From positions 1-64,000 of IMG/VR virus record IMGVR_UViG_3300020118_000165: a stretch of DNA of 64,000 nt; one strand, 5' to 3'. Below the pieces are notes generated by a model. It was not told the origin of the DNA. It did not search any database and worked only from the letters and a program-made list of their open reading frames with translations. Of the stretch, positions 1 to 64,000 are shown one piece after another. Every line of letters starts with the position of its first letter. Position 1 is the first letter of the stretch. The stretch is from a virus. The translations under genes were made by a program, and so were the position numbers.

Positions 1-264
1 CGGGACGTAGGCCCACCAGACCTCCATCTCCTGGTGCCAGGTATCGTTGCCGGCGGAGTTGATCCTGGAGTGCGAAGCGCCGGTGCGCTTCGCGAACGTC
101 AGGTTCGCGCTGGTGACCGAAGCGACGGTCTCCGTAACCGTGGCGTGGACCTGGTGCGCGCAGACCAGCAGGACCGACCCGGCCGACAGCGAAATCGTGA
201 CCGTGCCCGAGCCGGAGCCGGCCCATGTATTGTTGCTGGCGACGTTGCCTATAGCGAAGGCCAT
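1..264 (-). CDS. Virion/tail protein, N-terminal part (runs off left edge)
   Basis: The first 88 codons of a leftward gene that continues beyond position 1. The ATG overlaps the stop of the upstream gene by one base (TAATG), so the two are probably translationally coupled. The protein starts MAFAIGNVASNNTWAGSG and is rich in Ser, Thr, Val and Asn in alternating patterns, as expected for beta-sandwich virion proteins. Its style resembles the 207-residue protein at 13027-13650, which also starts with a short Ala/Ser/Thr-rich beta segment. Position after the tape measure gene suggests a tail tip or virion surface protein. The exact function is unknown. Confidence 0.7.
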   Translation of the reverse strand, partial: MAFAIGNVASNNTWAGSGSGTVTISLSAGSVLLVCAHQVHATVTETVASVTSANLTFAKRTGASHSRINSAGNDTWHQEMEVWWAYVP

Positions 265-737
265 TAGTCTTCCATAGCCTCAAGCGTCCAGCTGTACTCG
301 CCTTCCCACTCGATGAAGGCGTGCTTGACCAGCGTGATCACCGCAACGAGGATCGGCCGATAAAAGGTGAAGTGCTCCTCCTCGCGGCTGGAGCCGGGCA
401 CCACTGGCCGCTGCGGCGTTCCCCCGGTCAGGTAATTGAGCTCCGCCGCGCACTCGATCTGCACCGTCGCGCCCAGCCACCCGCCGTCCAGCGCGGGGGC
501 CTGTGTGTCCTTGCACGTGATCTGCGTGGCGTACTTGCGGAACACCGGGTTGGTGAGGTCGATCATCTTCGCGTTGATGGAGCGCCGCGCCAGCGTCCCG
601 GATATCGAGCTTCCCGACCCCGTGCCGACGATCGGCTCCAGCGTCTGCGTCGCGTTGCGCGTCGAGAACGGGGGAAGCATGAACGCCGTGTCCGGGGACA
701 ACGGCGTGATGACGAGGAGCGTATTGGGAGGAACCAA
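264..737 (-). CDS. Tail-region structural protein, unknown
   Basis: A 157-residue protein directly downstream of the tape measure gene, where siphoviruses place distal tail or tail-tip proteins. I recognise no named domain. The sequence is mixed beta-type with no signal peptide or membrane segment. Its start sits one base before the tape measure stop region, and its stop overlaps the next ATG, so it is part of the late operon. A distal tail or minor tail role is inference from position only. Confidence 0.65.
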   Translation of the reverse strand: MVPPNTLLVITPLSPDTAFMLPPFSTRNATQTLEPIVGTGSGSSISGTLARRSINAKMIDLTNPVFRKYATQITCKDTQAPALDGGWLGATVQIECAAELNYLTGGTPQRPVVPGSSREEEHFTFYRPILVAVITLVKHAFIEWEGEYSWTLEAMED

Positions 738-3700
738 CTACCGCCTCCAGCTGGGCGACGGGGCGGTGCGCACCATGTTCTTGTCAACGGCGTAGCGGTT
801 GAGGCTCTTGGCCACGGCCTCGGGCGCCTGCAGCCCCGTGATGGTGCCCTTGTCCGTCCGCAGGTCCACCGTGTAATGCCCCAGGGAGCCCCCTACAGCG
901 CCTCCGGTGGCGAAGCCTGGGGGAGGTAGCGGGGACAGCGCGTTTGCCACGTCCACGAAGCCCCCAAGGCTGAAGCCGCGCCCCTCGTTGAGGGCCGACA
1001 GGGCCCCGACGCCCACCCGGTCCACGGCCGAGGCGCGGAGGACAAAGCCGCCCCTGGATAGCCATGCCAGGATCGAGTCCGACGTCTTCGTGCCCGGTCC
1101 CTCGATGAGGCCGCCGACCGCGAGTTTCCGCCCCTCATTGATGGCCGACAGCATGCCCACGCCGATGCGGTTCACTGCCGCCGGCCCCATGAAGAACTCG
1201 CCGCGCGAGACCCTCGCCAGGATATGGCCGCCGCGGACGGCCCCCCCGTCGGCGAACCGCATGGCCCGCGACCACCAGCTGTCGGACGCCGATATCGCGT
1301 CGGCCACGGAAGAACCGGAACCGGACGAACCTGAATCCTTGCCAGTTGCGTCCTTGTGCTTGGTGCCGCTGGCCTTGAACTCGGAGTAGGATCCGTCAGA
1401 GTTCAGCATCCTTACCGGGTATCCATCCGTCAACGGCAGCAGGTCGGATACAGCCCCTCCCGCCGATATGACGGTGTTAACCTTCTCGTTCGCCGATACT
1501 TCCTCGCTGGTCAGGAAGTCGAGCGTCAGCTTGTTGCGAGCCTCGGCCCGAGGATCTTTGTTTTTCTCGGCGACGGACCCGCCCTCGGCAAAACGCAAGA
1601 GCGACGCGACAAAGGATGGACGCTCCGATCCGGTAAGCCTGATGACGACCCCGCCGGCGCTAAATCCTGGGAGGATTCCCGCTGAACCTTCACCTCCCAG
1701 AGTAGGCGCTTCGCCGACGGCCGGCGTTGATAACGGCGATGATGCCGTTGACGGCACCGAGCCGGCCGCATTGCCTGTATCGCTGCCGACGGAGCCCCCC
1801 TCCGCGAACCGGACAAGCGAAGAAACGAACGACGGCCGGACAATGATGTCGGGCGCCGTGCGTTGGGCAGGCGATCCGCCCATCCTATCCCCAACAATGC
1901 CGCCGCTGACACGCTCTTCCGGAGGAGCGTCCGCGCCGCCTACCGAGCCGCCGTCCGCAAACCGCAGGAGCGAGGAAACCAACGACGATCGCTCGATGAC
2001 GCTGCGCGTGCCGGCGCTTCCATCACCACCACGCTCGCCCGCCGGGGCGGCTCTACCGCCGACGGTGCCGCCCTCGGCAAAATGCACAAGCGAGGAAATG
2101 AAAGTCGGCCGCTCAAATCCAGTAACGGCGAAAGAAAGCCTACTCGGCGGTCGGTCCGAAGATGCCTCCCCGGTAGAAATCCCGCCGACGCTGAACTTAG
2201 GAAGGTCGCCAGAGCGTTGTTGCTCAGTGGGCTTTTGGACCGGCTGCGGACCAGCCGCACCTTCCGATGCAGCCACGCCCACCGCGGCGGATGGGACGCT
2301 CGTTACCTCCGCAGCCGGTTTCTGGTTGGCGGAGCCCCCGGCTGCCTGTTCATGAGCCGCGTCGGTTCTGCCTCCGAGGCTTACCCCCGCTGTCGTGCCA
2401 CCCCCCTCAGCCCGCTTCTCTGCTCCTCCGCCGACCGTCCCGCCCTGTGCGAGGCGCAGGATCGGCGCGAGGAACGAAGTGCGCTCCGAGCTAGTGATTC
2501 TGTTGACAATGCCGCCGCTGCCGAGCGCCGGGAGGTCGGCGACGCGCCCACCCTCTGTAAAGCCGCCGGCAGCAGCGCTGGAAAGTGGTATTGGGCCAGC
2601 ATTTCCGCTCGCGTCTGTCTGCTGGGGCGTTGCCTCAGTGCCCTGACCTTTGCTGCCGACAGAACCGCCTTCCGTAAAACGGACCAGGGATGAAACTAAC
2701 GATGACCGCTCTGCAAATACTGTGGAGGAAAGGCGCCCGCCATGCTGCGATTCAGAGACAGATGCCACCGGCCCTACGGTATCTCCGCGGCTATATCCAG
2801 GAATGTCCCCTGGCCTCTCCGCCCGTGCCGGCGCTCCGCCTACGTTGTCACTACCATCGGCACGTCCCCCTACCGGAGTCCCTGCATAGCCGACCGATCC
2901 ACCATCCGCGAATCTCAAGAGCGACGAAACGAAAGATGACTGCTCTCTAACGGAAACCCGTTCGCCCGGCGCACTACGGCCAGGGTCACCAACCACGCCG
3001 CCTCCCGCCCGCGCAGGCGTGTCGGCAAGCACAGGCACTTCGCCGGCCATCGCCGGCAGCGACGTGGGTGGGGACGGCGTCGCAATACCTGTGCCGCCGA
3101 TTGCCCCTCCCTCGGCGAAGCGCAGGAGCGAGGAAACGAACGCGTGCCGCTCGGTGACGTTGAAGTGTCTCTCGGAGGACCGGCTCGGAGATGGCGCGCT
3201 CGCAACAGCTCCGCCGCTGCGGAACAGCGGAAGGTCGCGCAATCCTGCCTGCGGCGGAGAGGCGTCTATACTGCCGCCAGAGACAGATTCGCTGACGCCA
3301 CTATTCTCCCTGGAAGAGCGCTCATCTGCTGCCGGAGCATCCGCGCCAGGGACCGCGCCGCCCTCGGCAAAGCGAAGCAACGACGTGACGAAGGACGAGC
3401 GCTCTGCCCGACTGACGGAGGAATGCTCGCGACGCTGGCTGCTGCTCGGGGTATCCCCAGCGGCGGCGCCGCCACGGCTAAACCGAGGAATATCGCCGAC
3501 GAGGCCGCCTTCGGGCGATTCACCGCCAGAGGGCGCAGCAGTAGATACGTGAGCGGCAGCTTGGCCCCGCCCACCAATAATTCCTCCATCGGCGAAGCGC
3601 AGGAGCGAAGACGTGAATGCCGCCCGGCCACCGATCCCTCCTATGGGGACCCCGCCAACGCCGCCGCCGGACTTGAACCCAACCAATCCACCGCTAGCGT

Positions 3701-5561
3701 GCTCCTGTGGTTGGGTGCCCTCGGCCTTCGACGTATCGTTTATCAGCGTGTCGATCGTGCTCTTAACGATGCCGATAAACGATTGCCACGCCGATCCTGC
3801 TTCGTCGAGTAACTGCGAGCCTATCTTGTCGCCATGAGGCCCAACGCCTTGGGTCGCATGCTCTGGCGTTCCACCGCTAGCAGGTGCGGTGGGCGCTGCG
3901 GGTGAGAGGCCAATGATTGAATCCAGAACTGAATAGATTCGCTTGCCTGCCGCCTCCAACACGTCCGCTAGCGACTGCGCCTTCTCGCCAGCAGCCTCGG
4001 CCCCCTTGTCGAATGGAGTACCAATAGATAGCGCTGGCGCTGCAGCTTCTCGCGGTGGTGGCCCGGCTGGCGGCGCTCCAGTCGTGATGCGCGTTTCCGG
4101 CGGCACCCCGGTCGTAATGCGGGTATATGCCGGCGAAGCATACTCCGGTGCTGCCGGGGCAGGAGCAGCAGGTGCCCCCGGAGCAGAAACAGCCGCCGCA
4201 GCCTCGGCGCCAAGCTTTTCACGCAACTCAGTCTTGGCCGCCTGCAACTGCTTATCCGCATTTGCCTTAGCGACGAATTGCGTGATTGACTCTTTTAAAT
4301 CTATTAACGGCTTAAATGGATTGATGAGATTCAATGCTGCGGGAATGCGCTTGAGCGCGGCCTCGAAAGCGCTCACCACGCTCGCCGGGAATGCGCTCTC
4401 TACTGCCTTGCCGACATCGACTAGAGTACCCTTGACCACGTTGAGGCCATCGACGAAGTCAAGGAATGATTTAGTCAGATCCTTAACCCTTCCCGCCATG
4501 GCCGTGGTGAAGTCTGCATCCGCGAGCTCTTTGAACTTGTTGTTGATGTCGGCTAGCGATTCGCTGAGGGCGCTGCCGAAGTCCCTGGGCGCATCTTTGT
4601 CGAACGCTTTCTGCGTTGCCGGCGCCATCTGGGCCAGAAGTTGGACCACTCGCAGCAGCGATATATTCAGCCCGCCGTCTAGCTCCTTGGTTAGTTCGGC
4701 AATGTTCCCCTTGCCGAGCGCCCGCGCAAGGTCGTTCCCCGCGCGGTCCCCAAGTCCCACAACAGCTTCAGTCGTCAGCCTGTGGGCCTTGCTGACCTTA
4801 TCGACGAACTCCTGGTATCCTTTGGTCGCCTCCTCGCTCGCCTTTCCGCCGAGCCTCTGCTCCTCATAGAGGACCTTCAGCGCGTCGGTGAACTGCTTCA
4901 GTGTGGGAATGGTGGCAAGAATGCTCTTGCCCTGCTCCGCATAGGGATTGACGATCACCCCAGCTTGGCGAGTAGCCTCAAATAGGGATTTGTATGCCCC
5001 CTCTAGGTTTCCTACGTCGGTGTGCAGCTTCTTCGCCGCCTCGTCGAGAGCTTCGAAGGCAGCACCGCCCTGCCCCTTATTCTGGAATAGACTATCAAGC
5101 TTCCGACGCGTGAGGATGGCTTCATCGCCGAGCTTTGCGAGCGCCACCGCCCCGACCCCGGTGGCGGCAGCCGCCAGCCCCAGCATTCCGGCGGTCGATG
5201 CCCTGAGCAATCCGGTAAAGAGCCCAAACCTAAGGCCGGCTTCCTCAAGTACAGGATGCAGGACATGGCCGGCCTCCCGCACTCTGTGCATTCCGCCTTC
5301 GACTTCCCGGAATCCTTGGCCAGCCTCGCGCGCCCTCCCGCCAGCACCGAGGAAGATATTGACCATGCTGCCGACGGATGTTCCGGCGGCATTGGCGGCC
5401 TGCGGTATCTTGGACAGTGCCGGGTCCACGGCGCCTGCCGCGAGGCGTAATTCCTCAAGCGACCGGCTGCCCGATTTCCCGAGCACAGCAAGTTTCGCTT
5501 GAACCTCCTCGACTCCCTCGAGGATCAAGCGATTGACGATATCGTTGTCGTTATCGGCCAC
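738..5561 (-). CDS. Tail tape measure protein with expanded C-terminal repeats
   Basis: About 1607 residues, the longest gene in the window, preceded by a chaperone-type frameshifted gene, as is usual for tape measure genes. I place the start at GTG 5561 because GGGAG lies 8 bases upstream and the previous stop is one base away. The TTG at 5585 has no such site. The N-terminal third is helical with a small hydrophobic patch (about residues 120-150). The C-terminal half carries about ten copies of a motif close to SSLLRFAEGGSVGG, alternating with a second motif like DLPxFSxGG. Near the C-terminus are two copies of the common tape-measure module with GEFxxxxxAVxxxG. It sets tail length and is ejected on infection (family knowledge). 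The repeat-rich half is low complexity and probably disordered. Confidence 0.93.
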   Translation of the reverse strand: MADNDNDIVNRLILEGVEEVQAKLAVLGKSGSRSLEELRLAAGAVDPALSKIPQAANAAGTSVGSMVNIFLGAGGRAREAGQGFREVEGGMHRVREAGHVLHPVLEEAGLRFGLFTGLLRASTAGMLGLAAAATGVGAVALAKLGDEAILTRRKLDSLFQNKGQGGAAFEALDEAAKKLHTDVGNLEGAYKSLFEATRQAGVIVNPYAEQGKSILATIPTLKQFTDALKVLYEEQRLGGKASEEATKGYQEFVDKVSKAHRLTTEAVVGLGDRAGNDLARALGKGNIAELTKELDGGLNISLLRVVQLLAQMAPATQKAFDKDAPRDFGSALSESLADINNKFKELADADFTTAMAGRVKDLTKSFLDFVDGLNVVKGTLVDVGKAVESAFPASVVSAFEAALKRIPAALNLINPFKPLIDLKESITQFVAKANADKQLQAAKTELREKLGAEAAAAVSAPGAPAAPAPAAPEYASPAYTRITTGVPPETRITTGAPPAGPPPREAAAPALSIGTPFDKGAEAAGEKAQSLADVLEAAGKRIYSVLDSIIGLSPAAPTAPASGGTPEHATQGVGPHGDKIGSQLLDEAGSAWQSFIGIVKSTIDTLINDTSKAEGTQPQEHASGGLVGFKSGGGVGGVPIGGIGGRAAFTSSLLRFADGGIIGGRGQAAAHVSTAAPSGGESPEGGLVGDIPRFSRGGAAAGDTPSSSQRREHSSVSRAERSSFVTSLLRFAEGGAVPGADAPAADERSSRENSGVSESVSGGSIDASPPQAGLRDLPLFRSGGAVASAPSPSRSSERHFNVTERHAFVSSLLRFAEGGAIGGTGIATPSPPTSLPAMAGEVPVLADTPARAGGGVVGDPGRSAPGERVSVREQSSFVSSLLRFADGGSVGYAGTPVGGRADGSDNVGGAPARAERPGDIPGYSRGDTVGPVASVSESQHGGRLSSTVFAERSSLVSSLVRFTEGGSVGSKGQGTEATPQQTDASGNAGPIPLSSAAAGGFTEGGRVADLPALGSGGIVNRITSSERTSFLAPILRLAQGGTVGGGAEKRAEGGGTTAGVSLGGRTDAAHEQAAGGSANQKPAAEVTSVPSAAVGVAASEGAAGPQPVQKPTEQQRSGDLPKFSVGGISTGEASSDRPPSRLSFAVTGFERPTFISSLVHFAEGGTVGGRAAPAGERGGDGSAGTRSVIERSSLVSSLLRFADGGSVGGADAPPEERVSGGIVGDRMGGSPAQRTAPDIIVRPSFVSSLVRFAEGGSVGSDTGNAAGSVPSTASSPLSTPAVGEAPTLGGEGSAGILPGFSAGGVVIRLTGSERPSFVASLLRFAEGGSVAEKNKDPRAEARNKLTLDFLTSEEVSANEKVNTVISAGGAVSDLLPLTDGYPVRMLNSDGSYSEFKASGTKHKDATGKDSGSSGSGSSVADAISASDSWWSRAMRFADGGAVRGGHILARVSRGEFFMGPAAVNRIGVGMLSAINEGRKLAVGGLIEGPGTKTSDSILAWLSRGGFVLRASAVDRVGVGALSALNEGRGFSLGGFVDVANALSPLPPPGFATGGAVGGSLGHYTVDLRTDKGTITGLQAPEAVAKSLNRYAVDKNMVRTAPSPSWRR
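1233..3625 (-). repeat. Degenerate protein-coding repeats inside the tape measure gene
   Basis: Translated leftward, the segment repeats a block ending R-F-A-(D/E)-G-G-x-V-G about every 70-100 residues. I count ten clear copies plus one weaker copy (WSRAMRFADGG). Between them lies a second motif with (D/I)(L/I)P-x-(F/Y)-x-x-G-G. The DNA repeats are diverged, so this is an old expansion and not a recent slippage event. Rightward open frames here are antisense shadows of the repeats. Confidence 0.85.
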
Positions 5562-5562
5562 G

Positions 5563-5805
5563 TCAGAGTCTCCCGTACCTGCCAATGCAGCGCATGGCCT
5601 CAGCGCGCTGCCTATTGGTGATGCCGTAGGCAGACGCTATCGCCTCAAGCTTCTCCCGCGACATGTTGCGGACTGCCGTGCGCACGGTCTCGCAGGTGAT
5701 ACCGAGGGATATTGGCTCACGCGCGGCGGGATGCTTGAAGTCAGCCGCCGCCGAATGCGTCAGCAGCAGTCGGATGATGGCGAAAAATTTATCTGAAGCG
5801 AGCAT
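5563..5805 (-). CDS. Small protein before tape measure (possible tail chaperone)
   Basis: An 80-residue protein from ATG 5805. It overlaps the upstream gene by 17 bases and ends one base before the tape measure GTG. It is mostly helical, with a C-terminal stretch MSREKLEAIASAYG and basic residues, and shows no membrane segment. Genes squeezed between the pre-tape-measure chaperone and the tape measure often encode accessory assembly chaperones, which is the likely role here by position. A longer ATG at 5850 would overlap the upstream gene more deeply and lacks a ribosome site. Confidence 0.6.
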   Translation of the reverse strand: MLASDKFFAIIRLLLTHSAAADFKHPAAREPISLGITCETVRTAVRNMSREKLEAIASAYGITNRQRAEAMRCIGRYGRL

Positions 5806-6349
5806 TGTAATAATCCCGCATCTTGCGCGCCACGTCCCGCGCAATCTCAATTAAGTGGAATCGCTTGGGGATCGTCACCGATTCCTTTCCAAAATATCGT
5901 ATAGGCCGATCATCCCCGGCCTGAGCCGCACCAATAGAACCAAGCAGCTCCAGCCCGTCGGCCTTACGTGTCACGTGGAACAGCCCGCCAGGATAGTCCC
6001 GAGCGAACACGCCTTTGGCATCCGTATCCTCGAACGGAATCCAGAGCATGGGCTTGCCCTGGATCGTCGCGCCGAATTGATGCGTTTTCCAATAAGGGAC
6101 GTCCTCCACCGCCGCGATGCGGATGTTGCCGCCTCCCTCGCTCACGTCCACATGGAAACCGTCCGTCCAGCGCGACCCGAAGTTACCCGCACCGGCTATG
6201 TCTGCCCGGCCTCGCTCCTGGAGGTCGGCAGCAGCATCATGCGCCGCCGCCCTTGCTGCCGCCCGCACGCGCACGCCGTCGCGCGCCGTCAGCCGCTGGA
6301 ATTTCGGACCGGCTCTCTCGCCCGCTATAAAAAAACGAAGAGTCGTCAT
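5789..6349 (-). CDS. DUF6441-like tail-region protein
   Basis: A 186-residue protein starting MTTLRFFIAGERAG. Its ATG overlaps the stop of the shifted chaperone frame as ATGA, which fixes the start. The middle holds the segment KTHQFGATIQGKPMLWIPF, which resembles the conserved core of DUF6441 phage proteins (a glycine-containing loop followed by L-x-IP). Such proteins sit between tail tube and tape measure in alphaproteobacterial phages. The assignment is from memory of the family and is moderate. Structural role unknown. Confidence 0.6.
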   Translation of the reverse strand: MTTLRFFIAGERAGPKFQRLTARDGVRVRAAARAAAHDAAADLQERGRADIAGAGNFGSRWTDGFHVDVSEGGGNIRIAAVEDVPYWKTHQFGATIQGKPMLWIPFEDTDAKGVFARDYPGGLFHVTRKADGLELLGSIGAAQAGDDRPIRYFGKESVTIPKRFHLIEIARDVARKMRDYYNARFR

Positions 6350-6902
6350 TCCTGCGGCTTCTCGTCGTAATTGTTCTCCCGCTTCCCGGCGAGAAACAAG
6401 TACGCGCTCATCTGTCGGGGTGTGAGTTGCCAGACTCCGGGGTGCTGGGCGGCGCCGAGCGCCTCGGCGGCGGCTGCCACTTCCCAGAGGAGCCCGTGCC
6501 ATCCGCGCCGGGTCCGTCGATGAGCACCCGGCACCGCTCCGCGAAAGGGCCGAGGCCGCCCTTGAAGGTGTGCTGCGCCGCCGCCTCCAGGATGTCGAAC
6601 TGGAGCGCGAGCGGCATAGCCGCGATCTTCGCCTCGGCTTCCGGGTTGCCGGGCTGGCCACACGCGATGGCGCCGATAGCGGCGATGGCGTCTGGTGTTG
6701 CCGCCGCCAAATCCGCCACGAGTTTGGCTTTGTCGTCGTCCGGCCCTATGCCGACCAGGAGCTTCTGCAGGGCCGGGAAGCGCGCGAGCAGCGGGGAGAA
6801 CTCCCCCGCTGGCACGCCGGAGACTTCGATGAAGTCTCCCTCTTCGTTTAGTATGACTCTCGTCTTCGGCGGGATAACATCCAAGATGCCGATGCCGGCC
6901 AT
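6346..6902 (-). CDS. Pre-tape-measure tail assembly chaperone, two overlapping frames
   Basis: The zero frame starts at ATG 6902 after a strong GGGAGG site and runs to a stop at 6408 (164 residues). From about 6485 the minus-one frame also looks coding and reads EVAAAAEALG, then GVWQLTPRQMSAYLFLAG, ending at 6346 in an ATGA overlap with the next gene. The W-x-LTP-x-x-(L/M) pattern matches small tail assembly chaperones. Either a minus-one ribosomal frameshift joins the frames, as in lambda G/GT, or one G is missing from GGG at 6483-6485. With one extra G the product is a single 185-residue protein. Downstream lies the tape measure gene, which fits a chaperone that coats it. Confidence 0.75.
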
Positions 6903-6987
6903 GTGCAGTTCCTCCCTGCAGGTATGAAGCTCACGACGCTCACGTCCCCCCGGCGCGGTGGCCAGCGCCAGAGCGCGAAGAGCCAGA

Positions 6988-7539
6988 TCAAGGCGACTGG
7001 ATGTCCGTGTTCGTCATGGTGAAGAACTGCCCGGTGTGGGGGTCCTTCAGCACGTCGCCCTGGAACTGGAACCCGGCCCAGTCGCCGGACCCCTTCGCGA
7101 TCATCTCCACCGCTTTGCTCGGGGACAAGATCACGAGCGGGAAATTGGTCGACCACTGCGGGCCGACGACGCTGGTGTCGGTGAAGCTGATCGCGCAGTA
7201 GAGGAGCGGCGAGGTGAACGCCTCGACCGTGTAGGTGCCGGGGGGCGACTCGGTGAAGTCGCCGAGCACGGCGAACGCGAGGTTGCGTGCCGTGAACTCC
7301 TCCATTGTCAGCGTCAGCGTGGCGGCCAGCCTCGTCACGACGACGAGATCCTTGGTCTGGACGCCCTGGCGCGTCGAGTAGTGCTCCAGCCGCGTCGGCG
7401 TCACCTCGAAGGTGAACTCGGTGACGTTGCCGCAGTCCGTGAACGTTGACTCGCCCTGGCGCTGGATGGTCAGGAAGCCGCGGCCAACTTTCAGGTTGCC
7501 GATGTTGGGGGATACTTCGTGGGGGAATACGGAAGGCAT
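6988..7539 (-). CDS. Major tail tube protein
   Basis: A 183-residue protein with an AAGGAG ribosome site before ATG 7539. The pattern is typical of tail tube proteins: an N-terminal arm, a beta-rich core (TFEVTPTRLEHYSTRQGVQ, LVVVTRLAATLTLTMEEF) and a loop region before the C-terminal strand. It lies between the tail terminator and the pre-tape-measure gene, the canonical siphovirus order. It polymerises as hexameric rings around the tape measure. No sheath gene is present beside it, which supports a non-contractile tail. Confidence 0.88.
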   Translation of the reverse strand: MPSVFPHEVSPNIGNLKVGRGFLTIQRQGESTFTDCGNVTEFTFEVTPTRLEHYSTRQGVQTKDLVVVTRLAATLTLTMEEFTARNLAFAVLGDFTESPPGTYTVEAFTSPLLYCAISFTDTSVVGPQWSTNFPLVILSPSKAVEMIAKGSGDWAGFQFQGDVLKDPHTGQFFTMTNTDIQSP

Positions 7540-7553
7540 AGTCTCTTCTCCTT

Positions 7554-8033
7554 TTATGAACGGGATGGGACGAGGACGTAGGTGAAGTCGAATCGCATCA
7601 TCATGTTACCGACTGCCGTCGACCCCACCGCCATGTCGGTCTCGTGTCCGCGATACTCCATCTGCCCGGTCGTGGTGAGGATCGCGACGAGCGTGGGATC
7701 GTTGATCACCGCGTCGAGGATCTTCATCCGGTAGGCAGACAGCTCCGGCCCTATGGGCGCTGGCACGCCGTCGAGCGTCGCGTTGGTAATATCGTCGCGC
7801 GGGACTAAAGCCAGCCATATCTGCGTCTCTATCTTGAACAGCGCGGGGGGCATCTTCACCCGCTTGAGATAGGGTATCTGGCTCATCGGCAGCTCGCGCC
7901 CGTCCAGGAGGACCAGCGCGGGGAGCTCCTCCCTCTGCAGCTCTATGCGGTCGCGGAACACGTTCTTGATGCCGCTCACGTCGCCGAGCAGGATCTCCAG
8001 CTGCGTCAGGATCGCCTCGCGCGTGTCGGTCAC
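7554..8033 (-). CDS. Tail terminator (tail completion) protein
   Basis: A 159-residue protein with the layout of tail terminators: an N-terminal helix (EAILTQLEILLGDVSGIKNV), a central hydrophobic strand (LPALVLLDG), a helix near LSAYRMKILDAV and a C-terminal beta segment (FDFTYVLVP). It overlaps the upstream connector by four bases (ATGA type). The family caps the tail tube and joins it to the head completion proteins. Position next to the tail tube gene supports the call. Confidence 0.75.
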   Translation of the reverse strand: MTDTREAILTQLEILLGDVSGIKNVFRDRIELQREELPALVLLDGRELPMSQIPYLKRVKMPPALFKIETQIWLALVPRDDITNATLDGVPAPIGPELSAYRMKILDAVINDPTLVAILTTTGQMEYRGHETDMAVGSTAVGNMMMRFDFTYVLVPSRS

Positions 8034-8401
8034 GCACGCACCACCAGACGCCAGAACACCACGGTATCGCCCGGCGCCACGCGGCCAGGAGGAGCCACGA
8101 TGCGGAGGTTCTCGGCCTCGACGGGAGGGTCGCCCGGCGGCTGGGCGAACGTGACGAGTCGGTCCTTCACGAAGTCAGGCGGATCAATAACCGCCGTGTC
8201 GTCATTCGGGTCGAGCGCCGAGACCAGCACTTTGCGGTCGGTCGGATCAGTAATCTTCAAATTCTCCATCGGCGAGAACGCGATGAAGCACGCGCTCACC
8301 TGCCGGTCAGGCGCTCCATTGCGCCGCAGTACGGCGGTCATGCCGTGGTCCCGGATCATGCGGTCCGCCTTGCGGCGCGAGATAGTGTAGTCGACCTGCA
8401 T
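8030..8401 (-). CDS. Head-tail joining protein, probable
   Basis: A 123-residue protein starting MQVDYTISRRKADRMIRDHG, with a beta-rich C-terminal half. In many phages a protein of this size and style, sitting just upstream of the tail terminator, is the head closure (stopper) protein. I see no diagnostic motif beyond the N-terminal helix that often marks these proteins, so the call is mainly positional. Confidence 0.6.
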   Translation of the reverse strand: MQVDYTISRRKADRMIRDHGMTAVLRRNGAPDRQVSACFIAFSPMENLKITDPTDRKVLVSALDPNDDTAVIDPPDFVKDRLVTFAQPPGDPPVEAENLRIVAPPGRVAPGDTVVFWRLVVRA

Positions 8402-8402
8402 T

Positions 8403-8618
8403 TCAGGCGTTGCCCACCACTTTAGGGCCGATCGACAGGGGCCGCCCCTCTAGCCACTCCAGGCATTCGACCGCGCGGATAAATTGCCGCGCGAGAACGC
8501 AGGCGTCGCAGTCTGGATCGCCCGGGACCATTTGCGTCAGGCTGTTCATGTCGAACTCCAGCCATTTATTGGCGATGAGGACGGCCTGCTCTCTCTCGGT
8601 CATTGTTATGGTCCTCAT
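8403..8618 (-). CDS. Small protein in connector region
   Basis: A 71-residue protein, MRTITMTEREQAVLIANKW and onward, with a CxxC pair (CDACVLA) in the middle. It is soluble, with no membrane segment. It overlaps the DUF4054 gene by four bases and lies two bases before the joining protein gene. Unrecognised. A zinc-site or a small assembly factor are both possible. Confidence 0.6.
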   Translation of the reverse strand: MRTITMTEREQAVLIANKWLEFDMNSLTQMVPGDPDCDACVLARQFIRAVECLEWLEGRPLSIGPKVVGNA

Positions 8619-8971
8619 ATCACCGCGACAGGGAAAAAGTTCAGCCTAGCCAACTCAAGGTATCTTCTCCCGTAGGACGTGCTCGATATGTCTAGGTCCT
8701 CCGGGTTCGGCTTGTCGGGGGACACGTAGGTCCACGACATTTCCCCGATCCGCTCGGCCGACACCTGCTGCCCCGTTCCGGATTCGCGGCGCTGCATGGA
8801 AATCATGAGGTAGTGCGCCGCCAGGTACAGAAGCGCCAAGTCCTGGTCCCCGGGAAACCACGTATCGTCCACGTTGCGCGAAGCCTCGTCGATGGAGTTC
8901 TGCACGGCCGCATCCGTCTCGCCAGAGAGCTCCGGGAACTTCAGCCGCATGGACACGGTGGTCACGGTCAT
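8615..8971 (-). CDS. DUF4054 head-tail adaptor
   Basis: A 118-residue protein with the DUF4054 pattern: FPEL near the N-terminus, a series of short helices with ALLYLAAHYLM, and a C-terminal Y-G-R-R-Y-L-E-L. This family is the head-tail adaptor that sits on the portal ring in many siphoviruses. It overlaps both neighbours by four bases, indicating tight translational coupling in the connector block. Confidence 0.8.
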   Translation of the reverse strand: MTVTTVSMRLKFPELSGETDAAVQNSIDEASRNVDDTWFPGDQDLALLYLAAHYLMISMQRRESGTGQQVSAERIGEMSWTYVSPDKPNPEDLDISSTSYGRRYLELARLNFFPVAVI

Positions 8972-9342
8972 TGCGACAACTCCGCCTCGGTCACCGTGAG
9001 GAGACCCTGCATGACGGTGACGTGGTTCCCGTCACCGTCAATAACTTCCGCCTCGTGGTAGAAGTTGCCGAGCAAGCCAACGGTGTCGGGCTGCTCCATT
9101 GAGATGACGAACTCCATGGGCGGCGAGGCGAGGACAGTGATGCCGTGCCCGACCGTCTTCTGGATCAACGGCGGAAGCCGAGCGCCGGTCGCGTCAGTCG
9201 TGACGACGCCGTGCTTCTGCTCCCACACGCTCCAGAACACTTCGGCTCCCTCAAGCGTCTCGCCGACCACGTCCGTCTCGACGTTAACCGTCACGTCCAA
9301 GCTGTTGCCGCGCGGGACGGAGAAGTTCTGGATCGTTGGCAT
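8968..9342 (-). CDS. Beta-type virion protein, unknown
   Basis: A 124-residue protein. The N-terminus (FSVPRGNSLDVTVNVETD) resembles immunoglobulin-like baseplate or appendage modules that begin with a positive loop and a beta strand, and the rest is also beta-predicted. Its ATG overlaps the stop of the giant repeat protein by one base (TGATG), which couples the two. It may be a small partner or adaptor of that repeat protein. No firm function. Confidence 0.6.
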   Translation of the reverse strand: MPTIQNFSVPRGNSLDVTVNVETDVVGETLEGAEVFWSVWEQKHGVVTTDATGARLPPLIQKTVGHGITVLASPPMEFVISMEQPDTVGLLGNFYHEAEVIDGDGNHVTVMQGLLTVTEAELSQ

Positions 9343-12300
9343 CAGGCGGCGACCTTGTAGTTAGCCTGTCTGCCGACGAGGTGGATGGCGCTGGTCTTGC
9401 GTCCCGTCAGGGTGCCGCGCCGTCGCGATCCAATCAGCACTAGGTGCTTGCGCAGCGGCCGGCCGCTGAGGCGCGGCGCGTCTGCCGCCGCGACGATGGC
9501 GGCGGCAGGGACAATGACGGACACGCCAGCCTCGACCGAGACTTGTGGCGCGTCTTCGGCAATGGCTAGGGCGGACGAAGGCACCTCGATGAGGTTCGCC
9601 TTGGTCGAGACTTGCGGCGCGTCCTCCGCCAGGACCAGATTTGCCGCGGGGACGTCGAGGACGCTGATTCCCGTGACTTCTGGCGCGACCGCCTGGAGCA
9701 CCGGCTGGGCGGCCGGGACCGGCAGCAGCAGATCCAGGGCCGGGGCCGCTGACTGAGCGGAGAGCGCGCCCGCCGCCGGGGCAAACTGGTCCCCGACTTC
9801 CGGCGCGATACTCGCGAGCACCGCGTCGGCCTGCGGGACCTGGACGGACAGGCCGAGGGACGGTGCCTGCGCGTCGATGACGGCGCCTGCCGCGTCCGGG
9901 GCAATCGTCGCGTTCTCGGTCAGGGCGACGACCGGGACCGCAGCGGCCACCACGACGGCCGCGGCAGGCGGGACAAGCCCGACCGACCCGCCGGCCTGTA
10001 CCTGAGGCGAGTCGTTCGTGAGGGCCAGGGCGGCGCTGTCTGGGACCTCGCCGACGTTGGCGGTCAGCGCGACCTGCGGAACTGCGCTCGTCAGGGCGAG
10101 GTTGGCAGTATCTGTCGTCAGGACAAGCCCAAGGGCCGGGGCGGCCTCAGACGCGGACAGAGCACCGGACGGAATGGTGGCCGTCAGGCCAAGTGCTGGG
10201 GCATCCCCGGCGGCGACCAGCGCCGCAGATGCGACAGAGACGGATTGGTCTAGCGCGGGGGCATCCTCGGCTAGCGCCAGGGCCGCCGCGCTGGGAACCT
10301 CGAACACGCTCGCCGTGGCCACGACAACGGGCGGGTCTTGAGCGAGCGAAAGCGCCTCGGATGGGGCGGCCACCTGCAGGCCAAGTGACGGCGGGTCTTC
10401 TGCCGCCGCAAGGTCGGCCTCGGCCGGCGCCAGGACTGTCCTGGTTGCCAAAGCCGGGGCGTCCGCGGACAGCCCGAGCGCGGCCTCTGGGACCGCCTCC
10501 TGTAGCGTTAGCGCTGGGGCGTCTGCCGACAGCGCGAGGGCATCGGCGGGAGGCTCCACGACCGCTCTCAGGGCCAATGCGGGGGCATCCTCGGCTAAGG
10601 CGAGGCCGGAGGATGCCGCAGTCACCAAGAGGTCCAGCCGAGGCGCGACGGTATCTAGGGCTAGGTCGCCCTCGGAGGGGACGATAGAGGCCCTAGCCGT
10701 TAGGACCGGGGCGTCCTCCGCCAGCGCCAGGGCCGCGGCGGGTATCCCCGCCTCCTGTGCCAATTCGGGGGCCGTAGCAGCCAGCAGGAGGGCGTCCGCA
10801 GGCGGCGAGATGACCGTGATGAAGGTGAGCGCCGGCGCAGCCTCGTCCAGCACGATGGCTGCGTCAGGTATCGCCTCCTGAAACGCGAGCTCCGGTGCTG
10901 CCGCAGCCAAGGCGACGGCCGACGACGGAACGACAAGGCTGAGGCCGGTGGCCGGGGCGTCCTCCGCGAGCACCATCGCGTCTGCGGGAACCGCGACCTG
11001 GAGGGACAGGGCCGGCGCGGCCTCCGCGAGCGCAAGAGCTTCGGCTGGCGCAACGACTTGCAGGGACAGCGACGGCGCGGCCTCGGCTAGCGCGAGGCTC
11101 GCAACGGACGGCCCCGAGAAGACGCTGTTGGTGACGACTGGCGCCGATTCCGCGAGCACCAGCGCCCCTGATGCGATCGGCGTATTGAGATTGAGCGCCG
11201 GGGCATCTTCCGCGAGCGCGAGGCTTTCGACAGGCGGCGATACCTGCAACTGCAAGCTCGGGGCCGCCTCCGCAACCACGAGACTCTGGACCGGCGTGGC
11301 TACTTGGAGCGCTAGGCTGGGGGCACTTTCCGCGACTACGAGCGCTGCCGCCGCCGGGACGGCGAACACGCTGTTGGTCCAGGACGGCGCATCCTCCGAG
11401 AGGGCCAGAGCGGAAGACGAGATGTTGACCGTTGCGGCTAGGGTCGGTGCGGCCTCAACGAGCGCCAGAGCGCCTGCGCCGACCGGCACGTTGATGCTGA
11501 GCGCGGGGACCGCCCCGCTCAACGCAAGCGTAGACGCCGTTACTGGATTATTGAACCCGAGCGCCGGGGACGCTTCCGCCAATACCAGCGAGGCAACGCC
11601 CGGCTGCTGCGTCAGATTAAGATTCGGCGCGGCTTCAGCGAGCGCGAGCGCGGAAACCGGCGCGGTAACTTGCAACGCTAGAGCTGGCGCTGCCTCGCTC
11701 AGCGCAAGCGCGGTTACCCCGGGGACGGAAAATACGCTGTTCGTCCAGCTAGGCGCTGCCTCCGAAAGCGCGAGGGCTCCCACCGGGGCCGTAATCAGCA
11801 ACGCCAAGGACGGCGCCGCCTCGGCCAGCGTAGGCGCTGCCGCAGATGGGGAGGCAAATACGCTGTTCGTCCAGGTCGGGGCACTCTCGGTCAATGCGAG
11901 AGCCGCAACTGGAGGAACGATATTAAAGTTGAGTGTCGGCGCGGCCTCCGCCAGCGACAGCGCGCCGACCGGCGGAGGTACTTGGAAACCCAGTGTGCCT
12001 GCGGCTTCAGCGCTCGAAAGGCTCGCGACCGGAGGCGTGATCGTGGTGCCGGTCGCCGGCGTGTAGGTGACGATGATCAGGCCGTCGGCGCCGGCTCCCG
12101 CATTCTGCGTGGCTGAACCCCGAAGTCCACCGGCGCCGCCGCCGCCGCCGCCATAGTTAGCGCCCTTACCGCCGGTGCTGGTCTCCCCGGTGTTGTTGCC
12201 CGTAATTTGACCACCGCCGCCACCTCCCGCACCTGGGCCGTGGGTGGAATCCCAAACCACGGTCGTCGTTTGCGCCGAGCCGTCACCAGCAGTTGACGTT

Positions 12301-13007
12301 CCAGAAGCCGCTGAGGTCCCGCCACCCCCACCGCCGCCGCTGCCCGCCGTTCCCGCGGTGTTGGCTGGGCCCCCGCCCGAGCCCCCGATGCCGTTCCCGC
12401 CCGCGCCCCCCGTAGCGGTCGTCGCTTTCGTCCCGGCATTGGCTATGTTCGCTGCACCACCGCCAGAACCGCCAGTTCCAGTCGGCTGAGTTCCACCGTT
12501 GCCGCCCCCAGCGTTAGGCCCGGCAGCTCCGCCTCCTCCACCGCTTCCCGTATTCGTTGCGTTGTTGCTTCCACCAGTTCCACCCGGGTTGAAACCCACC
12601 CCAGGAGCAACAGTATAGGTAACTGGCGGCGTTCCTTGGGTAGCTGTTTGGCCTGATATCCCTCCGTTGCCTCCTGTTTGAGTTAACGCATTCAGTCCAT
12701 TTTGCGCTTCGTAACAATTCGTTGCTACCGTATTTAGCCAAAAGGTCCCCGAGGTATTCTGCGTGGTACCGCCGTCACCACCGGCACTAACACGGAAAAC
12801 AAAATTTGAAAGGTTGGAAGTCGCGTTCGTGAGCTTGGTATACCCGGCACCGCCTCCTCCTCCACCCCCCTTCGGGTTAGCACCAGTCGTGCCGATAGCG
12901 CCGTTGCCGCCTGCACCGACAAGCTCAACCGTATGGCCAGCATCTTGCCAGTCACCCGGCAAGCTCTGCGGCGAGGTCGTCGTCTTGAGCAGAAAGACTT
13001 GGGTCAT
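9342..13007 (-). CDS. Giant glycine-rich and 41-repeat alanine-rich virion protein
   Basis: 1221 residues in two parts. Residues 1-320 form a glycine-rich domain (runs of GGGGGGG, and VELVGAGGNG near the start) like those in tail fibres and adhesins that fold as polyglycine-II or beta sandwiches. Residues 321-1190 are about 41 repeats of roughly 21 residues with the core LALAEAAPxL preceded by P(V/A)xA. A short basic tail follows (RPLRKHLVLIGSRRRG). The repeat alternates small and hydrophobic residues and invites a solenoid or extended fibre model. It lies between capsid-region and connector genes, so a head fibre or tail-side whisker is possible. Function unknown. Confidence 0.8.
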   Translation of the reverse strand: MTQVFLLKTTTSPQSLPGDWQDAGHTVELVGAGGNGAIGTTGANPKGGGGGGGAGYTKLTNATSNLSNFVFRVSAGGDGGTTQNTSGTFWLNTVATNCYEAQNGLNALTQTGGNGGISGQTATQGTPPVTYTVAPGVGFNPGGTGGSNNATNTGSGGGGGAAGPNAGGGNGGTQPTGTGGSGGGAANIANAGTKATTATGGAGGNGIGGSGGGPANTAGTAGSGGGGGGGTSAASGTSTAGDGSAQTTTVVWDSTHGPGAGGGGGGQITGNNTGETSTGGKGANYGGGGGGAGGLRGSATQNAGAGADGLIIVTYTPATGTTITPPVASLSSAEAAGTLGFQVPPPVGALSLAEAAPTLNFNIVPPVAALALTESAPTWTNSVFASPSAAAPTLAEAAPSLALLITAPVGALALSEAAPSWTNSVFSVPGVTALALSEAAPALALQVTAPVSALALAEAAPNLNLTQQPGVASLVLAEASPALGFNNPVTASTLALSGAVPALSINVPVGAGALALVEAAPTLAATVNISSSALALSEDAPSWTNSVFAVPAAAALVVAESAPSLALQVATPVQSLVVAEAAPSLQLQVSPPVESLALAEDAPALNLNTPIASGALVLAESAPVVTNSVFSGPSVASLALAEAAPSLSLQVVAPAEALALAEAAPALSLQVAVPADAMVLAEDAPATGLSLVVPSSAVALAAAAPELAFQEAIPDAAIVLDEAAPALTFITVISPPADALLLAATAPELAQEAGIPAAALALAEDAPVLTARASIVPSEGDLALDTVAPRLDLLVTAASSGLALAEDAPALALRAVVEPPADALALSADAPALTLQEAVPEAALGLSADAPALATRTVLAPAEADLAAAEDPPSLGLQVAAPSEALSLAQDPPVVVATASVFEVPSAAALALAEDAPALDQSVSVASAALVAAGDAPALGLTATIPSGALSASEAAPALGLVLTTDTANLALTSAVPQVALTANVGEVPDSAALALTNDSPQVQAGGSVGLVPPAAAVVVAAAVPVVALTENATIAPDAAGAVIDAQAPSLGLSVQVPQADAVLASIAPEVGDQFAPAAGALSAQSAAPALDLLLPVPAAQPVLQAVAPEVTGISVLDVPAANLVLAEDAPQVSTKANLIEVPSSALAIAEDAPQVSVEAGVSVIVPAAAIVAAADAPRLSGRPLRKHLVLIGSRRRGTLTGRKTSAIHLVGRQANYKVAA
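9460..12045 (-). repeat. 41-copy 63-bp-class coding repeat (LALAEAAP)
   Basis: The translated leftward strand holds about 41 consecutive copies of a 19-24 residue unit with the core L-x-L-A-E-x-A-P-x-L. Four copies share the variant TNSVF after the core (near 11130, 11360, 11740 and 11860). Those sub-copies are more alike, which suggests local duplication. Copies are diverged at the DNA level, and the long rightward open frame at 10948-12066 is only their antisense. Confidence 0.88.
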
Positions 13008-13026
13008 CCTGCCCGCTCATCTCTGC

Positions 13027-13650
13027 TTAGTTGAAGGCAACCAACAGCCCGACGGACCGCCGCGCGGTCCCCAACGTCGGGTTCCAGGTATAGGCCCCGT
13101 CCGTCGGCGCCAGCCGCCCACTCGCGTGCACCGTGAAGGTCGTGGTGGCGATCCCGGACAGAACGTCCGGTCCCCACGCCGCGTCCTGCGTGAACGTGTC
13201 GGTGGACGGCCCCGCCACCCCGAGCGTTGCGAACAATTGCATCCCGGCTTGCGCGTTGACGCTGTAGGACAAGTTGGTTGCGTTGAACCACTCCACGTCC
13301 GACGAGAACAGACCGCCTTGCACGCCGGTGAAGAAGTAACCCGACATGGCAAAGTCGGCGCGGGCCGATGAAGTCAACGTGATGGTGTCGGCTGTCGTCA
13401 ACGCCTTCGCACCTTGCGGCACCACCAAGTTCACCAAGAATTGCGCGCTCGTCCCCGGCTGCTGCGAGGCTACCTGCGTTTGGTAGTTATTACCTTGCGT
13501 GTCCTGGATCGTAATAGTTGCAGTATCCGGCGCGTTTGTCCCGACGCTCAGGAACAGAAGCGCCCCGGCCGGGAGCGCCGCAGACGGGTGGAACGTCAAT
13601 GAGGTGACGTTGCGCTGGAACGCACCGCCGATCGAGGTGGGGTTGGCCAT
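13027..13650 (-). CDS. Beta-sandwich virion protein
   Basis: A 207-residue protein, MANPTSIGGAFQRNVTSL and onward, made of alternating polar and hydrophobic residues with many Thr, Ser and Asn. It ends in RRSVGLLVAFN, a style seen in phage decoration and appendage proteins. It is similar in composition and length style to the truncated gene at the left edge. It sits just upstream of the giant repeat gene. No enzymatic motif is seen. Confidence 0.65.
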   Translation of the reverse strand: MANPTSIGGAFQRNVTSLTFHPSAALPAGALLFLSVGTNAPDTATITIQDTQGNNYQTQVASQQPGTSAQFLVNLVVPQGAKALTTADTITLTSSARADFAMSGYFFTGVQGGLFSSDVEWFNATNLSYSVNAQAGMQLFATLGVAGPSTDTFTQDAAWGPDVLSGIATTTFTVHASGRLAPTDGAYTWNPTLGTARRSVGLLVAFN

Positions 13651-13854
13651 TTATCTCTCCCGTTGCGATCTGACGTAGGCTTCCACGATTGGGATCACCT
13701 CTCGCGGGTTCGCCGGCTCGCGCCGCCACAGGTTCGGCACGACGTAGAGCATCTCGCCCGGCCCGACGTGGTTTTTCATCCGCTCTGGCTCCGTCACGAT
13801 CACGCGCAAACCGCCACCAACATCTACGATGCCGGCGACGGCGCTCCGCTTCAC
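13651..13854 (-). CDS. Small soluble protein
   Basis: A 67-residue protein that starts with GTG (MKRSAVAGIVDVGGGLRVIV) and abuts the next gene without a gap. It contains basic and acidic residues with no membrane segment. Possibly a small structural or assembly protein by context. Unrecognised. Confidence 0.55.
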   Translation of the reverse strand: MKRSAVAGIVDVGGGLRVIVTEPERMKNHVGPGEMLYVVPNLWRREPANPREVIPIVEAYVRSQRER

Positions 13855-13858
13855 GGCG

Positions 13859-14314
13859 TCACCCGGTGAGGTTGAAGATGCCCGTGGCGGCAGGCGTAAT
13901 AGTCAACCTGTTGCCCGCCGTAATCGTGAACTGCGACGTGGACAGCTGCGAGGCGCAGAGGAGCTTCCTCGCCCCGGCCGACGCGCCGGTGACCCACAGC
14001 ACCGCGAACTTGATGTTCGCGATCGAGCCGCCGTTGGCCGACCAGAACTTGGCCGACGAATTGAACCGCATCTGCTTGGCGGAGGCCCCGGCCGTCCAAG
14101 TCACGCCCGTGAGCGTCTTGCCCGAGGACGAGTAGCCGTTCGCCTCCGTCACCTCGCCCGTCACCGAGCCGTAGGTCGAGAGCGTAACCGTCCCGGCATT
14201 CGACGCCGACGTGTGGAGCGTCATCTGGAACGTGCTGGCATCCAGACGGATGCCGACGTTCGCCGAGATGTTCTTGCGGGCCTTGTTGTAGAAAACCCAG
14301 GCTGCTGCTGACAT
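13859..14314 (-). CDS. Virion protein of beta type
   Basis: A 151-residue protein (MSAAAWVFYNKARKNISANV) rich in Ser, Thr, Ala and Gly with no charged core. This is typical of small decoration or minor capsid proteins found between major capsid and tail genes. No recognised domain. Confidence 0.6.
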   Translation of the reverse strand: MSAAAWVFYNKARKNISANVGIRLDASTFQMTLHTSASNAGTVTLSTYGSVTGEVTEANGYSSSGKTLTGVTWTAGASAKQMRFNSSAKFWSANGGSIANIKFAVLWVTGASAGARKLLCASQLSTSQFTITAGNRLTITPAATGIFNLTG

Positions 14315-14315
14315 T

Positions 14316-15197
14316 TCACTTCTCCTTTTGCTCTGTCTCTGTCTCTGTCTCCAAGGCGGCCCCGGTGCGGATCATCGTCGCGATGAGTCCGGGGCCGTGG
14401 ACGCTGAGTTGGAACGAATCCCCGCGGTCCTTCACGAGGTCGAGGAAGTCCTGCGCCTGTTTCACGTGCCAGGGTGAACAGGTGAAGCGTTGCGCGTAGT
14501 CGTCGCGGTAGCTTCCGTCCTTCGCCTTCGGCCGCAGCCACACGCCGAGGCGCTGGTCCGCGTCGTTCTCGGCCTGCGCATAGGCGTGGTGGTCCTCGCC
14601 CAGCCAGCACGAGTCGAGGCCGAACACCTCGATCCTTTCGAATCCGAGCATACGCAGCAGGGTGATGGCGCGCACCGCCACCGTCGTGCCTATCGTGACC
14701 GGGAACACCCGGTCGAAATAGTACGCGCGCAGACTAGCCAGCTCCTCGTCCCCGCCCGAGCAGGCGTGCCAGATGAACGTTGTGCGGCCCCGGCACATGT
14801 CGAACGTCGCTGGATGGCACTGTGACGCGAGCAGGTAGCGGCAGCCAGGTACCTCGCGCTCGATGAACCGCTTGTTGTGCTCGCGGGCATCCAGCATCAC
14901 GGTCGCCAACGGGCGGATGTTGCGGTCGAGGCACCAACCATAGGCGCCGTTGACGGTCACGACCTGCGCCCCCGCCCACACGGTCTGCACGAGGTCATGC
15001 TCCGCGTCCTTCAGGGACGGCCCGCCGCAGACAAGGACCGCCGACGACGGATTGGGCTCATGCGGGTGGACTTGCGGCAGCCCGCGCCTGATGTTGGCGA
15101 GCACCTGCTCGCGCATGATCGCGTCGGGCACGTTGCAGCATGCGTTCGGGTCGAACTCGACGGCATGGACCTTGTTTGGGTCGAGAGCGAGGTTCAT
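14316..15197 (-). CDS. MptE-like / DUF115-type protein
   Basis: About 293 residues starting MNLALDPNKVHAVEF. Its ATG overlaps the upstream methyltransferase stop as ATGA, so I prefer it to the longer in-frame start at 15227. The segment AVLVCGGPSLKDAEHDL is the nucleotide-binding glycine motif of the DUF115 / 6-hydroxymethylpterin pyrophosphokinase MptE-like family. Later segments VTVNGAYGWCL and FGLDSCWL also fit. In phages and bacteria this fold often accompanies glycan or flagellin modification genes. It pairs with the adjacent methyltransferase and, functionally, with the glycan cluster at 58.6-64 kb. Substrate unknown. Confidence 0.78.
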   Translation of the reverse strand: MNLALDPNKVHAVEFDPNACCNVPDAIMREQVLANIRRGLPQVHPHEPNPSSAVLVCGGPSLKDAEHDLVQTVWAGAQVVTVNGAYGWCLDRNIRPLATVMLDAREHNKRFIEREVPGCRYLLASQCHPATFDMCRGRTTFIWHACSGGDEELASLRAYYFDRVFPVTIGTTVAVRAITLLRMLGFERIEVFGLDSCWLGEDHHAYAQAENDADQRLGVWLRPKAKDGSYRDDYAQRFTCSPWHVKQAQDFLDLVKDRGDSFQLSVHGPGLIATMIRTGAALETETETEQKEK

Positions 15198-15778
15198 CTT
15201 TTCACCACGAACAATCCCATGCCGCACAAATCGCGGGCGTCAACCAGCGTCCCCAACCCGCCGATCCTGTCGCGCCACCACGAGAACGGCTGCACCGTCA
15301 GATGCAGCTTGTCGCCGATCAGGTGGCCGAAAGTCTCCGGCAAGAACGCTACCTGGAACCAGACCGTCCGGCACTTGCTGAGGATGCGGTCAATGCACAG
15401 CATCGTGTACTCGGGCGGTATATGCTCCATCACGTCGCAGCAGAAACCGTAGTCCCACCCGAGCGGCCTGTACCATCCCCAGTTCGACCACAGCGGCGCC
15501 TCGATGAAGCGGCGGCGGTCCACCTCTTCAGGCACCGCGGCGTCGGTCAAATCGAGCCACCACACGTCGAGGCCTCGACGCTTGAGCTCTAACCCCGCCA
15601 CGCATGCCCCAGCGCCGATGTCGATCAGCGTGGAGCCCGGGGGAGGCTTGATGACCGATATAAACCGATCGACGTTCTCCAGCCCCGGCGAGTACACGTG
15701 GTACTCGGGGAACTGCCAAACTGCACGATACTTCTCGCGCTCGTTCGCGGCCGTATCGCCGACGTAGATTGCCGTCAT
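15194..15778 (-). CDS. SAM-dependent methyltransferase
   Basis: A 194-residue class I methyltransferase. Motif I is seen as TLIDIGAGACVAGLEL, motif II around DVWWLDL, and a post-motif as FCCDVMEHIPPEYT. The substrate is not evident. The MEHIP segment is typical of small-molecule or sugar methyltransferases and unlike the DPPY/NPPF of DNA enzymes. It is coupled to the MptE-like gene downstream, suggesting a two-gene modification unit placed inside the structural operon. Confidence 0.82.
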   Translation of the reverse strand: MTAIYVGDTAANEREKYRAVWQFPEYHVYSPGLENVDRFISVIKPPPGSTLIDIGAGACVAGLELKRRGLDVWWLDLTDAAVPEEVDRRRFIEAPLWSNWGWYRPLGWDYGFCCDVMEHIPPEYTMLCIDRILSKCRTVWFQVAFLPETFGHLIGDKLHLTVQPFSWWRDRIGGLGTLVDARDLCGMGLFVVKR

Positions 15779-15816
15779 CCCTTACATCCTCCCCCTTAGC
15801 CTCACCGGCGCGGCCC

Positions 15817-16203
15817 TCAGGACCGGCCGCCGTTGACCAAAGGGCGCGGCCCGTCCTCCGACCCAGGCCGCGAGCCTACCAAAGGGTCGTTGCTCAGCAA
15901 ACGCAGCGCCGCCTCCGCGTCGTCCAGACCCTTCTCCGCGGTCGCAAGGACATGCTCGTGCGGGGCGAACACCTCCTCGGTCCGCTTGCTGATCGCCGCC
16001 TCGCGCGCGATGAGCGCGTCCGCCCGCGCCTCGATGCTCGCCGTCGCCCGCGCCGCCACGCCAGACGCCGTCTTGAGCTTCTCCGTCAGCCTGTCCAGCG
16101 CCATGTGCTCACGTAGCCTCCTGTTGGCCTGCTCGACCTCGAACGCCGCGACGATGGCGCGCAGCCGGTTGTCCAGCGCGCGCCACTCTCGATACGTGAG
16201 CAA
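15817..16203 (-). CDS. Coiled-coil protein, unknown
   Basis: 128 residues, almost entirely helical with heptad-like spacing (ANRRLREHMALDRLTEKLK, ATASIEARADALIAREAA), followed by a short flexible tail. It begins with TTG right after the upstream stop. No better start is available and no strong ribosome site is seen. A structural rod, scaffold-like or assembly factor is possible. Confidence 0.55.
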   Translation of the reverse strand: MLTYREWRALDNRLRAIVAAFEVEQANRRLREHMALDRLTEKLKTASGVAARATASIEARADALIAREAAISKRTEEVFAPHEHVLATAEKGLDDAEAALRLLSNDPLVGSRPGSEDGPRPLVNGGRS

Positions 16204-16204
16204 A

Positions 16205-16591
16205 TCACCGGCGACCAGGGTTCGTCGGGCGGCGGCCCTGCTGCGGCCTCGGCGGCGTCTGCGCGGTAGGCGCAGGTTGTGGCTGCTGTGGCGGCGGCGG
16301 CGGCGGTTGCAAGGGCGACTGCGCTTTCGGGGCGGTCTGCGCCGCCATGTCCGCGGTCGGGGGCTGGACGGTCACGCTGCCCCCGCCAACCGGTTTGAGC
16401 TGCAAATCGTCCTTCTGCGCCAGAAGCTTCTCCGCTACGTGGTCGGCGAGCTCGACGTTCTGTTTCGTCTCGCCGGGGTCGATTCCGATCGGCCCGGCGT
16501 TGGCGATGCCGTCGAAGATAACGCGGCGGTGGGCCAGCGGGTTGGTGATATCGTAGCGCTTGCTCGGGGGCTTGCTCGGAGTGTCAGGCAT
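16205..16591 (-). CDS. Capsid-region protein with module shared with glycosyltransferase
   Basis: 128 residues. The first 65 form a compact module with NPLAHRRVIFDGI, IDPGETKQNVELADHV and KDDL. The second half is proline and glutamine rich and probably disordered. The same module opens the large glycosyltransferase at 61116-63470 (NPTRTPRIIHDGI, SPGQAVANVRLARHI, KDDL). It follows a GGGAG ribosome site and sits directly downstream of the capsid gene, so a virion-attached role is likely, perhaps as an anchor or acceptor. Function unproven. Confidence 0.7.
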   Translation of the reverse strand: MPDTPSKPPSKRYDITNPLAHRRVIFDGIANAGPIGIDPGETKQNVELADHVAEKLLAQKDDLQLKPVGGGSVTVQPPTADMAAQTAPKAQSPLQPPPPPPQQPQPAPTAQTPPRPQQGRRPTNPGRR

Positions 16592-16627
16592 GTCAGTTCT
16601 CCCTGGTTTTCAAAAGAGGTTTACGCA

Positions 16628-16700
16628 GGGCCGCGCGGAGATGGAGATATCCGGCGGCCCCGCGCCTAGCCGCGCGTTGGGGGGCGCGAGAACGCGCGGC
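16628..16700 (-). promoter_or_regulatory. Two hairpins directly after the capsid stop codon
   Basis: Immediately after the capsid stop is a perfect 10-bp stem (GCCGCGCGTT at 16669-16678 pairing with 16691-16700, 12-base loop). A second 7-bp stem (GGGCCGC / GCGGCCC, about 16628-16659) follows. Neither has a U-tract, so a classical terminator is unlikely. They could stabilise the capsid mRNA or attenuate readthrough. Confidence 0.6.
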
Positions 16701-17690
16701 TTAGTCGGTGCCGGTCAGGCCGGAACCGTCGGGCGCGGTCCCTGCGGTGATGCCGTCCACGTAGGCGAACGCCCCGGGCCGCCTGATCTCGACGCTGCCG
16801 ACGCGGAAGATGCCGGGTATATCGAAAGTTATAGGCCCGGTCTGCCACACCGGCAGGAACCTATGCACCATCGGCACGTGCAGCTTCACCACGCGCGGGT
16901 CCTTGCGGTACGCGACCAGGCGCCCAACGCCGTTCTTGCCCGCCGTCTCGAGGTTCAGGATGCCGCGGATCGTGAGCGGTGCGCCCGTCGTATGGGTGTA
17001 GAGATTGTACTTCGCCAAGTAGTCCAGCGCGTTGCCGAACGTGTTTGGCACGCGGGTATTGGCCAGCAGCTCCATGGCCGTGATCGGCAGCAGGACCGTG
17101 TCCGCCATCTCGACGGTCAATGACCCGCTGTAGACGTTGGTCAAAGCGCCCTGCACGTCGCGGATCATCTGGTCCGCCGTCTTCGCCGACCACAGCGCCG
17201 AAGTGCCAGTGCCGTCCGCGATCGCGTCCGTGCGCGTCACGTTCGCGTTGTTGAGCAGGCCGGTCGTGCCCTTGGTGTGCGACCCAAGACGCGCGAGCCG
17301 GTCCATGAACTCCTCGTAGGCCCGGCGCGCCGCCTCGGCCCGCTCGCTGGTGAGGTTGAGGCTGGGGACCATCATCGCCTGGCCAATCTCCTCCAGGGTA
17401 TAGCGGTAGCCGATGCCGGCCATCTCAATGCCCTGCTCGAATTTGTTGCGGTTGATGTCGGCGAACCGCATGTCGGTCGCCGCCCCGTCAAGCCAGTCGG
17501 CTTGGCCAACCTTATCGAGGCTGAAGTAGGTGACGGACTTCGCCCACGCGCTGGCGCTCGTGTCCACGGGGACGAGCTGCGGGTAGAGGATGTCCGGGTA
17601 CTGGATGCGGTAGACCTCCGCCTCGATGAACGTGGTCTGTTGCAAGAGGAAACCCAGCGCCTGCTGGGAGTCCGCGAGATTCATTCTCAT
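16701..17690 (-). CDS. Major capsid protein (DUF2184-like)
   Basis: 329 residues from ATG 17690, chosen because AAGGAG lies 8 bases upstream. A GTG at 17807 would add 39 poorly conserved residues. The sequence fits HK97-fold capsid proteins of the DUF2184 / major capsid family group: an N-terminal arm with QQALGFLLQQTTFIEAEVY, a long helix with ARRAYEEFMDRLARLG, a loop region with LLPITAMELLANTRV, and the C-terminal segment LHVPMVHRFLPVW. It lies between the cement protein and the small virion genes. Strong hairpins on both sides may insulate or stabilise its message. Confidence 0.88.
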   Translation of the reverse strand: MRMNLADSQQALGFLLQQTTFIEAEVYRIQYPDILYPQLVPVDTSASAWAKSVTYFSLDKVGQADWLDGAATDMRFADINRNKFEQGIEMAGIGYRYTLEEIGQAMMVPSLNLTSERAEAARRAYEEFMDRLARLGSHTKGTTGLLNNANVTRTDAIADGTGTSALWSAKTADQMIRDVQGALTNVYSGSLTVEMADTVLLPITAMELLANTRVPNTFGNALDYLAKYNLYTHTTGAPLTIRGILNLETAGKNGVGRLVAYRKDPRVVKLHVPMVHRFLPVWQTGPITFDIPGIFRVGSVEIRRPGAFAYVDGITAGTAPDGSGLTGTD

Positions 17691-17782
17691 GTTGTGGGCT
17701 CCTTCAAGAGGGAATGCCGGCGCTGTCACAGCGTTGGCGAGTGCGCTTGCCCAAGGCGCGTTTTGGGGGGGCAAAGATGTGG

Positions 17783-17809
17783 CCGTGACGAGTATTTTCC
17801 CCGTCACGG
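17783..17809 (-). promoter_or_regulatory. Hairpin in the capsid leader
   Basis: A perfect 8-bp stem (CCGTGACG at 17783-17790 pairing with CGTCACGG at 17802-17809, 11-base loop) in the 126-base space between the cement and capsid genes. There is no T-tract after it on either strand. A role in mRNA processing or differential expression of the capsid is plausible. Confidence 0.5.
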
Positions 17810-17816
17810 GTGAGGA

Positions 17817-18317
17817 TTACCGATTGCCGGCAGAATTGCCGAGGCGGACGACGGCGAGGGACCCAGCGGCGGCGGAAGTCATCCACCGCGCGTCCTCGAC
17901 GATCGTCCCCGTCGTCAGGTTGGCGTTGCCGAGAAGACCGGTCGTCGCGTTGAAGTAGACCGCGTCGCCGGCCGCCACCGCCTCGTGGGCAACGACCCAG
18001 ATATCGCCGCGCACGTGGACGGCCATGTTGTCGCCGTCCTGGTACTTGTCGGTGAACCCGGAAGTGATGTTCGGCAGCGTCGGGTCGGCGCGCGTGATGC
18101 CGATGAAGTTGCCGCCCGAGAACGTGCCGAGGCAGGCGGAGCGGTCGCCGTGCAGCGTGCCCTGGCTCACCGCGAGGCCGAACCCGATGCCGAGCCCGGA
18201 GGTGTCCTCGCATATCTTCGTGTCAACGTCCCACCCGGAGGTGGTTGCCGGCATGCCGTTCTGGGCCGCCGTGAGATATTGGGTGTAGGTCGTCTGGACG
18301 GGTGCGGGTTGCAGCAT
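17817..18317 (-). CDS. Capsid cement / decoration protein (gp24-like)
   Basis: 166 residues, starting MLQPAPVQTTYTQYLTAAQ. It contains the pattern of phage structural cement proteins: a glycine-rich conserved segment LGIGFGLAVSQG, then FIGITRADPTLPN, and a barrel-like C-terminal half with AVHVRGDIWVVAHE and GDAVYFNATTG. It lies between the protease-scaffold and capsid genes, the usual place for cement proteins. A strong AAAGGAGAGG site precedes ATG. Confidence 0.78.
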   Translation of the reverse strand: MLQPAPVQTTYTQYLTAAQNGMPATTSGWDVDTKICEDTSGLGIGFGLAVSQGTLHGDRSACLGTFSGGNFIGITRADPTLPNITSGFTDKYQDGDNMAVHVRGDIWVVAHEAVAAGDAVYFNATTGLLGNANLTTGTIVEDARWMTSAAAGSLAVVRLGNSAGNR

Positions 18318-18366
18318 CGTCCTCTCCTTTCGTTACAATGGGGTTGTCCGGCGCGCGGGCCGGGGC

Positions 18367-19965
18367 TTAGGCGCTCTTCTGGCCGCCGCGCCAGGCGTTG
18401 TTGAGGTTCTTTTCCATCTCGGCGTGCGCCGCGTCGCGGATATCCACGTCGCCGCGTTGGCCGTTCGAGCGCTGGTGCGACAGGGCGATGGCGTCGCGCA
18501 GCTGGCTGGGCCCGGAACGCGCGGCGTCGGCCGTTAGGGCTTTGAACGCGCCTTCGATCGCCGCGTCGCTCATGTCCTTGACCGTCGAGTCGCCGAGCTT
18601 GGCGCTGACGGCGGCCTTGCGGATATCAAGCACCGACTTGCCGTCGAACACGAAGTTCGACGGGAGAATCTTCGACGCCATATCGGTGACCGCGAGGCGG
18701 TCCTTGACCAAAGCGTCGAGCTTCTCGGGCGAATTGAGCGCCTGCGCGTCGGCCAACTGCTTCTTGAGAACCGCAATTTCGCCGTCCTTGGCGTCGATCG
18801 CCGTCTTGTGGTCCTTCTGCTGGCGCTCCGCCTCCTCCTCCGCCTCTTCCTTGTCCGCCTCGCTCTTGTCGAGCTTGCTCTTCAGGTCGGCTGCGGTCGA
18901 GTGCAGCGAACTGACGTGCTTGTTGATGACGTTCGCGCTCAGCTCGTCGGCGACCTCGATGCGGGCGCCGTCGATAACTACGGTTGCGGTCATTTGACCA
19001 TCTCCTCTTGTTGAACCGCTCCAGGCGGCGTCCTTCGTTTTCGACTTGACCCAGTCGTCGGGTATCTGGCGCAGCGCCTCAGGGTCGTTCTCGTAGTCGT
19101 CCGGCGCGGACGATGAGATTGAGTCCTGCGTCAAATCCTCCTTGCAATAGGGGCACTCGGTGGCGTCAGCGTCCACGTCCATGCCGCACTTGGGGCAAGT
19201 ATCCTGCTCTTCGTCCTGGTCGCCCAGCTTCAGCGTCGAGCCTCCGCGCGCCAGGGGCACGATCGCTAGGTGGTTGGCCCGGATCGCGGTCTGCACCGCG
19301 TCGTAGGTTTGCCCGTCCCGCGTCTTGCCCTTCCCCCACTTCAGGTCCGTCGAGTAACCCATAGACAACTCGCGCGCGTCGTTGCTTTCGATCGCGGATA
19401 TAGCTGCGGCATCCATCACCACCATCGGCACCCGCACGTGGTCTCCGTCCCGGATCACTTCGTCCCCGGTGTGGCCCATGGCATACTTCTTCCAGTTCCG
19501 CGCGTTGACGGACTCGCTGGGGTGCATGAGCGTCACCGGCCGGTGCGCCATCGAGTGCATGGCGTCCTTGTGGAAAACCTCAGCGGGAGGCCGGTACACC
19601 TTCACGTCGCCGAGGTCGGGGCGGCCCAGCTCCTTGCCCTTGTACATCTGCACGCCCGTGCGTGCCACGTTCGCGTAGGCAGCAAGGTATCCGTCCGCAG
19701 TGCGGCGTACGCCGTCGAGCATGAAAGTGTCGAACAGGTTGACCCGCTGTTTCTGCATCGCGTCCTCCATTCGGACCCACGTGTTCCGCACTTTGCGGTA
19801 TTTCTCCTTCACCGCAGCCCAAGCAACCTTGAACGCCGCCTCTTCCTTGGCCTTTGGATTGGACTTCGAGAAGCCGTTGAAGGCCCCGCGCCAGATCGTC
19901 TGCGCCGACGCGGGAAGCGCCGAAGCTACCGAAGAGGGGATATCGGCGTTCGTCTTGTACGGCAT
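18367..19965 (-). CDS. ChaB - prohead protease (DUF2213) - zinc ribbon - scaffold fusion
   Basis: 532 residues from ATG 19965 (TGATG overlap with the upstream mini-gene). Residues 1-65 match ChaB (MPYKTNADIPSSVASALP, AFKVAWAAVKEKY). Residues 70-250 match DUF2213-type prohead proteases (GYLAAYANVARTGVQMY, HRPVTLMHP, SMGYSTDLKW). Residues 257-280 hold a zinc ribbon with two CxxC pairs (CPKCG, CPYCK). The rest is a long charged coiled coil with a helical end, as expected for a scaffold domain. The family cleaves and organises the procapsid. A ChaB domain and a zinc ribbon on such a protein are unusual. Confidence 0.85.
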   Translation of the reverse strand: MPYKTNADIPSSVASALPASAQTIWRGAFNGFSKSNPKAKEEAAFKVAWAAVKEKYRKVRNTWVRMEDAMQKQRVNLFDTFMLDGVRRTADGYLAAYANVARTGVQMYKGKELGRPDLGDVKVYRPPAEVFHKDAMHSMAHRPVTLMHPSESVNARNWKKYAMGHTGDEVIRDGDHVRVPMVVMDAAAISAIESNDARELSMGYSTDLKWGKGKTRDGQTYDAVQTAIRANHLAIVPLARGGSTLKLGDQDEEQDTCPKCGMDVDADATECPYCKEDLTQDSISSSAPDDYENDPEALRQIPDDWVKSKTKDAAWSGSTRGDGQMTATVVIDGARIEVADELSANVINKHVSSLHSTAADLKSKLDKSEADKEEAEEEAERQQKDHKTAIDAKDGEIAVLKKQLADAQALNSPEKLDALVKDRLAVTDMASKILPSNFVFDGKSVLDIRKAAVSAKLGDSTVKDMSDAAIEGAFKALTADAARSGPSQLRDAIALSHQRSNGQRGDVDIRDAAHAEMEKNLNNAWRGGQKSA

Positions 19966-20090
19966 CACTGCGTCTCCCCGAGCCAGGGATACAAACGCCC
20001 GAGAACGTGGAGCGTGAAAAACACCAAGATCATGATCAGCATGACGCCGATCACGTAGAAGGTGCCGTTTGGCCGACGTCTACTGCTCAT
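19965..20090 (-). CDS. Mini-membrane protein 1 (41 residues)
   Basis: MSSRRRPNGTFYVIGVMLIM and onward: a basic N-terminus then one membrane segment, ending LGRLYPWLGETQ. Its ATG overlaps the stop of the DUF3309-like gene (ATGA), and its stop overlaps the protease start (TGATG). The double coupling argues that it is really translated. Function unknown. Confidence 0.6.
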   Translation of the reverse strand: MSSRRRPNGTFYVIGVMLIMILVFFTLHVLGRLYPWLGETQ

Positions 20091-20245
20091 AAATGTCCAA
20101 GCAGCACCAGGATCAAAACAACCACCAGCACAAGACCGAGAACGCCATTGACGCCGTGGCCATAGCCGAAACCTGGCCCGCCGCCGAGCCCGGAGAACCC
20201 GCCGAGCAAGAAGATGACAATGATGACGAGAAGGATAAGGCCCAT
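20087..20245 (-). CDS. DUF3309-like mini-membrane protein
   Basis: About 52 residues from ATG 20245 (MGLILLVIIVIFLLGG). Two hydrophobic helices are separated by a glycine-rich turn with GYGHG, ending in LVLLGHL. This matches the pattern of the short DUF3309 proteins. A longer start at 20296 would include a poor N-terminus overlapping the previous gene. Lies four bases after the upstream mini-gene. Confidence 0.7.
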   Translation of the reverse strand: MGLILLVIIVIFLLGGFSGLGGGPGFGYGHGVNGVLGLVLVVVLILVLLGHL

Positions 20246-20249
20246 GATC

Positions 20250-20429
20250 CTATCCGTGAACCACTGGACCAAACACCTGCCAGCCGAGCAGACCAAACAG
20301 GATGAACTCGATGACGCCGCCGCCGGCTAGGCGCGGACCCATTGCGCCCCCGAAACCGCCGAAGTTGACGCCGGCCCAGATCAGAACGCAGATGACCCAG
20401 ATAACCCAGAACAGCAGACCTCGTGACAT
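20250..20429 (-). CDS. Mini-membrane protein 2 (59 residues)
   Basis: Starts MSRGLLFWVIWVICVLIWAG after a strong TAGGAGG site that overlaps the stop of the head morphogenesis gene. One or two membrane helices (FWVIWVICVLIWAGV and VIEFILFGLLGW) with a glycine-rich linker. Not a known lysis family by sight. First gene of a three-gene membrane cluster. Confidence 0.65.
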   Translation of the reverse strand: MSRGLLFWVIWVICVLIWAGVNFGGFGGAMGPRLAGGGVIEFILFGLLGWQVFGPVVHG

Positions 20430-20438
20430 GGTAGCCTC

Positions 20439-22082
20439 CTATTGTTCCAACCGCTCCGGCGGCGCGAACCGCGCGTCCCAAGCTGGCACGTAGACGCACC
20501 GGCAGTCCGGATGCGCGGGAATCAAATCTTCAATCTCGTCGATGGCGTACGGTCCTTCGTCCGAGATGTCTTGGCATTCTTGGCAGACCAGTTCATCTGC
20601 AGCCGTTATGACCTCGAATAGTCCTCGCGCCACGCGCCTGCGCCGCGCATCCCCCACCAGAACTTTCCCGTGCGCTCCCCGCCTGACCGCCGGCACCGCC
20701 TCCGGCGTCGTGCCGACGTGCGATACGCCGAGGCTGCGGAATGCGTCCAGCGTGGCCACCGAGAAAGCCTTGACGACCGTGTAGTTCGCGAACGTATGCC
20801 CGCGCCAGCGGCCGACTGTGTCTATCCTGCTGTTCACGGCGCGCGCGATCGCCGCGGGGCGTTTCCTGCCCAGCAGGCCGCGCGCCAACTCCCGCACGCA
20901 TTGCTGGGACACGGCCGAGACGATGCCCTGGAGCTCGACCTCGGCCCACGACCCGAGGTGCTGCAGCTTCGCCTCGTTCAGCGCGGACGCGCTGCCTACC
21001 ATGGTGGACGCCCGAGCGCGGGCCATCTCTGCAGTCTTGTCCACGTAGGCGCTGACCCACTCCCCGCGACCCGCGAGGACTATCTGGCGCAGGGCCTCGT
21101 CGAGCCAGCGCTGGAAGCCTTGGACCTTGTCCGACCCCGGCAGCGGCGCGTGGTGCGCCACTTGCCGCGAGGCATGCGCGATGCTGCCGACCGTCGGGCC
21201 ATTGCCGATTCCCAGGACGTCGCTCTTGCTCACGGCCTCGGTCACCAGGAGGCGCATCTTCTGCCAACGCCGGTCCAGGTCGATGCGGAAGCGCGCTCGC
21301 ACGCCGCTCGTTCCGGTCGGGTCGCGGCGGGCGGCAGCGTCATGGACGCAGAGGCCGGCAACGGCGTCCCGCTGCTCGCTCCCCTGCTTGGCGATAATCT
21401 TGCGCAATAGAGCCCTGTCGTCCTCCGCGAACTGCCGCAAGTCCTGGTCCGGCGCCACGTATGTGATCGCCTCGTCATCAACGGCCTTCGCGTACCCGTC
21501 CATCTCGTCGGTGTACTTGCGCCAGATGTCGGGATCTTCGGGGAACTGCCTCTCGACCTCGCGCCGCTCCAGCGGAGTTGCCACGTCGTTGTGCGCCGTC
21601 GGCCCGCTGCCCGGGGAACTTTCGTCGTAGCGCAGGCCGTCGTTCATGGCTGCCCACTCAGCGAGTTCGTGGGTCGCCAGCGACCTATCTGTGTCCACCC
21701 CACACTTAAGGATCCTCGGGATGTGCCTGTCGCGGTAGACCACCGATCCATCCATGGAGCGGTTCGCGATCCACGGCTGGTCGTACTGCGAATTGACGGT
21801 GCAAGCCTCCACCAGCCGCTTCGTGCGCGCGTAGTATTTGTCCGCCAGCACCGCCTGGTGCAGCATCTCCTCCAGCTCTCGGCCCTTTTGGGTTTTCTGC
21901 GTTCGTGGCCATGATGCGGGTTTCGGCCTGGGCCCCGCAGGATTGCGCGTAAGCCCGAGACGTCGGATTTGGCCGGCGATGGCGCTGCGGGACTTCCCCA
22001 ACTGAGCGCCAATCTCCGACATGTTTAGCCCATTGGCCCACAACTCGCGAAGACGGACCGCGTCCTTATTTGGCCAAAGCAT
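20439..22082 (-). CDS. GcrA-like HTH fused to head morphogenesis protein
   Basis: About 547 residues. Residues 1-50 match the GcrA cell-cycle regulator DNA-binding domain (LRELWANGLNMSEIGAQLG, then RSAIAGQIRRLGL). Residues about 100-190 carry a module with HELAEWAAMNDGLRY and TAHNDVATPLERREVE, an HExxE plus AHxxAT pattern. The C-terminal part is the SPP1 gp7 / Mu gpF head morphogenesis domain, with CQECQDISDEGPYAI and ending HPDCRCVYVPAWD. Start placed at ATG 22082, four bases after the upstream stop. The family binds the portal and aids head assembly or DNA injection. A cell-cycle-regulator domain on it is striking. Confidence 0.85.
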   Translation of the reverse strand: MLWPNKDAVRLRELWANGLNMSEIGAQLGKSRSAIAGQIRRLGLTRNPAGPRPKPASWPRTQKTQKGRELEEMLHQAVLADKYYARTKRLVEACTVNSQYDQPWIANRSMDGSVVYRDRHIPRILKCGVDTDRSLATHELAEWAAMNDGLRYDESSPGSGPTAHNDVATPLERREVERQFPEDPDIWRKYTDEMDGYAKAVDDEAITYVAPDQDLRQFAEDDRALLRKIIAKQGSEQRDAVAGLCVHDAAARRDPTGTSGVRARFRIDLDRRWQKMRLLVTEAVSKSDVLGIGNGPTVGSIAHASRQVAHHAPLPGSDKVQGFQRWLDEALRQIVLAGRGEWVSAYVDKTAEMARARASTMVGSASALNEAKLQHLGSWAEVELQGIVSAVSQQCVRELARGLLGRKRPAAIARAVNSRIDTVGRWRGHTFANYTVVKAFSVATLDAFRSLGVSHVGTTPEAVPAVRRGAHGKVLVGDARRRRVARGLFEVITAADELVCQECQDISDEGPYAIDEIEDLIPAHPDCRCVYVPAWDARFAPPERLEQ

Positions 22083-22086
22083 TTGC

Positions 22087-22470
22087 CTAAGCCTCAAGCC
22101 CAGGCATAAAACACCTCACGGACCGCTTCCCGGCCTCGTCGAACTTCCACCAGACTTTCGACACCAACGCCTTGTTCGGCCCGGTCACCACGGCGTCGTC
22201 CGGCACCACGATCCACCCGTCCTTGCTGAATACGCGGTAATGGCCTTGCGCGGTGTCCCATTGCGCGTCGTAGCCGTCAGCGTCAGCGCAGCATAAAATA
22301 TTATTCTTGTTCTTCAGCGCGCCGAACCATTCGCGGAGATCCTGCGGCACTTGCGCGTATTGGCCAAAATCTCGCGCGTCAGCGAACCGGAACAAACCCG
22401 ACAGGACTGCGAGCGCCAAAGCGCACGTTGGCGCTCGCAGTACGACTATGCTCATAGTGAGCCGGGCCAT
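22087..22470 (-). CDS. Secreted cysteine-pair protein
   Basis: 127 residues with a signal peptide-like N-terminus (hydrophobic core CALALAVLSGLF, cleavage likely after ADA). The mature part has REWFGALKNKNNILCCADADG and GWIVVPDDAVV, a pattern I know from uncharacterised periplasmic proteins of Rhizobiales and their phages. Position inside the late structural operon suggests a virion-adjacent or host-envelope role. Function unknown. Confidence 0.7.
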   Translation of the reverse strand: MARLTMSIVVLRAPTCALALAVLSGLFRFADARDFGQYAQVPQDLREWFGALKNKNNILCCADADGYDAQWDTAQGHYRVFSKDGWIVVPDDAVVTGPNKALVSKVWWKFDEAGKRSVRCFMPGLEA

Positions 22471-22958
22471 CAGGTGACCGGCGTCCCCTTCGCCACAGGC
22501 GTAGCGTCGGCGGCGTCAATGGCAAGACTCGTGGCGACCGGAGCCCCAACCGTGACCGCCAGCGTGTCAGACAGTGTTCCGTTCGCCACCGTCACGGTCG
22601 CCGTTCCGTCTCCCGCCGTGCGCAGGATCACGTAGCTCCCGTCCGAGGCCACGTCGCCGGACGAGATCACCGCCGTGTTGTCGGAGGTAACCGTCGTGCC
22701 GGTCGTGTCCGGGTGCACTGGCCCGACGTCATCCGACCACTGCAGCGGCACCTTCAGGTCGTGGTCGTCCGTAACCGTGATACTTCCGCTCATAGATGCT
22801 TCTCCTGTTGCCTTGTTGACGTATTGCGGGACTAGGAATTTGAGGTACTTGGCGCGCTGGCGCTTCAGCACGTCGAGGATATGCCCGAGGAAGTCGAGCC
22901 GGTGCGATAGCTCGCGGTATTCCTTCAGCACCGCCTCGAGGTATTTGCTGTCGCTCAT
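22470..22958 (-). CDS. Coiled-coil plus Ig-like domain protein
   Basis: 162 residues from ATG 22958 (ATGA overlap with the upstream gene). Residues 1-50 are a basic helix (YLEAVLKEYRELSHRLDFLG). Residues 55-162 look like a bacterial Ig-like (Big2) domain with repeated T-V-T pairs (AVISSGDVASDGSYV, ATVTVANGTLSDTLAV). An internal ATG at 22796 follows AGGAG with 8-base spacing, so a shorter form with only the Ig-like domain may also be made. The domain type is common on virion surfaces. Confidence 0.65.
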   Translation of the reverse strand: MSDSKYLEAVLKEYRELSHRLDFLGHILDVLKRQRAKYLKFLVPQYVNKATGEASMSGSITVTDDHDLKVPLQWSDDVGPVHPDTTGTTVTSDNTAVISSGDVASDGSYVILRTAGDGTATVTVANGTLSDTLAVTVGAPVATSLAIDAADATPVAKGTPVT

Positions 22959-23164
22959 CTGATGGGGAATCCCTGAAATAACGGAGACGCGAGGAACGGC
23001 AGTGGCCCACCGGACGGCCATACGAGCCCCGAGCTTCGGTCCACGTATGGCACCGGGAACTTGTGCCTGCTCGTCGAGACTAGCGTCTGCGGATATACGG
23101 ATGGCCGCAGCGCCCGCTCCTCTAGCGCACGCAGCTGGCGGAATTGGTCTTCGCTCGTCGTCAC
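22955..23164 (-). CDS. Small protein with GTG start
   Basis: 69 residues (VTTSEDQFRQLRALEERALR then a Pro-rich tail with FPVPYVDRSSGL). GTG at 23164 overlaps the upstream stop as GTGA, and its stop overlaps the next ATG, so both ends are fixed by coupling. No recognised domain. Confidence 0.55.
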   Translation of the reverse strand: MTTSEDQFRQLRALEERALRPSVYPQTLVSTSRHKFPVPYVDRSSGLVWPSGGPLPFLASPLFQGFPIR

Positions 23165-23376
23165 GGGTACTTCGCCACACCATAGGGAATGCACGCCATC
23201 AGGTGCGGCGCCATGCGCACCGTGTTGTTCATATGCGCGTCGATACCTGCGGAGCAGTCCGTCAGAGTACTGTAAGTGACCGTCATCGGTGCGGGCGTGC
23301 AACCGGGCGGGTCGTTACCCCCAACAAACGGTGCACGACCAATGAACATCCAGAGGATAAACGGCGTTCCTATCAT
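23161..23376 (-). CDS. Small secreted-like protein
   Basis: 71 residues. It starts after a strong GGGAGG site. A short hydrophobic N-terminus (FILWMFIG) is followed by a Cys- and Pro-containing exported-style segment. Similar in layout to the 70-residue gene at 24032-24244. Unknown. Confidence 0.6.
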   Translation of the reverse strand: MIGTPFILWMFIGRAPFVGGNDPPGCTPAPMTVTYSTLTDCSAGIDAHMNNTVRMAPHLMACIPYGVAKYP

Positions 23377-24032
23377 TTTGACCTCCCAATAAAGTATCTA
23401 GCTTCACCGGACCTTAGGCCTGTACCATCTAAATGACGGATGACATGCCCGACTAGAGATTGGCATTCCTTGAAGCCTTTAGCTCTTAACAACCTTGCAA
23501 CACTGACATAACCCATTTTCGGATTGTTCTGATGAGCCTGCTTGACGGCCGCAACAAAAACAGGATCCCAACTGCTGATAAGAGGATACTTATCTGCGGG
23601 ATTTCGTTCCCCCACATTGCATTTGATTTGAACTATGCCCTTCAATTTTCTTCGCATCTTGTGAATGCATTGCCAAATACTCTCGGACGCCCTCAGGGGG
23701 CCCCCATCAGGGTCGTCTTTGTAGACGATCGCAATAAGTTCGTTAATTGTAATTCCTTTAGCGCCTGCTGCTTTGATGGCTTCGTAAATGATGCGAGACG
23801 TGAAACCGACTCGAACCCCCTCAACAAACCAATCTGCACGATGCCTTTTCAAATAATAGTCTGGGTTCTTTTTCAACCACAGTTTTTTGTAAAGGCGAAA
23901 ATACTCCTTCCGATTGGTTTTGCATAGCCCTTCTGGAAGGCCTGTGGGGGCATAGTTATTCGACCGCGCCCCGGCCCGCCAACGCCGCCTGTATTCGCCG
24001 AGACTTGGTAAAGTCGAACCCATGTAAGACAT
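23373..24032 (-). CDS. Winged-helix DNA-binding protein (moron-like)
   Basis: 219 residues from ATG 24032. The middle has the pattern IIYEAIKAAGAKGITINELI then VYKDDPDGGPL and IHKMRRKLKGIV, typical of short winged-helix regulators of rhizobial phages. Both flanks are basic and may bind DNA. It is richer in A and T than neighbouring genes, which suggests later acquisition. It sits between small secreted genes, coupled at both ends. A regulatory role is likely; the target is not visible. Confidence 0.7.
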   Translation of the reverse strand: MSYMGSTLPSLGEYRRRWRAGARSNNYAPTGLPEGLCKTNRKEYFRLYKKLWLKKNPDYYLKRHRADWFVEGVRVGFTSRIIYEAIKAAGAKGITINELIAIVYKDDPDGGPLRASESIWQCIHKMRRKLKGIVQIKCNVGERNPADKYPLISSWDPVFVAAVKQAHQNNPKMGYVSVARLLRAKGFKECQSLVGHVIRHLDGTGLRSGEARYFIGRSK

Positions 24033-24244
24033 CACTGGCCGCTTTTCCCTTTGGGCTGCGGCCCAGGCCCCGATCTACCGGACTGCACGCACGCCGTTCT
24101 GTGGATAGTCCCTTGCGGATTCGCCGCCTTCGCTGTCCAGAGCGCAGCTGCAGCCAAACACTCTTGCCGCGAAGCGTACTGCGTCGGCAGAGTTACGGTA
24201 GGTGGGTTACTGCCGATCGCGAAGTAGAGGATAAGGGTCCACAT
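24032..24244 (-). CDS. Small secreted-like protein
   Basis: 70 residues: MWTLILYFAIGSNPPTVTL, a short hydrophobic start, then a conserved-looking core with RQECLAAAALWTAKAANPQG and a second Cys. The last ten residues are basic. It begins four bases after the portal stop. Similar small proteins occur in alphaproteobacterial phages. Function unknown. Confidence 0.65.
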   Translation of the reverse strand: MWTLILYFAIGSNPPTVTLPTQYASRQECLAAAALWTAKAANPQGTIHRTACVQSGRSGPGPQPKGKSGQ

Positions 24245-24248
24245 CTGC

Positions 24249-26315
24249 TCAATCCTCGTGCACGGTCGCGCGCCAGTCCGGGGCTATTTCTTCGAAGATT
24301 TCCGGTCCAAGCTCAATCGGCCCGCGATACGGCACGACCTTGCTCAGATCCATGCCAGCCGCGTTCCAGCTGATCGTGACGTGCGGGTTGTAGTCGGGAT
24401 GGTCCCACGAAGCCCCGGCCAGCTTCGCCTGCTCGTGCCGCCACGCCAGCGCCGAGGACGCGAACACCAGCACCACCGCATCGCCGAACTTCTCCACGAG
24501 GCGCGGCCCCCCGTCCGGAACCGTCAGCCACGCCTGCTCCTCGCCAGCTTTGCCGGCCGGCTCGTAGCTCGGGGAGGCCTCGCCGACCTTGACCCAGTCC
24601 ACCGGGATCTTCGAGAACGCGATCGTGACGTGCATGGAGTCGTCGTCCACAACGGTCTTGAAGCCCTGCGCCTTCGCCCAGCGGCGAATCACGTCGCCGT
24701 TGAGGACTTGGCGGCGGATGTAGAGCGTGCGCGGCGTGGCGTCGCGCAATAGCCCGTCCAGCGGCTTGGCCGGTGGAGAAAGTCCAGGCTTCGGCGCTGC
24801 CGCGGCGAGAGGCTTTCCGGTCACCGGGTCGTATCCAGGCGACCACACCCGCGCCTCGACAACCTCCGGCTCCTCGCCGAACTCCTCGATCGCGTCCTCG
24901 AGGCCAGGATAAGCGCCGTCCTCGATCAGCTGGTTGATGCGCGCCGTGCGCAGCGCGTCCTCATTGATCATGCCGGTATTCACGTCGATCTGGTAGGCCT
25001 GCGCCTTCTTCAACTGCACGTCGGCCGCCTCCCCGGGCTCGGGCAGGTACAGCGGCGACCACGTGTAGTGGATATTGGGATCGTACTTGCCGAGCGCAGA
25101 CCGCACGAGCACTTGGTCCAACGGCTCCAGCACCGGCGTGATCTCGTTCTTCTGCTCGCTGGCCACGCCGTCGTAGTAGTTGCGTAGTTCGTCCTGCCCG
25201 CTCGAGGATTTGCCGAGGCCCTTGGCGCCCGCCTTGCCGAACAGGCGGCTGACGGGGAGGTTGCCGGCGCCAGCCACGACCGTCATCAGCTCCGAGACCA
25301 AGTTCGGCAGCCCCCCGAAGTTCGTCTGCACCCTATCCCACTCCTCCTCCACGTCGAGGAGGATGGAGTTGATGGTGGACTTCGATTGGTTGGCCAAAGC
25401 GAAGCGCTGGAGCAGCCGCTGCGCATATTCCTTAGTGGCGATATTCTTGCTGAAGTCCTTGATCTTGATGACGTCCATCTTGGCGTCGTTGACCATGGCC
25501 GCCACGCCGCCGATCGTAAGGCCCCACTCGCGCAGCGTGTCGTCGGCAGTCTGCAGCACCGAGTCGCCCCATCCCCCGCCCATGGGAGCGAGCCTCCAAT
25601 CCGGGAGCTCGTTGCCGGCGAACTCGATCACGCGCGACGGATGGATGCGGATCAGGCCGCCGAACGGGACTACCATCCTCTCCCGATCACCCTCGGCCTG
25701 CTGCGGCTTGTAGGCAGGCGCCGGAGCCTGCCCCTGCGCACGCTGCCCGATCGTCAGCACGTTCGTGCTGCTCTGCCCCGGATAGACCTCGCCCTGCTCG
25801 AAGCTAAAGCCGAACAGCGGAGTCTGCACGACATAGTATTCCGGCCGCGTGTACCACTCGCTGTCCACGTTGTAGATGCGGGGCCCGGCAGACAACTCGT
25901 AGCGGTTCATCACCACCACAAACTTGAGCGCACCTTCTTTGACCCCGTCCAAGTTCAGCGGCTCGTCGTTCTGGTTGCCGTCGTCCACGCCCATCACTAA
26001 GGCACCGCCGCCGTACAGCCGCGCCCGGATCAGCGCCATCTTCAGCTTGCGCTGCAGCTTTAGCTTCTTCTCGCATTCCTCGATGGCCTCGATCTGGTCG
26101 TTCGAAGCCTGCCAGGAGCGCCACTCTCTGGTCGCGTCCTCGGCTGGGGCATCCACGATCTTTCGCGCGATCCAGTCGCCACGGTAGGCGTTCTCAAGCT
26201 GGTTGCGGTCGAGAAGCGTAAGAGCATAGTTCGACGAGCGGGCAGGATCTTTAAACGTCCCGAGCGACGTTACAAAGTTGACCAACGTATCAGTTAGCCT
26301 ATGGAGCGTGCCCAT
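24249..26315 (-). CDS. Portal protein (DUF1073) fused to Acb1-like 2H phosphoesterase
   Basis: 688 residues. The N-terminal ~480 residues match DUF1073-type portals (NYALTLLDRNQLENAYRGDW, VSELMTVVAGAGNLPVSRLF, GQDELRNYYDGVASEQ). The C-terminal ~150 residues carry two H-x-T motifs, MHVTIAF at 561-567 (His562, Thr564) and PHVTISW with His645 and Thr647. This is the signature of 2H phosphoesterases such as the anti-CBASS enzyme Acb1, whose family is linked with DUF1073 in databases. The ring-forming portal is the DNA gate; a C-terminal nuclease-like enzyme could be packaged with the virion. Both His-x-Thr pairs are intact. Confidence 0.9.
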   Translation of the reverse strand: MGTLHRLTDTLVNFVTSLGTFKDPARSSNYALTLLDRNQLENAYRGDWIARKIVDAPAEDATREWRSWQASNDQIEAIEECEKKLKLQRKLKMALIRARLYGGGALVMGVDDGNQNDEPLNLDGVKEGALKFVVVMNRYELSAGPRIYNVDSEWYTRPEYYVVQTPLFGFSFEQGEVYPGQSSTNVLTIGQRAQGQAPAPAYKPQQAEGDRERMVVPFGGLIRIHPSRVIEFAGNELPDWRLAPMGGGWGDSVLQTADDTLREWGLTIGGVAAMVNDAKMDVIKIKDFSKNIATKEYAQRLLQRFALANQSKSTINSILLDVEEEWDRVQTNFGGLPNLVSELMTVVAGAGNLPVSRLFGKAGAKGLGKSSSGQDELRNYYDGVASEQKNEITPVLEPLDQVLVRSALGKYDPNIHYTWSPLYLPEPGEAADVQLKKAQAYQIDVNTGMINEDALRTARINQLIEDGAYPGLEDAIEEFGEEPEVVEARVWSPGYDPVTGKPLAAAAPKPGLSPPAKPLDGLLRDATPRTLYIRRQVLNGDVIRRWAKAQGFKTVVDDDSMHVTIAFSKIPVDWVKVGEASPSYEPAGKAGEEQAWLTVPDGGPRLVEKFGDAVVLVFASSALAWRHEQAKLAGASWDHPDYNPHVTISWNAAGMDLSKVVPYRGPIELGPEIFEEIAPDWRATVHED

Positions 26316-27307
26316 TAATCGCTCGGGCTCGTGGTGGCGTTGGTGAGGGTGCCGGTGAGGGTGAAGGCGCCGCCAGTGCCTTTGTTAAACTGGAAGCCAG
26401 TCGGAGAAGCGTCCCCGGAAAGGAAAATGGCCGGAGCGGTTCCCGTCGGGGTCGATCCGTCTGCTCCGAGATCAACCGGCTTGCCTGCCGCGCTGATGAA
26501 CTTCCTTCGATTGGCTGTTTGCGTAAAGTCGATGTAGACGTTGGGAGCAAACCAATAATCTGCGCAATCGTAAGTATCCAAGGCTGAGCCAAGCGTGTTA
26601 GGAATATCGACGGTCACGCCGTTGAATGTCATGGTGAACGCGGTGCCGACATCTCCATCCCCGCCAAACGGGCTGGGGTTCGTCGTCACAACCTGCGCCA
26701 CGTCATCCACGTACAATGGAAACAGCCGGCTCCCCGCATCGAAACCCATATTTGCCGCGCCGCAGATGTTATGCCAAATATCGTCTGACGGCATCGGGGC
26801 TAGACCATTGAGGAAATTATTGTAAGCCTGATCCCCCCATCCGATGAAAATACCACGATGTCCGGCTCCCGAACCTCCAAAGCTGTTCCCGAGCGCTGGG
26901 CCATTTGAGGTATTTGCATCGTCATAATCTGGAAAGCACACCGGACGCGTAATCGTGGAGAGGGTTGCTTTGACCCAAATGCTGAAAGATACAACTGACG
27001 AATCGGTCGCCGTCAGCAAATCAATATGCAACGCGGTGGGCGCTCCCGCAAAATGCACCGCCTTGGCGCCGTACCTGTGACTCTTGTGCTTTATCGCCTC
27101 GTTCATATCGCGCGCGCCCTGCACTTGGTCGAGGATGTCGAAGGGGCCGAGGGCAGCGGAGCCAACATTTGCATTGACGGCGGTCGCCGCCCTCTGCGGA
27201 TCAAGCACCCCGTATTGGTCGATCACCGCCGCGCCTAATCCAGCGTTGACCTGCTCCCCAAGCCGCTGCGGATCTATCAGCCCGAACTGGTCAATCGGGT
27301 CGCTCAC
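26315..27307 (-). CDS. LamG-like virion protein
   Basis: 330 residues from GTG 27307 (GTGA overlap with the terminase stop). Its stop overlaps the portal ATG (TAATG). The N-terminal 80 residues are repetitive (DPIDQFGLIDPQRL, IDQYGVLDPQRA), then a jelly-roll segment with VVSFSIWVKATL, FIGWGD and YVDDV, typical of LamG or concanavalin-like lectin folds. Such proteins bind glycans or decorate heads. It is placed between portal and terminase, unusual for a lectin-like protein. Confidence 0.75.
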   Translation of the reverse strand: MSDPIDQFGLIDPQRLGEQVNAGLGAAVIDQYGVLDPQRAATAVNANVGSAALGPFDILDQVQGARDMNEAIKHKSHRYGAKAVHFAGAPTALHIDLLTATDSSVVSFSIWVKATLSTITRPVCFPDYDDANTSNGPALGNSFGGSGAGHRGIFIGWGDQAYNNFLNGLAPMPSDDIWHNICGAANMGFDAGSRLFPLYVDDVAQVVTTNPSPFGGDGDVGTAFTMTFNGVTVDIPNTLGSALDTYDCADYWFAPNVYIDFTQTANRRKFISAAGKPVDLGADGSTPTGTAPAIFLSGDASPTGFQFNKGTGGAFTLTGTLTNATTSPSD

Positions 27308-28899
27308 GGCACCATCCCGTTGGACCAAGCGTCCTGCGCGTATCGCCCGCGCTCGTCCACGTAGTGCTTCGGCTTCTCGAGCTCGCCGACCCACGAGAGA
27401 GTGCTGTCATAGGTTGACAGATTCTCCTCCAGCGCAAACACAGAGAACGCGCCGGACGACGCGTCAACTTGGTCCTTGAACTGGCCGCCAGGAAATAGAC
27501 AGAGCTCGTCGAGGTAGGCGTCGTTCCATTGCCCGCGAACAAGGTCAACATTCCCCGCCTCGCACTGCGCCGCGAACGGTTCGGCCCTCGTTTCCTTCGA
27601 TCCGGTCTCGGGAGCGGCCTTCACCACATAGCCGGCCAGCATGGCGACGAAGTCGGCGGCCTGCGCCTTGCCCGCCTGGCCCGGGTCCTGCGGTAAGCTG
27701 ATCTGAACATCCTTCCCGTCCGTGGCCGCTACTGTGCTGATAAGCCTACGCACGGCTGCGCCTTCGATTTGCGCCCGAGCCACGTGTCCGACCACGTATC
27801 GGCCATCCGGGGTCTTGCCCAGTTTGACCCCGCATGTCGCCGCCGCAGAGCGCCGCGCCGTGGCCGCCAAGTCCCAATGCCGCACCCAACGCGTACCCTG
27901 CGGTGCCACCCCGATAAACCGCTCTGGTCCGAACCAGTACCGCTTGAACAAACCGCCCTCGCGGGGAACCGGGCGCTGCTGGAACTGCGAGGCCACCGCA
28001 TAGCTGCCCATGATGACCTTATCGCGCTCGACGGATTCGCGGCTGAACCGCTCAGGAAATAGCAATTCCCCCTCGTAGGTGCGCCGGTCGGCGCGGCCTA
28101 GCTTAGTCATGCACCGACGATCAGCCTCGTATTCCATCGGCAGGACGAGGCATTCATATCCCAGCTCCTTGGCCACCCCCGCCACGTCACGCTCATGCAG
28201 ACGCTGCATGATGATAACTATGGCCGATGCCTGAGCGTCATTGACGCGAAGCGGGACGCTCTCCCGGAATATCCTAGTGGTGCGTGCGCGCTCATTCTCG
28301 CTTTCCGCCGTCTCCGTCGAGTGCGGGTCGTCGATCATCACGCGATCGCCGCGACCGGACGTCAAGGAAGCGAATGGGATTCCCTCGCGGGTGCCCTTGC
28401 TGCTGTTCTCGAAGGACGTTTCCCCCGTCCGCACGAGTTCGACCTGCGGCCACAGGCTTCGATACCAATCAGACGCTATGAGGTCCCGCGCCTTGCGGGT
28501 GTCGCGTTTCACGTATCGCTCGCTGTAGCTGGTTGACAAGTAGCGAAGCTCCGGGCGCCCGCCTGGGCCCCATTCCCAAGCATTGAACATCACCGAGGTC
28601 AGAAGCGACTTGGTGAACCCAGGCGGCACGTTCATGCAGAGGCGGATTATCTGTCCCTTGCTCACGGCCTCTAAGTGCTCGGCCATGACGTCTAGGTGCC
28701 ACCCGTGCACATAGGGGGACGCCGGCTCTAGTATCGGCCACGCCTCGCGCACGAACACAGATAGCCGACGGCAGCGGTCCCTGACGCTCTCCCGGTCCCG
28801 GGCCTCAACGCCGGAGGCGCGGCTACTGGAGCGTCTCGCCTTCTCGGCCCGGATCGCGTCCAGAGATGGAAGCTTTTGCTGCAATTCGCTCGAAAGCAT
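27304..28899 (-). CDS. terL: Terminase large subunit
   Basis: 531 residues. The packaging ATPase has a deviant Walker A (PPGFTKS, 92-98), a Walker B with VMIDDPHS (187-194) and a coupling motif region. The nuclease half shows HWDLAAT near residue 340 and LPQDPGQAGKAQA near 400, the acidic motifs of RNase H-like terminase nucleases. It overlaps the small subunit by 77 bases. It cuts and pumps DNA into the procapsid through the portal. Confidence 0.95.
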   Translation of the reverse strand: MLSSELQQKLPSLDAIRAEKARRSSSRASGVEARDRESVRDRCRRLSVFVREAWPILEPASPYVHGWHLDVMAEHLEAVSKGQIIRLCMNVPPGFTKSLLTSVMFNAWEWGPGGRPELRYLSTSYSERYVKRDTRKARDLIASDWYRSLWPQVELVRTGETSFENSSKGTREGIPFASLTSGRGDRVMIDDPHSTETAESENERARTTRIFRESVPLRVNDAQASAIVIIMQRLHERDVAGVAKELGYECLVLPMEYEADRRCMTKLGRADRRTYEGELLFPERFSRESVERDKVIMGSYAVASQFQQRPVPREGGLFKRYWFGPERFIGVAPQGTRWVRHWDLAATARRSAAATCGVKLGKTPDGRYVVGHVARAQIEGAAVRRLISTVAATDGKDVQISLPQDPGQAGKAQAADFVAMLAGYVVKAAPETGSKETRAEPFAAQCEAGNVDLVRGQWNDAYLDELCLFPGGQFKDQVDASSGAFSVFALEENLSTYDSTLSWVGELEKPKHYVDERGRYAQDAWSNGMVP

Positions 28900-29281
28900 C
28901 GAGCTCCTCGTCGCTCAGGCGGGAAAGGTCGAACTGGTGCTGATGCCTGATAGTCTCTTTCCAGCCCATCCGGCACTTCGACCACCAGATCGCGGCGGTC
29001 GGGATAGCTTTGGTCCAGTCACCGCCCCCAGTCGCCTGCATAAATAAGGATTGCCCTACCAGGGAATTGGCCTTGGCCACGCCGCGCCGCAGTTCGTCGC
29101 CGAAATGCTTGCGGAGGGTGTCGGCCTCGATCGGCTTTCCCGTTGATGGGTTGGTGATGAGCGTGGCGATTGCCTCCTGAGGCATACCAAAGCCGGTCAT
29201 CATCTCGACCTGCTTGCGCTGCTCGGAAGTGGGCACGAAGGTCGGTCTGCCCGGCGGGTTTTTATTATGCCGATTAATCAT
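28823..29281 (-). CDS. terS: Terminase small subunit, probable
   Basis: 152 residues. The N-terminal half is a helix-turn-helix (TSEQRKQVEMMTGFGMPQ, then TLRKHFGDELRRG), followed by a conserved segment KANSLVGQSLFMQATGGG and AIWWSKCRMGWKE, as in small terminases of alphaproteobacterial phages. Position before the large subunit and the 77-base overlap agree. It recognises phage DNA for packaging. Confidence 0.82.
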   Translation of the reverse strand: MINRHNKNPPGRPTFVPTSEQRKQVEMMTGFGMPQEAIATLITNPSTGKPIEADTLRKHFGDELRRGVAKANSLVGQSLFMQATGGGDWTKAIPTAAIWWSKCRMGWKETIRHQHQFDLSRLSDEELDAFERIAAKASISGRDPGREGETLQ

Positions 29282-29573
29282 TGCCGACTAAGTCGAGCGC
29301 CGCAGCCAACGGCCCGCTCGCCTTCCCGTTGATATCGCGCGCCAATGCAGTGCGGATCACTTCGAGCGGGACGCCATACTGCAGCGCAATGCTGGTCACG
29401 ACAGCGGCATCCGAAGCGTTGATCCCCGCCATGCTGCCAGCCTTGTTGCTTTGCAGAAATATCTCGCCCAGGCGGCCGTCATCCAGACGACTGACGGTGG
29501 CGGTGAAACGCAAGCCCTGCGACTCGACCTCGAACGTCGTCGATGCGCGCCGATTGGCGAACCGCTGGCGCAC
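29274..29573 (-). CDS. TSCPD-like small protein
   Basis: 99 residues with GTG start. The pattern RRASTTFEVESQGLRFTATV, DGRLGEIFLQSNKAG and SIALQYGVPLEVIRTAL resembles the TSCPD domain found at the end of some ribonucleotide reductases, here as a stand-alone protein. Such proteins are common next to terminases in rhizobial phages. No cysteines, so a redox role is unlikely. Function unknown. Confidence 0.65.
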   Translation of the reverse strand: MRQRFANRRASTTFEVESQGLRFTATVSRLDDGRLGEIFLQSNKAGSMAGINASDAAVVTSIALQYGVPLEVIRTALARDINGKASGPLAAALDLVGND

Positions 29574-29678
29574 TTAGAAAGCACTTCCATATTTGTCTCG
29601 GAAGAGCCTCAAGGTATCGTAGGTAACCCAAAAGACGAAAATACCAACCACAATCGCTGCGAAATCGGCAAACGTCAT
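29574..29678 (-). CDS. Mini-membrane protein (34 residues)
   Basis: MTFADFAAIVVGIFVFWVTY then a basic tail. One membrane segment. GGGAG lies eight bases before ATG, the ATG overlaps the upstream stop (TGATG), and the next gene's GTG follows its stop directly. Real translation is likely; function unknown. Confidence 0.55.
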   Translation of the reverse strand: MTFADFAAIVVGIFVFWVTYDTLRLFRDKYGSAF

Positions 29679-29914
29679 CACGCTTCTCCCGCACAAATAT
29701 CCTGCTGGTTCAGCTCTGGGCGCACTACCGCGCGCAGCTCGAACAGCGCGCACTCCTCATCACCCGCACCGACGATCGGCCTCACGAACGTCGCACCTAC
29801 CTTGCCCCCCGCAGCCGGGGCAATCACCACCTGCGGCGGCATACCCCAGCATTGGCGCTTGGTCACGTCCTGCGCCAGGAACTTGCCGAATTTGCACTGG
29901 CCGCAGGTGCTCAT
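29678..29914 (-). CDS. Small CxxC protein
   Basis: 78 residues, MSTCGQCKFGKFLAQDV and onward, with cysteines at 4, 7, 22 and near 55 (CALFELR). The layout is that of small metal-binding phage proteins with CxxC-KF and a later Cys pair. ATG overlaps the short upstream frame. Unknown role. Confidence 0.65.
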   Translation of the reverse strand: MSTCGQCKFGKFLAQDVTKRQCWGMPPQVVIAPAAGGKVGATFVRPIVGAGDEECALFELRAVVRPELNQQDICAGEA

Positions 29915-29988
29915 GCGCTTGCATTGCCAAGCTTCATTGCATTGCCAATCTGCCCAAACGGGTCGTCGCTGGTGACGCCGCTGCCCAT
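29911..29988 (-). CDS. Short ORF or truncated small gene
   Basis: 25 residues from ATG 29988 (MGSGVTSDDPFGQIG), ending in an ATGA overlap with the next gene. The frame is open and looks coding further upstream to a TAA at 30076-30078 (ELYGQVAICRDIWPRERM), but without ATG, GTG or TTG. It is either a shortened gene or one whose start was lost, possibly by an indel. Confidence 0.4.
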   Translation of the reverse strand: MGSGVTSDDPFGQIGNAMKLGNASA

Positions 29989-30139
29989 ACGCTCACGAGG
30001 CCAGATGTCCCGACATATTGCGACTTGCCCATAAAGCTCGGCCAGCGCGGCTCTAAAGGGCCTGACGGCCTGTGCTTAGGGTGAAGGAGGGGATGGCTCA
30101 TAAAGGAATTTACCGCAACTGATACTAGCCCGATAGCTT

Positions 30140-30163
30140 CCGCGCGGCGCTTTCTCCGCGCGG
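30140..30163 (-). promoter_or_regulatory. GC hairpin after the NusG-like gene
   Basis: CCGCGCGG occurs twice (30140-30147 and 30156-30163) around an 8-base loop. CCGCGCGG is its own reverse complement, so it forms a perfect 8-bp stem. No T-tract follows on either strand. It lies ten bases beyond the stop of the NusG-like gene, a possible pause or antitermination element. Confidence 0.45.
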
Positions 30164-30173
30164 GATCAAACCG

Positions 30174-30671
30174 TCAGTTTTCGACCACCGAAACATCGCT
30201 GAGACTCGCTTCTACACGTATGGTCTGCCCAAGTAAAGCGATCAACATCTTGATTCGCTCGCCCTTGCGCTCGAGGCAGCTCCCGAGATGTCCCCAAAAA
30301 GGTCCCGATTCCAGCCGCAGCCGCGCGCCGGCAGCTATCTTGACCATGCTGGGCCAGCGAAACTCGCCACCGTCCTCCCGCGCCATCAGCTCCTCGACGG
30401 CGCCGGCGGGGAGCGGCAATGGCGCAGCCTTCTCTGGCAGAAGCCCAATTACCCCCCGCGTGTAGTTGATAGCCTGCCAGCGCGCATCCAGATCAAAGGC
30501 CGCGAATAGGTATCCCGGGAACAGCGGCTCGAACCGCGTCAGTGTCCCGCCGTGCCGCAATCGCGACGACTTGGTCTTCTGGGGCAGATAGACCTTGAAT
30601 CCCTGATTGTCGATGCGTGCCAACGCGGCGCGCTCGGCGTTCGGCTTAGTCTGTGCCACGTACCAGTGCAT
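30174..30671 (-). CDS. NusG/RfaH-like transcription antiterminator
   Basis: 165 residues. The N-terminal domain has the NGN pattern MHWYVAQTKPNAERAALARI, GFKVYLPQ, then EPLFPGYLFAAFDLD and VIGLLP. The C-terminal part resembles a KOW domain (RLRLESGPFWGHLGSCLE). NusG paralogues such as RfaH bind RNA polymerase and prevent pausing or termination over long operons. This gene sits at the head of the roughly 30-kb late operon. The gene is coupled to the zinc-finger gene upstream (26-base overlap). Confidence 0.88.
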   Translation of the reverse strand: MHWYVAQTKPNAERAALARIDNQGFKVYLPQKTKSSRLRHGGTLTRFEPLFPGYLFAAFDLDARWQAINYTRGVIGLLPEKAAPLPLPAGAVEELMAREDGGEFRWPSMVKIAAGARLRLESGPFWGHLGSCLERKGERIKMLIALLGQTIRVEASLSDVSVVEN

Positions 30672-30963
30672 CTTGATGGGCCCGAAGCTGCTCTATCACA
30701 AACACCAGCGCCGAGCATAGATGCGCCGACACAGGCGTCAACTCGCGCGGCCGTGATATATCCATCATCAGCTGGTAGGCGCTCCTGCGTTGCGCGATCC
30801 GATCGCGCTGAGACGCAACGTAGTTCTTATGCCGCTCACGACGGCATGCCTTGCAAACGCCACTATGGCTGTCTGGCTTGCTGCGATCGTTGTCGAACTG
30901 CGCCAACGGCTTATCCATGAAGCAGCGGCGGCACATTTTCGAGTCGAAACTAAGCTGCTGCAT
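30646..30963 (-). CDS. Small zinc-finger protein, HNH-like
   Basis: 105 residues from ATG 30963, chosen because GGGAG lies nine bases upstream; an earlier ATG at 30990 lacks a site. It has CxxC and CxxC pairs (MCRRCFMDKPLAQF, VCKACRRE), a zinc ribbon often found in phage endonuclease-like small proteins. The C-terminal half is helical. First gene of the late operon. Confidence 0.65.
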   Translation of the reverse strand: MQQLSFDSKMCRRCFMDKPLAQFDNDRSKPDSHSGVCKACRRERHKNYVASQRDRIAQRRSAYQLMMDISRPRELTPVSAHLCSALVFVIEQLRAHQDALVRGTD

Positions 30964-31086
30964 TTTGGCTATCTCCCATTTTCTAGCCATGACGGAAAAT
31001 TTCAAACTGAGACACTAACCCCCTGGGGAAAGTGGCCGGCATGAACCCGGAGATTTTCGGAACGGCTATTGAGGGATGGCTGACGG

Positions 31087-31917
31087 GTGTCGAATCGCTG
31101 GGCATTGGCGTTGTCCGTCTTAGGCGCCATCGTTCTGTTTTTTATTGGGATGCTTGTACTTTTTCCCCTCTATGTGAACGTAGGTGACTGCGGCACCACA
31201 GGCGCACAACACAAATGCGAAGAACAAAATCTTCTCTACTATCTTTCCCTCAAGTTTTTCGAGGTCATCACTCACGCTGAATTGTGGACGGCTCTCGCCA
31301 CCCTCGCCATCGCCGCCTACACTCGCACCCTCTACCTCGCCACTAAAGGAATGAAGGAAACTAACGACAAGCTGTGGGACGCTAGCGAGCGACAAATCGC
31401 CGTGGCGAAGGAATCTGCCGACGCTGCTAAACAAGCCGCCAATGGCCTCTTGGATGCCGAGCGACCGCACATGATTTTGTCCGAACTCAAAATTGCCGGG
31501 CTCAAGCGGCATCCGAATCGTGACGGGCAAGTGATGCTGCCCGAGTATGTGACGATAACCAACTCCGGTCGAAGTCCAGCTTTGCTCAAATCGTTCGCAA
31601 ATATCGTCTGTATTGACAAGAAACTCCCGCCACTTCCGGACTACGGCCCTGCTCTTCCTCTTCGATGGGTCATCGCTCCCAATGGTTACTTTGGGACTAA
31701 GCAAGCGCCAGAAGAGATTCTCGTTCCATCTGCTACGGTGGCCGAAATCATTCGCGGCGAAACACATGTTTGGGGTTGCGTCATGGTGGAGTATGAAGAT
31801 CCTTTCAAAAGGCCCCATCAAATGAAAGCTGCATACAGAGTGGTCTTTGGTCAAAACGATGACGCCAGCATACATTTCTATGCCGATGGCCCAGACTCGT
31901 ATTGGGAATACACCTAA
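31087..31917 (+). CDS. Membrane-anchored protein, moron-like, opposite orientation
   Basis: 276 residues with GTG start. The N-terminus has a membrane helix (LSVLGAIVLFFIGMLVLF), a second hydrophobic helix near ALATLAIAAYTRTLYLAT, then a coiled segment (RQIAVAKESADAAKQAANG) and a beta-rich soluble domain ending WEYT. Composition is more AT-rich than the flanks. It runs rightward between two leftward operons and is isolated, like a moron gene. Role unknown, possibly superinfection or host-envelope related. Confidence 0.75.
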   Translation: MSNRWALALSVLGAIVLFFIGMLVLFPLYVNVGDCGTTGAQHKCEEQNLLYYLSLKFFEVITHAELWTALATLAIAAYTRTLYLATKGMKETNDKLWDASERQIAVAKESADAAKQAANGLLDAERPHMILSELKIAGLKRHPNRDGQVMLPEYVTITNSGRSPALLKSFANIVCIDKKLPPLPDYGPALPLRWVIAPNGYFGTKQAPEEILVPSATVAEIIRGETHVWGCVMVEYEDPFKRPHQMKAAYRVVFGQNDDASIHFYADGPDSYWEYT

Positions 31918-32214
31918 AGCCAATGTCACCAGAAGCACTGCGCCAGCCTGTCGGAGCCAGCGCGTCACACTGGTGACCGGCGAGGCCAGGCGCTGGAACG
32001 AATCCCCCCGCCGGGTCACTGAATGCCCGCCGCGCCGGCACAACAGAGGATTTCCGGAGCGAGATTCAGGCTCAGGAACTCTCTGAAAGGACCATCCACA
32101 CTCCTGCATCCATGCGAGGAGCGCTGCTGCGTCCTCTGCCACAGTTTCTTCTGAAACTGTGCCGTAATAATAATCCTGTAGGAAATCTCGAAGGGCTCTA
32201 TCTGGGCTATCCAT
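31120..32214 (-). CDS. N-terminal paralogue of a 48-residue protein, with uncertain C-terminus
   Basis: The first 45 residues (MDSPDRALRDFLQDYYYG, SEETVAEDAAALLAWMQE) are clearly paralogous to the complete 48-residue protein at 33757-33903 (MDNPERHLKEFIRQYYYG). After GW-x-F the resemblance stops, and the frame continues without a stop antisense to the rightward gene at 31087-31917. Only the N-terminal part is supported. The gene has probably lost its stop or been truncated at an insertion junction. Confidence 0.4.
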   Translation of the reverse strand: MDSPDRALRDFLQDYYYGTVSEETVAEDAAALLAWMQECGWSFQRVPEPESRSGNPLLCRRGGHSVTRRGDSFQRLASPVTSVTRWLRQAGAVLLVTLALGVFPIRVWAIGIEMYAGVIVLTKDHSVCSFHLMGPFERIFILHHDATPNMCFAANDFGHRSRWNENLFWRLLSPKVTIGSDDPSKRKSRAVVRKWREFLVNTDDICERFEQSWTSTGVGYRHILGQHHLPVTIRMPLEPGNFEFGQNHVRSLGIQEAIGGLFSSVGRFLRHGDLSLASVPQLVVSFLHSFSGEVEGASVGGDGEGGESRPQFSVSDDLEKLEGKIVEKILFFAFVLCACGAAVTYVHIEGKKYKHPNKKQNDGA

Positions 32215-32245
32215 GTTGCCCTCACTGATTAGGCACAAGCAAGCC

Positions 32246-32367
32246 AGAGGATATGCAGACAGAGGGGCTTCAGCAAACGGCCCTTCCAGGGGTCGGCACC
32301 GAGGTTTGCTCTCGCTCCGCGCTCGCCTACCAGCGACCTTCGGGCCGCTGACGCCTGCATATCCTCT
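32246..32367. ncRNA. Structured RNA candidate, 122 nt
   Basis: Non-coding gap with nested pairing. An outer 13-bp perfect stem (AGAGGATATGCAG at 32246-32258 with CTGCATATCCTCT at 32355-32367) encloses two inner hairpins. One is AGCAAAC (32272-32278) with GTTTGCT (32304-32310), the other CAGCG-A-CC-TTCG-GG-C-CGCTG (32331-32350) with a UUCG loop. The multi-branched form fits a small RNA or a leader element for the gene at 32214. The direction of transcription is not certain. Confidence 0.6.
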
Positions 32368-32381
32368 CGCTCGCTCATCTC

Positions 32382-32528
32382 TTAGGCAGAAGCTCGGCGG
32401 CGCGGACCGGTCCATGGCACCACGCTAAAACCGCCGTACCTCAGCGTTCTCTTGTTTGGGCCGTATTCCTTTCGGGTCATCCAACGGGCGACCACCCCGA
32501 AAATTGCGTTGATGATTTTCCAGATCAT
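32382..32528 (-). CDS. Small basic protein with amphipathic N-terminus
   Basis: 48 residues (MIWKIINAIFGVVARWMTRK and onward) after a GAGGAAGCC site directly before ATG. Hydrophobic and basic residues alternate at the start, suggesting peripheral membrane binding. It is the upstream neighbour of the structured element at 32246-32367. Unrecognised. Confidence 0.5.
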   Translation of the reverse strand: MIWKIINAIFGVVARWMTRKEYGPNKRTLRYGGFSVVPWTGPRRRASA

Positions 32529-32557
32529 GGCTTCCTCGCTCCTCATCTATCATCGCC

Positions 32558-32797
32558 TTAGAATGGATGCCGCGTGCCGTCTAAGCCGACGACGCCAGGC
32601 TCCTCTTCCTGCTCACGATCGAGCGCTTGGCGCGCAATCTCTACATTGCCTAGTAGGTTATCGAGGCATTGCCGCCGACCAGCGATCATCTCCAGCGCCG
32701 CCCGCAGCCGCTCGTTCTCGACCAACATGCGGTCAGCCGCCGCCATAGTTGTCTCGTATTGATCGGCCATTCGGCGAAGTTCGTGAGCAAGGCCCAT
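32558..32797 (-). CDS. Small coiled-coil protein
   Basis: 79 residues, helical throughout (ELRRMADQYETTMAAADRML, ENERLRAALEMIAGRRQCL), then an acidic tail. GAGGAAACGC precedes ATG. Similar helical small proteins are common in phage accessory regions. Unknown. Confidence 0.6.
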   Translation of the reverse strand: MGLAHELRRMADQYETTMAAADRMLVENERLRAALEMIAGRRQCLDNLLGNVEIARQALDREQEEEPGVVGLDGTRHPF

Positions 32798-32809
32798 TGC
32801 GTTTCCTCA

Positions 32810-32956
32810 TCAGATATCAGTGCGACGTTTCTTCGGATCGTGAACGATTGCCAGAGTGAGAACGCCTCGGCGCAATCTCTTGATTTCCTCAATCGCCCGC
32901 TGGCAACAAGAGGCCACGTAGTAGTGACTTCTCTCAGTGGTTGCCTGCTTGTGCAA
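32810..32956 (-). CDS. Small helical basic protein, start uncertain
   Basis: The frame open from a TAG upstream reads HYYVASCCQRAIEEIKRLRR, clearly protein-like, and ends at 32810. The only in-frame start before this block is TTG 32956. A frameshift joining it to the CPHC gene upstream is also possible. 48 residues if TTG is used. Function unknown. Confidence 0.45.
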   Translation of the reverse strand: MHKQATTERSHYYVASCCQRAIEEIKRLRRGVLTLAIVHDPKKRRTDI

Positions 32957-33053
32957 ATCTCCGTTGCTTGGGCGGCAGCGCTATCGTAATGGTCGCCATT
33001 GGCGTTATGCCTTTGCCGTCGCAATGCGGACATTTTTCACCGCGCTCAGTCAT
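32934..33053 (-). CDS. Small zinc-finger protein
   Basis: 39 residues with a CPHCDGKG knuckle near the start (MTERGEKCPHCDGKG). ATG overlaps the upstream stop as ATGA. Possibly the first half of a longer gene broken by an indel (see the next frame). Unknown. Confidence 0.5.
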   Translation of the reverse strand: MTERGEKCPHCDGKGITPMATITIALPPKQRRFAQAGNH

Positions 33054-33232
33054 CGTGAACGCGCCGGGGGGTTAAGCCTGCCGATCAGCAGATCGAGCGC
33101 CTTGGCAGCATCAGTGGCATCGATCGTGGTATCATCGGCCAATTCGGCACTGCCCATGTCGCCAATGAAACTCTCTAGCTCCTTAACGGCGCTTGCCACC
33201 TCGCGGTCGCTTCCCGAGTAATTGCGGATCAT
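33050..33232 (-). CDS. Small acidic helical protein
   Basis: 60 residues from ATG 33232 (MIRNYSGSDREVASAVKELE), after an AGGAGGGG site. Contains ATDAAKALDLLIGRL, amphipathic helix. Unrecognised; coupled to both neighbours. Confidence 0.6.
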   Translation of the reverse strand: MIRNYSGSDREVASAVKELESFIGDMGSAELADDTTIDATDAAKALDLLIGRLNPPARSR

Positions 33233-33513
33233 GTCTCCCCTCCTGTTTTGATAAATGCGCGTGGCTTGCGCCACGCCCCATCGTTGGCCTTGCGCCACTC
33301 GACCATCTTGGCGGCGCATTCAAGAGCTTCGCGCACCATCGCCTGATCGCTCATTGGGCGCCGTCCTTCGTGGCATTCCTTGTTTCGGATCGATGCCCAA
33401 TCCTCAACCAGCCCAGGGGCAGACGGATCGCGCGCCAGAAGGATGAACATAGGCTCATCCGGCAGCGCGTTGGCGTAGCAATCAAACTCGGCCGGATTGT
33501 TCTTGGTGCCCAT
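33229..33513 (-). CDS. Conserved-style small phage protein
   Basis: 94 residues (MGTKNNPAEFDCYANALPD, then EPMFILLARDPSAPGLVEDW). This arrangement with an LLARDPSAP segment recurs in phage accessory proteins whose function I do not know. No membrane segment or metal motif. Confidence 0.6.
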   Translation of the reverse strand: MGTKNNPAEFDCYANALPDEPMFILLARDPSAPGLVEDWASIRNKECHEGRRPMSDQAMVREALECAAKMVEWRKANDGAWRKPRAFIKTGGET

Positions 33514-33756
33514 TCTGGTTTCCTTGTGTGATGGATGTGAGACTCATTGCGAAGTCTTGCTGTTCCAGGTCGGCTTCCTGCCCCGGTTGCTCGATCGTGT
33601 TTCGCTATGGCCTCCGGACGGCCAGTCTGACAGCACGCGGGCAGTCGTCAGTGAACTTCCCCGTCTATCCGTGAGTGTTCGCATCGGGAGTGGATACCCT
33701 AGCGGCCGAGTCGTTCCAGCAACACTTCGCAATAAGTCTCCTTTGCTTCCTACTGA
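33514..33756. other. Gap without a supported gene
   Basis: About 240 bases between two leftward genes. Frames on both strands are short or unlike protein, and no promoter consensus or hairpin with a T-tract was found. Possibly the remains of a lost small gene. Confidence 0.4.
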
Positions 33757-33903
33757 TCAGCGCGGCGTTGGTTCAAACTGCCAGCCGCGTTCCTGCATGA
33801 ACTTGATCAGCGCTTCGGCGTCGGCGTCCACGGTCTCGTCTGAGACTTCGCCGTAGTAATACTGCCGGATGAACTCTTTCAGGTGGCGCTCTGGATTATC
33901 CAT
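33757..33903 (-). CDS. 48-residue protein, member of a two-copy family
   Basis: MDNPERHLKEFIRQYYYGEV then ETVDADAEALIKFMQERGW, ending FEPTPR. It shares its first 45 residues with the N-terminal part of the gene at 31120-32214. Probably soluble and helical. Two copies in one accessory region suggest duplication. Unknown function. Confidence 0.6.
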   Translation of the reverse strand: MDNPERHLKEFIRQYYYGEVSDETVDADAEALIKFMQERGWQFEPTPR

Positions 33904-33933
33904 GTTTCCTCTCGCTTTCGACCGAAATGCGGG

Positions 33934-34080
33934 TCAGTTGTCCGCGATAAATGTCTTGGTTCCGATGGTCCACCCCGGCGATACGCCGGGCCACGCGACC
34001 GGCTGACCGATGCGGCGCGCGATCCATTTTCGGATGCCGTGCCAAGGTATCATGAACACGATCAGTTCCAGCCTATCCAT
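33934..34080 (-). CDS. Small basic protein
   Basis: 48 residues (MDRLELIVFMIPWHGIRKWI and onward). GAGGAAGG lies just upstream of ATG 34080. Amphipathic, with Trp and basic residues. It precedes the 48-residue duplicated gene, as the similar-sized gene at 32382-32528 precedes the other copy. Sequence similarity between the two upstream genes is weak. Confidence 0.5.
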   Translation of the reverse strand: MDRLELIVFMIPWHGIRKWIARRIGQPVAWPGVSPGWTIGTKTFIADN

Positions 34081-34134
34081 CTTCATCCTTCCTCGCCCGT
34101 CCTCTCGCCCGATGGGGCACGCGATCCAATCAAA

Positions 34135-34389
34135 TCAGCCACATACTGCATTCCGGTGATGAGCGAGCGCGCGTTCTAGTTCGGCCACGTCGGCGGCCAA
34201 CATTTCGATGACCTTCGGGTTGGGCGTGGCGCCAATCAACGCCGAGTCGAGCCCGCGGAGCACGCGGCTGCCAGCCATGTAAACCGGCTGGCACTGCTCT
34301 TCGAGCCAATCAAGCAGCTTACCTCTTACCTTCATAATCTCAGCCCGCGTAGCCTTCGGGCGAAACGTCTCTGGGCGAGGGGCGGTCAT
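34135..34389 (-). CDS. Small helical protein
   Basis: 84 residues, MTAPRPETFRPKATRAEIMK then helices RGKLLDWLEEQCQPVYMAG and ADVAELERALAHHRNAV. No membrane segment. Unrecognised, coupled by a four-base overlap to the zinc-knuckle gene. Confidence 0.6.
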   Translation of the reverse strand: MTAPRPETFRPKATRAEIMKVRGKLLDWLEEQCQPVYMAGSRVLRGLDSALIGATPNPKVIEMLAADVAELERALAHHRNAVCG

Positions 34390-34571
34390 TTGCCGGCCTC
34401 GTCGTATTCCTCAAGGTCGCAATCATCATCACAGGCGGCACCGCCGTCACAATATGGGCAGGGATATTCCCCGTTGTTCTCGCACACGCACAGGTCGCCA
34501 CCGCAATAGCAGTCAAGCCATCCTGTGTTGTTGCATTCGCTGCAATATCCTTGTGTGGGACGTAGGGTCAT
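34386..34571 (-). CDS. DnaJ-type zinc-knuckle protein
   Basis: 61 residues: GYCSECNNTGWLDCYCGG, then CVCENNGEYPCPYCDGG, an acidic tail. Repeated CxxC-xx-(N/D)GxG units match the DnaJ central zinc-finger style seen in many phage small proteins. Function unknown. Confidence 0.7.
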   Translation of the reverse strand: MTLRPTQGYCSECNNTGWLDCYCGGDLCVCENNGEYPCPYCDGGAACDDDCDLEEYDEAGK

Positions 34572-34863
34572 TTGCCTTCGGCCTTCGCAATGGCTTCCTC
34601 TGCCGCGATTTTTGCCTTCACACGGAAATCGACGTGGTTGAGGTCCTGGTTGTCGTAATTTCTCGCGATGGCCTTTAGGGTTTCTAGCAGATCAGGGGCG
34701 GCGGCGAGCGTTGGCTTCGACCTCTTCGTCATTCCTTCGGCCGCCCAATCCGTAACGGCCCTTGAGGTACTTGAGTTGGCAGATTGCACTACCGTCCGCT
34801 TCGCGGATTATTGTCCCCTCCGCCTCTTTCCAATTCCCAAGGCCCCGGCGCGTGCATTGTCAT
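34568..34863 (-). pseudogene. Frame-disrupted conserved phage protein
   Basis: Three leftward frames join to one plausible protein. Frame one from ATG 34863 reads MTMHAPGPWELERGGG. Frame two reads TIIREADGSAICQLKYLKG and GRRNDEEVEANAR. Frame three reads LAAAPDLLETLKAIARNY and ends at 34568. The first switch is explained by one extra G in a GGGG run near 34815. The second fits a small deletion near GCTCGCC at about 34700. Either a decayed gene or sequencing errors. Confidence 0.6.
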
Positions 34864-34897
34864 CGTTCCTCTAGCTTTGCAGAAGTGAGCGCGGGAC

Positions 34898-35491
34898 TCA
34901 CAGAGCCTCGCCCAAGATTTCCCGGCTCAAGGCACCATACTTTTCTTCGTCACCGATGACCTCTCCAGTGAGAGCAACGATCCACCAGCGCTCGCCCTTC
35001 CATTTCGGCGGCAGTAGCGTGGCGTGAAGCGTGCCTGCGTTGCAGAGATTGAGAGGACCGGCCGCGGTATGCACGACACCTGGCGCAGCGGCTTCGATTT
35101 TTCCGCCGCCGTTTGCGGCATGGCCGGTGGCGCTTGATCGCCAAAAGGCGATCGTTGCTCCTGCGGCTCGGAGAGCAACTAATCGCTTACGAAAAAAGTC
35201 TGGCCAGCGAGACGCGAAAGCGTCAATGGTGGCCAGCCAATATTCTTTACTCCCGTCCCCGGACCCGTACCCGTACCCGGACCCGGACCCGGACCCGGAC
35301 CCGTCCCCGTACCCGTCCCCGTACCCGGACCCGTCCCCGTACCCGTCCCCGTACCCGTCCCCGGACCCGTCCCCGTACCCGTCCCCGTACCCGTCCCCGG
35401 ACCCGTCCCCGTCCCCGTACCCGGACCCGGACCCGGACCCGAGAAGGCTCGCCGCCTTCGCCGGCTCGCCTCTAAGGATCAGCGGCTCCAT
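34898..35491 (-). CDS. Gly-Ser/Tyr/Asp repeat protein with conserved C-terminal domain
   Basis: 197 residues from ATG 35491. Residues about 17-83 are alternating Gly with Ser, Tyr or Asp encoded by a hexanucleotide repeat. The following domain (EYWLATIDAFASRW, GATIAFWRSSATGHAANGG, LCNAGTLHATLLPPKWKG, WWIVALTGEV) is a conserved segment known from phage and bacterial proteins of unknown function. The GS-rich arm is likely flexible. GGGAG precedes ATG by eight bases. Confidence 0.72.
   Translation of the reverse strand: MEPLILRGEPAKAASLLGSGSGSGYGDGDGSGDGYGDGYGDGSGDGYGDGYGDGSGYGDGYGDGSGSGSGSGYGYGSGDGSKEYWLATIDAFASRWPDFFRKRLVALRAAGATIAFWRSSATGHAANGGGKIEAAAPGVVHTAAGPLNLCNAGTLHATLLPPKWKGERWWIVALTGEVIGDEEKYGALSREILGEAL
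35253..35441. repeat. Hexanucleotide microsatellite
   Basis: About 31 copies of a six-base unit CCGNAC/CCGTCC (plus strand, with CCCGTA, CCGGAC and CCGTCC variants) run without interruption. It encodes GSGSGYGDG-type repeats leftward. A change in copy number keeps the reading frame, so it would alter arm length only. Confidence 0.9.
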
Positions 35492-35778
35492 GGCGCGCTC
35501 TCCCATGCCTGGGCGGCATCAGACGAGCACTCCGCAACGCAAGTGATATCGCGCAGCTCGATATCGGCCTGCGGCCCGATCTTGCAGGACTTACTCGGGC
35601 CGGTCGAAGCGAGGCCAAGGAATCCCTTCACATCGCTTGACCAGTAGATGCAATTGCGCGCGGCCCGCAGCGCGATAGTGGCGCCGTCCGTCTTGGTGGC
35701 GTAGCCGAAGAACACGCCGCGATGTGCGGTAGTGACGAGCACCGCGCGTTCCTTCTTCCGGTTCGGGTGATTTACCAT
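35479..35778 (-). CDS. DUF6948-type protein
   Basis: 99 residues from ATG 35778, preceded by AGAGGG. The pattern ERAVLVTTAHRGVFFGYAT, RAARNCIYWSSDVKGFLGL and STGPSKSCKIGP matches DUF6948 domain proteins seen in phages of Alphaproteobacteria. A longer in-frame start at 35847 is weaker. Unknown function. Confidence 0.7.
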   Translation of the reverse strand: MVNHPNRKKERAVLVTTAHRGVFFGYATKTDGATIALRAARNCIYWSSDVKGFLGLASTGPSKSCKIGPQADIELRDITCVAECSSDAAQAWESAPWSR

Positions 35779-35836
35779 CTTGCAGCCCTCTGCCCCTGAA
35801 ATCCCCGAGGCGCGGGAACTCGTTTTCACTTGCTCA

Positions 35837-36073
35837 TCAATCATCATTGAGCCGGAACGGCCCATGATCCTCGCAGGTAAGCTGGCACAACTTCTCGCCG
35901 TCGGCTTCCAGGGCGTCTTGCATGTCGAGATCGTCCAAGGTTACCGGCTCCGTTTCGCAACACTCTGGGCAACCCGCATCATCGCACTTGCAGCATTCCG
36001 GCTCCCACTCATCATCTGGCGAGGCGAGTTTCCACGAATCGTAGGTCGTGTAGATCACTCGGCGGTATGGCAT
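35837..36073 (-). CDS. Small Cys-rich acidic protein
   Basis: 78 residues (MPYRRVIYTTYDSWKLASPD) with a CCKCDDAGCPECC cluster and a later CEDHGPF. Probably metal binding. Unrecognised. Lies in a run of small leftward genes. Confidence 0.6.
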   Translation of the reverse strand: MPYRRVIYTTYDSWKLASPDDEWEPECCKCDDAGCPECCETEPVTLDDLDMQDALEADGEKLCQLTCEDHGPFRLNDD

Positions 36074-36082
36074 TGCGTCCTC

Positions 36083-36334
36083 TCAAGTTTGCGGCGCTTT
36101 GCAGGTCCGGCGTTCCCACCAAGTATCGCCATAGTCGAAGTCCCATTCTTGGATCAGAAAGTTGACGCAATCCCATTCCTTGCGGCTGATCTCTTGCGGC
36201 GGCTTCATTGTCAGAAGGAAGCCTTTTTCCTCTCTCCAATCGCTATTTTTTAGGAACTGCAACGGGCCATGGAGATCGATGGAACCGAAATATCGCTCCA
36301 TGTCGGCGCGAAGTTCATTGTTTGCGGTTGGCAT
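36083..36334 (-). CDS. Small aromatic-rich protein
   Basis: 83 residues from ATG 36334 after GGGAGGG. Contains ERYFGSIDLHGPLQFLK and EWDFDYGDTWWERR. Soluble, unknown. Its neighbours are other small phage genes in the same direction. Confidence 0.6.
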   Translation of the reverse strand: MPTANNELRADMERYFGSIDLHGPLQFLKNSDWREEKGFLLTMKPPQEISRKEWDCVNFLIQEWDFDYGDTWWERRTCKAPQT

Positions 36335-36365
36335 CAAAGTCCCTCCCTGATTTACAATCAGCGCG

Positions 36366-36560
36366 TCAGTTGTTCATTTCTGCCAGAGAGACCAAGCCCG
36401 CCTCGCCCAGCCTCCTGAAATAATCGTCACGCTGCTTGCGTAGTTGTTCGATTTCGGCCTTTGCGGCCTTATGAAGCCGCAGCATGGCGTACACGCCCTC
36501 GCCGGGTGGATAGGCGTAGAGGGAAAAGTTTTCCAACCGATCGAGGATCGTGTCAGCCAT
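36366..36560 (-). CDS. Small helical protein
   Basis: 64 residues (MADTILDRLENFSLYAYPPG, then LHKAAKAEIEQLRKQRDDYF). One base from the next gene, consistent with translational coupling. Unrecognised. Confidence 0.6.
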   Translation of the reverse strand: MADTILDRLENFSLYAYPPGEGVYAMLRLHKAAKAEIEQLRKQRDDYFRRLGEAGLVSLAEMNN

Positions 36561-36561
36561 T

Positions 36562-36741
36562 TTAGCCGCCCTCGACCATTTCGGCGTACATTTTCCACTG
36601 ACGCAAAGCTTGCTTGAGAGCGCTACGCAAGCTATCGATCTCGGCCGCAGCCCATCGGAGAGCCGTTGCTGTATCTGGATCGTCCGACCTGCCGATCAGG
36701 TCAGCATGGCGGCGGAGAGCGTCTGACATATGCGGGATCAT
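36562..36741 (-). CDS. Small helical protein
   Basis: 59 residues from ATG 36741, which overlaps the upstream stop (ATGA). Contains ALRRHADLIGRSDDPDTATA and a helical tail SLRSALKQALRQWKMYAEM. No recognised domain. Earlier in-frame start at 36798 would overlap the frameshifted gene more. Confidence 0.6.
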   Translation of the reverse strand: MIPHMSDALRRHADLIGRSDDPDTATALRWAAAEIDSLRSALKQALRQWKMYAEMVEGG

Positions 36742-37057
36742 GGCTTCCACGTGCAAGTGATGGCGTGGGCATCTGAATTGCTGCCGCATGATGGACACTC
36801 TTTTTCGTCTGCTGGCTCGAAACGTCCGTCCATAAACTCAGCGGTCGGCCTGACCCACACAGAGAGGGGTTTAACGCTGCGGTAAACGGTCCAACCGTAT
36901 TCTCATCGAACATGCGCTCAAACTCGGGCGCCGCAGAGCATTGGAGCGCGGCACAGCCCGTTATTACCTCGTAGACGTGGCCACGCTGTTTGTGTCGCCA
37001 GCGCGATCCGGGCGCCGGGTCTATCAGGTCTGGGCGGTCATCAATCAGCGATGGCAT
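36738..37057 (-). pseudogene. Conserved phage protein disrupted by a one-base gap
   Basis: From ATG 37057 the frame reads PGSRWRHKQRGHVYEVITG and AALQCSAAPEFERMFDE, then loses sense. The minus-one frame continues with EYGWTVYRSVKPLSVWVRP, TAEFMDGRFEP, then CPSCGSN, ending at 36738 with an ATGA overlap. One missing G near 36902 (GAGG to GAG) restores an unbroken 107-residue protein. The style is common in rhizobial phages. Function unknown. Confidence 0.7.
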
Positions 37058-37426
37058 TCACGACTCCCTCAGTGTTTCCGTATGAGCGCGGCGCTCGTAG
37101 ATAAGCGCCGCAGCTACGTCCCTGATCATGCTCGGATCGTGGCGCATGATCGTCTCAAGTTCTGCATCGTCGGCTCGCATCAGCCGGTCGGCGGCGGCCG
37201 TAGTGTTGCGAGTAGCCACCGTCACCATACGGTTCGGCACATAGGCTTTGCTCTTGGTGTCGTATTTCATTGCCCCAGGGTGAGATTTTAAGAAGCTCCT
37301 GAAATCGCGGGCGGCTTGCGCCGCGCTGATCCCAAACGTCCGGATTAGATCGCTGCGGTTCACGACGGCACCCGAACGCAAGCGGTCTCCGATAAAAGCC
37401 AGCCGCTGACGTTGTGCCCACCGCAT
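37058..37426 (-). CDS. HTH DNA-binding protein
   Basis: 122 residues from ATG 37426, after GAGGG. The N-terminal half is a helix-turn-helix with RLAFIGDRLRSGAVVNRSDL and FGISAAQAARDFRSFL, as in DeoR/WYL-type regulators, then YDTKSKAYVP. The rest is helical. Probably a phage transcription regulator. No effector domain is visible. Confidence 0.7.
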   Translation of the reverse strand: MRWAQRQRLAFIGDRLRSGAVVNRSDLIRTFGISAAQAARDFRSFLKSHPGAMKYDTKSKAYVPNRMVTVATRNTTAAADRLMRADDAELETIMRHDPSMIRDVAAALIYERRAHTETLRES

Positions 37427-37430
37427 TTTT

Positions 37431-37582
37431 CCCTCGCTCAAGGCCCGTGTTGCGTTTCCGTATCAGTGCGGCGAATAGCGAACTGCTAGAAACAAGCACA
37501 CACCCCAAACCGTAAGGACGAAAATGATTGAACCAAAATCCCATGGTTCCCATCTCATAAAAGTCCCTCGCTCAAGGCCCGT
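37431..37582. repeat. 18-bp direct repeat of a leader
   Basis: CCCTCGCTCAAGGCCCGT occurs at 37431-37448 and 37565-37582. On the leftward strand each copy lies just upstream of a start (ATG 37426 and ATG 37558) and contains the GAGGG ribosome site. The duplicated leader suggests recombination or gene shuffling here. Confidence 0.75.
37463..37558 (-). CDS. Mini-membrane protein (31 residues)
   Basis: MRWEPWDFGSIIFVLTVWGV then CLFLAVRYSPH. One membrane segment. GAGGG lies seven bases upstream of ATG. Too short to assign. The leader is a copy of the one before the HTH gene. Confidence 0.5.
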   Translation of the reverse strand: MRWEPWDFGSIIFVLTVWGVCLFLAVRYSPH

Positions 37583-38096
37583 CAGCGCGCGATTATGTTT
37601 TGCGCGTTGGGCGATTTCAGCGGCATCAGCGCGCCCTCGCCGCCGTCAAACCGGAACAGCAAGGGTTTCTCAGGAATAGCTTTGGCAATCTCGACCTTCG
37701 GCAGAGATTGAACCATCACCATGTACTTCCCAGAAAAAGCCACGCCATCAATCTGGATCGATTTGCCGTACCACGGGGGCTCCTCTCCGCTCCCGCCGCA
37801 GGCCGGGCAGACGCAGGAGCATCCAGGGCATTCGTATTCAACTCCGCGCCCCTCGCACTCCTCACAATCCCGTCCGGCGACAACTCAAATGCGGGAAGCG
37901 GCTCGAACGTGGCCACCTCCATGCCCTCAAAGGGCTTTTCCACGTTGAATTGCTGGTCCACGTCGCCTATCCCATCCTGTGGCGGAATGCGCACGACGAT
38001 TCGTCCATCGGTGGCGTAGGTCTTGCCGCAGCGCGTGAACGGCTTTAACAGATAGGGCCGCGTTTCGTCGGTGCCGCAGAAGCGTTGAAGGTCCAT
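37582..38096 (-). pseudogene. Conserved phage protein disrupted by a one-base gap
   Basis: Frame one from ATG 38096 reads MDLQRFCGTDETRPYLLKPF, GKTYATDGRIVVRIPP and FEPLPAFELSPDG. The minus-one frame then reads CEECEGRGVEYECPGC, CPACGGSG, WYGKSIQIDGVAFSGKYM and LFRFDGGEGALMPLK, ending at 37582. One missing G in the GGG at 37869-37871 joins them as SPDGDCEEC. The second part holds a DnaJ-type zinc knuckle. The intact protein resembles a phage family of unknown function, perhaps sliding-clamp-like. Confidence 0.72.
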
Positions 38097-38133
38097 TGTG
38101 AATCTCTCACTTACTTGTTGTCTATGAATTATA

Positions 38134-38406
38134 TCACACTTCCCTAATACGGCGAAGCTTCTCCAGCTTGCGCTCCATGTAGCCGTCACGGATGTAGGCG
38201 AGGATCGTCGTACGGTGGCGGCCGCCCAGCAGGTTGCCGACCTGCCGCCTGGATAGCTTCCGCTCGTGCGTCAGGCGCTGCGCCGCTTCTCTCCTCGCTT
38301 GGAGCATGCTGCCACCATTGCCGCGCGGCTTGGAGCGACCGCGTATCGCCGAGACCGTAGTTTCGTGCTTGGCGGCGACCTCAGCCAAGATAGCTATGGC
38401 GTCCAT
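38134..38406 (-). CDS. DnaA domain IV-like protein
   Basis: About 90 residues from ATG 38406. VAAKHETTVSAIRGRSKPRG, EAAQRLTHERKLSRRQVG and LLGGRHRTTILAYIR match the C-terminal DNA-binding domain of DnaA (helix-turn-helix with the GGRxHTT signature, here GGRHRTT). It lacks the ATPase domain. It may act in phage replication or as a repressor of host initiation. Overlaps the next gene by 13 bases. Confidence 0.78.
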   Translation of the reverse strand: MDAIAILAEVAAKHETTVSAIRGRSKPRGNGGSMLQARREAAQRLTHERKLSRRQVGNLLGGRHRTTILAYIRDGYMERKLEKLRRIREV

Positions 38407-38750
38407 GACATTCCTCCGTCGTCTTCTGGATAGATATCCTGCAAATCGACGCGCGCACGTAACTCGGCCAAGTGCCTCACGACGGCAACGTGAACCCGCA
38501 TCACGCAACGCCAACAGACGCACTCGTTCTCGTGCTTCTCGAGCAGTATATCTTCGACCTCATGCCGCTCCATCCCGGTCTCGCGCAACTTGGCCTTGAC
38601 CTGGTGGAACCCGTACCGATAGTTGTCGCGCAGCCATTTGTAGTCGGACACGTGATCAAACACCGCGCTCGGCCCGTGCACTCCGATTGCCAGCAACACC
38701 CCCTCCAGCTTTAGGTCATGCTCGTCTGGGCCGCGGCGGCGCCTGCTCAT
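38394..38750 (-). CDS. Unknown protein with CxxC
   Basis: 118 residues from ATG 38750, starting MSRRRRGPDEHDLKLEGVLL. The end holds NECVCWRCVMRVHVAVV, a CxxC pair in a helical region. Basic N-terminus. It lies in a coupled run upstream of the DnaA-like gene. Unrecognised. Confidence 0.62.
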   Translation of the reverse strand: MSRRRRGPDEHDLKLEGVLLAIGVHGPSAVFDHVSDYKWLRDNYRYGFHQVKAKLRETGMERHEVEDILLEKHENECVCWRCVMRVHVAVVRHLAELRARVDLQDIYPEDDGGMSWTP

Positions 38751-38926
38751 ATCAGCCTCTCGCCCTCGCAAATCTTGCGATAGTCCTGCACGATCGCCGC
38801 CATGCACTCGATCTGATAGTCGGCGTCTTCCTGTTTCATCCGCCCCTCTTTCACCCAGCGTGGATATGCAGCCTTGCGCATGGCTAGTTCCCGCTTCGCA
38901 CACGCGAACTTTTCGGCCTCGGTCAT
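38747..38926 (-). CDS. Small helical protein
   Basis: 59 residues from ATG 38926 (MTEAEKFACAKRELAMRKAA, then YPRWVKEGRMKQEDADYQI). The pattern is familiar from phage accessory proteins of unknown function. Overlaps the helicase stop and the next gene by four bases each. Confidence 0.62.
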   Translation of the reverse strand: MTEAEKFACAKRELAMRKAAYPRWVKEGRMKQEDADYQIECMAAIVQDYRKICEGERLI

Positions 38927-40425
38927 GCGTTGCCCTCTTGTTGCGACTGTTCTTCCCTCCGCTTGCTCTTCGCCCATGCTATCTGCTGGCTACGTATCCA
39001 CGAGCGGACTTCAAGGGACGGAGTTATAGCGCCGACGCCATCCATGCCGCGCGGCCAGCAATCGAACTTGATCTTGTACTTGTGAGATGCCCAGCCACGA
39101 GCGTATCCCTTCTCGCCGCTGTACCCGAGTAGCATAGCATAAAATACTCGCTTCTCCAACTCGGACCATTGGCGCTTCCCCGCCCGCTTGCGCGCGCCGT
39201 TCGTGACCTCGACGAGCTCAGCCGCGTCGTCCTCGTAGATGCCGTTTACCGCCTGCGTCTCGAACCCGCAGTTCGGACATTTGCGCGTCCGCGCCGGCTT
39301 CAGCACGTGGCACCGCGGACACTCCTTCGGCAGCGAAACCCTGCGCTCCGCCTTCGCCGCCTCCTTCCCGCCGTTCAATTGCTCGTGGTGGATGTCGGTC
39401 ACGAAACCCAGCCGCATCGTACTGTCGCTGTGGTCGAGCACGAGCGCGCGCTCTTTGCCAGGCGCGGTGCGCAGCGCGCGGCCGATGATCTGCGTGTAGA
39501 GGATCTCCGACCGCGTCGGCCTCGCGAGCACAAGGCAACGCACATCCCAATCAACCCCGGTCGTGAGCGTGCCAACATTCGCGACAATTCGTACTTGGCC
39601 ATTATGAAAATCCCGCTTGATCTGCGTCCGCTCCGCCGTCGGCGTCTTCGCGTCCTGGTAGGCGCAAGCCACGCCAGCAGCAGTGAACCTCTCCTGCAGC
39701 GCCTTCGCGTGCGCGCAGTCGACCCCGAAGCAGAACGTCTTGTCCTTGTTCCAGCGATTGAGCCATGTTTGCACGATATCGGCGGACAGACCGCCTTGCT
39801 GCATGGCCTGCGACAGTTGCCCCTCGTGGTAGTCCCCCGCAACCACCTTCACGTTCCGCAGGTCCGGGTGCCCCGTGGCGAAGATCTGGAACGGCGAGAG
39901 GAACCCCTTCTCAATCAATTCCCCCGTCGTCGCAGCCACCAGCAGCGTCTCGAAATGCCTCCCCAATCCCTTCGTCCACGGCGTGGCGCTCAAGCCGATG
40001 AACGGCACGCCCCTCCAGTTCTCGTCGGCCAGCCAGCGCTTGTGCGTCTCGTGCAGCTGGTGACACTCGTCGAACACCACCACCTGCGCCTCTGGCCACG
40101 CGCCCCTCCGCGTCAATGTCTGCACGGAACATATTTGGACCTTGCGACCCCAGTCCGTCAGCTGGTGGTTCGCCTGGATGACCCCGATATCCTTGATGCC
40201 TTCCTCGTGGAACGCCTGCACCGTCTGGTCCACCAGCGATATCGCCGGCACCACGAACGCCATCCGGTTGCCCTTGCGCAGTGCCCCCTCGCAAACAGCC
40301 GCAGCCAAAGCCGTCTTGCCAGACCCTGTCGGGCTTTGGAGCGCCACGCGCCGCACCCCCTGCCGCACCGATTGCCGCAGATTCTCGAGCGCCTGCGCCT
40401 GATGCGCCCACAGCTCCCGGTTCAT
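38923..40425 (-). CDS. SF2 DEAD/DEAH-type helicase with zinc ribbon
   Basis: 500 residues from ATG 40425 (GGAG eight bases upstream). Motif I SPTGSGKTA (31-39), II DECH (119-122), III SAT (146-148), and later motifs (GTLTTGVDWD, QIIGRALRTAPGK) define a superfamily 2 helicase. A zinc ribbon with CPRCHV and CPNCGF follows in the C-terminal third. Likely role in phage DNA replication or recombination, next to a DnaA-like protein. A long rightward open frame on the other strand (39169-40644) is its antisense. Confidence 0.9.
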   Translation of the reverse strand: MNRELWAHQAQALENLRQSVRQGVRRVALQSPTGSGKTALAAAVCEGALRKGNRMAFVVPAISLVDQTVQAFHEEGIKDIGVIQANHQLTDWGRKVQICSVQTLTRRGAWPEAQVVVFDECHQLHETHKRWLADENWRGVPFIGLSATPWTKGLGRHFETLLVAATTGELIEKGFLSPFQIFATGHPDLRNVKVVAGDYHEGQLSQAMQQGGLSADIVQTWLNRWNKDKTFCFGVDCAHAKALQERFTAAGVACAYQDAKTPTAERTQIKRDFHNGQVRIVANVGTLTTGVDWDVRCLVLARPTRSEILYTQIIGRALRTAPGKERALVLDHSDSTMRLGFVTDIHHEQLNGGKEAAKAERRVSLPKECPRCHVLKPARTRKCPNCGFETQAVNGIYEDDAAELVEVTNGARKRAGKRQWSELEKRVFYAMLLGYSGEKGYARGWASHKYKIKFDCWPRGMDGVGAITPSLEVRSWIRSQQIAWAKSKRREEQSQQEGNA

Positions 40426-40455
40426 GCGCTTTGCTCCATCAGGTCGCCCCTCCAT

Positions 40456-40879
40456 CCTCTAGAGAGAGTCTATTCTTTCTTAACTTTCTTCTTTGGTAGC
40501 TTTCTTTCTTTCTTCTCTCTCTTCTCAGCACCCCCCTACCCCCCATTCGGCCCAGAAAGCCGAATTGGGAAGGCAGGGGAGTGGGCCGCCCCGTTACGAG
40601 CGACCTGTGCCCGGCATTTCACGCAGTTTCGGCATCCGGGCTGACGACTTGTACGTCCGCCTACACCCTGCCTCATCCGCCCCCACTGCGCGGGAGCCGC
40701 GGCCAACCGGGGCCGCAGCTTACTGGCGGCCTAGAACCCCCAAGCGCGCCCAGGCAACTCGCGCTCTCCTGGCGGAGACGCACGTTGCGGCAGTTGGCGG
40801 AGCGCCGTGATGTGGAGGCATGCGGAACCAATCCCCAAGAAACGGGCGGTCCAATCATGTCTTTGGGCAGGAGATGGAC
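40456..40879. other. Non-coding leader and gap upstream of the helicase
   Basis: A purine/pyrimidine-biased stretch (leftward strand rich in GA) at about 40470-40540 precedes the helicase. No convincing protein frame on either strand. It is the left part of the 690-base gap between the helicase and the 64-residue gene. Confidence 0.5.
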
Positions 40880-40919
40880 TTGCTGGAGGCTTGACCGGCG
40901 CTATATATGCCGTTAAACC
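40880..40919 (+). promoter_or_regulatory. Probable rightward promoter for a small RNA
   Basis: Two overlapping sigma70-like promoters: TTGCTG (40880-40885) with TATATA (40902-40907), 16-base spacing; and TTGACC (40891-40896) with TAAACC (40914-40919), 17-base spacing. The spacer contains a dyad CGGC-N9-GCCG. Points to the hairpins at 40929-41006. Confidence 0.5.
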
Positions 40920-40925
40920 ATCCGT

Positions 40926-41006
40926 CAGGTCCGAAATACCCGCTCAAAGGCAGTTTCGGATCGTTCACCCGCCGAGTTCTCCATCGGGCTCGGCGGGTTT
41001 CTTTTT
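40926..41006 (+). ncRNA. Small RNA candidate, about 80 nt
   Basis: Predicted transcript between the promoter at 40880-40919 and the terminator at 40966-41006. Hairpin 1 is GGTCCGAAA (40927-40935) paired with TTTCGGATC (40953-40961). Hairpin 2 is the terminator. No protein frame in it. It lies on the opposite strand to both flanking genes, so it is intergenic and antisense to nothing visible. Confidence 0.6.
40966..41006 (+). terminator. Rho-independent terminator (rightward)
   Basis: A 10-bp stem, ACCCGCCGAG (40966-40975) with CTCGGCGGGT (40988-40997), 12-base loop, followed by TTTCTTTTTG. This is a classical intrinsic terminator for a rightward transcript. No rightward gene precedes it except the small RNA candidate. 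Confidence 0.85.
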
Positions 41007-41113
41007 GTCGCGCATATGACGGAGAAATGCAAGCGCTATCCGTAGCGGTCTTGAGAGATGGAAGCGCTATATGTTGATTGGTTGCCCCGAGCGGAGCGGC
41101 ATCCAGCCGCGAA

Positions 41114-41308
41114 TCAGTGGCTGGCGCGAGGCGTTTCATGCGCGGCCACATCCTCCTCCGCGATCTGGCGCAGCAGGGAGGAAGCCAATTCGCCCGGAGT
41201 CCAGCAAGGCTCGCCCTTGGCGCTGGCGACCGCGTTCAGGTCGAACAACAGACCGCTGAACCAGCCAGCCGTCTCGTCGGTCAGGTCTATCTCTATGCGG
41301 ATCGACAT
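41114..41308 (-). CDS. Small protein with conserved-looking N-terminus
   Basis: 64 residues (MSIRIEIDLTDETAGWFSG, then LLFDLNAVASAKGEP). Soluble with an acidic helix at the end. Unrecognised. It lies between the helicase gap and a second gap at 41309-41575. Confidence 0.6.
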   Translation of the reverse strand: MSIRIEIDLTDETAGWFSGLLFDLNAVASAKGEPCWTPGELASSLLRQIAEEDVAAHETPRASH

Positions 41309-41575
41309 GGGCGCCGCGTATAAATGATTCGGCGGACGGAAGAAAGTTCGGTTCCCTACCTTTTCTACAAATGATATATGGAACGCGCTGAGCGGGAGAC
41401 GGCCGGTAAACAGGTGACAGTAAACTTACGCTTCCCCAGATGGACCGCGGACCAGGTTAGCCAAAGCGCTTGGCGGCCTGGGAGGTTCGGGGACGGGAAG
41501 AGGGACGCCTCGCTGTCAGACCCGGGCGCACCGTCGCGTGAGGTGCCTGCTGTAATCGCGGTCGCCGTCTCCCGC
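41309..41575. other. Gap without a supported gene
   Basis: About 270 bases between leftward genes. A rightward frame at 41378 begins with plausible residues (VTVNLRFPRWTADQV) but has no context or ribosome site and becomes antisense of the gene at 41576. Nothing is recognised. Confidence 0.4.
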
Positions 41576-42241
41576 TCAGGCCGTTGCCTTGGGGCGGTGT
41601 TCCCGGCAGTACCACGCCCCGAGCTTGCCAGAACGCAGGTGAACGCCGTAGCCGAAGGCGCCCCATGCTCCGCAACGACAATAGTGTTCGAATGGTCCAT
41701 CTGGGTAACGGTCAATTGCCTCGACGGCAGACGGCGTGACGATCCGTACGCCCCCAATTTCTTTGCGGACAACAGAGGTTGGGACGGGACAGCTCACGCT
41801 CCAATAATCCGGATTCCTGGAACGCGCCTCACCGTATGACCTTAACCACTCATCTTTGTTGAGGTCCCAGGCCTTTTGCGTTGCCTCGCGCGGAAGAAAC
41901 CAGCATGTCCACGTCGGCATGAATACATAGCCGAACAAATTGCAAAGCTTTCCGGTGTCAGCGACCCACCCCAGAGTGATCCTGCCGTCATCGTGCTCAT
42001 GCTTAAACTCCAGAGCGATATCACCCCATTGTCGCTTTCTCAGCTTCCAGTCAATCATGACTGCTGGCCCGTGCGGAACGGCAACAGAACAATCTATGCC
42101 AGAGCGATTTTCTATTGAGCCTGCCGGAAAATATTTTCCGCTGGTCGCGTCTGGGAACGCCATTTTTAGAATAGCAACCAACTCGGGAGCGCGGCCTTGT
42201 ATTTGCTCGGCGGCGTGATCAATGTGGAAGTCGCGGATCAC
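41576..42241 (-). CDS. PDDEXK-like protein, probable
   Basis: 221 residues from GTG 42241 (GTGA overlap with the methyltransferase stop). The segment SGIDCSVAVPHGPAVMIDWK with later GDIALEFKHE has the acidic-acidic-x-Lys spacing of PD-(D/E)XK nucleases (Asp, then Asp-Trp-Lys, then Glu-x-Lys). The C-terminal part has CRCGAWGAFGYGVHL, a possible zinc site. Placed between a methylase and a helicase, so a DNA-processing role is likely. The nuclease call is by motif only. Confidence 0.6.
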   Translation of the reverse strand: MIRDFHIDHAAEQIQGRAPELVAILKMAFPDATSGKYFPAGSIENRSGIDCSVAVPHGPAVMIDWKLRKRQWGDIALEFKHEHDDGRITLGWVADTGKLCNLFGYVFMPTWTCWFLPREATQKAWDLNKDEWLRSYGEARSRNPDYWSVSCPVPTSVVRKEIGGVRIVTPSAVEAIDRYPDGPFEHYCRCGAWGAFGYGVHLRSGKLGAWYCREHRPKATA

Positions 42242-43266
42242 TCGGCTGCCTGCGCTCTTGCTGCTTGGTTTCCCCAATAGTCCCACATCTTGCGCTCTCC
42301 ACAGTTGCGCCCGAACAACTCAATCTTGCGCACGTTCGGGTACATCCTATCAATAATATCATAAAACACGGGGGGCTTTGCGCTGTGCTCAAGACGCGGT
42401 GCCTCGACCACCGAATCCGGGCGCGCGTCCGTGGCTGGCGGCGGAAGCTCGCCGCGTTTGGCAATCAGCAGCGACTCGTGCTTCTCGCGGACGTGATAGC
42501 CCATGCCAATCTTGTCTTTGACCCACACCATGTCGGTGCGATAATTGAACCCCCAAGCAGCGAGTACCGTCATGCACTCCGCGAGCTTGGGCGACGTCGC
42601 CCACATGAACAGAACCGAGTTCTCGTGAGCAATCTCGGCGATGGGCAGCGCGCAAATTTCCTCAAGGTCCATTGTCGGATAATGGTTTTCGATAGAGCGG
42701 TTCGATCCCCCCATCGGCGGATTCTCGTAGCGCCATGGTGGGTCCGCGTATAGCACGATGAATTTGCCGAGAGCATTGGCATTGAACTCGACCTGCTCGG
42801 TGCGAGCAAGGGCGGCCTCTCTGGCAATCGCGGACTTCAGTTCATTGGACGACCAAGCCTTGCCGTGCTCACCCTTGACCGCGCGCGCAAGCCATTTGCA
42901 CTGCTCGGCTGGAGATAAGTCGGCTACGTGCCGATGATGGGTCCAACTCAGATTTGCACAACGTTGATCCAGATCAACGTTGTGCGCTACATAGCCGTAC
43001 ACTCTCACTGTCTGAAATTCCATGTCCTCCAGCGGCTCACCTTCCTCGAACAGCGCCTTGCGCGCGCCGTAGGCGTGCTCGCCATACGTCCACCAATCGC
43101 CGAGCCACCATTGCACCGCGCCTTCAATGCGCTGAAGACATAGGCCAGCATCAACCCACTGCCGCTCGGTCATTTTCTTCGGCAATACCCACCCAGTGGA
43201 CGTAATCTTCCCTGGCATGTTTAAGCCGCCATAAATACTTATCGGAACAGCGCTACGCTTCGGCAT
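42238..43266 (-). CDS. MT-A70-type adenine methyltransferase
   Basis: 342 residues from ATG 43266, after AGAGGA with good spacing. The first 150 residues resemble a ParB-like helical module (WWLGDWWTYGEHAYG, WTHHRHVADLSPAEQCKWLA). Then follow the MT-A70 motifs: DPPWRYE (175-181), MWATSPKLAECM, VWVKDKIGMGYHVREKHE and ending WDYWGNQA. It methylates adenine in DNA, probably to protect phage DNA. Overlaps RuvC by 28 bases. Confidence 0.87.
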   Translation of the reverse strand: MPKRSAVPISIYGGLNMPGKITSTGWVLPKKMTERQWVDAGLCLQRIEGAVQWWLGDWWTYGEHAYGARKALFEEGEPLEDMEFQTVRVYGYVAHNVDLDQRCANLSWTHHRHVADLSPAEQCKWLARAVKGEHGKAWSSNELKSAIAREAALARTEQVEFNANALGKFIVLYADPPWRYENPPMGGSNRSIENHYPTMDLEEICALPIAEIAHENSVLFMWATSPKLAECMTVLAAWGFNYRTDMVWVKDKIGMGYHVREKHESLLIAKRGELPPPATDARPDSVVEAPRLEHSAKPPVFYDIIDRMYPNVRKIELFGRNCGERKMWDYWGNQAARAQAAE

Positions 43267-43787
43267 TGTTCAGCTTCCTCTGTTGGTCGATCATAGCTCT
43301 CCGCCCCGTACAATGCCATCAGGCAGGCCTCCGCGCGCCCGTGGTGCGCCTTCGACGCCAGCAGCGCCGTCGCCCCGAAGACCTGCAAAGCCTTCTGTCT
43401 GGCCACCTCCTTGGCAGCCCCGACCGAGCCGGCCGCTTTCGCGCCAGGAAGGTCAAGGGCGCGTTTCCAGACGGCGGGCTCTATAACGACCAGCGGGATG
43501 CCAGAGAGCACCACGACGGCTTCTAGCGCCCCGGTGACCCGGCCGTAGAGGAAGCCGGAGGAAGCGCCCTGGTCCGGCATGGCCTGCGCGCGCTCGATGA
43601 AGGCTCGCTCCGGCTTCCACCGGCGTATCCAATTCAAAAGCCAGACGGCATTTAAACGCCGCTTTGGTCCGGTCCCGGCAATAGGAATGTCAGCAGCGGC
43701 GATGAGCGCAGGGCAGTCGAATGGAGTGCACGTCTCGATGACGGCAATGCCGCCTACAATGCCCGGATCAATGCCTAAAATTCGCAT
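43239..43787 (-). CDS. RuvC-like Holliday junction resolvase
   Basis: 182 residues. Catalytic pattern: IDPG (Asp7), E65 in FIERAQ, and KAHHGRAEAC (His148, His149, Glu153). SSGFLYGRVTGALEAVVV fits the core helix. Cleaves four-way junctions in replication or recombination intermediates. First gene of the leftward accessory operon after the terminator at 43.9 kb. Confidence 0.88.
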   Translation of the reverse strand: MRILGIDPGIVGGIAVIETCTPFDCPALIAAADIPIAGTGPKRRLNAVWLLNWIRRWKPERAFIERAQAMPDQGASSGFLYGRVTGALEAVVVLSGIPLVVIEPAVWKRALDLPGAKAAGSVGAAKEVARQKALQVFGATALLASKAHHGRAEACLMALYGAESYDRPTEEAEQCRSVALFR

Positions 43788-43886
43788 CGCGGTTTAGTCT
43801 TTTGTGTTAGAATATCGATACCCGGCGCGGTATGGGCGGGGCATGCCTCGGTATGCTGCGGCTCGGCACGCTAGGCCATGGCGAGG

Positions 43887-43920
43887 AAAACGGCCGGCCT
43901 GGGTACGTTCGGGCCGGCCG
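43887..43920 (-). terminator. Leftward intrinsic terminator
   Basis: On the leftward strand, CGGCCGGCC (43912-43920) pairs with GGCCGGCCG (43891-43899) and is followed by TTTTCC (43890-43885). It lies 55 bases after the gene at 43975-44430 and ends that transcript. Confidence 0.8.
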
Positions 43921-43974
43921 CCTTGCCAGGGCGCGCTGGGCTGGGTGTTGGGAGTGCGCGCCCCGTGCCTGGAT

Positions 43975-44430
43975 TTACGCGACGGCCTCGGCCTCTTCCT
44001 CGTTCTCGACGGCCCGCAGCGGCGGGCGGCCGCGCCGCGGCGTCTGTTCCGGCTCCTCACCGCGCTCGGGCTCTTCAGCCTGCGCCTCCTGGAACAACTC
44101 CGCTTGTCGGCTCGCGCGCTCGTCGAGCAGGCCGATTCGTCGATAATGGTCCAAATGCGCCAAGCAAATCGCGAGCTTGTCATCGTCGAGTCGGTCTAGC
44201 CTGCGGAAGATGCTGAACGCCCGCTTGTCGAGGTGCTTCTTCTCCACCGCGTCCGAGATGATGCCGCCCATCTCGCTCACGCCCTCGTTCTTGGTGCCCT
44301 CAGCGACTTTGACCTTGCGCACCAAGTTCTTGAAGTCCTTCTCGGTGGGGAACTCGAGCTGCATGGTCCTCTGCAGCGTGTCGTCGGTCGGTGTCTTCGG
44401 CTTGTTCTTGCTGCCCTTCGGCCTCGGCAT
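43975..44430 (-). CDS. Basic protein with AT-hook-like tail
   Basis: 151 residues from ATG 44430 (MPRPKGSKNKPKTPTDDTLQ). The middle has MGGIISDAVEKKHLDKRAFS and a helical pair AICLAHLDHYRRIGLLDE. The tail RRGRPPLR is an AT-hook-like motif in an acidic context. Transcribed alone between the divergent promoter at 44.5 kb and a terminator, so it may be an independent regulator. Unknown family. Confidence 0.7.
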   Translation of the reverse strand: MPRPKGSKNKPKTPTDDTLQRTMQLEFPTEKDFKNLVRKVKVAEGTKNEGVSEMGGIISDAVEKKHLDKRAFSIFRRLDRLDDDKLAICLAHLDHYRRIGLLDERASRQAELFQEAQAEEPERGEEPEQTPRRGRPPLRAVENEEEAEAVA

Positions 44431-44487
44431 TTTGGATTCTCCTGCGGTGTGTGATTGTGTGAACGGGGAGCGGCTGTCGGCACCAGA

Positions 44488-44519
44488 ACTAGAATCCTCC
44501 CGCCGAGTATTGTCAATAC
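44488..44519 (-). promoter_or_regulatory. Leftward promoter with palindrome
   Basis: Leftward strand: perfect TTGACA at 44516-44511, a 17-base spacer and TCTAGT at 44493-44488. The -35 lies in the palindrome GTATTGTCAATAC (44507-44519), a probable operator. It sits between the divergent genes at 44430 and 44544 and may control both. Confidence 0.55.
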
Positions 44520-44543
44520 GCGCCAGAAGATTTATCACCAAGC

Positions 44544-45935
44544 ATGGCAAAGAAATCAAACGAGCTGCGGCCCTGGCCCGCCGACTCGGTCACCCGCTGG
44601 CCCATCGAGAAAATCCGCGAGTACCCCAACAACCCGGTCATCCATAGCGATGAGCAGATCGCGCTCATCGCCCGCTCGATGGAGCGATTCGGCGTCACCA
44701 ACCCACTGCTCGTGGACGAGGGCGGGGAGATCATCTACGGGCACGGACGCAAGCTCGCGGCGGTCAAAGCCGGCATCAAGGAGTTGCCGGTCTGCGTCGC
44801 TCGCGGGTGGACGAAGGAGGAGCGTACTGCTTACAGAATTTTAGACAACGAATCGGCCCACAAGTCTGCATTTGATATCCCGCTCCTGCGAGGCGAACTC
44901 GCTCTGCTCAGCACCGCTGGCTTCGACCTGTCGCTCACCGGATTTACCGGCGAGCAACTACTCGAATTTGAGGACCGAGAACACGGGTCTGACCCAGAGG
45001 CGACGCCTGAGCCGCCAGTCACCCCAATCGTCCGCAAAGGTGACCTCTGGATACTCGGGAAGCATCGCTTGTTATGCGGGGATGCTACGTCAAAATCGGA
45101 CGTAGCCCGGTTGATGGCCGGAGAGAAAGCCGCGCTCATGAACACCGATCCGCCCTACGGCGTGGACTACGGTGATATCGCCAACTCACGCTCGCGGCCC
45201 GCGAGCGTGAGGAAAGGCGGAAATGGAAAAAACTACGCGACGCACGTCAACAAGACCATTGAAAATGATGACCTGGACGGAGTCGCATTGCAGGCTTTCC
45301 TTGAGTCGACTATTCGCACAGCGCTGCCACATCTAATCGCTAATCCAGCATTTTATTTATGGCATCCGATGCTCACTCAGGGCACGTTTTTTGCAGCAGC
45401 AGCAGCAGCAGCAGCAGCAGACATCCTTATCCATAGGCAGATTATTTGGGTCAAGCCATCTCTGATCATGGGGCGAGGTGATTATCACTGGCGGCATGAG
45501 CTGTGCTTCTATGGCTGGATACGAGGCAAACGGTGCGCTTGGCTGCGAGGAAGGGATCAGGACACGGTCTGGGAGATTGGGCGCGAAAATGATAATATCC
45601 ACCCAACCCAAAAGCCGACCGCGCTGTTCACGCGACCAATCGAAAATCACACAAAGAGCGGCGACTTGGTCTATGAGCCGTTTAGTGGTTCCGGGACTCA
45701 GATTATCGCCGCCGAAATGACGGCGCGTCGGTGCAATGCGATTGAGATTGCTCAAGCTTATGTTGAGGTCGCCGTTGAGCGCTGGCAAACGTTCGCAGAA
45801 GGGGACGCGATTCTCGAAGGAGACGGCCGTGACTTCGACACCATCAAGCGAGAGCGACTACGATCCGCAAAAGGATCTGGCCGAAGCCGCCGCCAAAGGC
45901 TGGAAGCACGAATCACTTCGCGCGATAGCGGGTAA
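44544..45935 (+). CDS. ParB-like plus DNA methyltransferase fusion
   Basis: 463 residues. N-terminal ParB-like domain with IEKIREYPNNPVIHSD, ALIARSMERFG and GHGR (66-69). C-terminal methylase has DPPYGVDY (202-209), then HPTQKP and PFSGSGTQIIAAE (SAM motif I). DPPY marks an N6-adenine or N4-cytosine enzyme; ParB fusions usually modify phage DNA to avoid restriction. Between motif regions a poly-Ala run (about nine) comes from a GCA microsatellite. Converges with the 45913 gene (23-base overlap). Confidence 0.88.
   Translation: MAKKSNELRPWPADSVTRWPIEKIREYPNNPVIHSDEQIALIARSMERFGVTNPLLVDEGGEIIYGHGRKLAAVKAGIKELPVCVARGWTKEERTAYRILDNESAHKSAFDIPLLRGELALLSTAGFDLSLTGFTGEQLLEFEDREHGSDPEATPEPPVTPIVRKGDLWILGKHRLLCGDATSKSDVARLMAGEKAALMNTDPPYGVDYGDIANSRSRPASVRKGGNGKNYATHVNKTIENDDLDGVALQAFLESTIRTALPHLIANPAFYLWHPMLTQGTFFAAAAAAAAADILIHRQIIWVKPSLIMGRGDYHWRHELCFYGWIRGKRCAWLRGRDQDTVWEIGRENDNIHPTQKPTALFTRPIENHTKSGDLVYEPFSGSGTQIIAAEMTARRCNAIEIAQAYVEVAVERWQTFAEGDAILEGDGRDFDTIKRERLRSAKGSGRSRRQRLEARITSRDSG
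45393..45420. repeat. GCA trinucleotide microsatellite
   Basis: Nine GCA units plus a G inside the methylase gene, encoding polyalanine. Copy changes would keep the frame and alter only the loop length. It is close to a TTTTTT run. Confidence 0.9.
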
Positions 45936-46440
45936 CCTGTCCCGGCTTTTTGTCCTTGATGAGGACGAGGCCAGCCGCCCTGGCCATTTGCGGCATTGAA
46001 ACGGCTGTCCATTTACAAGCTTTGAGCACTTCCGCAGCGGTACATCCCTCCCGGCGCTGCAACAGGTCGGCAATCATATCCAGCTTGGAGCCCTTGCGCG
46101 CGGCGCTGGTGGGCTTCTTCGCGGGCGCTGCCTTGCCCGCCTTCGGCTTAGCTGGCGCACCGGCGGCCTTCCCTGCCTTGCTGGTGGCCTTCTTGGCGGG
46201 AGGCTTCGCTGCGGCTGTCTCCCGCAGGGCCCTCAGCTTGGCCTCCTTCGACTGGGCGGACGGGGGCTTGGCTGGCTTCTTGTCCTGCCCAGCCGCCCGC
46301 CGGAGCGCCGCGGGGATGTCCGGCAGCGCCGCGTTCGCGGCGTCTACCTTCGCGTTCCCGGTTGGCACGGCTGGCTTCGGCTCGGGCTTCCCCGCAGGCG
46401 GGGGCGTGTCGGCGGTCGCGCACTGGATCGTGGTCATCAT
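45913..46440 (-). CDS. Histone H1-like linker plus DUF3489-type domain
   Basis: 175 residues from ATG 46440. The first 115 are Ala, Pro and Lys rich (AKPPAKKATSKAGKAAG) like eukaryotic H1 tails. The last 60 (KLDMIADLLQRREGCTAAEV, LKACKWTAVSMPQMARAAGL) match the DUF3489 winged-helix pattern. Likely DNA binding. Preceded by the CCGATGGAGAA leader. Confidence 0.75.
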   Translation of the reverse strand: MMTTIQCATADTPPPAGKPEPKPAVPTGNAKVDAANAALPDIPAALRRAAGQDKKPAKPPSAQSKEAKLRALRETAAAKPPAKKATSKAGKAAGAPAKPKAGKAAPAKKPTSAARKGSKLDMIADLLQRREGCTAAEVLKACKWTAVSMPQMARAAGLVLIKDKKPGQVTRYRAK

Positions 46441-46781
46441 AGCTGTTTCTCCATCGGTTTTAGGTTCCGCTCGCAAACTCCGCACGTCTCGCTTGCCCTG
46501 ACCGCCATCCCGCAGATGGCGCAGGTAACGCGCCGCTCGCCGACCCCGCGGTTGTCGTAGAGCAGAGGGGTCTTGCTGGTCCACTCAGCCGCGCTACCAG
46601 CCCAGATGCGGCCGTTGTAGCTGATGTGGCCCACCTGCTTGCCGTCCCGGTACAGCGCGGTGGGCGGCAGGCCGGAAGCGCCGAGGCCCAGCCCGTCGCG
46701 CACGTTGGTGTAGGTGTCCGAGCACTCGACAAGGGTCGGGATCTCAAAGGTCATGCGCCTGATTGAGAATGTGTAGGCCAT
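46437..46781 (-). CDS. Small protein with zinc ribbon
   Basis: 114 residues from ATG 46781 after GGAGGG. The C-terminal third has CAICGMA and CGVCERN, a zinc ribbon. The N-terminal two-thirds is beta-type (VGHISYNGRIWAGS). Unknown; part of a four-gene leftward cluster. Confidence 0.65.
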   Translation of the reverse strand: MAYTFSIRRMTFEIPTLVECSDTYTNVRDGLGLGASGLPPTALYRDGKQVGHISYNGRIWAGSAAEWTSKTPLLYDNRGVGERRVTCAICGMAVRASETCGVCERNLKPMEKQL

Positions 46782-46782
46782 G

Positions 46783-46869
46783 TCAGTTCCCTCCGAAAAT
46801 AACGACGCCGAGCACGTAGCCGAAGGCCAGGGCCGCCGCGGCGTTCCACACGAGCCAGGGCGCCCTCAT
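46783..46869 (-). CDS. Mini-membrane protein (28 residues)
   Basis: MRAPWLVWNAAAALAFGYVL then GVVIFGGN. One membrane helix. Its ATG overlaps the upstream stop (ATGA), and its GGAGGG region serves the next gene. Role unknown. Confidence 0.5.
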   Translation of the reverse strand: MRAPWLVWNAAAALAFGYVLGVVIFGGN

Positions 46870-47060
46870 GACACCCTCACGTTCAGGCGCGTGCCGTAGG
46901 TAGCCACCAGCCGCCCCGTCACGTCGAGCATCTCAATGAGCTTGCCGGTGCGCGAGGCCGCCCGCCGCGCCGCGTCGAGCGCCTCGTATTGCACGTAAGT
47001 CCCGAGGTCGCGGTATTGCCCGGCGACTCGGATAGTCAGGAATAGGGGAAGGTTTGCCAT
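46866..47060 (-). CDS. Small beta-type protein
   Basis: 64 residues from ATG 47060, after the CCGATGGAGAA leader. Contains LFLTIRVAGQYRDLGTY and a segment with ALDAARRAASRTGKLIEML. Unrecognised; first gene of the leftward cluster. Confidence 0.6.
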   Translation of the reverse strand: MANLPLFLTIRVAGQYRDLGTYVQYEALDAARRAASRTGKLIEMLDVTGRLVATYGTRLNVRVS

Positions 47061-47076
47061 TGCGTTCTCCATCGGT

Positions 47077-47105
47077 TTGCCATCGCGGCAATATTTGTAT
47101 ATAAT
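47077..47105 (+). promoter_or_regulatory. Near-consensus sigma70 promoter, rightward
   Basis: TTGCCA (47077-47082), 17-base spacer, TATAAT (47100-47105). Start expected near 47112. It drives the rightward operon 47155-54748 and lies head-to-head with the leftward cluster. The strongest promoter I see in the window. Confidence 0.85.
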
Positions 47106-47154
47106 CCGAAATATGCGGCGCTGTAAATACTAAAAATGGCTGGAAACGAAAAAA

Positions 47155-47349
47155 ATGACGGGAAATATGAGGCCAGGTCCGGGCCGCCCGAAGGGCAAAA
47201 CCATGGATAAACCCATGTGTTTGCGCATGAACGACGCAGTTTTGCGCATTTTGGACCGTTGGCGGGCAGGCCAGAAGCCGCCCTTGGGGCGCTCGGCGGC
47301 CATCCGGCGGCTTATAGAGATGGCGGGGGGCCGAAATGCGCGATCCTAG
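47155..47349 (+). CDS. Ribbon-helix-helix-like protein
   Basis: 64 residues (MTGNMRPGPGRPKGKTMDK). An AT-hook-like GPGRPKGK is followed by MCLRMNDAVLRILDRWRAG and SAAIRRLIEMA, a pattern of ribbon-helix-helix regulators. First gene after the strong promoter, so it may be the early regulator. Overlaps the next gene by 14 bases. Confidence 0.7.
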   Translation: MTGNMRPGPGRPKGKTMDKPMCLRMNDAVLRILDRWRAGQKPPLGRSAAIRRLIEMAGGRNARS

Positions 47350-47551
47350 CCTACAGATTGTTATAGCCGCCGCGGACTGCCCTTGGTCCATCTGGTACGC
47401 CAAGGCGCTCGCCGCCCACGCCGAGTTCCGGGACGGCAACATCGGCGAATCGGAGTATCGGGCCGCGTTGGCGCGGCTGGGCTTCCTGCGGCGCGAGATC
47501 GACGCCGAGGTCGAGATGCACAAACCGGCGGGGCGGGGACGATGGGCCTAA
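47336..47551 (+). CDS. Small helical protein
   Basis: 71 residues (MRDPSLQIVIAAADCPWSIW, YAKALAAHAEFRDGNIGESE). Overlaps both neighbours (14 and 10 bases). Unrecognised. Confidence 0.6.
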   Translation: MRDPSLQIVIAAADCPWSIWYAKALAAHAEFRDGNIGESEYRAALARLGFLRREIDAEVEMHKPAGRGRWA

Positions 47552-47655
47552 AGGACGACATCAAGGACGACCCTTTCGGCTTCGCCGCCATGGTTGTCGT
47601 ATGTTCCGTCCTGGCGCTCGTAGGACTCTACGCTTTCATCTTTTTAATCAGCTGA
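47542..47655 (+). CDS. Mini-membrane protein (37 residues)
   Basis: MGLKDDIKDDPFGFAAMVVV then CSVLALVGLYAFIFLIS. One membrane segment at the C-terminus. GGGGAC lies before ATG. Unknown. Confidence 0.6.
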   Translation: MGLKDDIKDDPFGFAAMVVVCSVLALVGLYAFIFLIS

Positions 47656-47670
47656 TGGAGAACAAACCGG

Positions 47671-47979
47671 ATGGCCTACGACCAGCGCTGCTACGACCTC
47701 GCCGAGGTGTTCCTCGATGATAGCCCGCACCTGAACACCGAGCGGCGGCGCGACGAGCTCGCGCAGCTTATCCAATCCACTATCGAGAGCTTCATCAGCT
47801 ACGAGGAATCGAACTACGAGCCGCCCCGACCCGCCCGGGTTCGAGGGCGGGTTCGCGGCAAACCACTGACTGAGGGGGAGAAAACCAATGTTCCTAGAGA
47901 CGAAGCGGGGAGGCGAGGCGAAGGATGGTCCTTTTACCCTTTTGGCGCTGATCGCATGGCTGGAACGGCAGCCAGCTGA
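47671..47979 (+). CDS. Small acidic protein
   Basis: 102 residues. The N-terminal half (MAYDQRCYDLAEVFLDDSPH, ELAQLIQSTIESFISYEE) has a pattern familiar from phage proteins of unknown function. The second half is Arg/Pro rich and may be a frame tail over the next gene. Leader GATGGAGAA precedes ATG. Confidence 0.6.
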   Translation: MAYDQRCYDLAEVFLDDSPHLNTERRRDELAQLIQSTIESFISYEESNYEPPRPARVRGRVRGKPLTEGEKTNVPRDEAGRRGEGWSFYPFGADRMAGTAAS

Positions 47980-48207
47980 CAAACCGTATAATTACATCTG
48001 CATGGATGGGCTGTGTTTGTTGGGGCAGTACTTTTCAGCGGTTTGCGAACCAATAACTGGAGTCTCGGCGTATTATGTAGATTCAAATCTAATCCCCTCG
48101 CTCGGATTCCGTTCCCGCCAGCCCTCAATGAGGTAGCTGTTTGGCGTCCGTATACCTTCGGCGCCGCACTTCAGCGGGCCCGCGCGATGCTCGCAAATGC
48201 GGACTAG
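47888..48207 (+). pseudogene. Conserved phage protein disrupted by a one-base gap
   Basis: From ATG 47888 the frame reads PFTLLALIAWLERQPADKPY, CMDGLCLLGQYFSAVCE and YYVDSNLIP. The minus-one frame then reads ARIPFPPALNEVAVWRPYTF and GAALQRARAMLANAD, ending at 48207. One missing C in CCCC at 48094-48097 joins them. The full protein resembles a small conserved phage family. Sequencing error or real break. Confidence 0.68.
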
Positions 48208-48859
48208 GCGTCCCCGCTCCTACATCCCACTGCCCGAGCGGCTCGCCGCGGCGCTGGCCTGCCTGCTTCCCCCAGAGCAGAGCGAAGAACTCCGTCGGCG
48301 TAAGGCACCCGCGCAAGAGGTTCTGGCTCTATTTGAGTTCGAGCAGGGCAATGGCTGGTGGGATACTATTTTGAAAAGAGCCCCTAATCAGCCCCTCGAC
48401 TTCGGCGAGGTCTGGCTGCCGATCCGCGGCTATGAGGGGATTTATGAGGTCTCTAACTATGGCCGCGTTCGGTCTCTGCCACGGACTTATATCCGGATAT
48501 GTCATGTAAAGAAACGGATACTGAGCACCAAAAGTGGTCCCGATGGCTATCCGCGAGCGAACCTATGCGTAGATGGAAAACCAGCGACTCGGCTCGTCCA
48601 TCAATTGGTAGCAGAGGCATTCATCGGGCCGTGCCCTCCCGGAAAGCTTGTTTGCCACAATGATGGAACACGGAAGAACTCGAAACTGTCAAATCTTCGC
48701 TATGACACTAATTCTGGCAATATGGCCGACAGGTTGATCCATGAAACGTCCAACCGATTCCGAACGCCGAAAAAATATCCCAATCAAGATAAAATTAGCG
48801 TCCGCGCTGCTCGCGCTGTGCGATATCCCTTACGAGGACGCAAAACAAATGACCGCTGA
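48197..48859 (+). CDS. HNH homing-type endonuclease with NUMOD4 and a foreign N-terminal segment
   Basis: 220 residues. Residues 1-52 (RRPRSYIPLPERLAAALACL and VLALFEFEQ) are the start of a conserved phage protein seen complete in the next gene. From residue 70 is NUMOD4 (IRGYEGIYEVSNYGRVRSLP) and HNH (GKLVCHNDGTRKNSKLSNLR, then YDTNSGN). The joined protein looks like a homing endonuclease inserted into that gene. Overlaps the next gene by 119 bases in another frame. Confidence 0.75.
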   Translation: MRTRRPRSYIPLPERLAAALACLLPPEQSEELRRRKAPAQEVLALFEFEQGNGWWDTILKRAPNQPLDFGEVWLPIRGYEGIYEVSNYGRVRSLPRTYIRICHVKKRILSTKSGPDGYPRANLCVDGKPATRLVHQLVAEAFIGPCPPGKLVCHNDGTRKNSKLSNLRYDTNSGNMADRLIHETSNRFRTPKKYPNQDKISVRAARAVRYPLRGRKTNDR

Positions 48860-49130
48860 TCAAATCATCTCTCTCTATCATTTTGATCATGGAATTTTGC
48901 ATGCGATCGAGCCGATCAATGAGCCATGGAATCTAACCCCAAGGCTCATTGCCGCCCACCGCGAGAAGTCCCGCCGCGACACCTCGATCGTCGCCAAGTC
49001 TCGGCGCATAGACAAGAAGTGGAGCGAGGTCACCGCGGCGATGGCGCGGGGGCGAAAGCCGCCGAGGCGCGCGAGCAAGTGGCCGCGCCGGAAGATGATG
49101 TCGGGCAACCGATGGAGAAGCGGAAAATGA
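48741..49130 (+). CDS. Conserved phage protein, complete copy
   Basis: 129 residues (KIKLASALLALCDIPYEDAK, IISLYHFDHGILHAIE, LTPRLIAAHREKSRRDTSIV, AKSRRID). The phage family has a FDH and H-(R)EKSRRDT signature. It looks paralogous to the N-terminus of the upstream endonuclease gene, as though the gene had been duplicated or split. Its stop overlaps the next ATG (ATGA). Confidence 0.65.
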   Translation: MKRPTDSERRKNIPIKIKLASALLALCDIPYEDAKQMTADQIISLYHFDHGILHAIEPINEPWNLTPRLIAAHREKSRRDTSIVAKSRRIDKKWSEVTAAMARGRKPPRRASKWPRRKMMSGNRWRSGK

Positions 49131-49312
49131 CCATCGACAGACAGCACGGGAAGCAGAGCGTCACCTGCGACGCTTGCGGCGAGCAGATAGAGCGCGGTTC
49201 GGACTGCATGCACTTCGACGAGTGGGTCGACGCGCTGAAAGACGAGGGTTGGCGTTTCTACAAGCGCCGCGGCGATTGGCAGCACGAGTGCCCGCAATGC
49301 AACGGAAAATGA
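49127..49312 (+). CDS. Small zinc-ribbon protein
   Basis: 61 residues from ATG 49127, after the CCGATGGAGAA leader. SVTCDACGEQIERGSDCM and HECPQCNGK form a zinc ribbon. Tyr, Trp and acidic residues between. Unknown. Confidence 0.7.
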   Translation: MTIDRQHGKQSVTCDACGEQIERGSDCMHFDEWVDALKDEGWRFYKRRGDWQHECPQCNGK

Positions 49313-49401
49313 GGCTCGCGAAGGCCAGCCGGGGAGTGGTCGAGGACCCGGCCTTCATCAGCGAAGACCACTCCCGCCCTAAGCAAACGATGGAGAGCGA
49401 A

Positions 49402-49740
49402 ATGATAGTTAAGGTCCTGGAACTCCGCGACGCCGGCACATTTATCCCGGTCATTTGCATCAAGCCGGTGCCCGAGAACGAGGGGCAGCGCTACCTCCTG
49501 CGCCGCGACGGCTACTCGTGCAACCCGATGGATCGGCTTGTCATTATGATCAACGCGCAGTGCCGTGGCGCGGCTTACGACCCCTACGACTGGCGCGACG
49601 CCCGCACCAAGCGGACGGCGCACATCTACATCCAGGAGAAGTGGGAAGACCTCCGGGACGGCGACGTGATCGACGTTCAATTCCTGCTAGGCGAGACCGA
49701 CAAGCCGAAGGTCAGCGAGCGGGAGACCGCGCCATGCTGA
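49402..49740 (+). CDS. Small conserved phage protein
   Basis: 112 residues from ATG 49402 (GGAG six bases upstream). VLELRDAGTFIPVICIKPVP, QRYLLRRDGYSCNPMDRLV, IYIQEKWEDLRDGDVIDVQF. This pattern recurs in phages of Alphaproteobacteria. Function unknown. A longer ATGA-coupled start at 49309 is possible. Confidence 0.65.
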   Translation: MIVKVLELRDAGTFIPVICIKPVPENEGQRYLLRRDGYSCNPMDRLVIMINAQCRGAAYDPYDWRDARTKRTAHIYIQEKWEDLRDGDVIDVQFLLGETDKPKVSERETAPC

Positions 49741-49907
49741 CCACCCCGCAGTTCGTCGCCACCGTCCTCCTCGCGGCGGTCTTCGTCGCCGGCAGCACGG
49801 CGATGATGGTCGCCTTCGGCGTCCGCTGGATTCACCCGCCGCCGAGCCACCAATGCGTCCATCCCACGGCGATGCCGGCGACGTGGTTCGGCGACTGTCG
49901 CCCATAA
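49734..49907 (+). CDS. Small membrane protein
   Basis: 57 residues (MLTTPQFVATVLLAAVFVAG, STAMMVAFG) with one membrane helix, then a Cys- and Pro-containing tail. ATG overlaps the upstream gene by seven bases. Unknown; could be a mini-holin or an envelope protein. Confidence 0.6.
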   Translation: MLTTPQFVATVLLAAVFVAGSTAMMVAFGVRWIHPPPSHQCVHPTAMPATWFGDCRP

Positions 49908-49947
49908 ATATTTGCAGCGGGCGGCAGGATTTGCTAGAATACGAATC

Positions 49948-50057
49948 TTGGCGTGGCTCGATAGGGCAACGTTAGGTAAGGTCAGGTTGAGTTGGGCGTG
50001 GCTTGGCGGGGTCTGGCATGGTCAGGCAAGGTCCGGCACGATCTGGTGAGGCAAGGT
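49948..50057 (+). repeat. NNGGY pentamer array 1 (22 units)
   Basis: 110 bases that read as 22 units of NNGG(C/T), for example TTGGC GTGGC, AAGGT, CAGGT, with only a few deviations. It ends with AAGGT followed by TTTTT. The plus strand is strongly G-rich. No protein frame is supported. The period of five bases is unlike coding sequence. Confidence 0.85.
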
Positions 50058-50105
50058 TTTTCTTCCGCGGCGATCAACGCGGTTAGAAGCGGCATCAAAC
50101 ACGAA

Positions 50106-50179
50106 TCTCCTTCGCGTTCGGTGTCGCAGATGCGACCCCTGAAACCGCTTCCGGGCTTGATCGGCCGGCGCGAAGGAGA
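50106..50179. repeat. Inverted repeat with inner hairpin between the arrays
   Basis: TCTCCTTCGCG (50106-50116) pairs with CGCGAAGGAGA (50169-50179): 11 perfect pairs. Inside is GTCGC-AGAT-GCGAC (50123-50136). It sits midway between the two NNGGY arrays and could form a cruciform or structured RNA. Confidence 0.7.
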
Positions 50180-50222
50180 CCTACATTGGCAAGCGCAAAA
50201 GTCATCGCGATTAGTGAGCGGC

Positions 50223-50292
50223 GCGGCCAGGTTTGGTTAGGCGCGCTGAGGTTGGGCCCGGCGGGGCAAGGTCCGGCAAGGTATGGCAAGGT
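50223..50292 (+). repeat. NNGGY pentamer array 2 (14 units)
   Basis: 70 bases as 14 units of NNGG(C/T), ending again with GGCAAGGTTTTT. The last 30 bases share a version of the end of array 1 (GGCAAGGTCCGGCA). It leads directly to the exonuclease ribosome site. Confidence 0.85.
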
Positions 50293-50317
50293 TTTTAATT
50301 CCCGATGGAGAAAAAAT

Positions 50318-51265
50318 ATGGAAGCTAAACTATGGGATGGAGCACCGATCAACGTGCCTGGGCTTTATCGCGGTATTCCGCTTGAATCCTATCATTCTAG
50401 CGTCATCTGTATCGGGCCATCTATCAGCTCATCTGGCCTGCGCTGCATCGACCCAGATAATGGCGGGAGTCCTGCGCATTTTTATTCGCGGTGGAGCGGC
50501 AACCCGCGCCGCGTCGAGCAGAAGGACCCGAAGCACTTCATCATCGGCCGCGCGGTTCATCATCTGATGTTGGGCGAAAAATGGTTCAGTAGATTGTTCA
50601 GCATCAGGCCAGAATCATATCCTGATAGGAGGGTTTCGAACGTCATGAAGCCGTGGCACTCGAATCGATTGGAGTGCCGCGCGTGGCTCGACAACCAGGA
50701 GCGGCTCGGCAAGTCGGTGCTGACGGCGGCCGACGTGGAGAACATCAAGGGGATGGCCGAGTCGCTCGCGCGCCTTCCGCTGGTGCGCGCCGGCATCCTC
50801 AACGGCCAGATCGAGCGCAGCATCTTCTGGAAGGACGAGGAGACCGGCGTGTGGCTCAAGGCGCGGCCTGACGCGATACCGACGGGGTCGGGTGATTTTT
50901 GCGATTTGAAAAGTTGCCAGTCGGTCGCTTGGCCGGACCTCATGCGCCAAATTACTGAGCACCGCTATCACCAACAGGCCGCTTGCGTCCGCACCGCCGC
51001 CGTCGAAGTCCTCGGCATCCCGAAGGAGCGGTTCACCTTCACGCTCGTGTTCGTCGAGAAGGAGAATCCCTGGTGCGGCCGCACCGTTCAACTCAAGCCC
51101 GACGACCTCGACATGGGCGAGAAGCAGAACCGCAAAGCCATCAACATCTTCGCCTCGTGCCTCAAAACCGGCGATTGGCCGGGGCCAGGAGAGAACGACG
51201 ACGCGCCGTTCATTGATTTGCAGGACCACTATCGCAATAGGATCGCGCAGAGGCTGGCGTCATGA
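50318..51265 (+). CDS. PDDEXK exonuclease, partner of RecT (RecE/lambda Exo type)
   Basis: 315 residues from ATG 50318, after CCCGATGGAGAA. Earlier in-frame starts lie inside the repeat array. The N-terminal part with GRAVHHLMLG and the catalytic Asp185 and Asp196-Leu-Lys198 (SGDFCDLKS) fit PD-(D/E)XK phage exonucleases. It resects DNA ends for annealing by RecT at 53346-54440. Six genes lie between the two. Confidence 0.85.
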   Translation: MEAKLWDGAPINVPGLYRGIPLESYHSSVICIGPSISSSGLRCIDPDNGGSPAHFYSRWSGNPRRVEQKDPKHFIIGRAVHHLMLGEKWFSRLFSIRPESYPDRRVSNVMKPWHSNRLECRAWLDNQERLGKSVLTAADVENIKGMAESLARLPLVRAGILNGQIERSIFWKDEETGVWLKARPDAIPTGSGDFCDLKSCQSVAWPDLMRQITEHRYHQQAACVRTAAVEVLGIPKERFTFTLVFVEKENPWCGRTVQLKPDDLDMGEKQNRKAINIFASCLKTGDWPGPGENDDAPFIDLQDHYRNRIAQRLAS

Positions 51266-51525
51266 GCAAACAGTTAACGGATCACGAAAGAAATACATGG
51301 TGTACTTCTGCAGAACTCCGGTCTCGTTTCGTACCTCCGTTCCCAGAGAAAACGGCTTATCACTGGATACGACGATACCGAAGTACTGGCGCCATTCCGC
51401 TTTGGTGGAACGCGACATGGCACAGGAACGGCAATGAAGGCTGGGGAAGCTATGCGCAACCGGATCGCGAAGATCGGTGGGAATATCTTGGGCCGTGTCC
51501 GTCGCCAGATGAGGCAGAGTCATGA
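51262..51525 (+). CDS. Small protein, Trp-rich
   Basis: 87 residues (MSKQLTDHERNTWCTSAELR, then HWIRRYRSTGAIPLWWNATW) in an ATGA overlap with the exonuclease. Aromatic and basic, possibly DNA binding. Unknown. Confidence 0.6.
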   Translation: MSKQLTDHERNTWCTSAELRSRFVPPFPEKTAYHWIRRYRSTGAIPLWWNATWHRNGNEGWGSYAQPDREDRWEYLGPCPSPDEAES

Positions 51526-51671
51526 GCGTTCCGACCGAAATTACCGCCGCAATCAGCTTAGCGTGGATAGGCGGCTACATGTTCGCGCGAATTACCAGAA
51601 TTTGGCAGGGCATTGCTATCCTAATGGGGACGGCGCTCATTTGCGCCTTTCTAGTGGTCCAAGCATCATGA
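51522..51671 (+). CDS. Small membrane protein A
   Basis: 49 residues (MSVPTEITAAISLAWIGGYM, then GIAILMGTALICAFLVVQAS). Two hydrophobic segments. ATGA overlap with the upstream gene. First of three small membrane proteins. Confidence 0.6.
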   Translation: MSVPTEITAAISLAWIGGYMFARITRIWQGIAILMGTALICAFLVVQAS

Positions 51672-51871
51672 CGCAAATGTGGGGCGGAGCACAGTGGGTC
51701 CTGGCAACGATGTTTGTTGTAACCACCGTCGTGCCAATCTTGGCTAAGGCGTCTGGCATAACTGAGGCCATTGAGAGGTTGCCTTCCTCATGGGGCGGCA
51801 GGTTCTCGGCCACTCTCCTGGTGCGGATCGGCCTGATCCTCATCCTCTGGTGGGGAGGGTTCTGGTCGTGA
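51668..51871 (+). CDS. Small membrane protein B
   Basis: 67 residues with two membrane helices (VLATMFVVTTVVPILAKASG, LLVRIGLILILWWGGFWS). ATGA overlap with the upstream gene. Might be holin-like. Unknown. Confidence 0.62.
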   Translation: MTQMWGGAQWVLATMFVVTTVVPILAKASGITEAIERLPSSWGGRFSATLLVRIGLILILWWGGFWS

Positions 51872-52071
51872 ACGTCTCCGCGATCGGCAGGCAGATTAAG
51901 CGCAATGCAGGGAACATCACCAAGGTGGTCTTCTTCTGCGCTTCGCTCGGGTACTTGGTGAAGTTCTGCGGATACGATGCCAATGAAATCGCGATTGGGT
52001 CTCTAGTTGGCATGGGCGCCTTCTTCATTGGTGACCTTGCTGATAGTTTGTTCAGAGAGGCCAATAATTGA
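51868..52071 (+). CDS. Small membrane protein C
   Basis: 67 residues from GTG 51868 (GGGAGGG eight bases upstream, GTGA overlap). Contains KVVFFCASLGYLVKFCGYD and IGSLVGMGAFFIGDLADS, two helices. It forms a tight trio with A and B in the early operon, between exonuclease and RecT. Confidence 0.62.
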   Translation: MNVSAIGRQIKRNAGNITKVVFFCASLGYLVKFCGYDANEIAIGSLVGMGAFFIGDLADSLFREANN

Positions 52072-52230
52072 GGTCGGCGGAGGACTTGGTCGTGATTGAG
52101 CGAGATCCGGATAACGTCCGCGCCCCTCTTGCAAATGCAAAGACGTGGCATCACGGGGAAGTATGTGAGTGGAGCGATTTGCACCGCAAGCCTGATGGAG
52201 ACGACGATGTTCAAATCAAGGAGGAACCGG

Positions 52231-52737
52231 ATGAGCACCGAGCGGAAGCTGCTGCGCGAGGTCATGGCTGAGGAGATGGAGAAAAAACTACTGCCGCGCG
52301 AGCTGCTGCCCCGCGACCTGGATGGCGCTTCGCTGCGGCGCCCACATACAGAGGAGAAGCAGATGTCGCAATATGTTCCGCCGCCACCCAACCCCGACCC
52401 GATAAAGATGGCGGGGTTGATCCTCAAGTCCGTGCACAAAGTCGGCGTCGAGGCCGGCCGGGAAGTGGACGAGGTGGCGGAGATGCTCCTGCAGGGAGCG
52501 CAGGAAGTGGCCGACAACTTGCGCAGGCTGGCCGACGCTATCCGCGGGCATAGCGACGAGGCCTCGCGGCACGTCGAGGTGTTCGCCGCCAAGGCCACGG
52601 CCGCGCTCGAGGGCGTGCGCGGGCTGGCGGAAGAGTTCAGCAGGCCCCCGCAGCCGGAGCCAGTCGCCGTCGACCTAGATGCGGCGGGCGCGGTGACGGA
52701 AGCGGCGGAGAGACTGAAAAACGGGGCGAGCGCATAG
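52231..52737 (+). CDS. Helical protein with two possible starts
   Basis: 168 residues from ATG 52231 (AAGGAGG upstream). A second in-frame ATG at 52363 also has a good site (GGAG, 6 bases) and gives MSQYVPPPPNPDPIKMAGLI. Most of the rest is amphipathic helix (EVDEVAEMLLQGAQEVADNL). Unknown function. The frame upstream of 52231 (52072-52230) has no recognised gene. Confidence 0.6.
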   Translation: MSTERKLLREVMAEEMEKKLLPRELLPRDLDGASLRRPHTEEKQMSQYVPPPPNPDPIKMAGLILKSVHKVGVEAGREVDEVAEMLLQGAQEVADNLRRLADAIRGHSDEASRHVEVFAAKATAALEGVRGLAEEFSRPPQPEPVAVDLDAAGAVTEAAERLKNGASA

Positions 52738-52762
52738 TCGGCGGCGTGAAGGAGAGACGACA

Positions 52763-52957
52763 ATGACAAAGCGAGAGACCTACGCCGAGGAAGTGGCGCG
52801 GCTACAGCGCGAGATCGCGGAACGGCAGTCACGGCTCTTTCATTTAGTGCTCGGTGATCAGAGCAAAGGCGTTTCTGGGGGCCCGACTATCCAGGAGCCA
52901 GGTCGCCCCTACTGCGAGCCCGATCAATCGTGCTGCGATTTCTGCTGCGGAAACTAA
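52763..52957 (+). CDS. Small Cys-tail protein
   Basis: 64 residues (MTKRETYAEEVARLQREIAE) with a coiled-coil start and a Cys-rich C-terminus (SCCDFCCGN). A metal or disulfide-binding tail is likely. Unknown. Confidence 0.6.
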   Translation: MTKRETYAEEVARLQREIAERQSRLFHLVLGDQSKGVSGGPTIQEPGRPYCEPDQSCCDFCCGN

Positions 52958-53012
52958 GTGCCGCTGTCGGCGGCGTGAAATGTTATAATAAACAGTAGAG
53001 AGGAAAATACAA

Positions 53013-53312
53013 ATGCCAAAGGAAGTAGAGATTACCTGTGATAGCTGCGGCAACCAGTTAACGCGCTCCAGCAATTGCGAGGATTATCGGCTTGCGCTCT
53101 TGAACGAGCGAGTGCCGTCGGGCGGCGGGGCTGTCACCGCCATGGCGGTCTATCCAGCCATCAAACGCGATGCCTACTTTTGCGGGGTTGAGTGCTTGCG
53201 CGCTTGGCTCGACAAGGAATATCCAGCCGGACAGCAGTATCATGGCGGGAAGGCTTGGGCGGGATACTCCCGCAAGCAGCGCGCCGCAGGCGAGGAACCA
53301 ACCTATAAATAA
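53013..53312 (+). CDS. Small zinc-ribbon protein
   Basis: 99 residues (ITCDSCGNQLTRSSNCEDYR, AYFCGVECLRAWLDKEYP). The C-x2-C and C-x3-C layout suits a zinc ribbon. The tail is Gly, Tyr and Lys rich. Unknown. Precedes RecT. Confidence 0.65.
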   Translation: MPKEVEITCDSCGNQLTRSSNCEDYRLALLNERVPSGGGAVTAMAVYPAIKRDAYFCGVECLRAWLDKEYPAGQQYHGGKAWAGYSRKQRAAGEEPTYK

Positions 53313-53345
53313 AATGCAAGCTGCAAAACCCGATGGAGAAGAACG

Positions 53346-54440
53346 ATGAACGACGCAACAGAAGTGAGAACAGAAGTGAGAGAACCGGAGATCACGGTCG
53401 TCAAGAACGAGGCCCGCGAGGCTGCGATGATGATCCCGGTGGAATCGGCAGGCGTGACCCTGCAGAACTTTGCCCAGCAGGTGGACTACGCGAAATGGAT
53501 GGCGCAGGCCGGGTTCGCGATCAACAAGGATCTGCGCGAGAACGTCGGCGCTTGCCTCGCCGTCCTCGATATGTCGCAGCGGTGGGGGTTCGCGCCCTAC
53601 CAGGTCGCGCGGCTCTGCTACCAGGTAAACGGGACGATGGCGCTGGAGAGTCAGTTGATCCACGCGGTTATCGAGAAGTTCGCCCCGCTCGCGCAGCGCC
53701 TGCGGTGCTCGTACGAGGGCGAGGGCGCGGACCGAAGGTGCATCGTCACCGGGCACATCAGGGGGGAGGTCGATCCGCTGATCTACACTTCGCCGAAAGT
53801 CGGGAACATCAAGCCCAAAAATTCACCGCTTTGGTCGACCGACGTTGACCAACAATTATGGTATTTCTCGAGCCGCTCCTGGTGCCGCAAATACTGCCCC
53901 GACATCCTGATGGGCATCTATGGCCGGGACGAGGTCATGGATTCCAACATCGGCGCGGCGAACGCCATCGACGTGTCCCCCGGCGTCGCAGCCGGCCTGC
54001 ACGAGCGCCTCAAGGAGGCCAAGGCCAACGGCGCGGCCGAGGAGGGCTTCCAGGACGGGGCCGTCCATGCCGAGCTGGAGGCCGGCCAGGACGAGCAGGC
54101 GAAGCCGCCCAGGGGCCGGGGCAAGAAGGCGGCTACCGAGCCAGCCCCGGCGCAGACCACCATCAGCGGCCACGCCAAGCCCGCTGAGGGCCATTCCGAG
54201 AAGAAGGCAGAGGAGGCCAAGCCGGAGCCGAAGGCCGAGCCCAAGCTGCCCAAGACCGTGAAGCAGTACCGGCAGTGGGTCGTCGGCTGGCTACCGACGC
54301 TCGATTCGGCCGACGCCATCGACGACCGCTGGCGGGAGGAGAGAAAGTTGCGCAACGCCTGTGGCCTCGTCGAGGACGAGAGAAAAGAGGTCAAGCTCTT
54401 GGTCGACGGGCGGGTGGCCGCGTTGAGGGGAGGTGCATGA
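53346..54440 (+). CDS. recT: RecT-type single-strand annealing protein
   Basis: 364 residues with the RecT core (GACLAVLDMSQRWGFAPYQV, ALESQLIHAVIEKFAPL, LWYFSSRSWCRKYCPDILMG), then a Lys/Ala/Glu rich linker and a helical C-terminal segment. It anneals DNA strands together with the exonuclease. CCCGATGGAGAA precedes ATG. The disordered linker and C-terminal extension are extra to the usual 270-residue protein. Confidence 0.9.
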   Translation: MNDATEVRTEVREPEITVVKNEAREAAMMIPVESAGVTLQNFAQQVDYAKWMAQAGFAINKDLRENVGACLAVLDMSQRWGFAPYQVARLCYQVNGTMALESQLIHAVIEKFAPLAQRLRCSYEGEGADRRCIVTGHIRGEVDPLIYTSPKVGNIKPKNSPLWSTDVDQQLWYFSSRSWCRKYCPDILMGIYGRDEVMDSNIGAANAIDVSPGVAAGLHERLKEAKANGAAEEGFQDGAVHAELEAGQDEQAKPPRGRGKKAATEPAPAQTTISGHAKPAEGHSEKKAEEAKPEPKAEPKLPKTVKQYRQWVVGWLPTLDSADAIDDRWREERKLRNACGLVEDERKEVKLLVDGRVAALRGGA

Positions 54441-54748
54441 TGTTTGATCCCCAAAAAACGCTTAAAGAACTGTACGACGAAAAGATCATCAGCGGCATGA
54501 TATATAATAGTTTGTCGTTTGCCGACATTAATACAGTAGGAGATATTATCGCTCGTTCAGACAAAGACCTTCTGAAAAACTATGGGTTCGGTCGAACGGG
54601 TCTTAGGGAGGTGCGGCGCTTATTTGGAGCGTCAACTCACAAGGTCGACCACATTCAAAAGTGGCGGAGCGCCGTCATTGCCGGACACACTCTTTTAGGC
54701 TTTGACGAGTGGTGGGCAGAAAATGGAGCCGCCGTTATGAAAAAATAG
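54437..54748 (+). CDS. RNA polymerase alpha-CTD-like protein
   Basis: 103 residues from ATG 54437 (ATGATG overlaps the RecT stop). The core LKELYDEKIISGMIYNSLSF, TVGDIIARSDKDLLKNYGF, GRTGLREVRRLFG is the helix-hairpin-helix of bacterial RNA polymerase alpha C-terminal domain. It may redirect host transcription or act as an anti-activator. Last gene of the rightward operon. Confidence 0.82.
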   Translation: MMFDPQKTLKELYDEKIISGMIYNSLSFADINTVGDIIARSDKDLLKNYGFGRTGLREVRRLFGASTHKVDHIQKWRSAVIAGHTLLGFDEWWAENGAAVMKK

Positions 54749-54753
54749 CGCGC

Positions 54754-54817
54754 CGCGCTGACGATCCCACCTATCCCCAGGGAGGAACCGGGAAGGTGGG
54801 TTGCGTTGCGCAGCGCG
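54754..54817. other. Structured RNA or bidirectional terminator-like element
   Basis: Outer stem CGCGCTG (54754-54760) with CAGCGCG (54811-54817); inner stem CCCACCT (54766-54772) with AGGTGGG (54794-54800). No T-tract. Located between the alpha-CTD-like gene and the opposite operon, it could end both or be a stable RNA. Confidence 0.55.
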
Positions 54818-54876
54818 CCCGGAACGAGGTTGCTTAGGCCTCGCGCCGTTTCGGTATAAACAGAGCGGAGGACAAT

Positions 54877-54960
54877 ATGGAAAATATGAATATGAAACCA
54901 GACGTAGGGTCACGCTGGCAAAGCGACGAAATTCGTACGGTTGTACAAAACAATCCCTTA
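54877..54960 (+). pseudogene. Start of a truncated rightward gene
   Basis: A strong CGGAGGACAAT site precedes ATG 54877, reading MENMNMKPDVGSRWQSDEIR and onward. After about 27 codons the frame runs antisense into the leftward gene at 54958. It looks like the head of a gene cut at the operon junction. Confidence 0.45.
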
Positions 54961-55368
54961 CTTTTCCTCGCCCTTCGAGGGGACGACGGCGAACTTGAGG
55001 GGCGGGAGTTCCACCGTGATCGGCCACGCCCCGTAGAACGGGAAGCACTCGAACACCAGCGTCGATTTGTACGTCGCCTCGCCCCACGGCATGTTGAGCG
55101 GCACCTGCCAGTCCCGGCTCGTGTTGAGCTCATACCTGGGGAACCCGAGGTCAATCGTCGGCATATTGTGCGAGAAGCCGACCGGGGCCAGGGAATCAAT
55201 GAATTCGGCGGTGATGCGCACGTTCACGCAGTCCGGCCGCAGCCATTTAACCTGGCGCTCGACCGTGAATACGCCGCCGCGCGTAACCTGCGGGGTCGTG
55301 GTCTCGCTCTGCAAGACCTTGATCGGCGTCATGCGGCCCAGGAAAGCGAGCGCGACGCAGATCCCCAC
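54958..55368 (-). CDS. Membrane-anchored protein
   Basis: About 136 residues with a hydrophobic N-terminus (VGICVALAFLGRM) and a soluble beta-type domain with VKWLRPDCVNVRIT and YELNTSRDWQVPLNMPW. Start uncertain: GTG 55368 is proposed, but the frame stays open upstream to an ATG at 55518. Last gene of the leftward lysis/glycan operon. Confidence 0.5.
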   Translation of the reverse strand: MGICVALAFLGRMTPIKVLQSETTTPQVTRGGVFTVERQVKWLRPDCVNVRITAEFIDSLAPVGFSHNMPTIDLGFPRYELNTSRDWQVPLNMPWGEATYKSTLVFECFPFYGAWPITVELPPLKFAVVPSKGEEK

Positions 55369-55402
55369 CGACAAAGACGTTACGAGCGGACCGTAGCGGC
55401 GG

Positions 55403-55609
55403 CTAGCTGTGCCACCAGGCTTTGACGATGGAGGAGATGGCCGCCGCGATCGGGACTGCTGCGCCGATGTAGCGGACGTATTTGCGGACGCTTTCCCAGA
55501 AAGCGTGCCTTTTCTCATCTAATGCACTCCCGTAGCGCCATTGCTGCGCCTCTTTCGAGGTCGCGCGCCGACGCGGCATCTTCGCGACTTCGTCATCGTA
55601 TTTGCTCAT
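55403..55609 (-). CDS. Small membrane protein
   Basis: 68 residues (MSKYDDEVAKMPRRRATSKE) with one membrane helix at the end (YIGAAVPIAAAISSIVKAWW). Possible holin or spanin-associated. Unrecognised. Confidence 0.62.
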   Translation of the reverse strand: MSKYDDEVAKMPRRRATSKEAQQWRYGSALDEKRHAFWESVRKYVRYIGAAVPIAAAISSIVKAWWHS

Positions 55610-55635
55610 CTAAGTGCGTTCCCAACACCTTAAAT

Positions 55636-56106
55636 CTAGTGTTTTAGGATGCTTATTATCAAAGCGCCGATCGACCCGACCGCCGATAACCCCACGAACG
55701 CGCCAGCCACCACGGCGCCGACTCCGCTGATCCCCTGTGATTTCCCAGCGATCGCCGATTCAAGTTTGGTCAGGCGCGTCTCTAGTGAGGATAGCTTTTC
55801 GCTGAGAGCGATATGCTGGGCGCCATACTCCGCGCGCGGCAGCAGAGTCGCCGTCTGGTCCTGCATTGCGCCGCGAAGCTCGTTCAGCCCGTCGAAGCGC
55901 TTGTCGGCGGCGATCTCGGCCTTGGATATGGCCTTCTCGGCCGAGATCATTGCTGTCGACACGCTCTTCTCGGCCGACAGGAACCGCTCTTTATTGCGGT
56001 CCTCTCGCTCTGCGGCTTCTTTCTTCACCGCATCGATTGCGCTGGTCAGATACCTTTCTAGAGTATCCAGCGTCCACCCATGCGGGCTGCACTTGGTGGC
56101 GGTCAC
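55636..56106 (-). CDS. Coiled-coil, C-terminal membrane protein near endolysin
   Basis: 156 residues. Long helix (LTSAIDAVKKEAAEREDRNK, EKAISKAEIAADKRFDGLNE), then a C-terminal membrane helix (GVGAVVAGAFVGLSAVGSIG). Such proteins are common next to phage endolysins and may be holin-like or connect to the envelope. Confidence 0.7.
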   Translation of the reverse strand: MTATKCSPHGWTLDTLERYLTSAIDAVKKEAAEREDRNKERFLSAEKSVSTAMISAEKAISKAEIAADKRFDGLNELRGAMQDQTATLLPRAEYGAQHIALSEKLSSLETRLTKLESAIAGKSQGISGVGAVVAGAFVGLSAVGSIGALIISILKH

Positions 56107-56130
56107 AGCTTCGCCCCCGGGCGCGCATCA

Positions 56131-56478
56131 TCATGTCGGCTGGGGAGCTGCGGCCGGCTCTGCCGCCCCGCCCGGCGCGGCGGCCTGCGCGTGGCTCGAT
56201 ATCTGCTGCAGGTGGGTGGAGAGCACCGTCGCGATCGCCTGCGGGTCGTGCCCCGCGCTCTGCAGCGCCTGCCCCATCTTCAAGAGCCCCTGGATGATGG
56301 GGATGAAGGGGACGATCACCGCCAGCGGCGGGAACACCGTCGCCAGGATCGGAAGGAGGCTGACGAAGGCCGAGATGCCGCCCTCCGCCTCCGCCAGGTT
56401 GATCTGCGGCAGCTGGAACGGCTGGCCGGGAACGAAGGTCGGCGGATGAGCGGGCTGCTCGGTCATGTTCGCGGGCAT
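56131..56478 (-). CDS. Hydrophobic protein in lysis region
   Basis: 115 residues from ATG 56478 (AGGAGG upstream). A central hydrophobic segment (ISAFVSLLPILATVFPPLAV and IVPFIPIIQGLL) with Pro-rich ends. Possibly holin-like. Unknown. Confidence 0.6.
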   Translation of the reverse strand: MPANMTEQPAHPPTFVPGQPFQLPQINLAEAEGGISAFVSLLPILATVFPPLAVIVPFIPIIQGLLKMGQALQSAGHDPQAIATVLSTHLQQISSHAQAAAPGGAAEPAAAPQPT

Positions 56479-56492
56479 AAAAGCCTCCTGTT

Positions 56493-56738
56493 CTACTTCG
56501 GCGGGAGCGACTGCGGCGTCACGGAGCTCGTGCCGAAAGTCCGGAACAAGATCGTCGCGACCTGGGTAACTGCCTGGATGACAAACACAATCGTCGTCTG
56601 AGTACTTGCATCCAAATTCATCTTGCCTCCTGAGAACAACGCTAGTGCTGAGGCCGCTATGCCAACGACCTGGGTCCAGTTGATTTTGGATTGGAAAGGG
56701 CTGATGACTGGAACATTAGCTGTTGTTGGCGTCGGCAT
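56493..56738 (-). CDS. Holin-like C-terminal module with its own start
   Basis: In frame with the endolysin but with its own GGAGGAAACC site before ATG 56738. 81 residues (MPTPTTANVPVISPFQSKIN) with two hydrophobic segments (WTQVVGIAASALALFSGG, TTIVFVIQAVTQVATILF). It resembles small holins by layout. Either a separate protein or the C-terminal end of the endolysin. Confidence 0.55.
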   Translation of the reverse strand: MPTPTTANVPVISPFQSKINWTQVVGIAASALALFSGGKMNLDASTQTTIVFVIQAVTQVATILFRTFGTSSVTPQSLPPK

Positions 56739-57998
56739 GGTTTCCTCCGTTGGTTTCTGGCTAGACGAGACGATTGCCACGTCCACTCTTCCCTTGCCAT
56801 CAATGCCGATGACCCGGGCCGCAGCTGGCGTCAAGTCGATGCCAGCCCCATTCGTTCGTGGATCAGACTCCGCGCGCGGGCGAGTCTTGGTTTCCCACCA
56901 GGGATCGGCCGGCCACCCGGGGCGACCGTCGTACCAAGGGCCAACGTCCACGGGCGGGACCGCGATAATCCCCTTTGGCCCCCGGACGTAGACGTGCGGC
57001 CTGTCCCCCTTGAAGTGGAATGGCAGGGCGCAACCCATCTCGGCGTCGGTGATCTCGTGCTCGTCGTAGGCCGATTTATTTGGGTCTGCGGCGCCGCCGA
57101 ACACCGTGGCGGTGATCCCGGTAATCCATTGCAGCGCCGGTTCCGCTGGCCTGGGGAGCTGAAGTGTGGGCTGTGACGTGGGGAGCGTCTGGGTCTCTGT
57201 CCCCGAGCGCACGACCGGCGGAGCAGGGAGCATCCGCTCAAAGTCAGCTATCCGCTTCTGCACGTCCTGGACAATTCCCTGCTTCAGCGTCTCGATGTCC
57301 TGAAGGATGCCGGTCTCTTTCAACAGGAACTGTCTGATCCGGTCCAGGACGTCGCCGTCGGCGGCCGTCGGGGGAATCACGGTGACTTGTGTCGGGGGCT
57401 GGACGGTCACTTCCGGCAAGGAGATCGGCTGCTGCTGCGGCACTGGCGCGTCCGCGTGCGCGTTGTAGGTCGCCTGGAAGTGCATGGCGTCCTTGGTGCC
57501 GTTGAAATCCCCGCCCCAGCACCAGCCCTCCGCCAGACACGCGTCGATGAACCAGCGCGGCAGCATCTCGCCATTGTCGGCCCACGCCCGCCCGTTGGGG
57601 TTCTCGTCCGGCGCTATGTCGAAGGCGGCGCCGTAGGCGTGCAGCGACAACGAGGAGGGCGAGTTGACGTTGGCGCGGTAGTTGTAGGACCCCCCCCACT
57701 CCGAGAGGTGGGCCTTGTCGATCGCGGCTTGGTCGTGCCCCACATAGTCCCACACCGCCTGCAGGATGCGCTCGAGCGATTCGGCGCACTTCTTGTTGAT
57801 ACGGATCTTGGTGACTTGCTGGCCCCCGTCCCGCATTACCCACGGCGGCGTCACGTAGACGAGGTTCTCGTTCTCCCAGGCTGGGCTGGCACCGCCGTTA
57901 CCACGCGGGTTGCCGTAGAACGCGTCGAGGTCGCCGGCCTTGCCCTCGTGCGGCCAGTCGCGCAGAGCGAGCGTGGGGAACGGATACTTAGCGGACAT
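56493..57998 (-). CDS. M15 endolysin fused to barrel domain and holin-like end
   Basis: 501 residues. The N-terminal domain is an M15-type peptidase: His120, Asp127 (SLHAYGAAFDIAP) and His173 (AMHFQ) are the zinc ligands. A second domain about 290-410 has GGAADPNKSAYDEHEITDAE and VDVGPWYDGR, like RlpA-type barrels. The C-terminal 81 residues are membrane-type (see separate entry). It cleaves peptidoglycan cross-links. If a base is missing near 56790, endolysin and holin would be two genes. Confidence 0.85.
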   Translation of the reverse strand: MSAKYPFPTLALRDWPHEGKAGDLDAFYGNPRGNGGASPAWENENLVYVTPPWVMRDGGQQVTKIRINKKCAESLERILQAVWDYVGHDQAAIDKAHLSEWGGSYNYRANVNSPSSLSLHAYGAAFDIAPDENPNGRAWADNGEMLPRWFIDACLAEGWCWGGDFNGTKDAMHFQATYNAHADAPVPQQQPISLPEVTVQPPTQVTVIPPTAADGDVLDRIRQFLLKETGILQDIETLKQGIVQDVQKRIADFERMLPAPPVVRSGTETQTLPTSQPTLQLPRPAEPALQWITGITATVFGGAADPNKSAYDEHEITDAEMGCALPFHFKGDRPHVYVRGPKGIIAVPPVDVGPWYDGRPGWPADPWWETKTRPRAESDPRTNGAGIDLTPAAARVIGIDGKGRVDVAIVSSSQKPTEETMPTPTTANVPVISPFQSKINWTQVVGIAASALALFSGGKMNLDASTQTTIVFVIQAVTQVATILFRTFGTSSVTPQSLPPK

Positions 57999-58646
57999 CT
58001 ACGTCACCGCCTTCTGCAACGCTGCCTTGTAGTACGCCATCCGGTGAAATGCAAAAATTCCGAGAGGGTCGCCAGGCAGCGGCGCCCCGGCCACGAAGGT
58101 CAGCTGCTCCGGGTGCACGTACTCCTCGGGCGGGAAGCTGAACGGCAACCCGGTGACGATGTCGTGGTGCGCCGTGTCCCCATTTCGGTAGCTCGCCGCC
58201 GGCACGCTGGCGATGATCCTCGCGAGCGGCGAGAACCCCGGCTTCGGCGATCCGAAGCACACCCGCCGCGCCGGCTTGATCCCGTCGAGCAGCATCAGCC
58301 CACACAAGATCGACGCCCGCGCCGCGCCTAGCGAGTGGCCGGTGACGACCGGAGGAAAATCCATCAGCTGCGGCTTTATCTCGCTCCAGGCGTGCTCCAT
58401 GCCCAACAGGAAACCCGGGTGCACGGGCCCGAGCGCGTGGTGCGTGAACGGCGACGCGAGCGCGATGAGGTCGCGTATCCAGTCCGCGACCGTGTGCGAC
58501 CCGCGCAGGACGATGACGTCGCCGTCGCTGCTGCGCTCGATGGCCCAGCAGATGCCGTCGTCCTCGCCGGCGTCGAACACGGCGAAGTCGCGGTTGTCTT
58601 CATAGATAGCCTCGCACAGAATGGCGCACTGCGTGTCGGAGATCAT
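57999..58646 (-). CDS. Lipase (class 3-like)
   Basis: 215 residues with GHSLGAA (Ser105) and RRVCFGSPKPGFSPLAR. The alpha/beta-hydrolase shape is of class 3 lipases, with Asp and His expected later (HHDIV segment near 160). It may attack host outer-membrane lipids during lysis or entry. No signal peptide. Located between endolysin and methyltransferases, one base from the endolysin. Confidence 0.82.
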   Translation of the reverse strand: MISDTQCAILCEAIYEDNRDFAVFDAGEDDGICWAIERSSDGDVIVLRGSHTVADWIRDLIALASPFTHHALGPVHPGFLLGMEHAWSEIKPQLMDFPPVVTGHSLGAARASILCGLMLLDGIKPARRVCFGSPKPGFSPLARIIASVPAASYRNGDTAHHDIVTGLPFSFPPEEYVHPEQLTFVAGAPLPGDPLGIFAFHRMAYYKAALQKAVT

Positions 58647-58658
58647 GGCACCCCTACT

Positions 58659-59780
58659 TTAAGCGGCGTCCTGCCGCCTCCTCTTTGGCAATAGGAACTC
58701 CACGTCTGGCCGGCCGAGCAGGTCGGCCGTGTTACCCGAGAAGCTGCGGACGTACTTGATCAGCTGCTCCCGGTGCCTCAGCCACGCGCGCCAGAACGCG
58801 GCGCAGGCGTTCCACCGCTGGTGGCGGATGAAGTGCTGGGCTTCGACCTTCATGGGCACCCCGCACAGCAATACCCGGCCGTGGTGCAGTTCCTGGAACG
58901 CGATCTTCGCCGCGAACAGCCCGGATGAGCCGCCCCAATGGTCGGTCAAGAAATTGGTCACCACCCCGCGCTGCGTCCGGTGTGACCATACTTGGTCAGG
59001 CTCTGGGTACCCCGCGCTTCGTCGCTTGCTGAGCCAGCCCGGTATCTTGTCAGGGTGCAGCGACACTGCGACGCATTTCTCCGCGAACTGGGCGATCATG
59101 TCGTTGACGACGAAGAACTCCGGCGCGACGCCGGCGATTCGGCAAAGCTCCCGCGCTTGCTCGACCTCCTGCCAGACGCTCTCTGACCCGCCGACGACGA
59201 CGGCGACTCGCTCTCCCGCAGGCACCGGAGCAGGCGCAGCAGCCCCTCGTTCAGCGGCGTCCGCCGTGGCCTCAAAGACGATCGACTCGATCTCATTATA
59301 TTTTTCCCCGATGACCCGGTGGTGACCCTCCACGTTCTGTAGTTCAGGTCGCTCCGACTGGTGGACGCGGCATTCCCGTACTTCGCCGAAGCCGCAGAAC
59401 GGCAGGGTGGCCGCCATGAGCGACGCGGTCCACGCCGTCTTGTGGCCATGGCGGTTGAGTATCGCGTCCACCGCGCCGCGCCTGTCAGGCGAGCATCCCC
59501 ACTTGGCGGCGAGCTTGTGGTAGTCCGCATCCTCGCACTTCGCCACCTTCTCGACCGAAGGCACCACGACGCGGAGCACTCCGCCAGGCGTGAGGACGCG
59601 CGAGCACTCCCGGAAGAACTCGATCGCCGCGTAGTAGTCCACGTGCTCGACGCAGTGCTCTATGAAGATGAAGTCGGCGCTGCCGCCTGGCCACGGCAGG
59701 CGCTTGGAGATGTCCACGTCGGCGTCGTGGTTCTCCCATCCCGGGAGCTTGTTCGTGCCGCATCCGAGATTTAGCCGCAT
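58659..59780 (-). CDS. Methyltransferase plus second Rossmann-like domain
   Basis: 373 residues. The N-terminal 190 is a type 11 SAM methyltransferase (MRLNLGCGTNKLPGWENHD, FIFIEHCVEHVDYYAAI, PGGVLRVVVPS). The second part has VAVVVGGSESVWQEVEQARE and DHWGGSSGLFAAKIA, style of MptE-like proteins. The methylase part is paralogous to the C-terminus of the protein at 61116-63470. Glycan-related target likely. Confidence 0.8.
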   Translation of the reverse strand: MRLNLGCGTNKLPGWENHDADVDISKRLPWPGGSADFIFIEHCVEHVDYYAAIEFFRECSRVLTPGGVLRVVVPSVEKVAKCEDADYHKLAAKWGCSPDRRGAVDAILNRHGHKTAWTASLMAATLPFCGFGEVRECRVHQSERPELQNVEGHHRVIGEKYNEIESIVFEATADAAERGAAAPAPVPAGERVAVVVGGSESVWQEVEQARELCRIAGVAPEFFVVNDMIAQFAEKCVAVSLHPDKIPGWLSKRRSAGYPEPDQVWSHRTQRGVVTNFLTDHWGGSSGLFAAKIAFQELHHGRVLLCGVPMKVEAQHFIRHQRWNACAAFWRAWLRHREQLIKYVRSFSGNTADLLGRPDVEFLLPKRRRQDAA

Positions 59781-60439
59781 CCGACGAGTCTCTCGCGCAG
59801 ATCGTTGCGGGCGAAGATCATGTTGTTGACGGCCCAGGAATGGAGGAAATAGCCACTGGCCGTGAGCAGTCCCCGCAGGTCTCCGCTCGCGTCCCGGTCA
59901 GCAGTGAACGCCTCGGCGCACACGATCTTCGGAGTCGAGTCCGCTGCCCAATCGACGCTCGCCAGTATCTCCATGTCCAAGCCCTCAGCATCAACCGTCA
60001 GCAGGTCGGGAAACTTGCCGTTCACGATCTCACGGACAGTCAGGATCGGCACCTCGATCTCCGAGGTAACGCAGTGCTTGGCGGCGAGGGAATGGTCGAA
60101 CGAGCTAAGCCCAGGTGCCAGCGTGCGGTATAGGCGCATCATCCCAGGCTTCGCACCGACGCCCGCGCATATATTATCGTCCTCCGGCCGATGCCGGCGG
60201 AACTCCTCCATCAAGTCCGGGTTCGGCTCCACGTTGATTCCCCTACCTCCGCGCTCGTACATCAGCGCCGTGTTGCTCAGGTGGTAGGGATGATGCGCGC
60301 CGATATCCAGCCACGACGGCTTGTAGATTTTAAGCTGGTGGAACATGGCGAGCATGATGAGGTCGTCGCCGTGCTGCGCGTAGGTCTTTCCGCCGAAAAC
60401 TTGGTCGGCGTGGTCAGACCATGGCAGGTCGTAGTTCAA
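59771..60439 (-). CDS. FkbM-family methyltransferase
   Basis: 222 residues with the FkbM pattern: YAQHGDDLIMLAMFHQLK, WLDIGAHHPYHLSNTALMYE, GINVEPNPDLMEEFRRHRP, then PDLLTVDAEGLDMEIL. The family methylates sugars or acyl parts of glycans. Overlaps both neighbours (10 and 4 bases). Confidence 0.87.
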   Translation of the reverse strand: MNYDLPWSDHADQVFGGKTYAQHGDDLIMLAMFHQLKIYKPSWLDIGAHHPYHLSNTALMYERGGRGINVEPNPDLMEEFRRHRPEDDNICAGVGAKPGMMRLYRTLAPGLSSFDHSLAAKHCVTSEIEVPILTVREIVNGKFPDLLTVDAEGLDMEILASVDWAADSTPKIVCAEAFTADRDASGDLRGLLTASGYFLHSWAVNNMIFARNDLRERLVGCG

Positions 60440-61128
60440 GCGATAGTCCCCATCCAGGCGTCATAGATTGACATATCTGACCAGCAATGCGTTATCCAGT
60501 CGAGGTTGCGACCGGCGACGTTCTCCGACGTAAGCTCGCGGCGGTCGTTGCGGAACGCCTTCCAGGGCATCATGCGCAGGTGGCCCTGAAGTAGATTGAA
60601 CAGGACGCTCTCGCTCGTGACCGGATACTTCTTCAGCGTCGGCCAGTCATACCGGCCTATCAGGTCGCTGTCTCGCACGTACCCGACGCGGAGGAACATC
60701 AACCCAGTCTCGATCCAGCGCGGCTCGCGGCCGTTCTTCATCCCGTCGATGTAAGCAGACTGCGCGTCTATGCCGTCGCGCGCCATCTGCTCGCAAATCT
60801 CCATGACCGGGAGGCGACATAGGCTGTCCGATTCTATGTGGACCACGTAGTCGTATCCCTCGTTGATCGCGTATTGCAGGCCAGTCGTGAACGCTCTGCC
60901 CCATCCGTCGCGGCCGCCCTTGACCGCGCTGCCGATGTCGTCGGGGAAGGTCAAATAGCCAACTTCCGCAGGGATCACGCGCCCTACCGGCCACTTCGAC
61001 CCGCCGCCGTCCACCAGCAGGAAGTCGCAGTCCGGATTGAGCCTGCGGTGCAGCGCGATCCACCGCTTGAGCAGGTCCTCGCGGTGCTGGTCGGAAATCC
61101 ATAGAGTACCAAATATCAGGACGCGCAC
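60436..61128 (-). CDS. GT-A-like glycosyltransferase
   Basis: 230 residues from GTG 61128. VLIFGTLWISDQHREDLLKR, DCDFLLVDGGGS, KGGRDGWGRAFTTGLQYAIN and VHIESDSLCRLP are nearly repeated in the middle domain of the 784-residue neighbour. The fold is glycosyltransferase-A type; ESDS may be the metal-binding region. Sugar acceptor unknown. Confidence 0.75.
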   Translation of the reverse strand: MRVLIFGTLWISDQHREDLLKRWIALHRRLNPDCDFLLVDGGGSKWPVGRVIPAEVGYLTFPDDIGSAVKGGRDGWGRAFTTGLQYAINEGYDYVVHIESDSLCRLPVMEICEQMARDGIDAQSAYIDGMKNGREPRWIETGLMFLRVGYVRDSDLIGRYDWPTLKKYPVTSESVLFNLLQGHLRMMPWKAFRNDRRELTSENVAGRNLDWITHCWSDMSIYDAWMGTIA

Positions 61129-63470
61129 GATGCCTCCGCGATCAGCGTCTCGATCAGGAAGAATTTGTCGCCGATGACCCTGTGGTGGGTCTCGACGCCA
61201 ACGAGCGCTTGGTGCCGCGACTTGTGCGGCTCGCACCGATCGACCTTGTCGAACCCGGCATAGAACAGCAGCGCCTCGAGCAGCGACCACGTCCACGGCG
61301 AGCGACTGCCCCAAGCGTAGAGGATCGACCGCACCGGTCCGCCGTTCTTCGCGGCGTTGGCGACATACTCCGGATCCGTGCACCCAGCGATCTGCTCCAG
61401 AGACGGGACCGCTATCCGCAGGACGCCCCCGAGCTTTAGCACCCGCCGGCACTCCTTGAGCATTGCAATAGCTTCATACTGTCCCATCTTCTGCGCGCGG
61501 TGCTCGCAGACCAGGAAATCGACTGACACGTCAAAGAACGGTAGCGGCTTGGAGGCGTCCACGTCGAAGTCGTCCGGCCCGTAGCCGAGCTTCACGACCT
61601 TCGGCGCCACACTGGCACCTCCGCCCACAAACCTGTCGTACACCTCATCCCGGTCCCAGCAGTGCGTCACCCAGTCTAGCTCGCCCACGTTATCCGGCGT
61701 TATCGGCTTCTTGTTGCCGCGCCAGCTCTTCCACGGCATCATCTTGAGGTCGTTTCCAAGCAGACCGCGCACCACCTTCTCCGGCGTCGGCGTCACCTTC
61801 CTGCGCTCCCAGGCATAACGCTCCGTGAGCTTGCTCTCTGCGAGATACTTCGTCGAGAAGAACATGAGGCCGGTCTCGACCCACCCCGTCTCGAACTCCG
61901 AGATATTCAGCCCCATCCGCGCGACCGGAGTGGAGGCGACCTTGGTGCCGTCCCTCGCCATCTCGCTGACGATAGGCGCAACCGGAAGGCGAAACAGGCT
62001 ATCGCCCTCGATATGGACCGCGTGCGAGTATCCCCCAGCCACGGCCGCATCCAGCCCGAAGCAGAGCGCGCGGCCCCATCCGTCCCGGCCACCGCGCGAG
62101 AGGTGCCCTACGTTGTCCGAGAACGAGTGCCATGCCCTGCGCTGGCGTGTCCCGGGCTCATGCTTGGCCCAGCCCGCCAAGTCCGTCTCCAGCAGGTCGA
62201 TCCATTTCGGGGATGCGGAATCGACGAGCAGGAAGTCGCACTGCGGGTTCACTTTCTGGTGCCACGCTATCCAGTGGCGCAGGAGCCTCAGCCGGTGCGG
62301 CGAGTCCACGTAGCACGTGCCGACGATGAGCGTCCTGTGCCTCTGGCCATGCTCGGCGACGAAGGCCCGCACCCTCTCGATTGCCGGGGGGAGCGTGATG
62401 CGCTTGTCGCAGTTGTGCGAGTGGCTGTGGCAGTCGCAGGGCCGGTCGGGGTCTATGCCGAGCGTCGGCGCGAGGTGCGCGCCTGCGGCCTGCGTCGTGC
62501 GGAAGCTTTCACGCCCCCCGTAGACCACGATCGACGGGGTGCCGACCGCCTGCGCCAGTACAGGAGCAAAGCCCGCGTTGCAGAACACCAAGTCGGCCTC
62601 GGCCCACAGCGCGGCCATGGTCGGGAAGTCGAGCTCCCCCTTGTGAAGCTTCACGTCGACGTCCGCCTCCGGGCCAACCGTCCATTCCAGCCCCGGCACC
62701 AAGTCGGCTACGCTGACCACGAAGTATTGGTCGCGGACGGTCCTGTAGATCGCGTCGTAGGCCGCCGGATCGGGGTTCCTGGTCGCGCCGCTCCACTCCT
62801 TGCGCAGCACGATCGGCCGGTGGACCATCAGCCTCCTGCCGCCCAAATCCCACCCGGCGACGAGCGCTCGAGCGGCGACGACCCATTCCGGCCTGAGTGG
62901 GAGCGAGAAGTCGGGCCGGTCGGTCTTGACCCCGAACCGCGCCATGACCGTCGCCAGGATGGACCCGTGCAGGTCGATCTCAGGTTTGCCGTATCCGAGC
63001 TTCTTGGACTGGGCCCCAGGAGGAATGGTAGTCGGGCCGAACAGGTGCCGCTCCCGCTGCATGGTACGCGCCTGCGCCCGCAGGCTGGTCGGCTGGGCGA
63101 CCATGTGCAGGCCCTGCTCGATCAGGTCGTGGTACATCAGGTAATGGCAGGACTTGAGCCACACCTCGTGCGTTTTCATCATCTCGCGCAAGGCGGCACG
63201 CTGGTGCAGGCAGTCGCCTATGCCGACCATGCCGTTGATGACGACGGGAGGCTTGCGCCCCATAACCTCGCCGTTCACCTCCACCACGAGGTCGTCCTTG
63301 AGCGACCGCAGGTGGTCCACGATGTGGCGCGCGAGCCGGACGTTCGCTACCGCCTGTCCGGGGGAAACCCTGATCGCCTTCTGCGATCCCTCGATGCCGT
63401 CGTGGATGATGCGCGGCGTCCTGGTCGGGTTGCGCAGGTTGACGCGATCGATGATGATGGCCGGGATCAT
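61116..63470 (-). CDS. Three-domain glycan enzyme: GT-B, GT-A, methyltransferase
   Basis: 784 residues. N-terminal module (NPTRTPRIIHDGI, SPGQAVANVRLARHI) is shared with 16205-16591. Next a GT-B (family 9-like) domain with GIGDCLHQRAALREM, VFCNAGFAPVLAQAVGTPSI. Then a GT-A domain paralogous to 60436-61128. The C-terminal 170 residues are a methyltransferase with CEHRAQKMGQYEAIAMLKEC and GGVLRIAVPSLEQIAG, paralogous to 58659-59780. It probably builds and caps a short glycan. Confidence 0.82.
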   Translation of the reverse strand: MIPAIIIDRVNLRNPTRTPRIIHDGIEGSQKAIRVSPGQAVANVRLARHIVDHLRSLKDDLVVEVNGEVMGRKPPVVINGMVGIGDCLHQRAALREMMKTHEVWLKSCHYLMYHDLIEQGLHMVAQPTSLRAQARTMQRERHLFGPTTIPPGAQSKKLGYGKPEIDLHGSILATVMARFGVKTDRPDFSLPLRPEWVVAARALVAGWDLGGRRLMVHRPIVLRKEWSGATRNPDPAAYDAIYRTVRDQYFVVSVADLVPGLEWTVGPEADVDVKLHKGELDFPTMAALWAEADLVFCNAGFAPVLAQAVGTPSIVVYGGRESFRTTQAAGAHLAPTLGIDPDRPCDCHSHSHNCDKRITLPPAIERVRAFVAEHGQRHRTLIVGTCYVDSPHRLRLLRHWIAWHQKVNPQCDFLLVDSASPKWIDLLETDLAGWAKHEPGTRQRRAWHSFSDNVGHLSRGGRDGWGRALCFGLDAAVAGGYSHAVHIEGDSLFRLPVAPIVSEMARDGTKVASTPVARMGLNISEFETGWVETGLMFFSTKYLAESKLTERYAWERRKVTPTPEKVVRGLLGNDLKMMPWKSWRGNKKPITPDNVGELDWVTHCWDRDEVYDRFVGGGASVAPKVVKLGYGPDDFDVDASKPLPFFDVSVDFLVCEHRAQKMGQYEAIAMLKECRRVLKLGGVLRIAVPSLEQIAGCTDPEYVANAAKNGGPVRSILYAWGSRSPWTWSLLEALLFYAGFDKVDRCEPHKSRHQALVGVETHHRVIGDKFFLIETLIAEASCAS

Positions 63471-64000
63471 GGCACGAAATACGTAACCTGGGTTAGCACA
63501 GTTTGTTTCACGCTAAGTCCAGCCTCATTGATCGCGCGTTTCACTCCTGGACAGTAATCACATCCATAATCGTCGAATACGATGACGCCGCCAGAGGCCA
63601 TGCGCGGCAGGAACCAGGTAATGGCGTCTCGGGTCGAGAGATAAAAGTCAAAATCCAAATACACGAAGGCGAAGGCAATCTCGCCAAGCATAGCACACGA
63701 CCGCGGGAAAACTCCCGGCACAAGAACGATATTCTTAAATGCAGCCGTGTTCGTCCTCACGATCTCTAGCGTAGTCTGGCCGAACTCACCGATTGGGTGA
63801 CGATCGCCGTCGCTCCGCGCTTCTTCTGGTAGGCCAGTAAATGTATCGAAGCCATAGACGGTCTTGGCTGGAAGAGCCTCGGCGATAGCACAGAGGCAGC
63901 CACCCAGGAATACGCCGCACTCCGCGGCGTCACCGGGTACTTGTTCTGCGTCGCGAGCAAGCGCAATGAGCGACGCACGCTTCTCATCAATAGTGGTTGA
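63467..64000 (-). CDS. TylF/MycF-type O-methyltransferase, C-terminal part
   Basis: The open frame runs off the right edge: 178 residues without a start. GDAAECGVFLGGCLCAIAEA, YGFDTFTGLPEEARSDGD, FVYLDFDFYLSTRDAITWFL and GGVIVFDDYGC match TylF/MycF sugar O-methyltransferases. It joins the glycan cluster. The C-terminal end is complete. Confidence 0.85.
   Translation of the reverse strand, partial: STTIDEKRASLIALARDAEQVPGDAAECGVFLGGCLCAIAEALPAKTVYGFDTFTGLPEEARSDGDRHPIGEFGQTTLEIVRTNTAAFKNIVLVPGVFPRSCAMLGEIAFAFVYLDFDFYLSTRDAITWFLPRMASGGVIVFDDYGCDYCPGVKRAINEAGLSVKQTVLTQVTYFVP

Follow-up and report, generated by a model that had tools for sequence, protein, structure and literature searches.

The window analyzed here, a 64,000-nucleotide stretch of a 71.7-kb phage record (IMG/VR IMGVR_UViG_3300020118_000165), contains two arrays of GGYNN pentamers on the plus strand, located ahead of genes for an exonuclease and a RecT-family annealing protein. 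Array 1 (49950-50059), a candidate vrRNA in the terms introduced below, comprises 22 units, with a 9-unit intact core and a 13-unit 3′ part. Exact GGY, in the form of a GGC or GGT start, was found in 18 of these units; the imperfect ones read GATAG, CGTTA, AGTTG and GATCT. Array 2 (50220-50294), the second candidate vrRNA, comprises 15 units, 14 of them intact, with GCTGA as the single imperfect unit. Both arrays end in GGCAAGGTTTTT. After this common end the sequences 3′ of the two arrays diverge, and no structured 3′ tail common to both was seen downstream of them. A previous sequence-only reading of the locus had reported twin arrays of 22 and 14 units around an inverted repeat. The arrays and their shared end proved to be real and the first count was correct, but the second array has one unit more than reported.

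To judge the arrays against chance, we used an array scan with a reporting floor of 4.5, in which they scored 12.0 and 12.5. Among 20 Markov-random 64-kb sequences with the trinucleotide statistics of the window, 19 lacked any segment scoring 4.5 or more, and the remaining one reached 5. In addition, a 5-unit GGYNN pattern matched the 71.7-kb record 11 times, always within arrays 1 and 2, as opposed to 0 matches on the other strand and 0 matches for a reversed control pattern. The two arrays are thus far above chance and are the sole GGYNN arrays in the record. With 18% imperfect units, array 1 ranks among the worst 6% of comparable arrays. We rejected the possibility that the arrays are coding repeats, as GGTAA units create in-frame stops in array 1 and the evidence places the start of the exonuclease at 50318. 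Elsewhere in the window, an ORF at 34898-35506 encodes repeats of the GDGSGYGDG type; this tandem repeat is of low complexity, and its opposite strand is open too.

Upstream of array 1, a sigma-70-like promoter is predicted on the plus strand at 49911..49940 from its match to the consensus (TTGCAG-17-TAGAAT or TTTGCA-18-TAGAAT, with TG before the -10 element). One promoter-like site was found in this region, compared to 0.3 in shuffled sequences. The site ends nine bases upstream of array 1 (49940), and transcription is predicted to start at about 49947, adjoining the first unit. Between the arrays lies a putative structured element (50060..50180, plus strand) with the previously noted 11-bp inverted repeat, TCTCCTTCGCG at 50106-50116 and CGCGAAGGAGA at 50169-50179, and an inner hairpin between its arms. 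The predicted folding energy of this element is −65 kcal/mol, 1.4 standard deviations below its own shuffles (z −1.4), showing that it is weakly structured beyond composition; an Rfam search gave no match. An AAGGAG motif at 50173, well upstream of a TTG at 50186 (50173-50188), is paired in the predicted inverted-repeat structures, which makes translational control of the exonuclease possible. The stop-free frame that begins at TTG 50186 contains array 2 and joins the exonuclease frame; with this caveat, the earlier statement that the arrays lack coding capacity holds overall.

The exonuclease start that has homology support is the ATG at 50318, so that array 2 is followed by a ribosome-binding site and then by this ATG. 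The gene (50318..51265, plus strand) encodes a RecE/exonuclease VIII-like PDDEXK nuclease (DUF3799, E 7e-17; phrog_412, E 2e-63) and is probably co-transcribed with the arrays. Downstream on the same strand lies the gene for the RecT-family annealing protein (53346..54440; PF03837, E 1e-5), which confirms the position ahead of exonuclease and RecT genes noted in the earlier reading. The exo-RecT operon closes with a gene (54275-54748) whose small product has a domain resembling the C-terminal domain of RNA polymerase alpha (PF03118, E 1.4e-7), and slightly upstream of the arrays, at 48197-48859, there is a NUMOD4/HNH homing-endonuclease-like gene. Judged from this sequence context, the arrays appear to be situated in the exo-RecT operon's 5′ leader, downstream of the promoter-like site.

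Repeats of this kind have recently been assigned a function. According to the main text of a bioRxiv preprint of 2026 (PMC13142463), VIPR is a phage-encoded system that combines the RAMP protein Vipr with vrRNA guides into a CRISPR-like phage-versus-phage weapon. The vrRNAs are small RNAs bound by Vipr; their repeat, YNNGG, alternates a conserved GGY with a hypervariable NN over 9-16 units, and the NN pairs recognize double-stranded DNA under a 1-nt-skip rule, leading to transcriptional repression of competing phages (PMC13142463). The same text reports seven types, describes an invariable structured 3′ tail of the vrRNA for type II, and includes both vipr and a vap accessory gene in the full locus. 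The model phage of the preprint is SUSP1, and its discovery route was a structure-first search (PMC13142463).

Our own approach started from the arrays. Viral contigs were scanned for ten exact GGYNN units and loci were chosen by arrays alone. This screen of phage genomes, a check proposed by the earlier reading, returned at least 120 viral loci, and the array loci listed belong to phages of many kinds. The units of 80 array loci showed 97% fixation of GG and 98.6% pyrimidine at the third base, while the last two bases were near random. In SUSP1, arrays flank two small genes, one of which encodes ALH47069 (195 aa). From its size, position and motifs we infer that ALH47069 is the Vipr of the preprint, an identification made by the present analysis. 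With this single type II sequence as the seed, an iterative profile search detected the Vipr family in 86 of the 120 listed array loci, a count to which the SUSP1 locus itself may contribute. A second model, derived from 73 aligned sequences, detected the family in 85/120 listed array loci versus 0/62 control loci, the latter having been fetched for reasons other than arrays. Whole-record searches added four further full-length matches and two partial, end-truncated ones.

The Vipr family corresponds to phrog_4652, which is annotated as 'unknown function', and Pfam holds no model for it. An AlphaFold model of the family reached a mean pLDDT of 97. When this model was compared with the PDB by Foldseek, the top matches were nearly all CRISPR type III effector subunits; likewise, the best 50 chains listed by VIA-align were all Csm3/Cas7-type RAMPs (best Z 9.7, rmsd 3.6 Å, 144 residues aligned). 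By its predicted structure, the Vipr family is a Csm3/Cas7-like RAMP. GGYNN arrays and this protein belong together in data that are independent of the preprint, and an array-first search thereby supports a pairing that was originally reached by a structure-first search.

Several of the surveyed loci showed peculiarities of their own. In locus L017 (6311-7010), about 140 uninterrupted GGYNN units (700 bp, score 112.5) directly follow a Vipr gene, far above the range of 9-16. Loci L045, L019, L008 and L094 carry consecutive blocks of about 8-13 units with a one-base phase slip between them; with their block spacing of 5k+4, they may correspond to the 'staggered' arrays mentioned in the preprint (PMC13142463). 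On the minus strand of locus L030, tRNA T-arm-like motifs (GGTTCGACTCC) occur after each array and may possibly represent a tRNA-like vrRNA tail; we rejected these tails as tRNA genes since ARAGORN finds no tRNA. In the Vipr-bearing locus L089, the array ends in GGCAAGGTTTTT and is followed by a ribosome-binding site and the ATG of vipr, with no obvious common tail after it. This layout is identical to that of array 2 before the exonuclease. Its recurrence in front of vipr suggests that this 3′ terminus is characteristic of vrRNAs and not an accident of the present locus. As far as their sequence goes, the most fitting interpretation of the arrays is that of guide-RNA repeats, in preference to structural repeats or iterons. 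Of the structured leader proposed earlier, the leader part is consistent with our data, but the repeats themselves would not be the structural component.

In contrast to most array loci, the present phage has no detectable Vipr gene. No homologue was found in the 71.7-kb record by the iterative profile, the 73-sequence profile or PHROG 4652, no remnant was found when all six frames were searched by profile without filtering and with reading continued past stops, and no RAMP motif was noticed when the unnamed ORFs were read by eye. A 111-aa neighboring protein (49405-49740) was considered as a hidden Vipr and rejected, as its model (pLDDT 79) had no significant PDB match; its viral relatives reside in contigs without arrays. 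The record is probably nearly complete, because a reading of its termini showed that the tail operon runs on across both ends and because the Rhizobium phages whose terminases are the closest have circular genomes of 68-69 kb. The terminase relatives, these Rhizobium phages included, contain no GGYNN arrays. One 16-kb relative does have a Vipr-like gene, and the 3.5 kb of sequence retrieved around this gene contains no array.

Arrays without a detected Vipr also occur in other long records, for example one of 35 kb with many arrays and one of 105 kb with three. The 35-kb record (locus L144, record G001) has many GGYNN arrays between genes, as well as PDDEXK and ERF-like genes, and no Vipr by the models used; it could belong to a guide-only phage or encode a Vipr type not yet described. 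In the Vipr-less loci L041 and L050, an array adjoins a recT gene as it does in the window phage. Neighbor-gene tallies, in which the numbers are small, gave no clear enrichment of RecT in Vipr-less loci. Vipr itself was found in 6 of the 297 genomes sampled within the order to which Bradyrhizobium algeriense belongs, which may not be the order of the phage host.

We also searched for targets of the arrays, applying the one-base skip. Three eight-unit cores and one further eight-unit core were compared with viral contigs, and one ten-unit core was compared with genome contigs. The further eight-unit core had no match in the viral contigs, and all other matches ended with the core or extended past it by no more than about one unit. 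A 10-unit match in Bradyrhizobium algeriense was discounted as chance-like, since it stops at the core. For self-targets in the 71.7-kb record, nothing better was found than shuffled guides give. Matches that end at or about one unit past the core are what chance predicts, and we recognize no convincing target in the contigs searched; natural targets may reside in elements beyond this sample.

Taken together, we consider it likely that the arrays are vrRNA-type guide RNAs that are transcribed as the exo-RecT leader and would most plausibly serve a Vipr that is provided in trans. That they are of the vrRNA type is the most secure part of this explanation and is very probable; that use in trans is their current role has a somewhat less than even chance. 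In the proposed mechanism, transcription would begin at the promoter just before array 1 and proceed as the leader of the exo-RecT operon, and the leader transcript would be matured into two guides. Vipr subunits would recognize the GGY triplets as a scaffold, and a gapped DNA target would be spelled by the NN pairs. A Vipr encoded by the host, by a prophage residing in the same cell or by a co-infecting phage would then bind the guides and repress their targets. Use in trans appears the likeliest mode given that the searches of the record detected no Vipr gene, and we counted in its favor both the Vipr genes in the order of Bradyrhizobium algeriense and the other long Vipr-less array records. 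Against the explanation as a whole, we counted the absence of Vipr, the lack of a convincing target, the imperfect units of array 1 and the missing shared tail. The arrays and their statistics, the family association, the RAMP fold and the absence of a detectable Vipr come from the present analysis; the guide function, the 1-nt skip and the repression are taken from the preprint (PMC13142463).

The strongest alternative is that a full VIPR locus was once present, that vipr was lost and that the arrays are decaying in the exo-RecT leader. The absence of Vipr from the record, the 4 broken units among the 22 of array 1 and the lack of arrays in the terminase relatives would all fit such a relic. 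However, the promoter-like site is intact, the six-frame search left no Vipr remnant, and array 2, with 14/15 units intact, resembles Vipr-adjacent arrays, in which 10% of the units are imperfect. We regard decay as unlikely, though it deserves more weight than the alternatives that follow. It is considerably less probable that our models missed a Vipr of the phage because of its divergence, or that its gene lies in a part of the genome absent from the record. Conceivably, a model grown from one type II sequence could miss some of the seven types reported in the preprint (PMC13142463), and several multi-array records, such as the 35-kb one, are likewise Vipr-less. The model nevertheless spans a family of great breadth (mean column identity 23%), neither the unnamed ORFs nor the 111-aa neighbor looked RAMP-like, and the near-complete state of the record speaks against a missing part.

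Marginally less probable still is an RNA decoy, by analogy with solitary CRISPR repeats, which titrate or mis-load Cas proteins. The arrays would in this case titrate or mis-load a hostile Vipr of host prophages, as might be expected of guides that lack an effector and a detectable target and are sited in an early operon, all the more since Vipr is present in some Rhizobiales genomes; yet their NN composition resembles that of ordinary guides. Lastly, a replication origin, a recombination hot spot or a G-quadruplex/R-loop element, to which GG every five bases, the adjoining recombination genes and the RecT neighbors of L041 and L050 could point, is very improbable, as the arrays track the RAMP family and not exo or recT, a pyrimidine at position 3 is not required for a G-quadruplex or R-loop, the terminase relatives lack arrays, and the GC-skew inflection that the sequence-only reading had proposed to look for at its replication or recombination site is absent from the arrays. 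An attenuator was weighed alongside these and rejected.

Some phages may be 'guide-only': they would carry vrRNAs without Vipr, have their guides wired into the exo-RecT early operon, and turn to their own use, or poison, a Vipr that belongs to a different phage or prophage within the same cell. We put this forward tentatively, with more doubt than confidence. Such phages would represent cross-element use of an RNA-guided system or an RNA-based anti-VIPR, and guides acting in trans would mean that phages share or sabotage one another's RNA-guided weapons. Our results draw attention to phages that have guides but no detectable effector for them.

Among known systems, the TRAP-binding leader repeats of trp attenuation have a related periodicity in an RNA leader, formed by (G/U)AG triplets and 2-nt spacers. 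The window arrays share this period of a triplet plus two nucleotides, but their triplet is GGY and GGYNN arrays are associated with the RAMP family, not with TRAP. Class 1 CRISPR systems are comparable through their Cas7/Csm3 (RAMP) effectors, whose fold is predicted for the array-linked protein family. They differ in that no CRISPR repeats or cas genes were noticed in the window phage, and in that CRISPR spacers are contiguous whereas vrRNA guides are read via gapped NN pairs (PMC13142463). The closest likeness is to the vrRNAs of VIPR: the window arrays are tandem GGY/NN units with hypervariable NN, are intergenic, run sense to the genes and are phage-borne, and the 15 units of array 2 fall within the range of 9-16. 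Array 1 is longer, with 22 units, and partly degenerate; furthermore, the record has no detected vipr, no identified vap gene, no identified target and no common structured tail that could be seen. By sequence, then, the arrays have the form that defines vrRNAs and the locus falls short of a complete VIPR locus; we have filed it under vrRNA-type arrays without effector because vipr was sought and not found. The main text of the VIPR preprint contains no description of guide-only phages (PMC13142463). A pattern present in many phage contigs is explained by a guide-RNA code that was reported only in 2026 (PMC13142463). VIPR itself was already known, and guide arrays without an effector are what is new relative to that main text.
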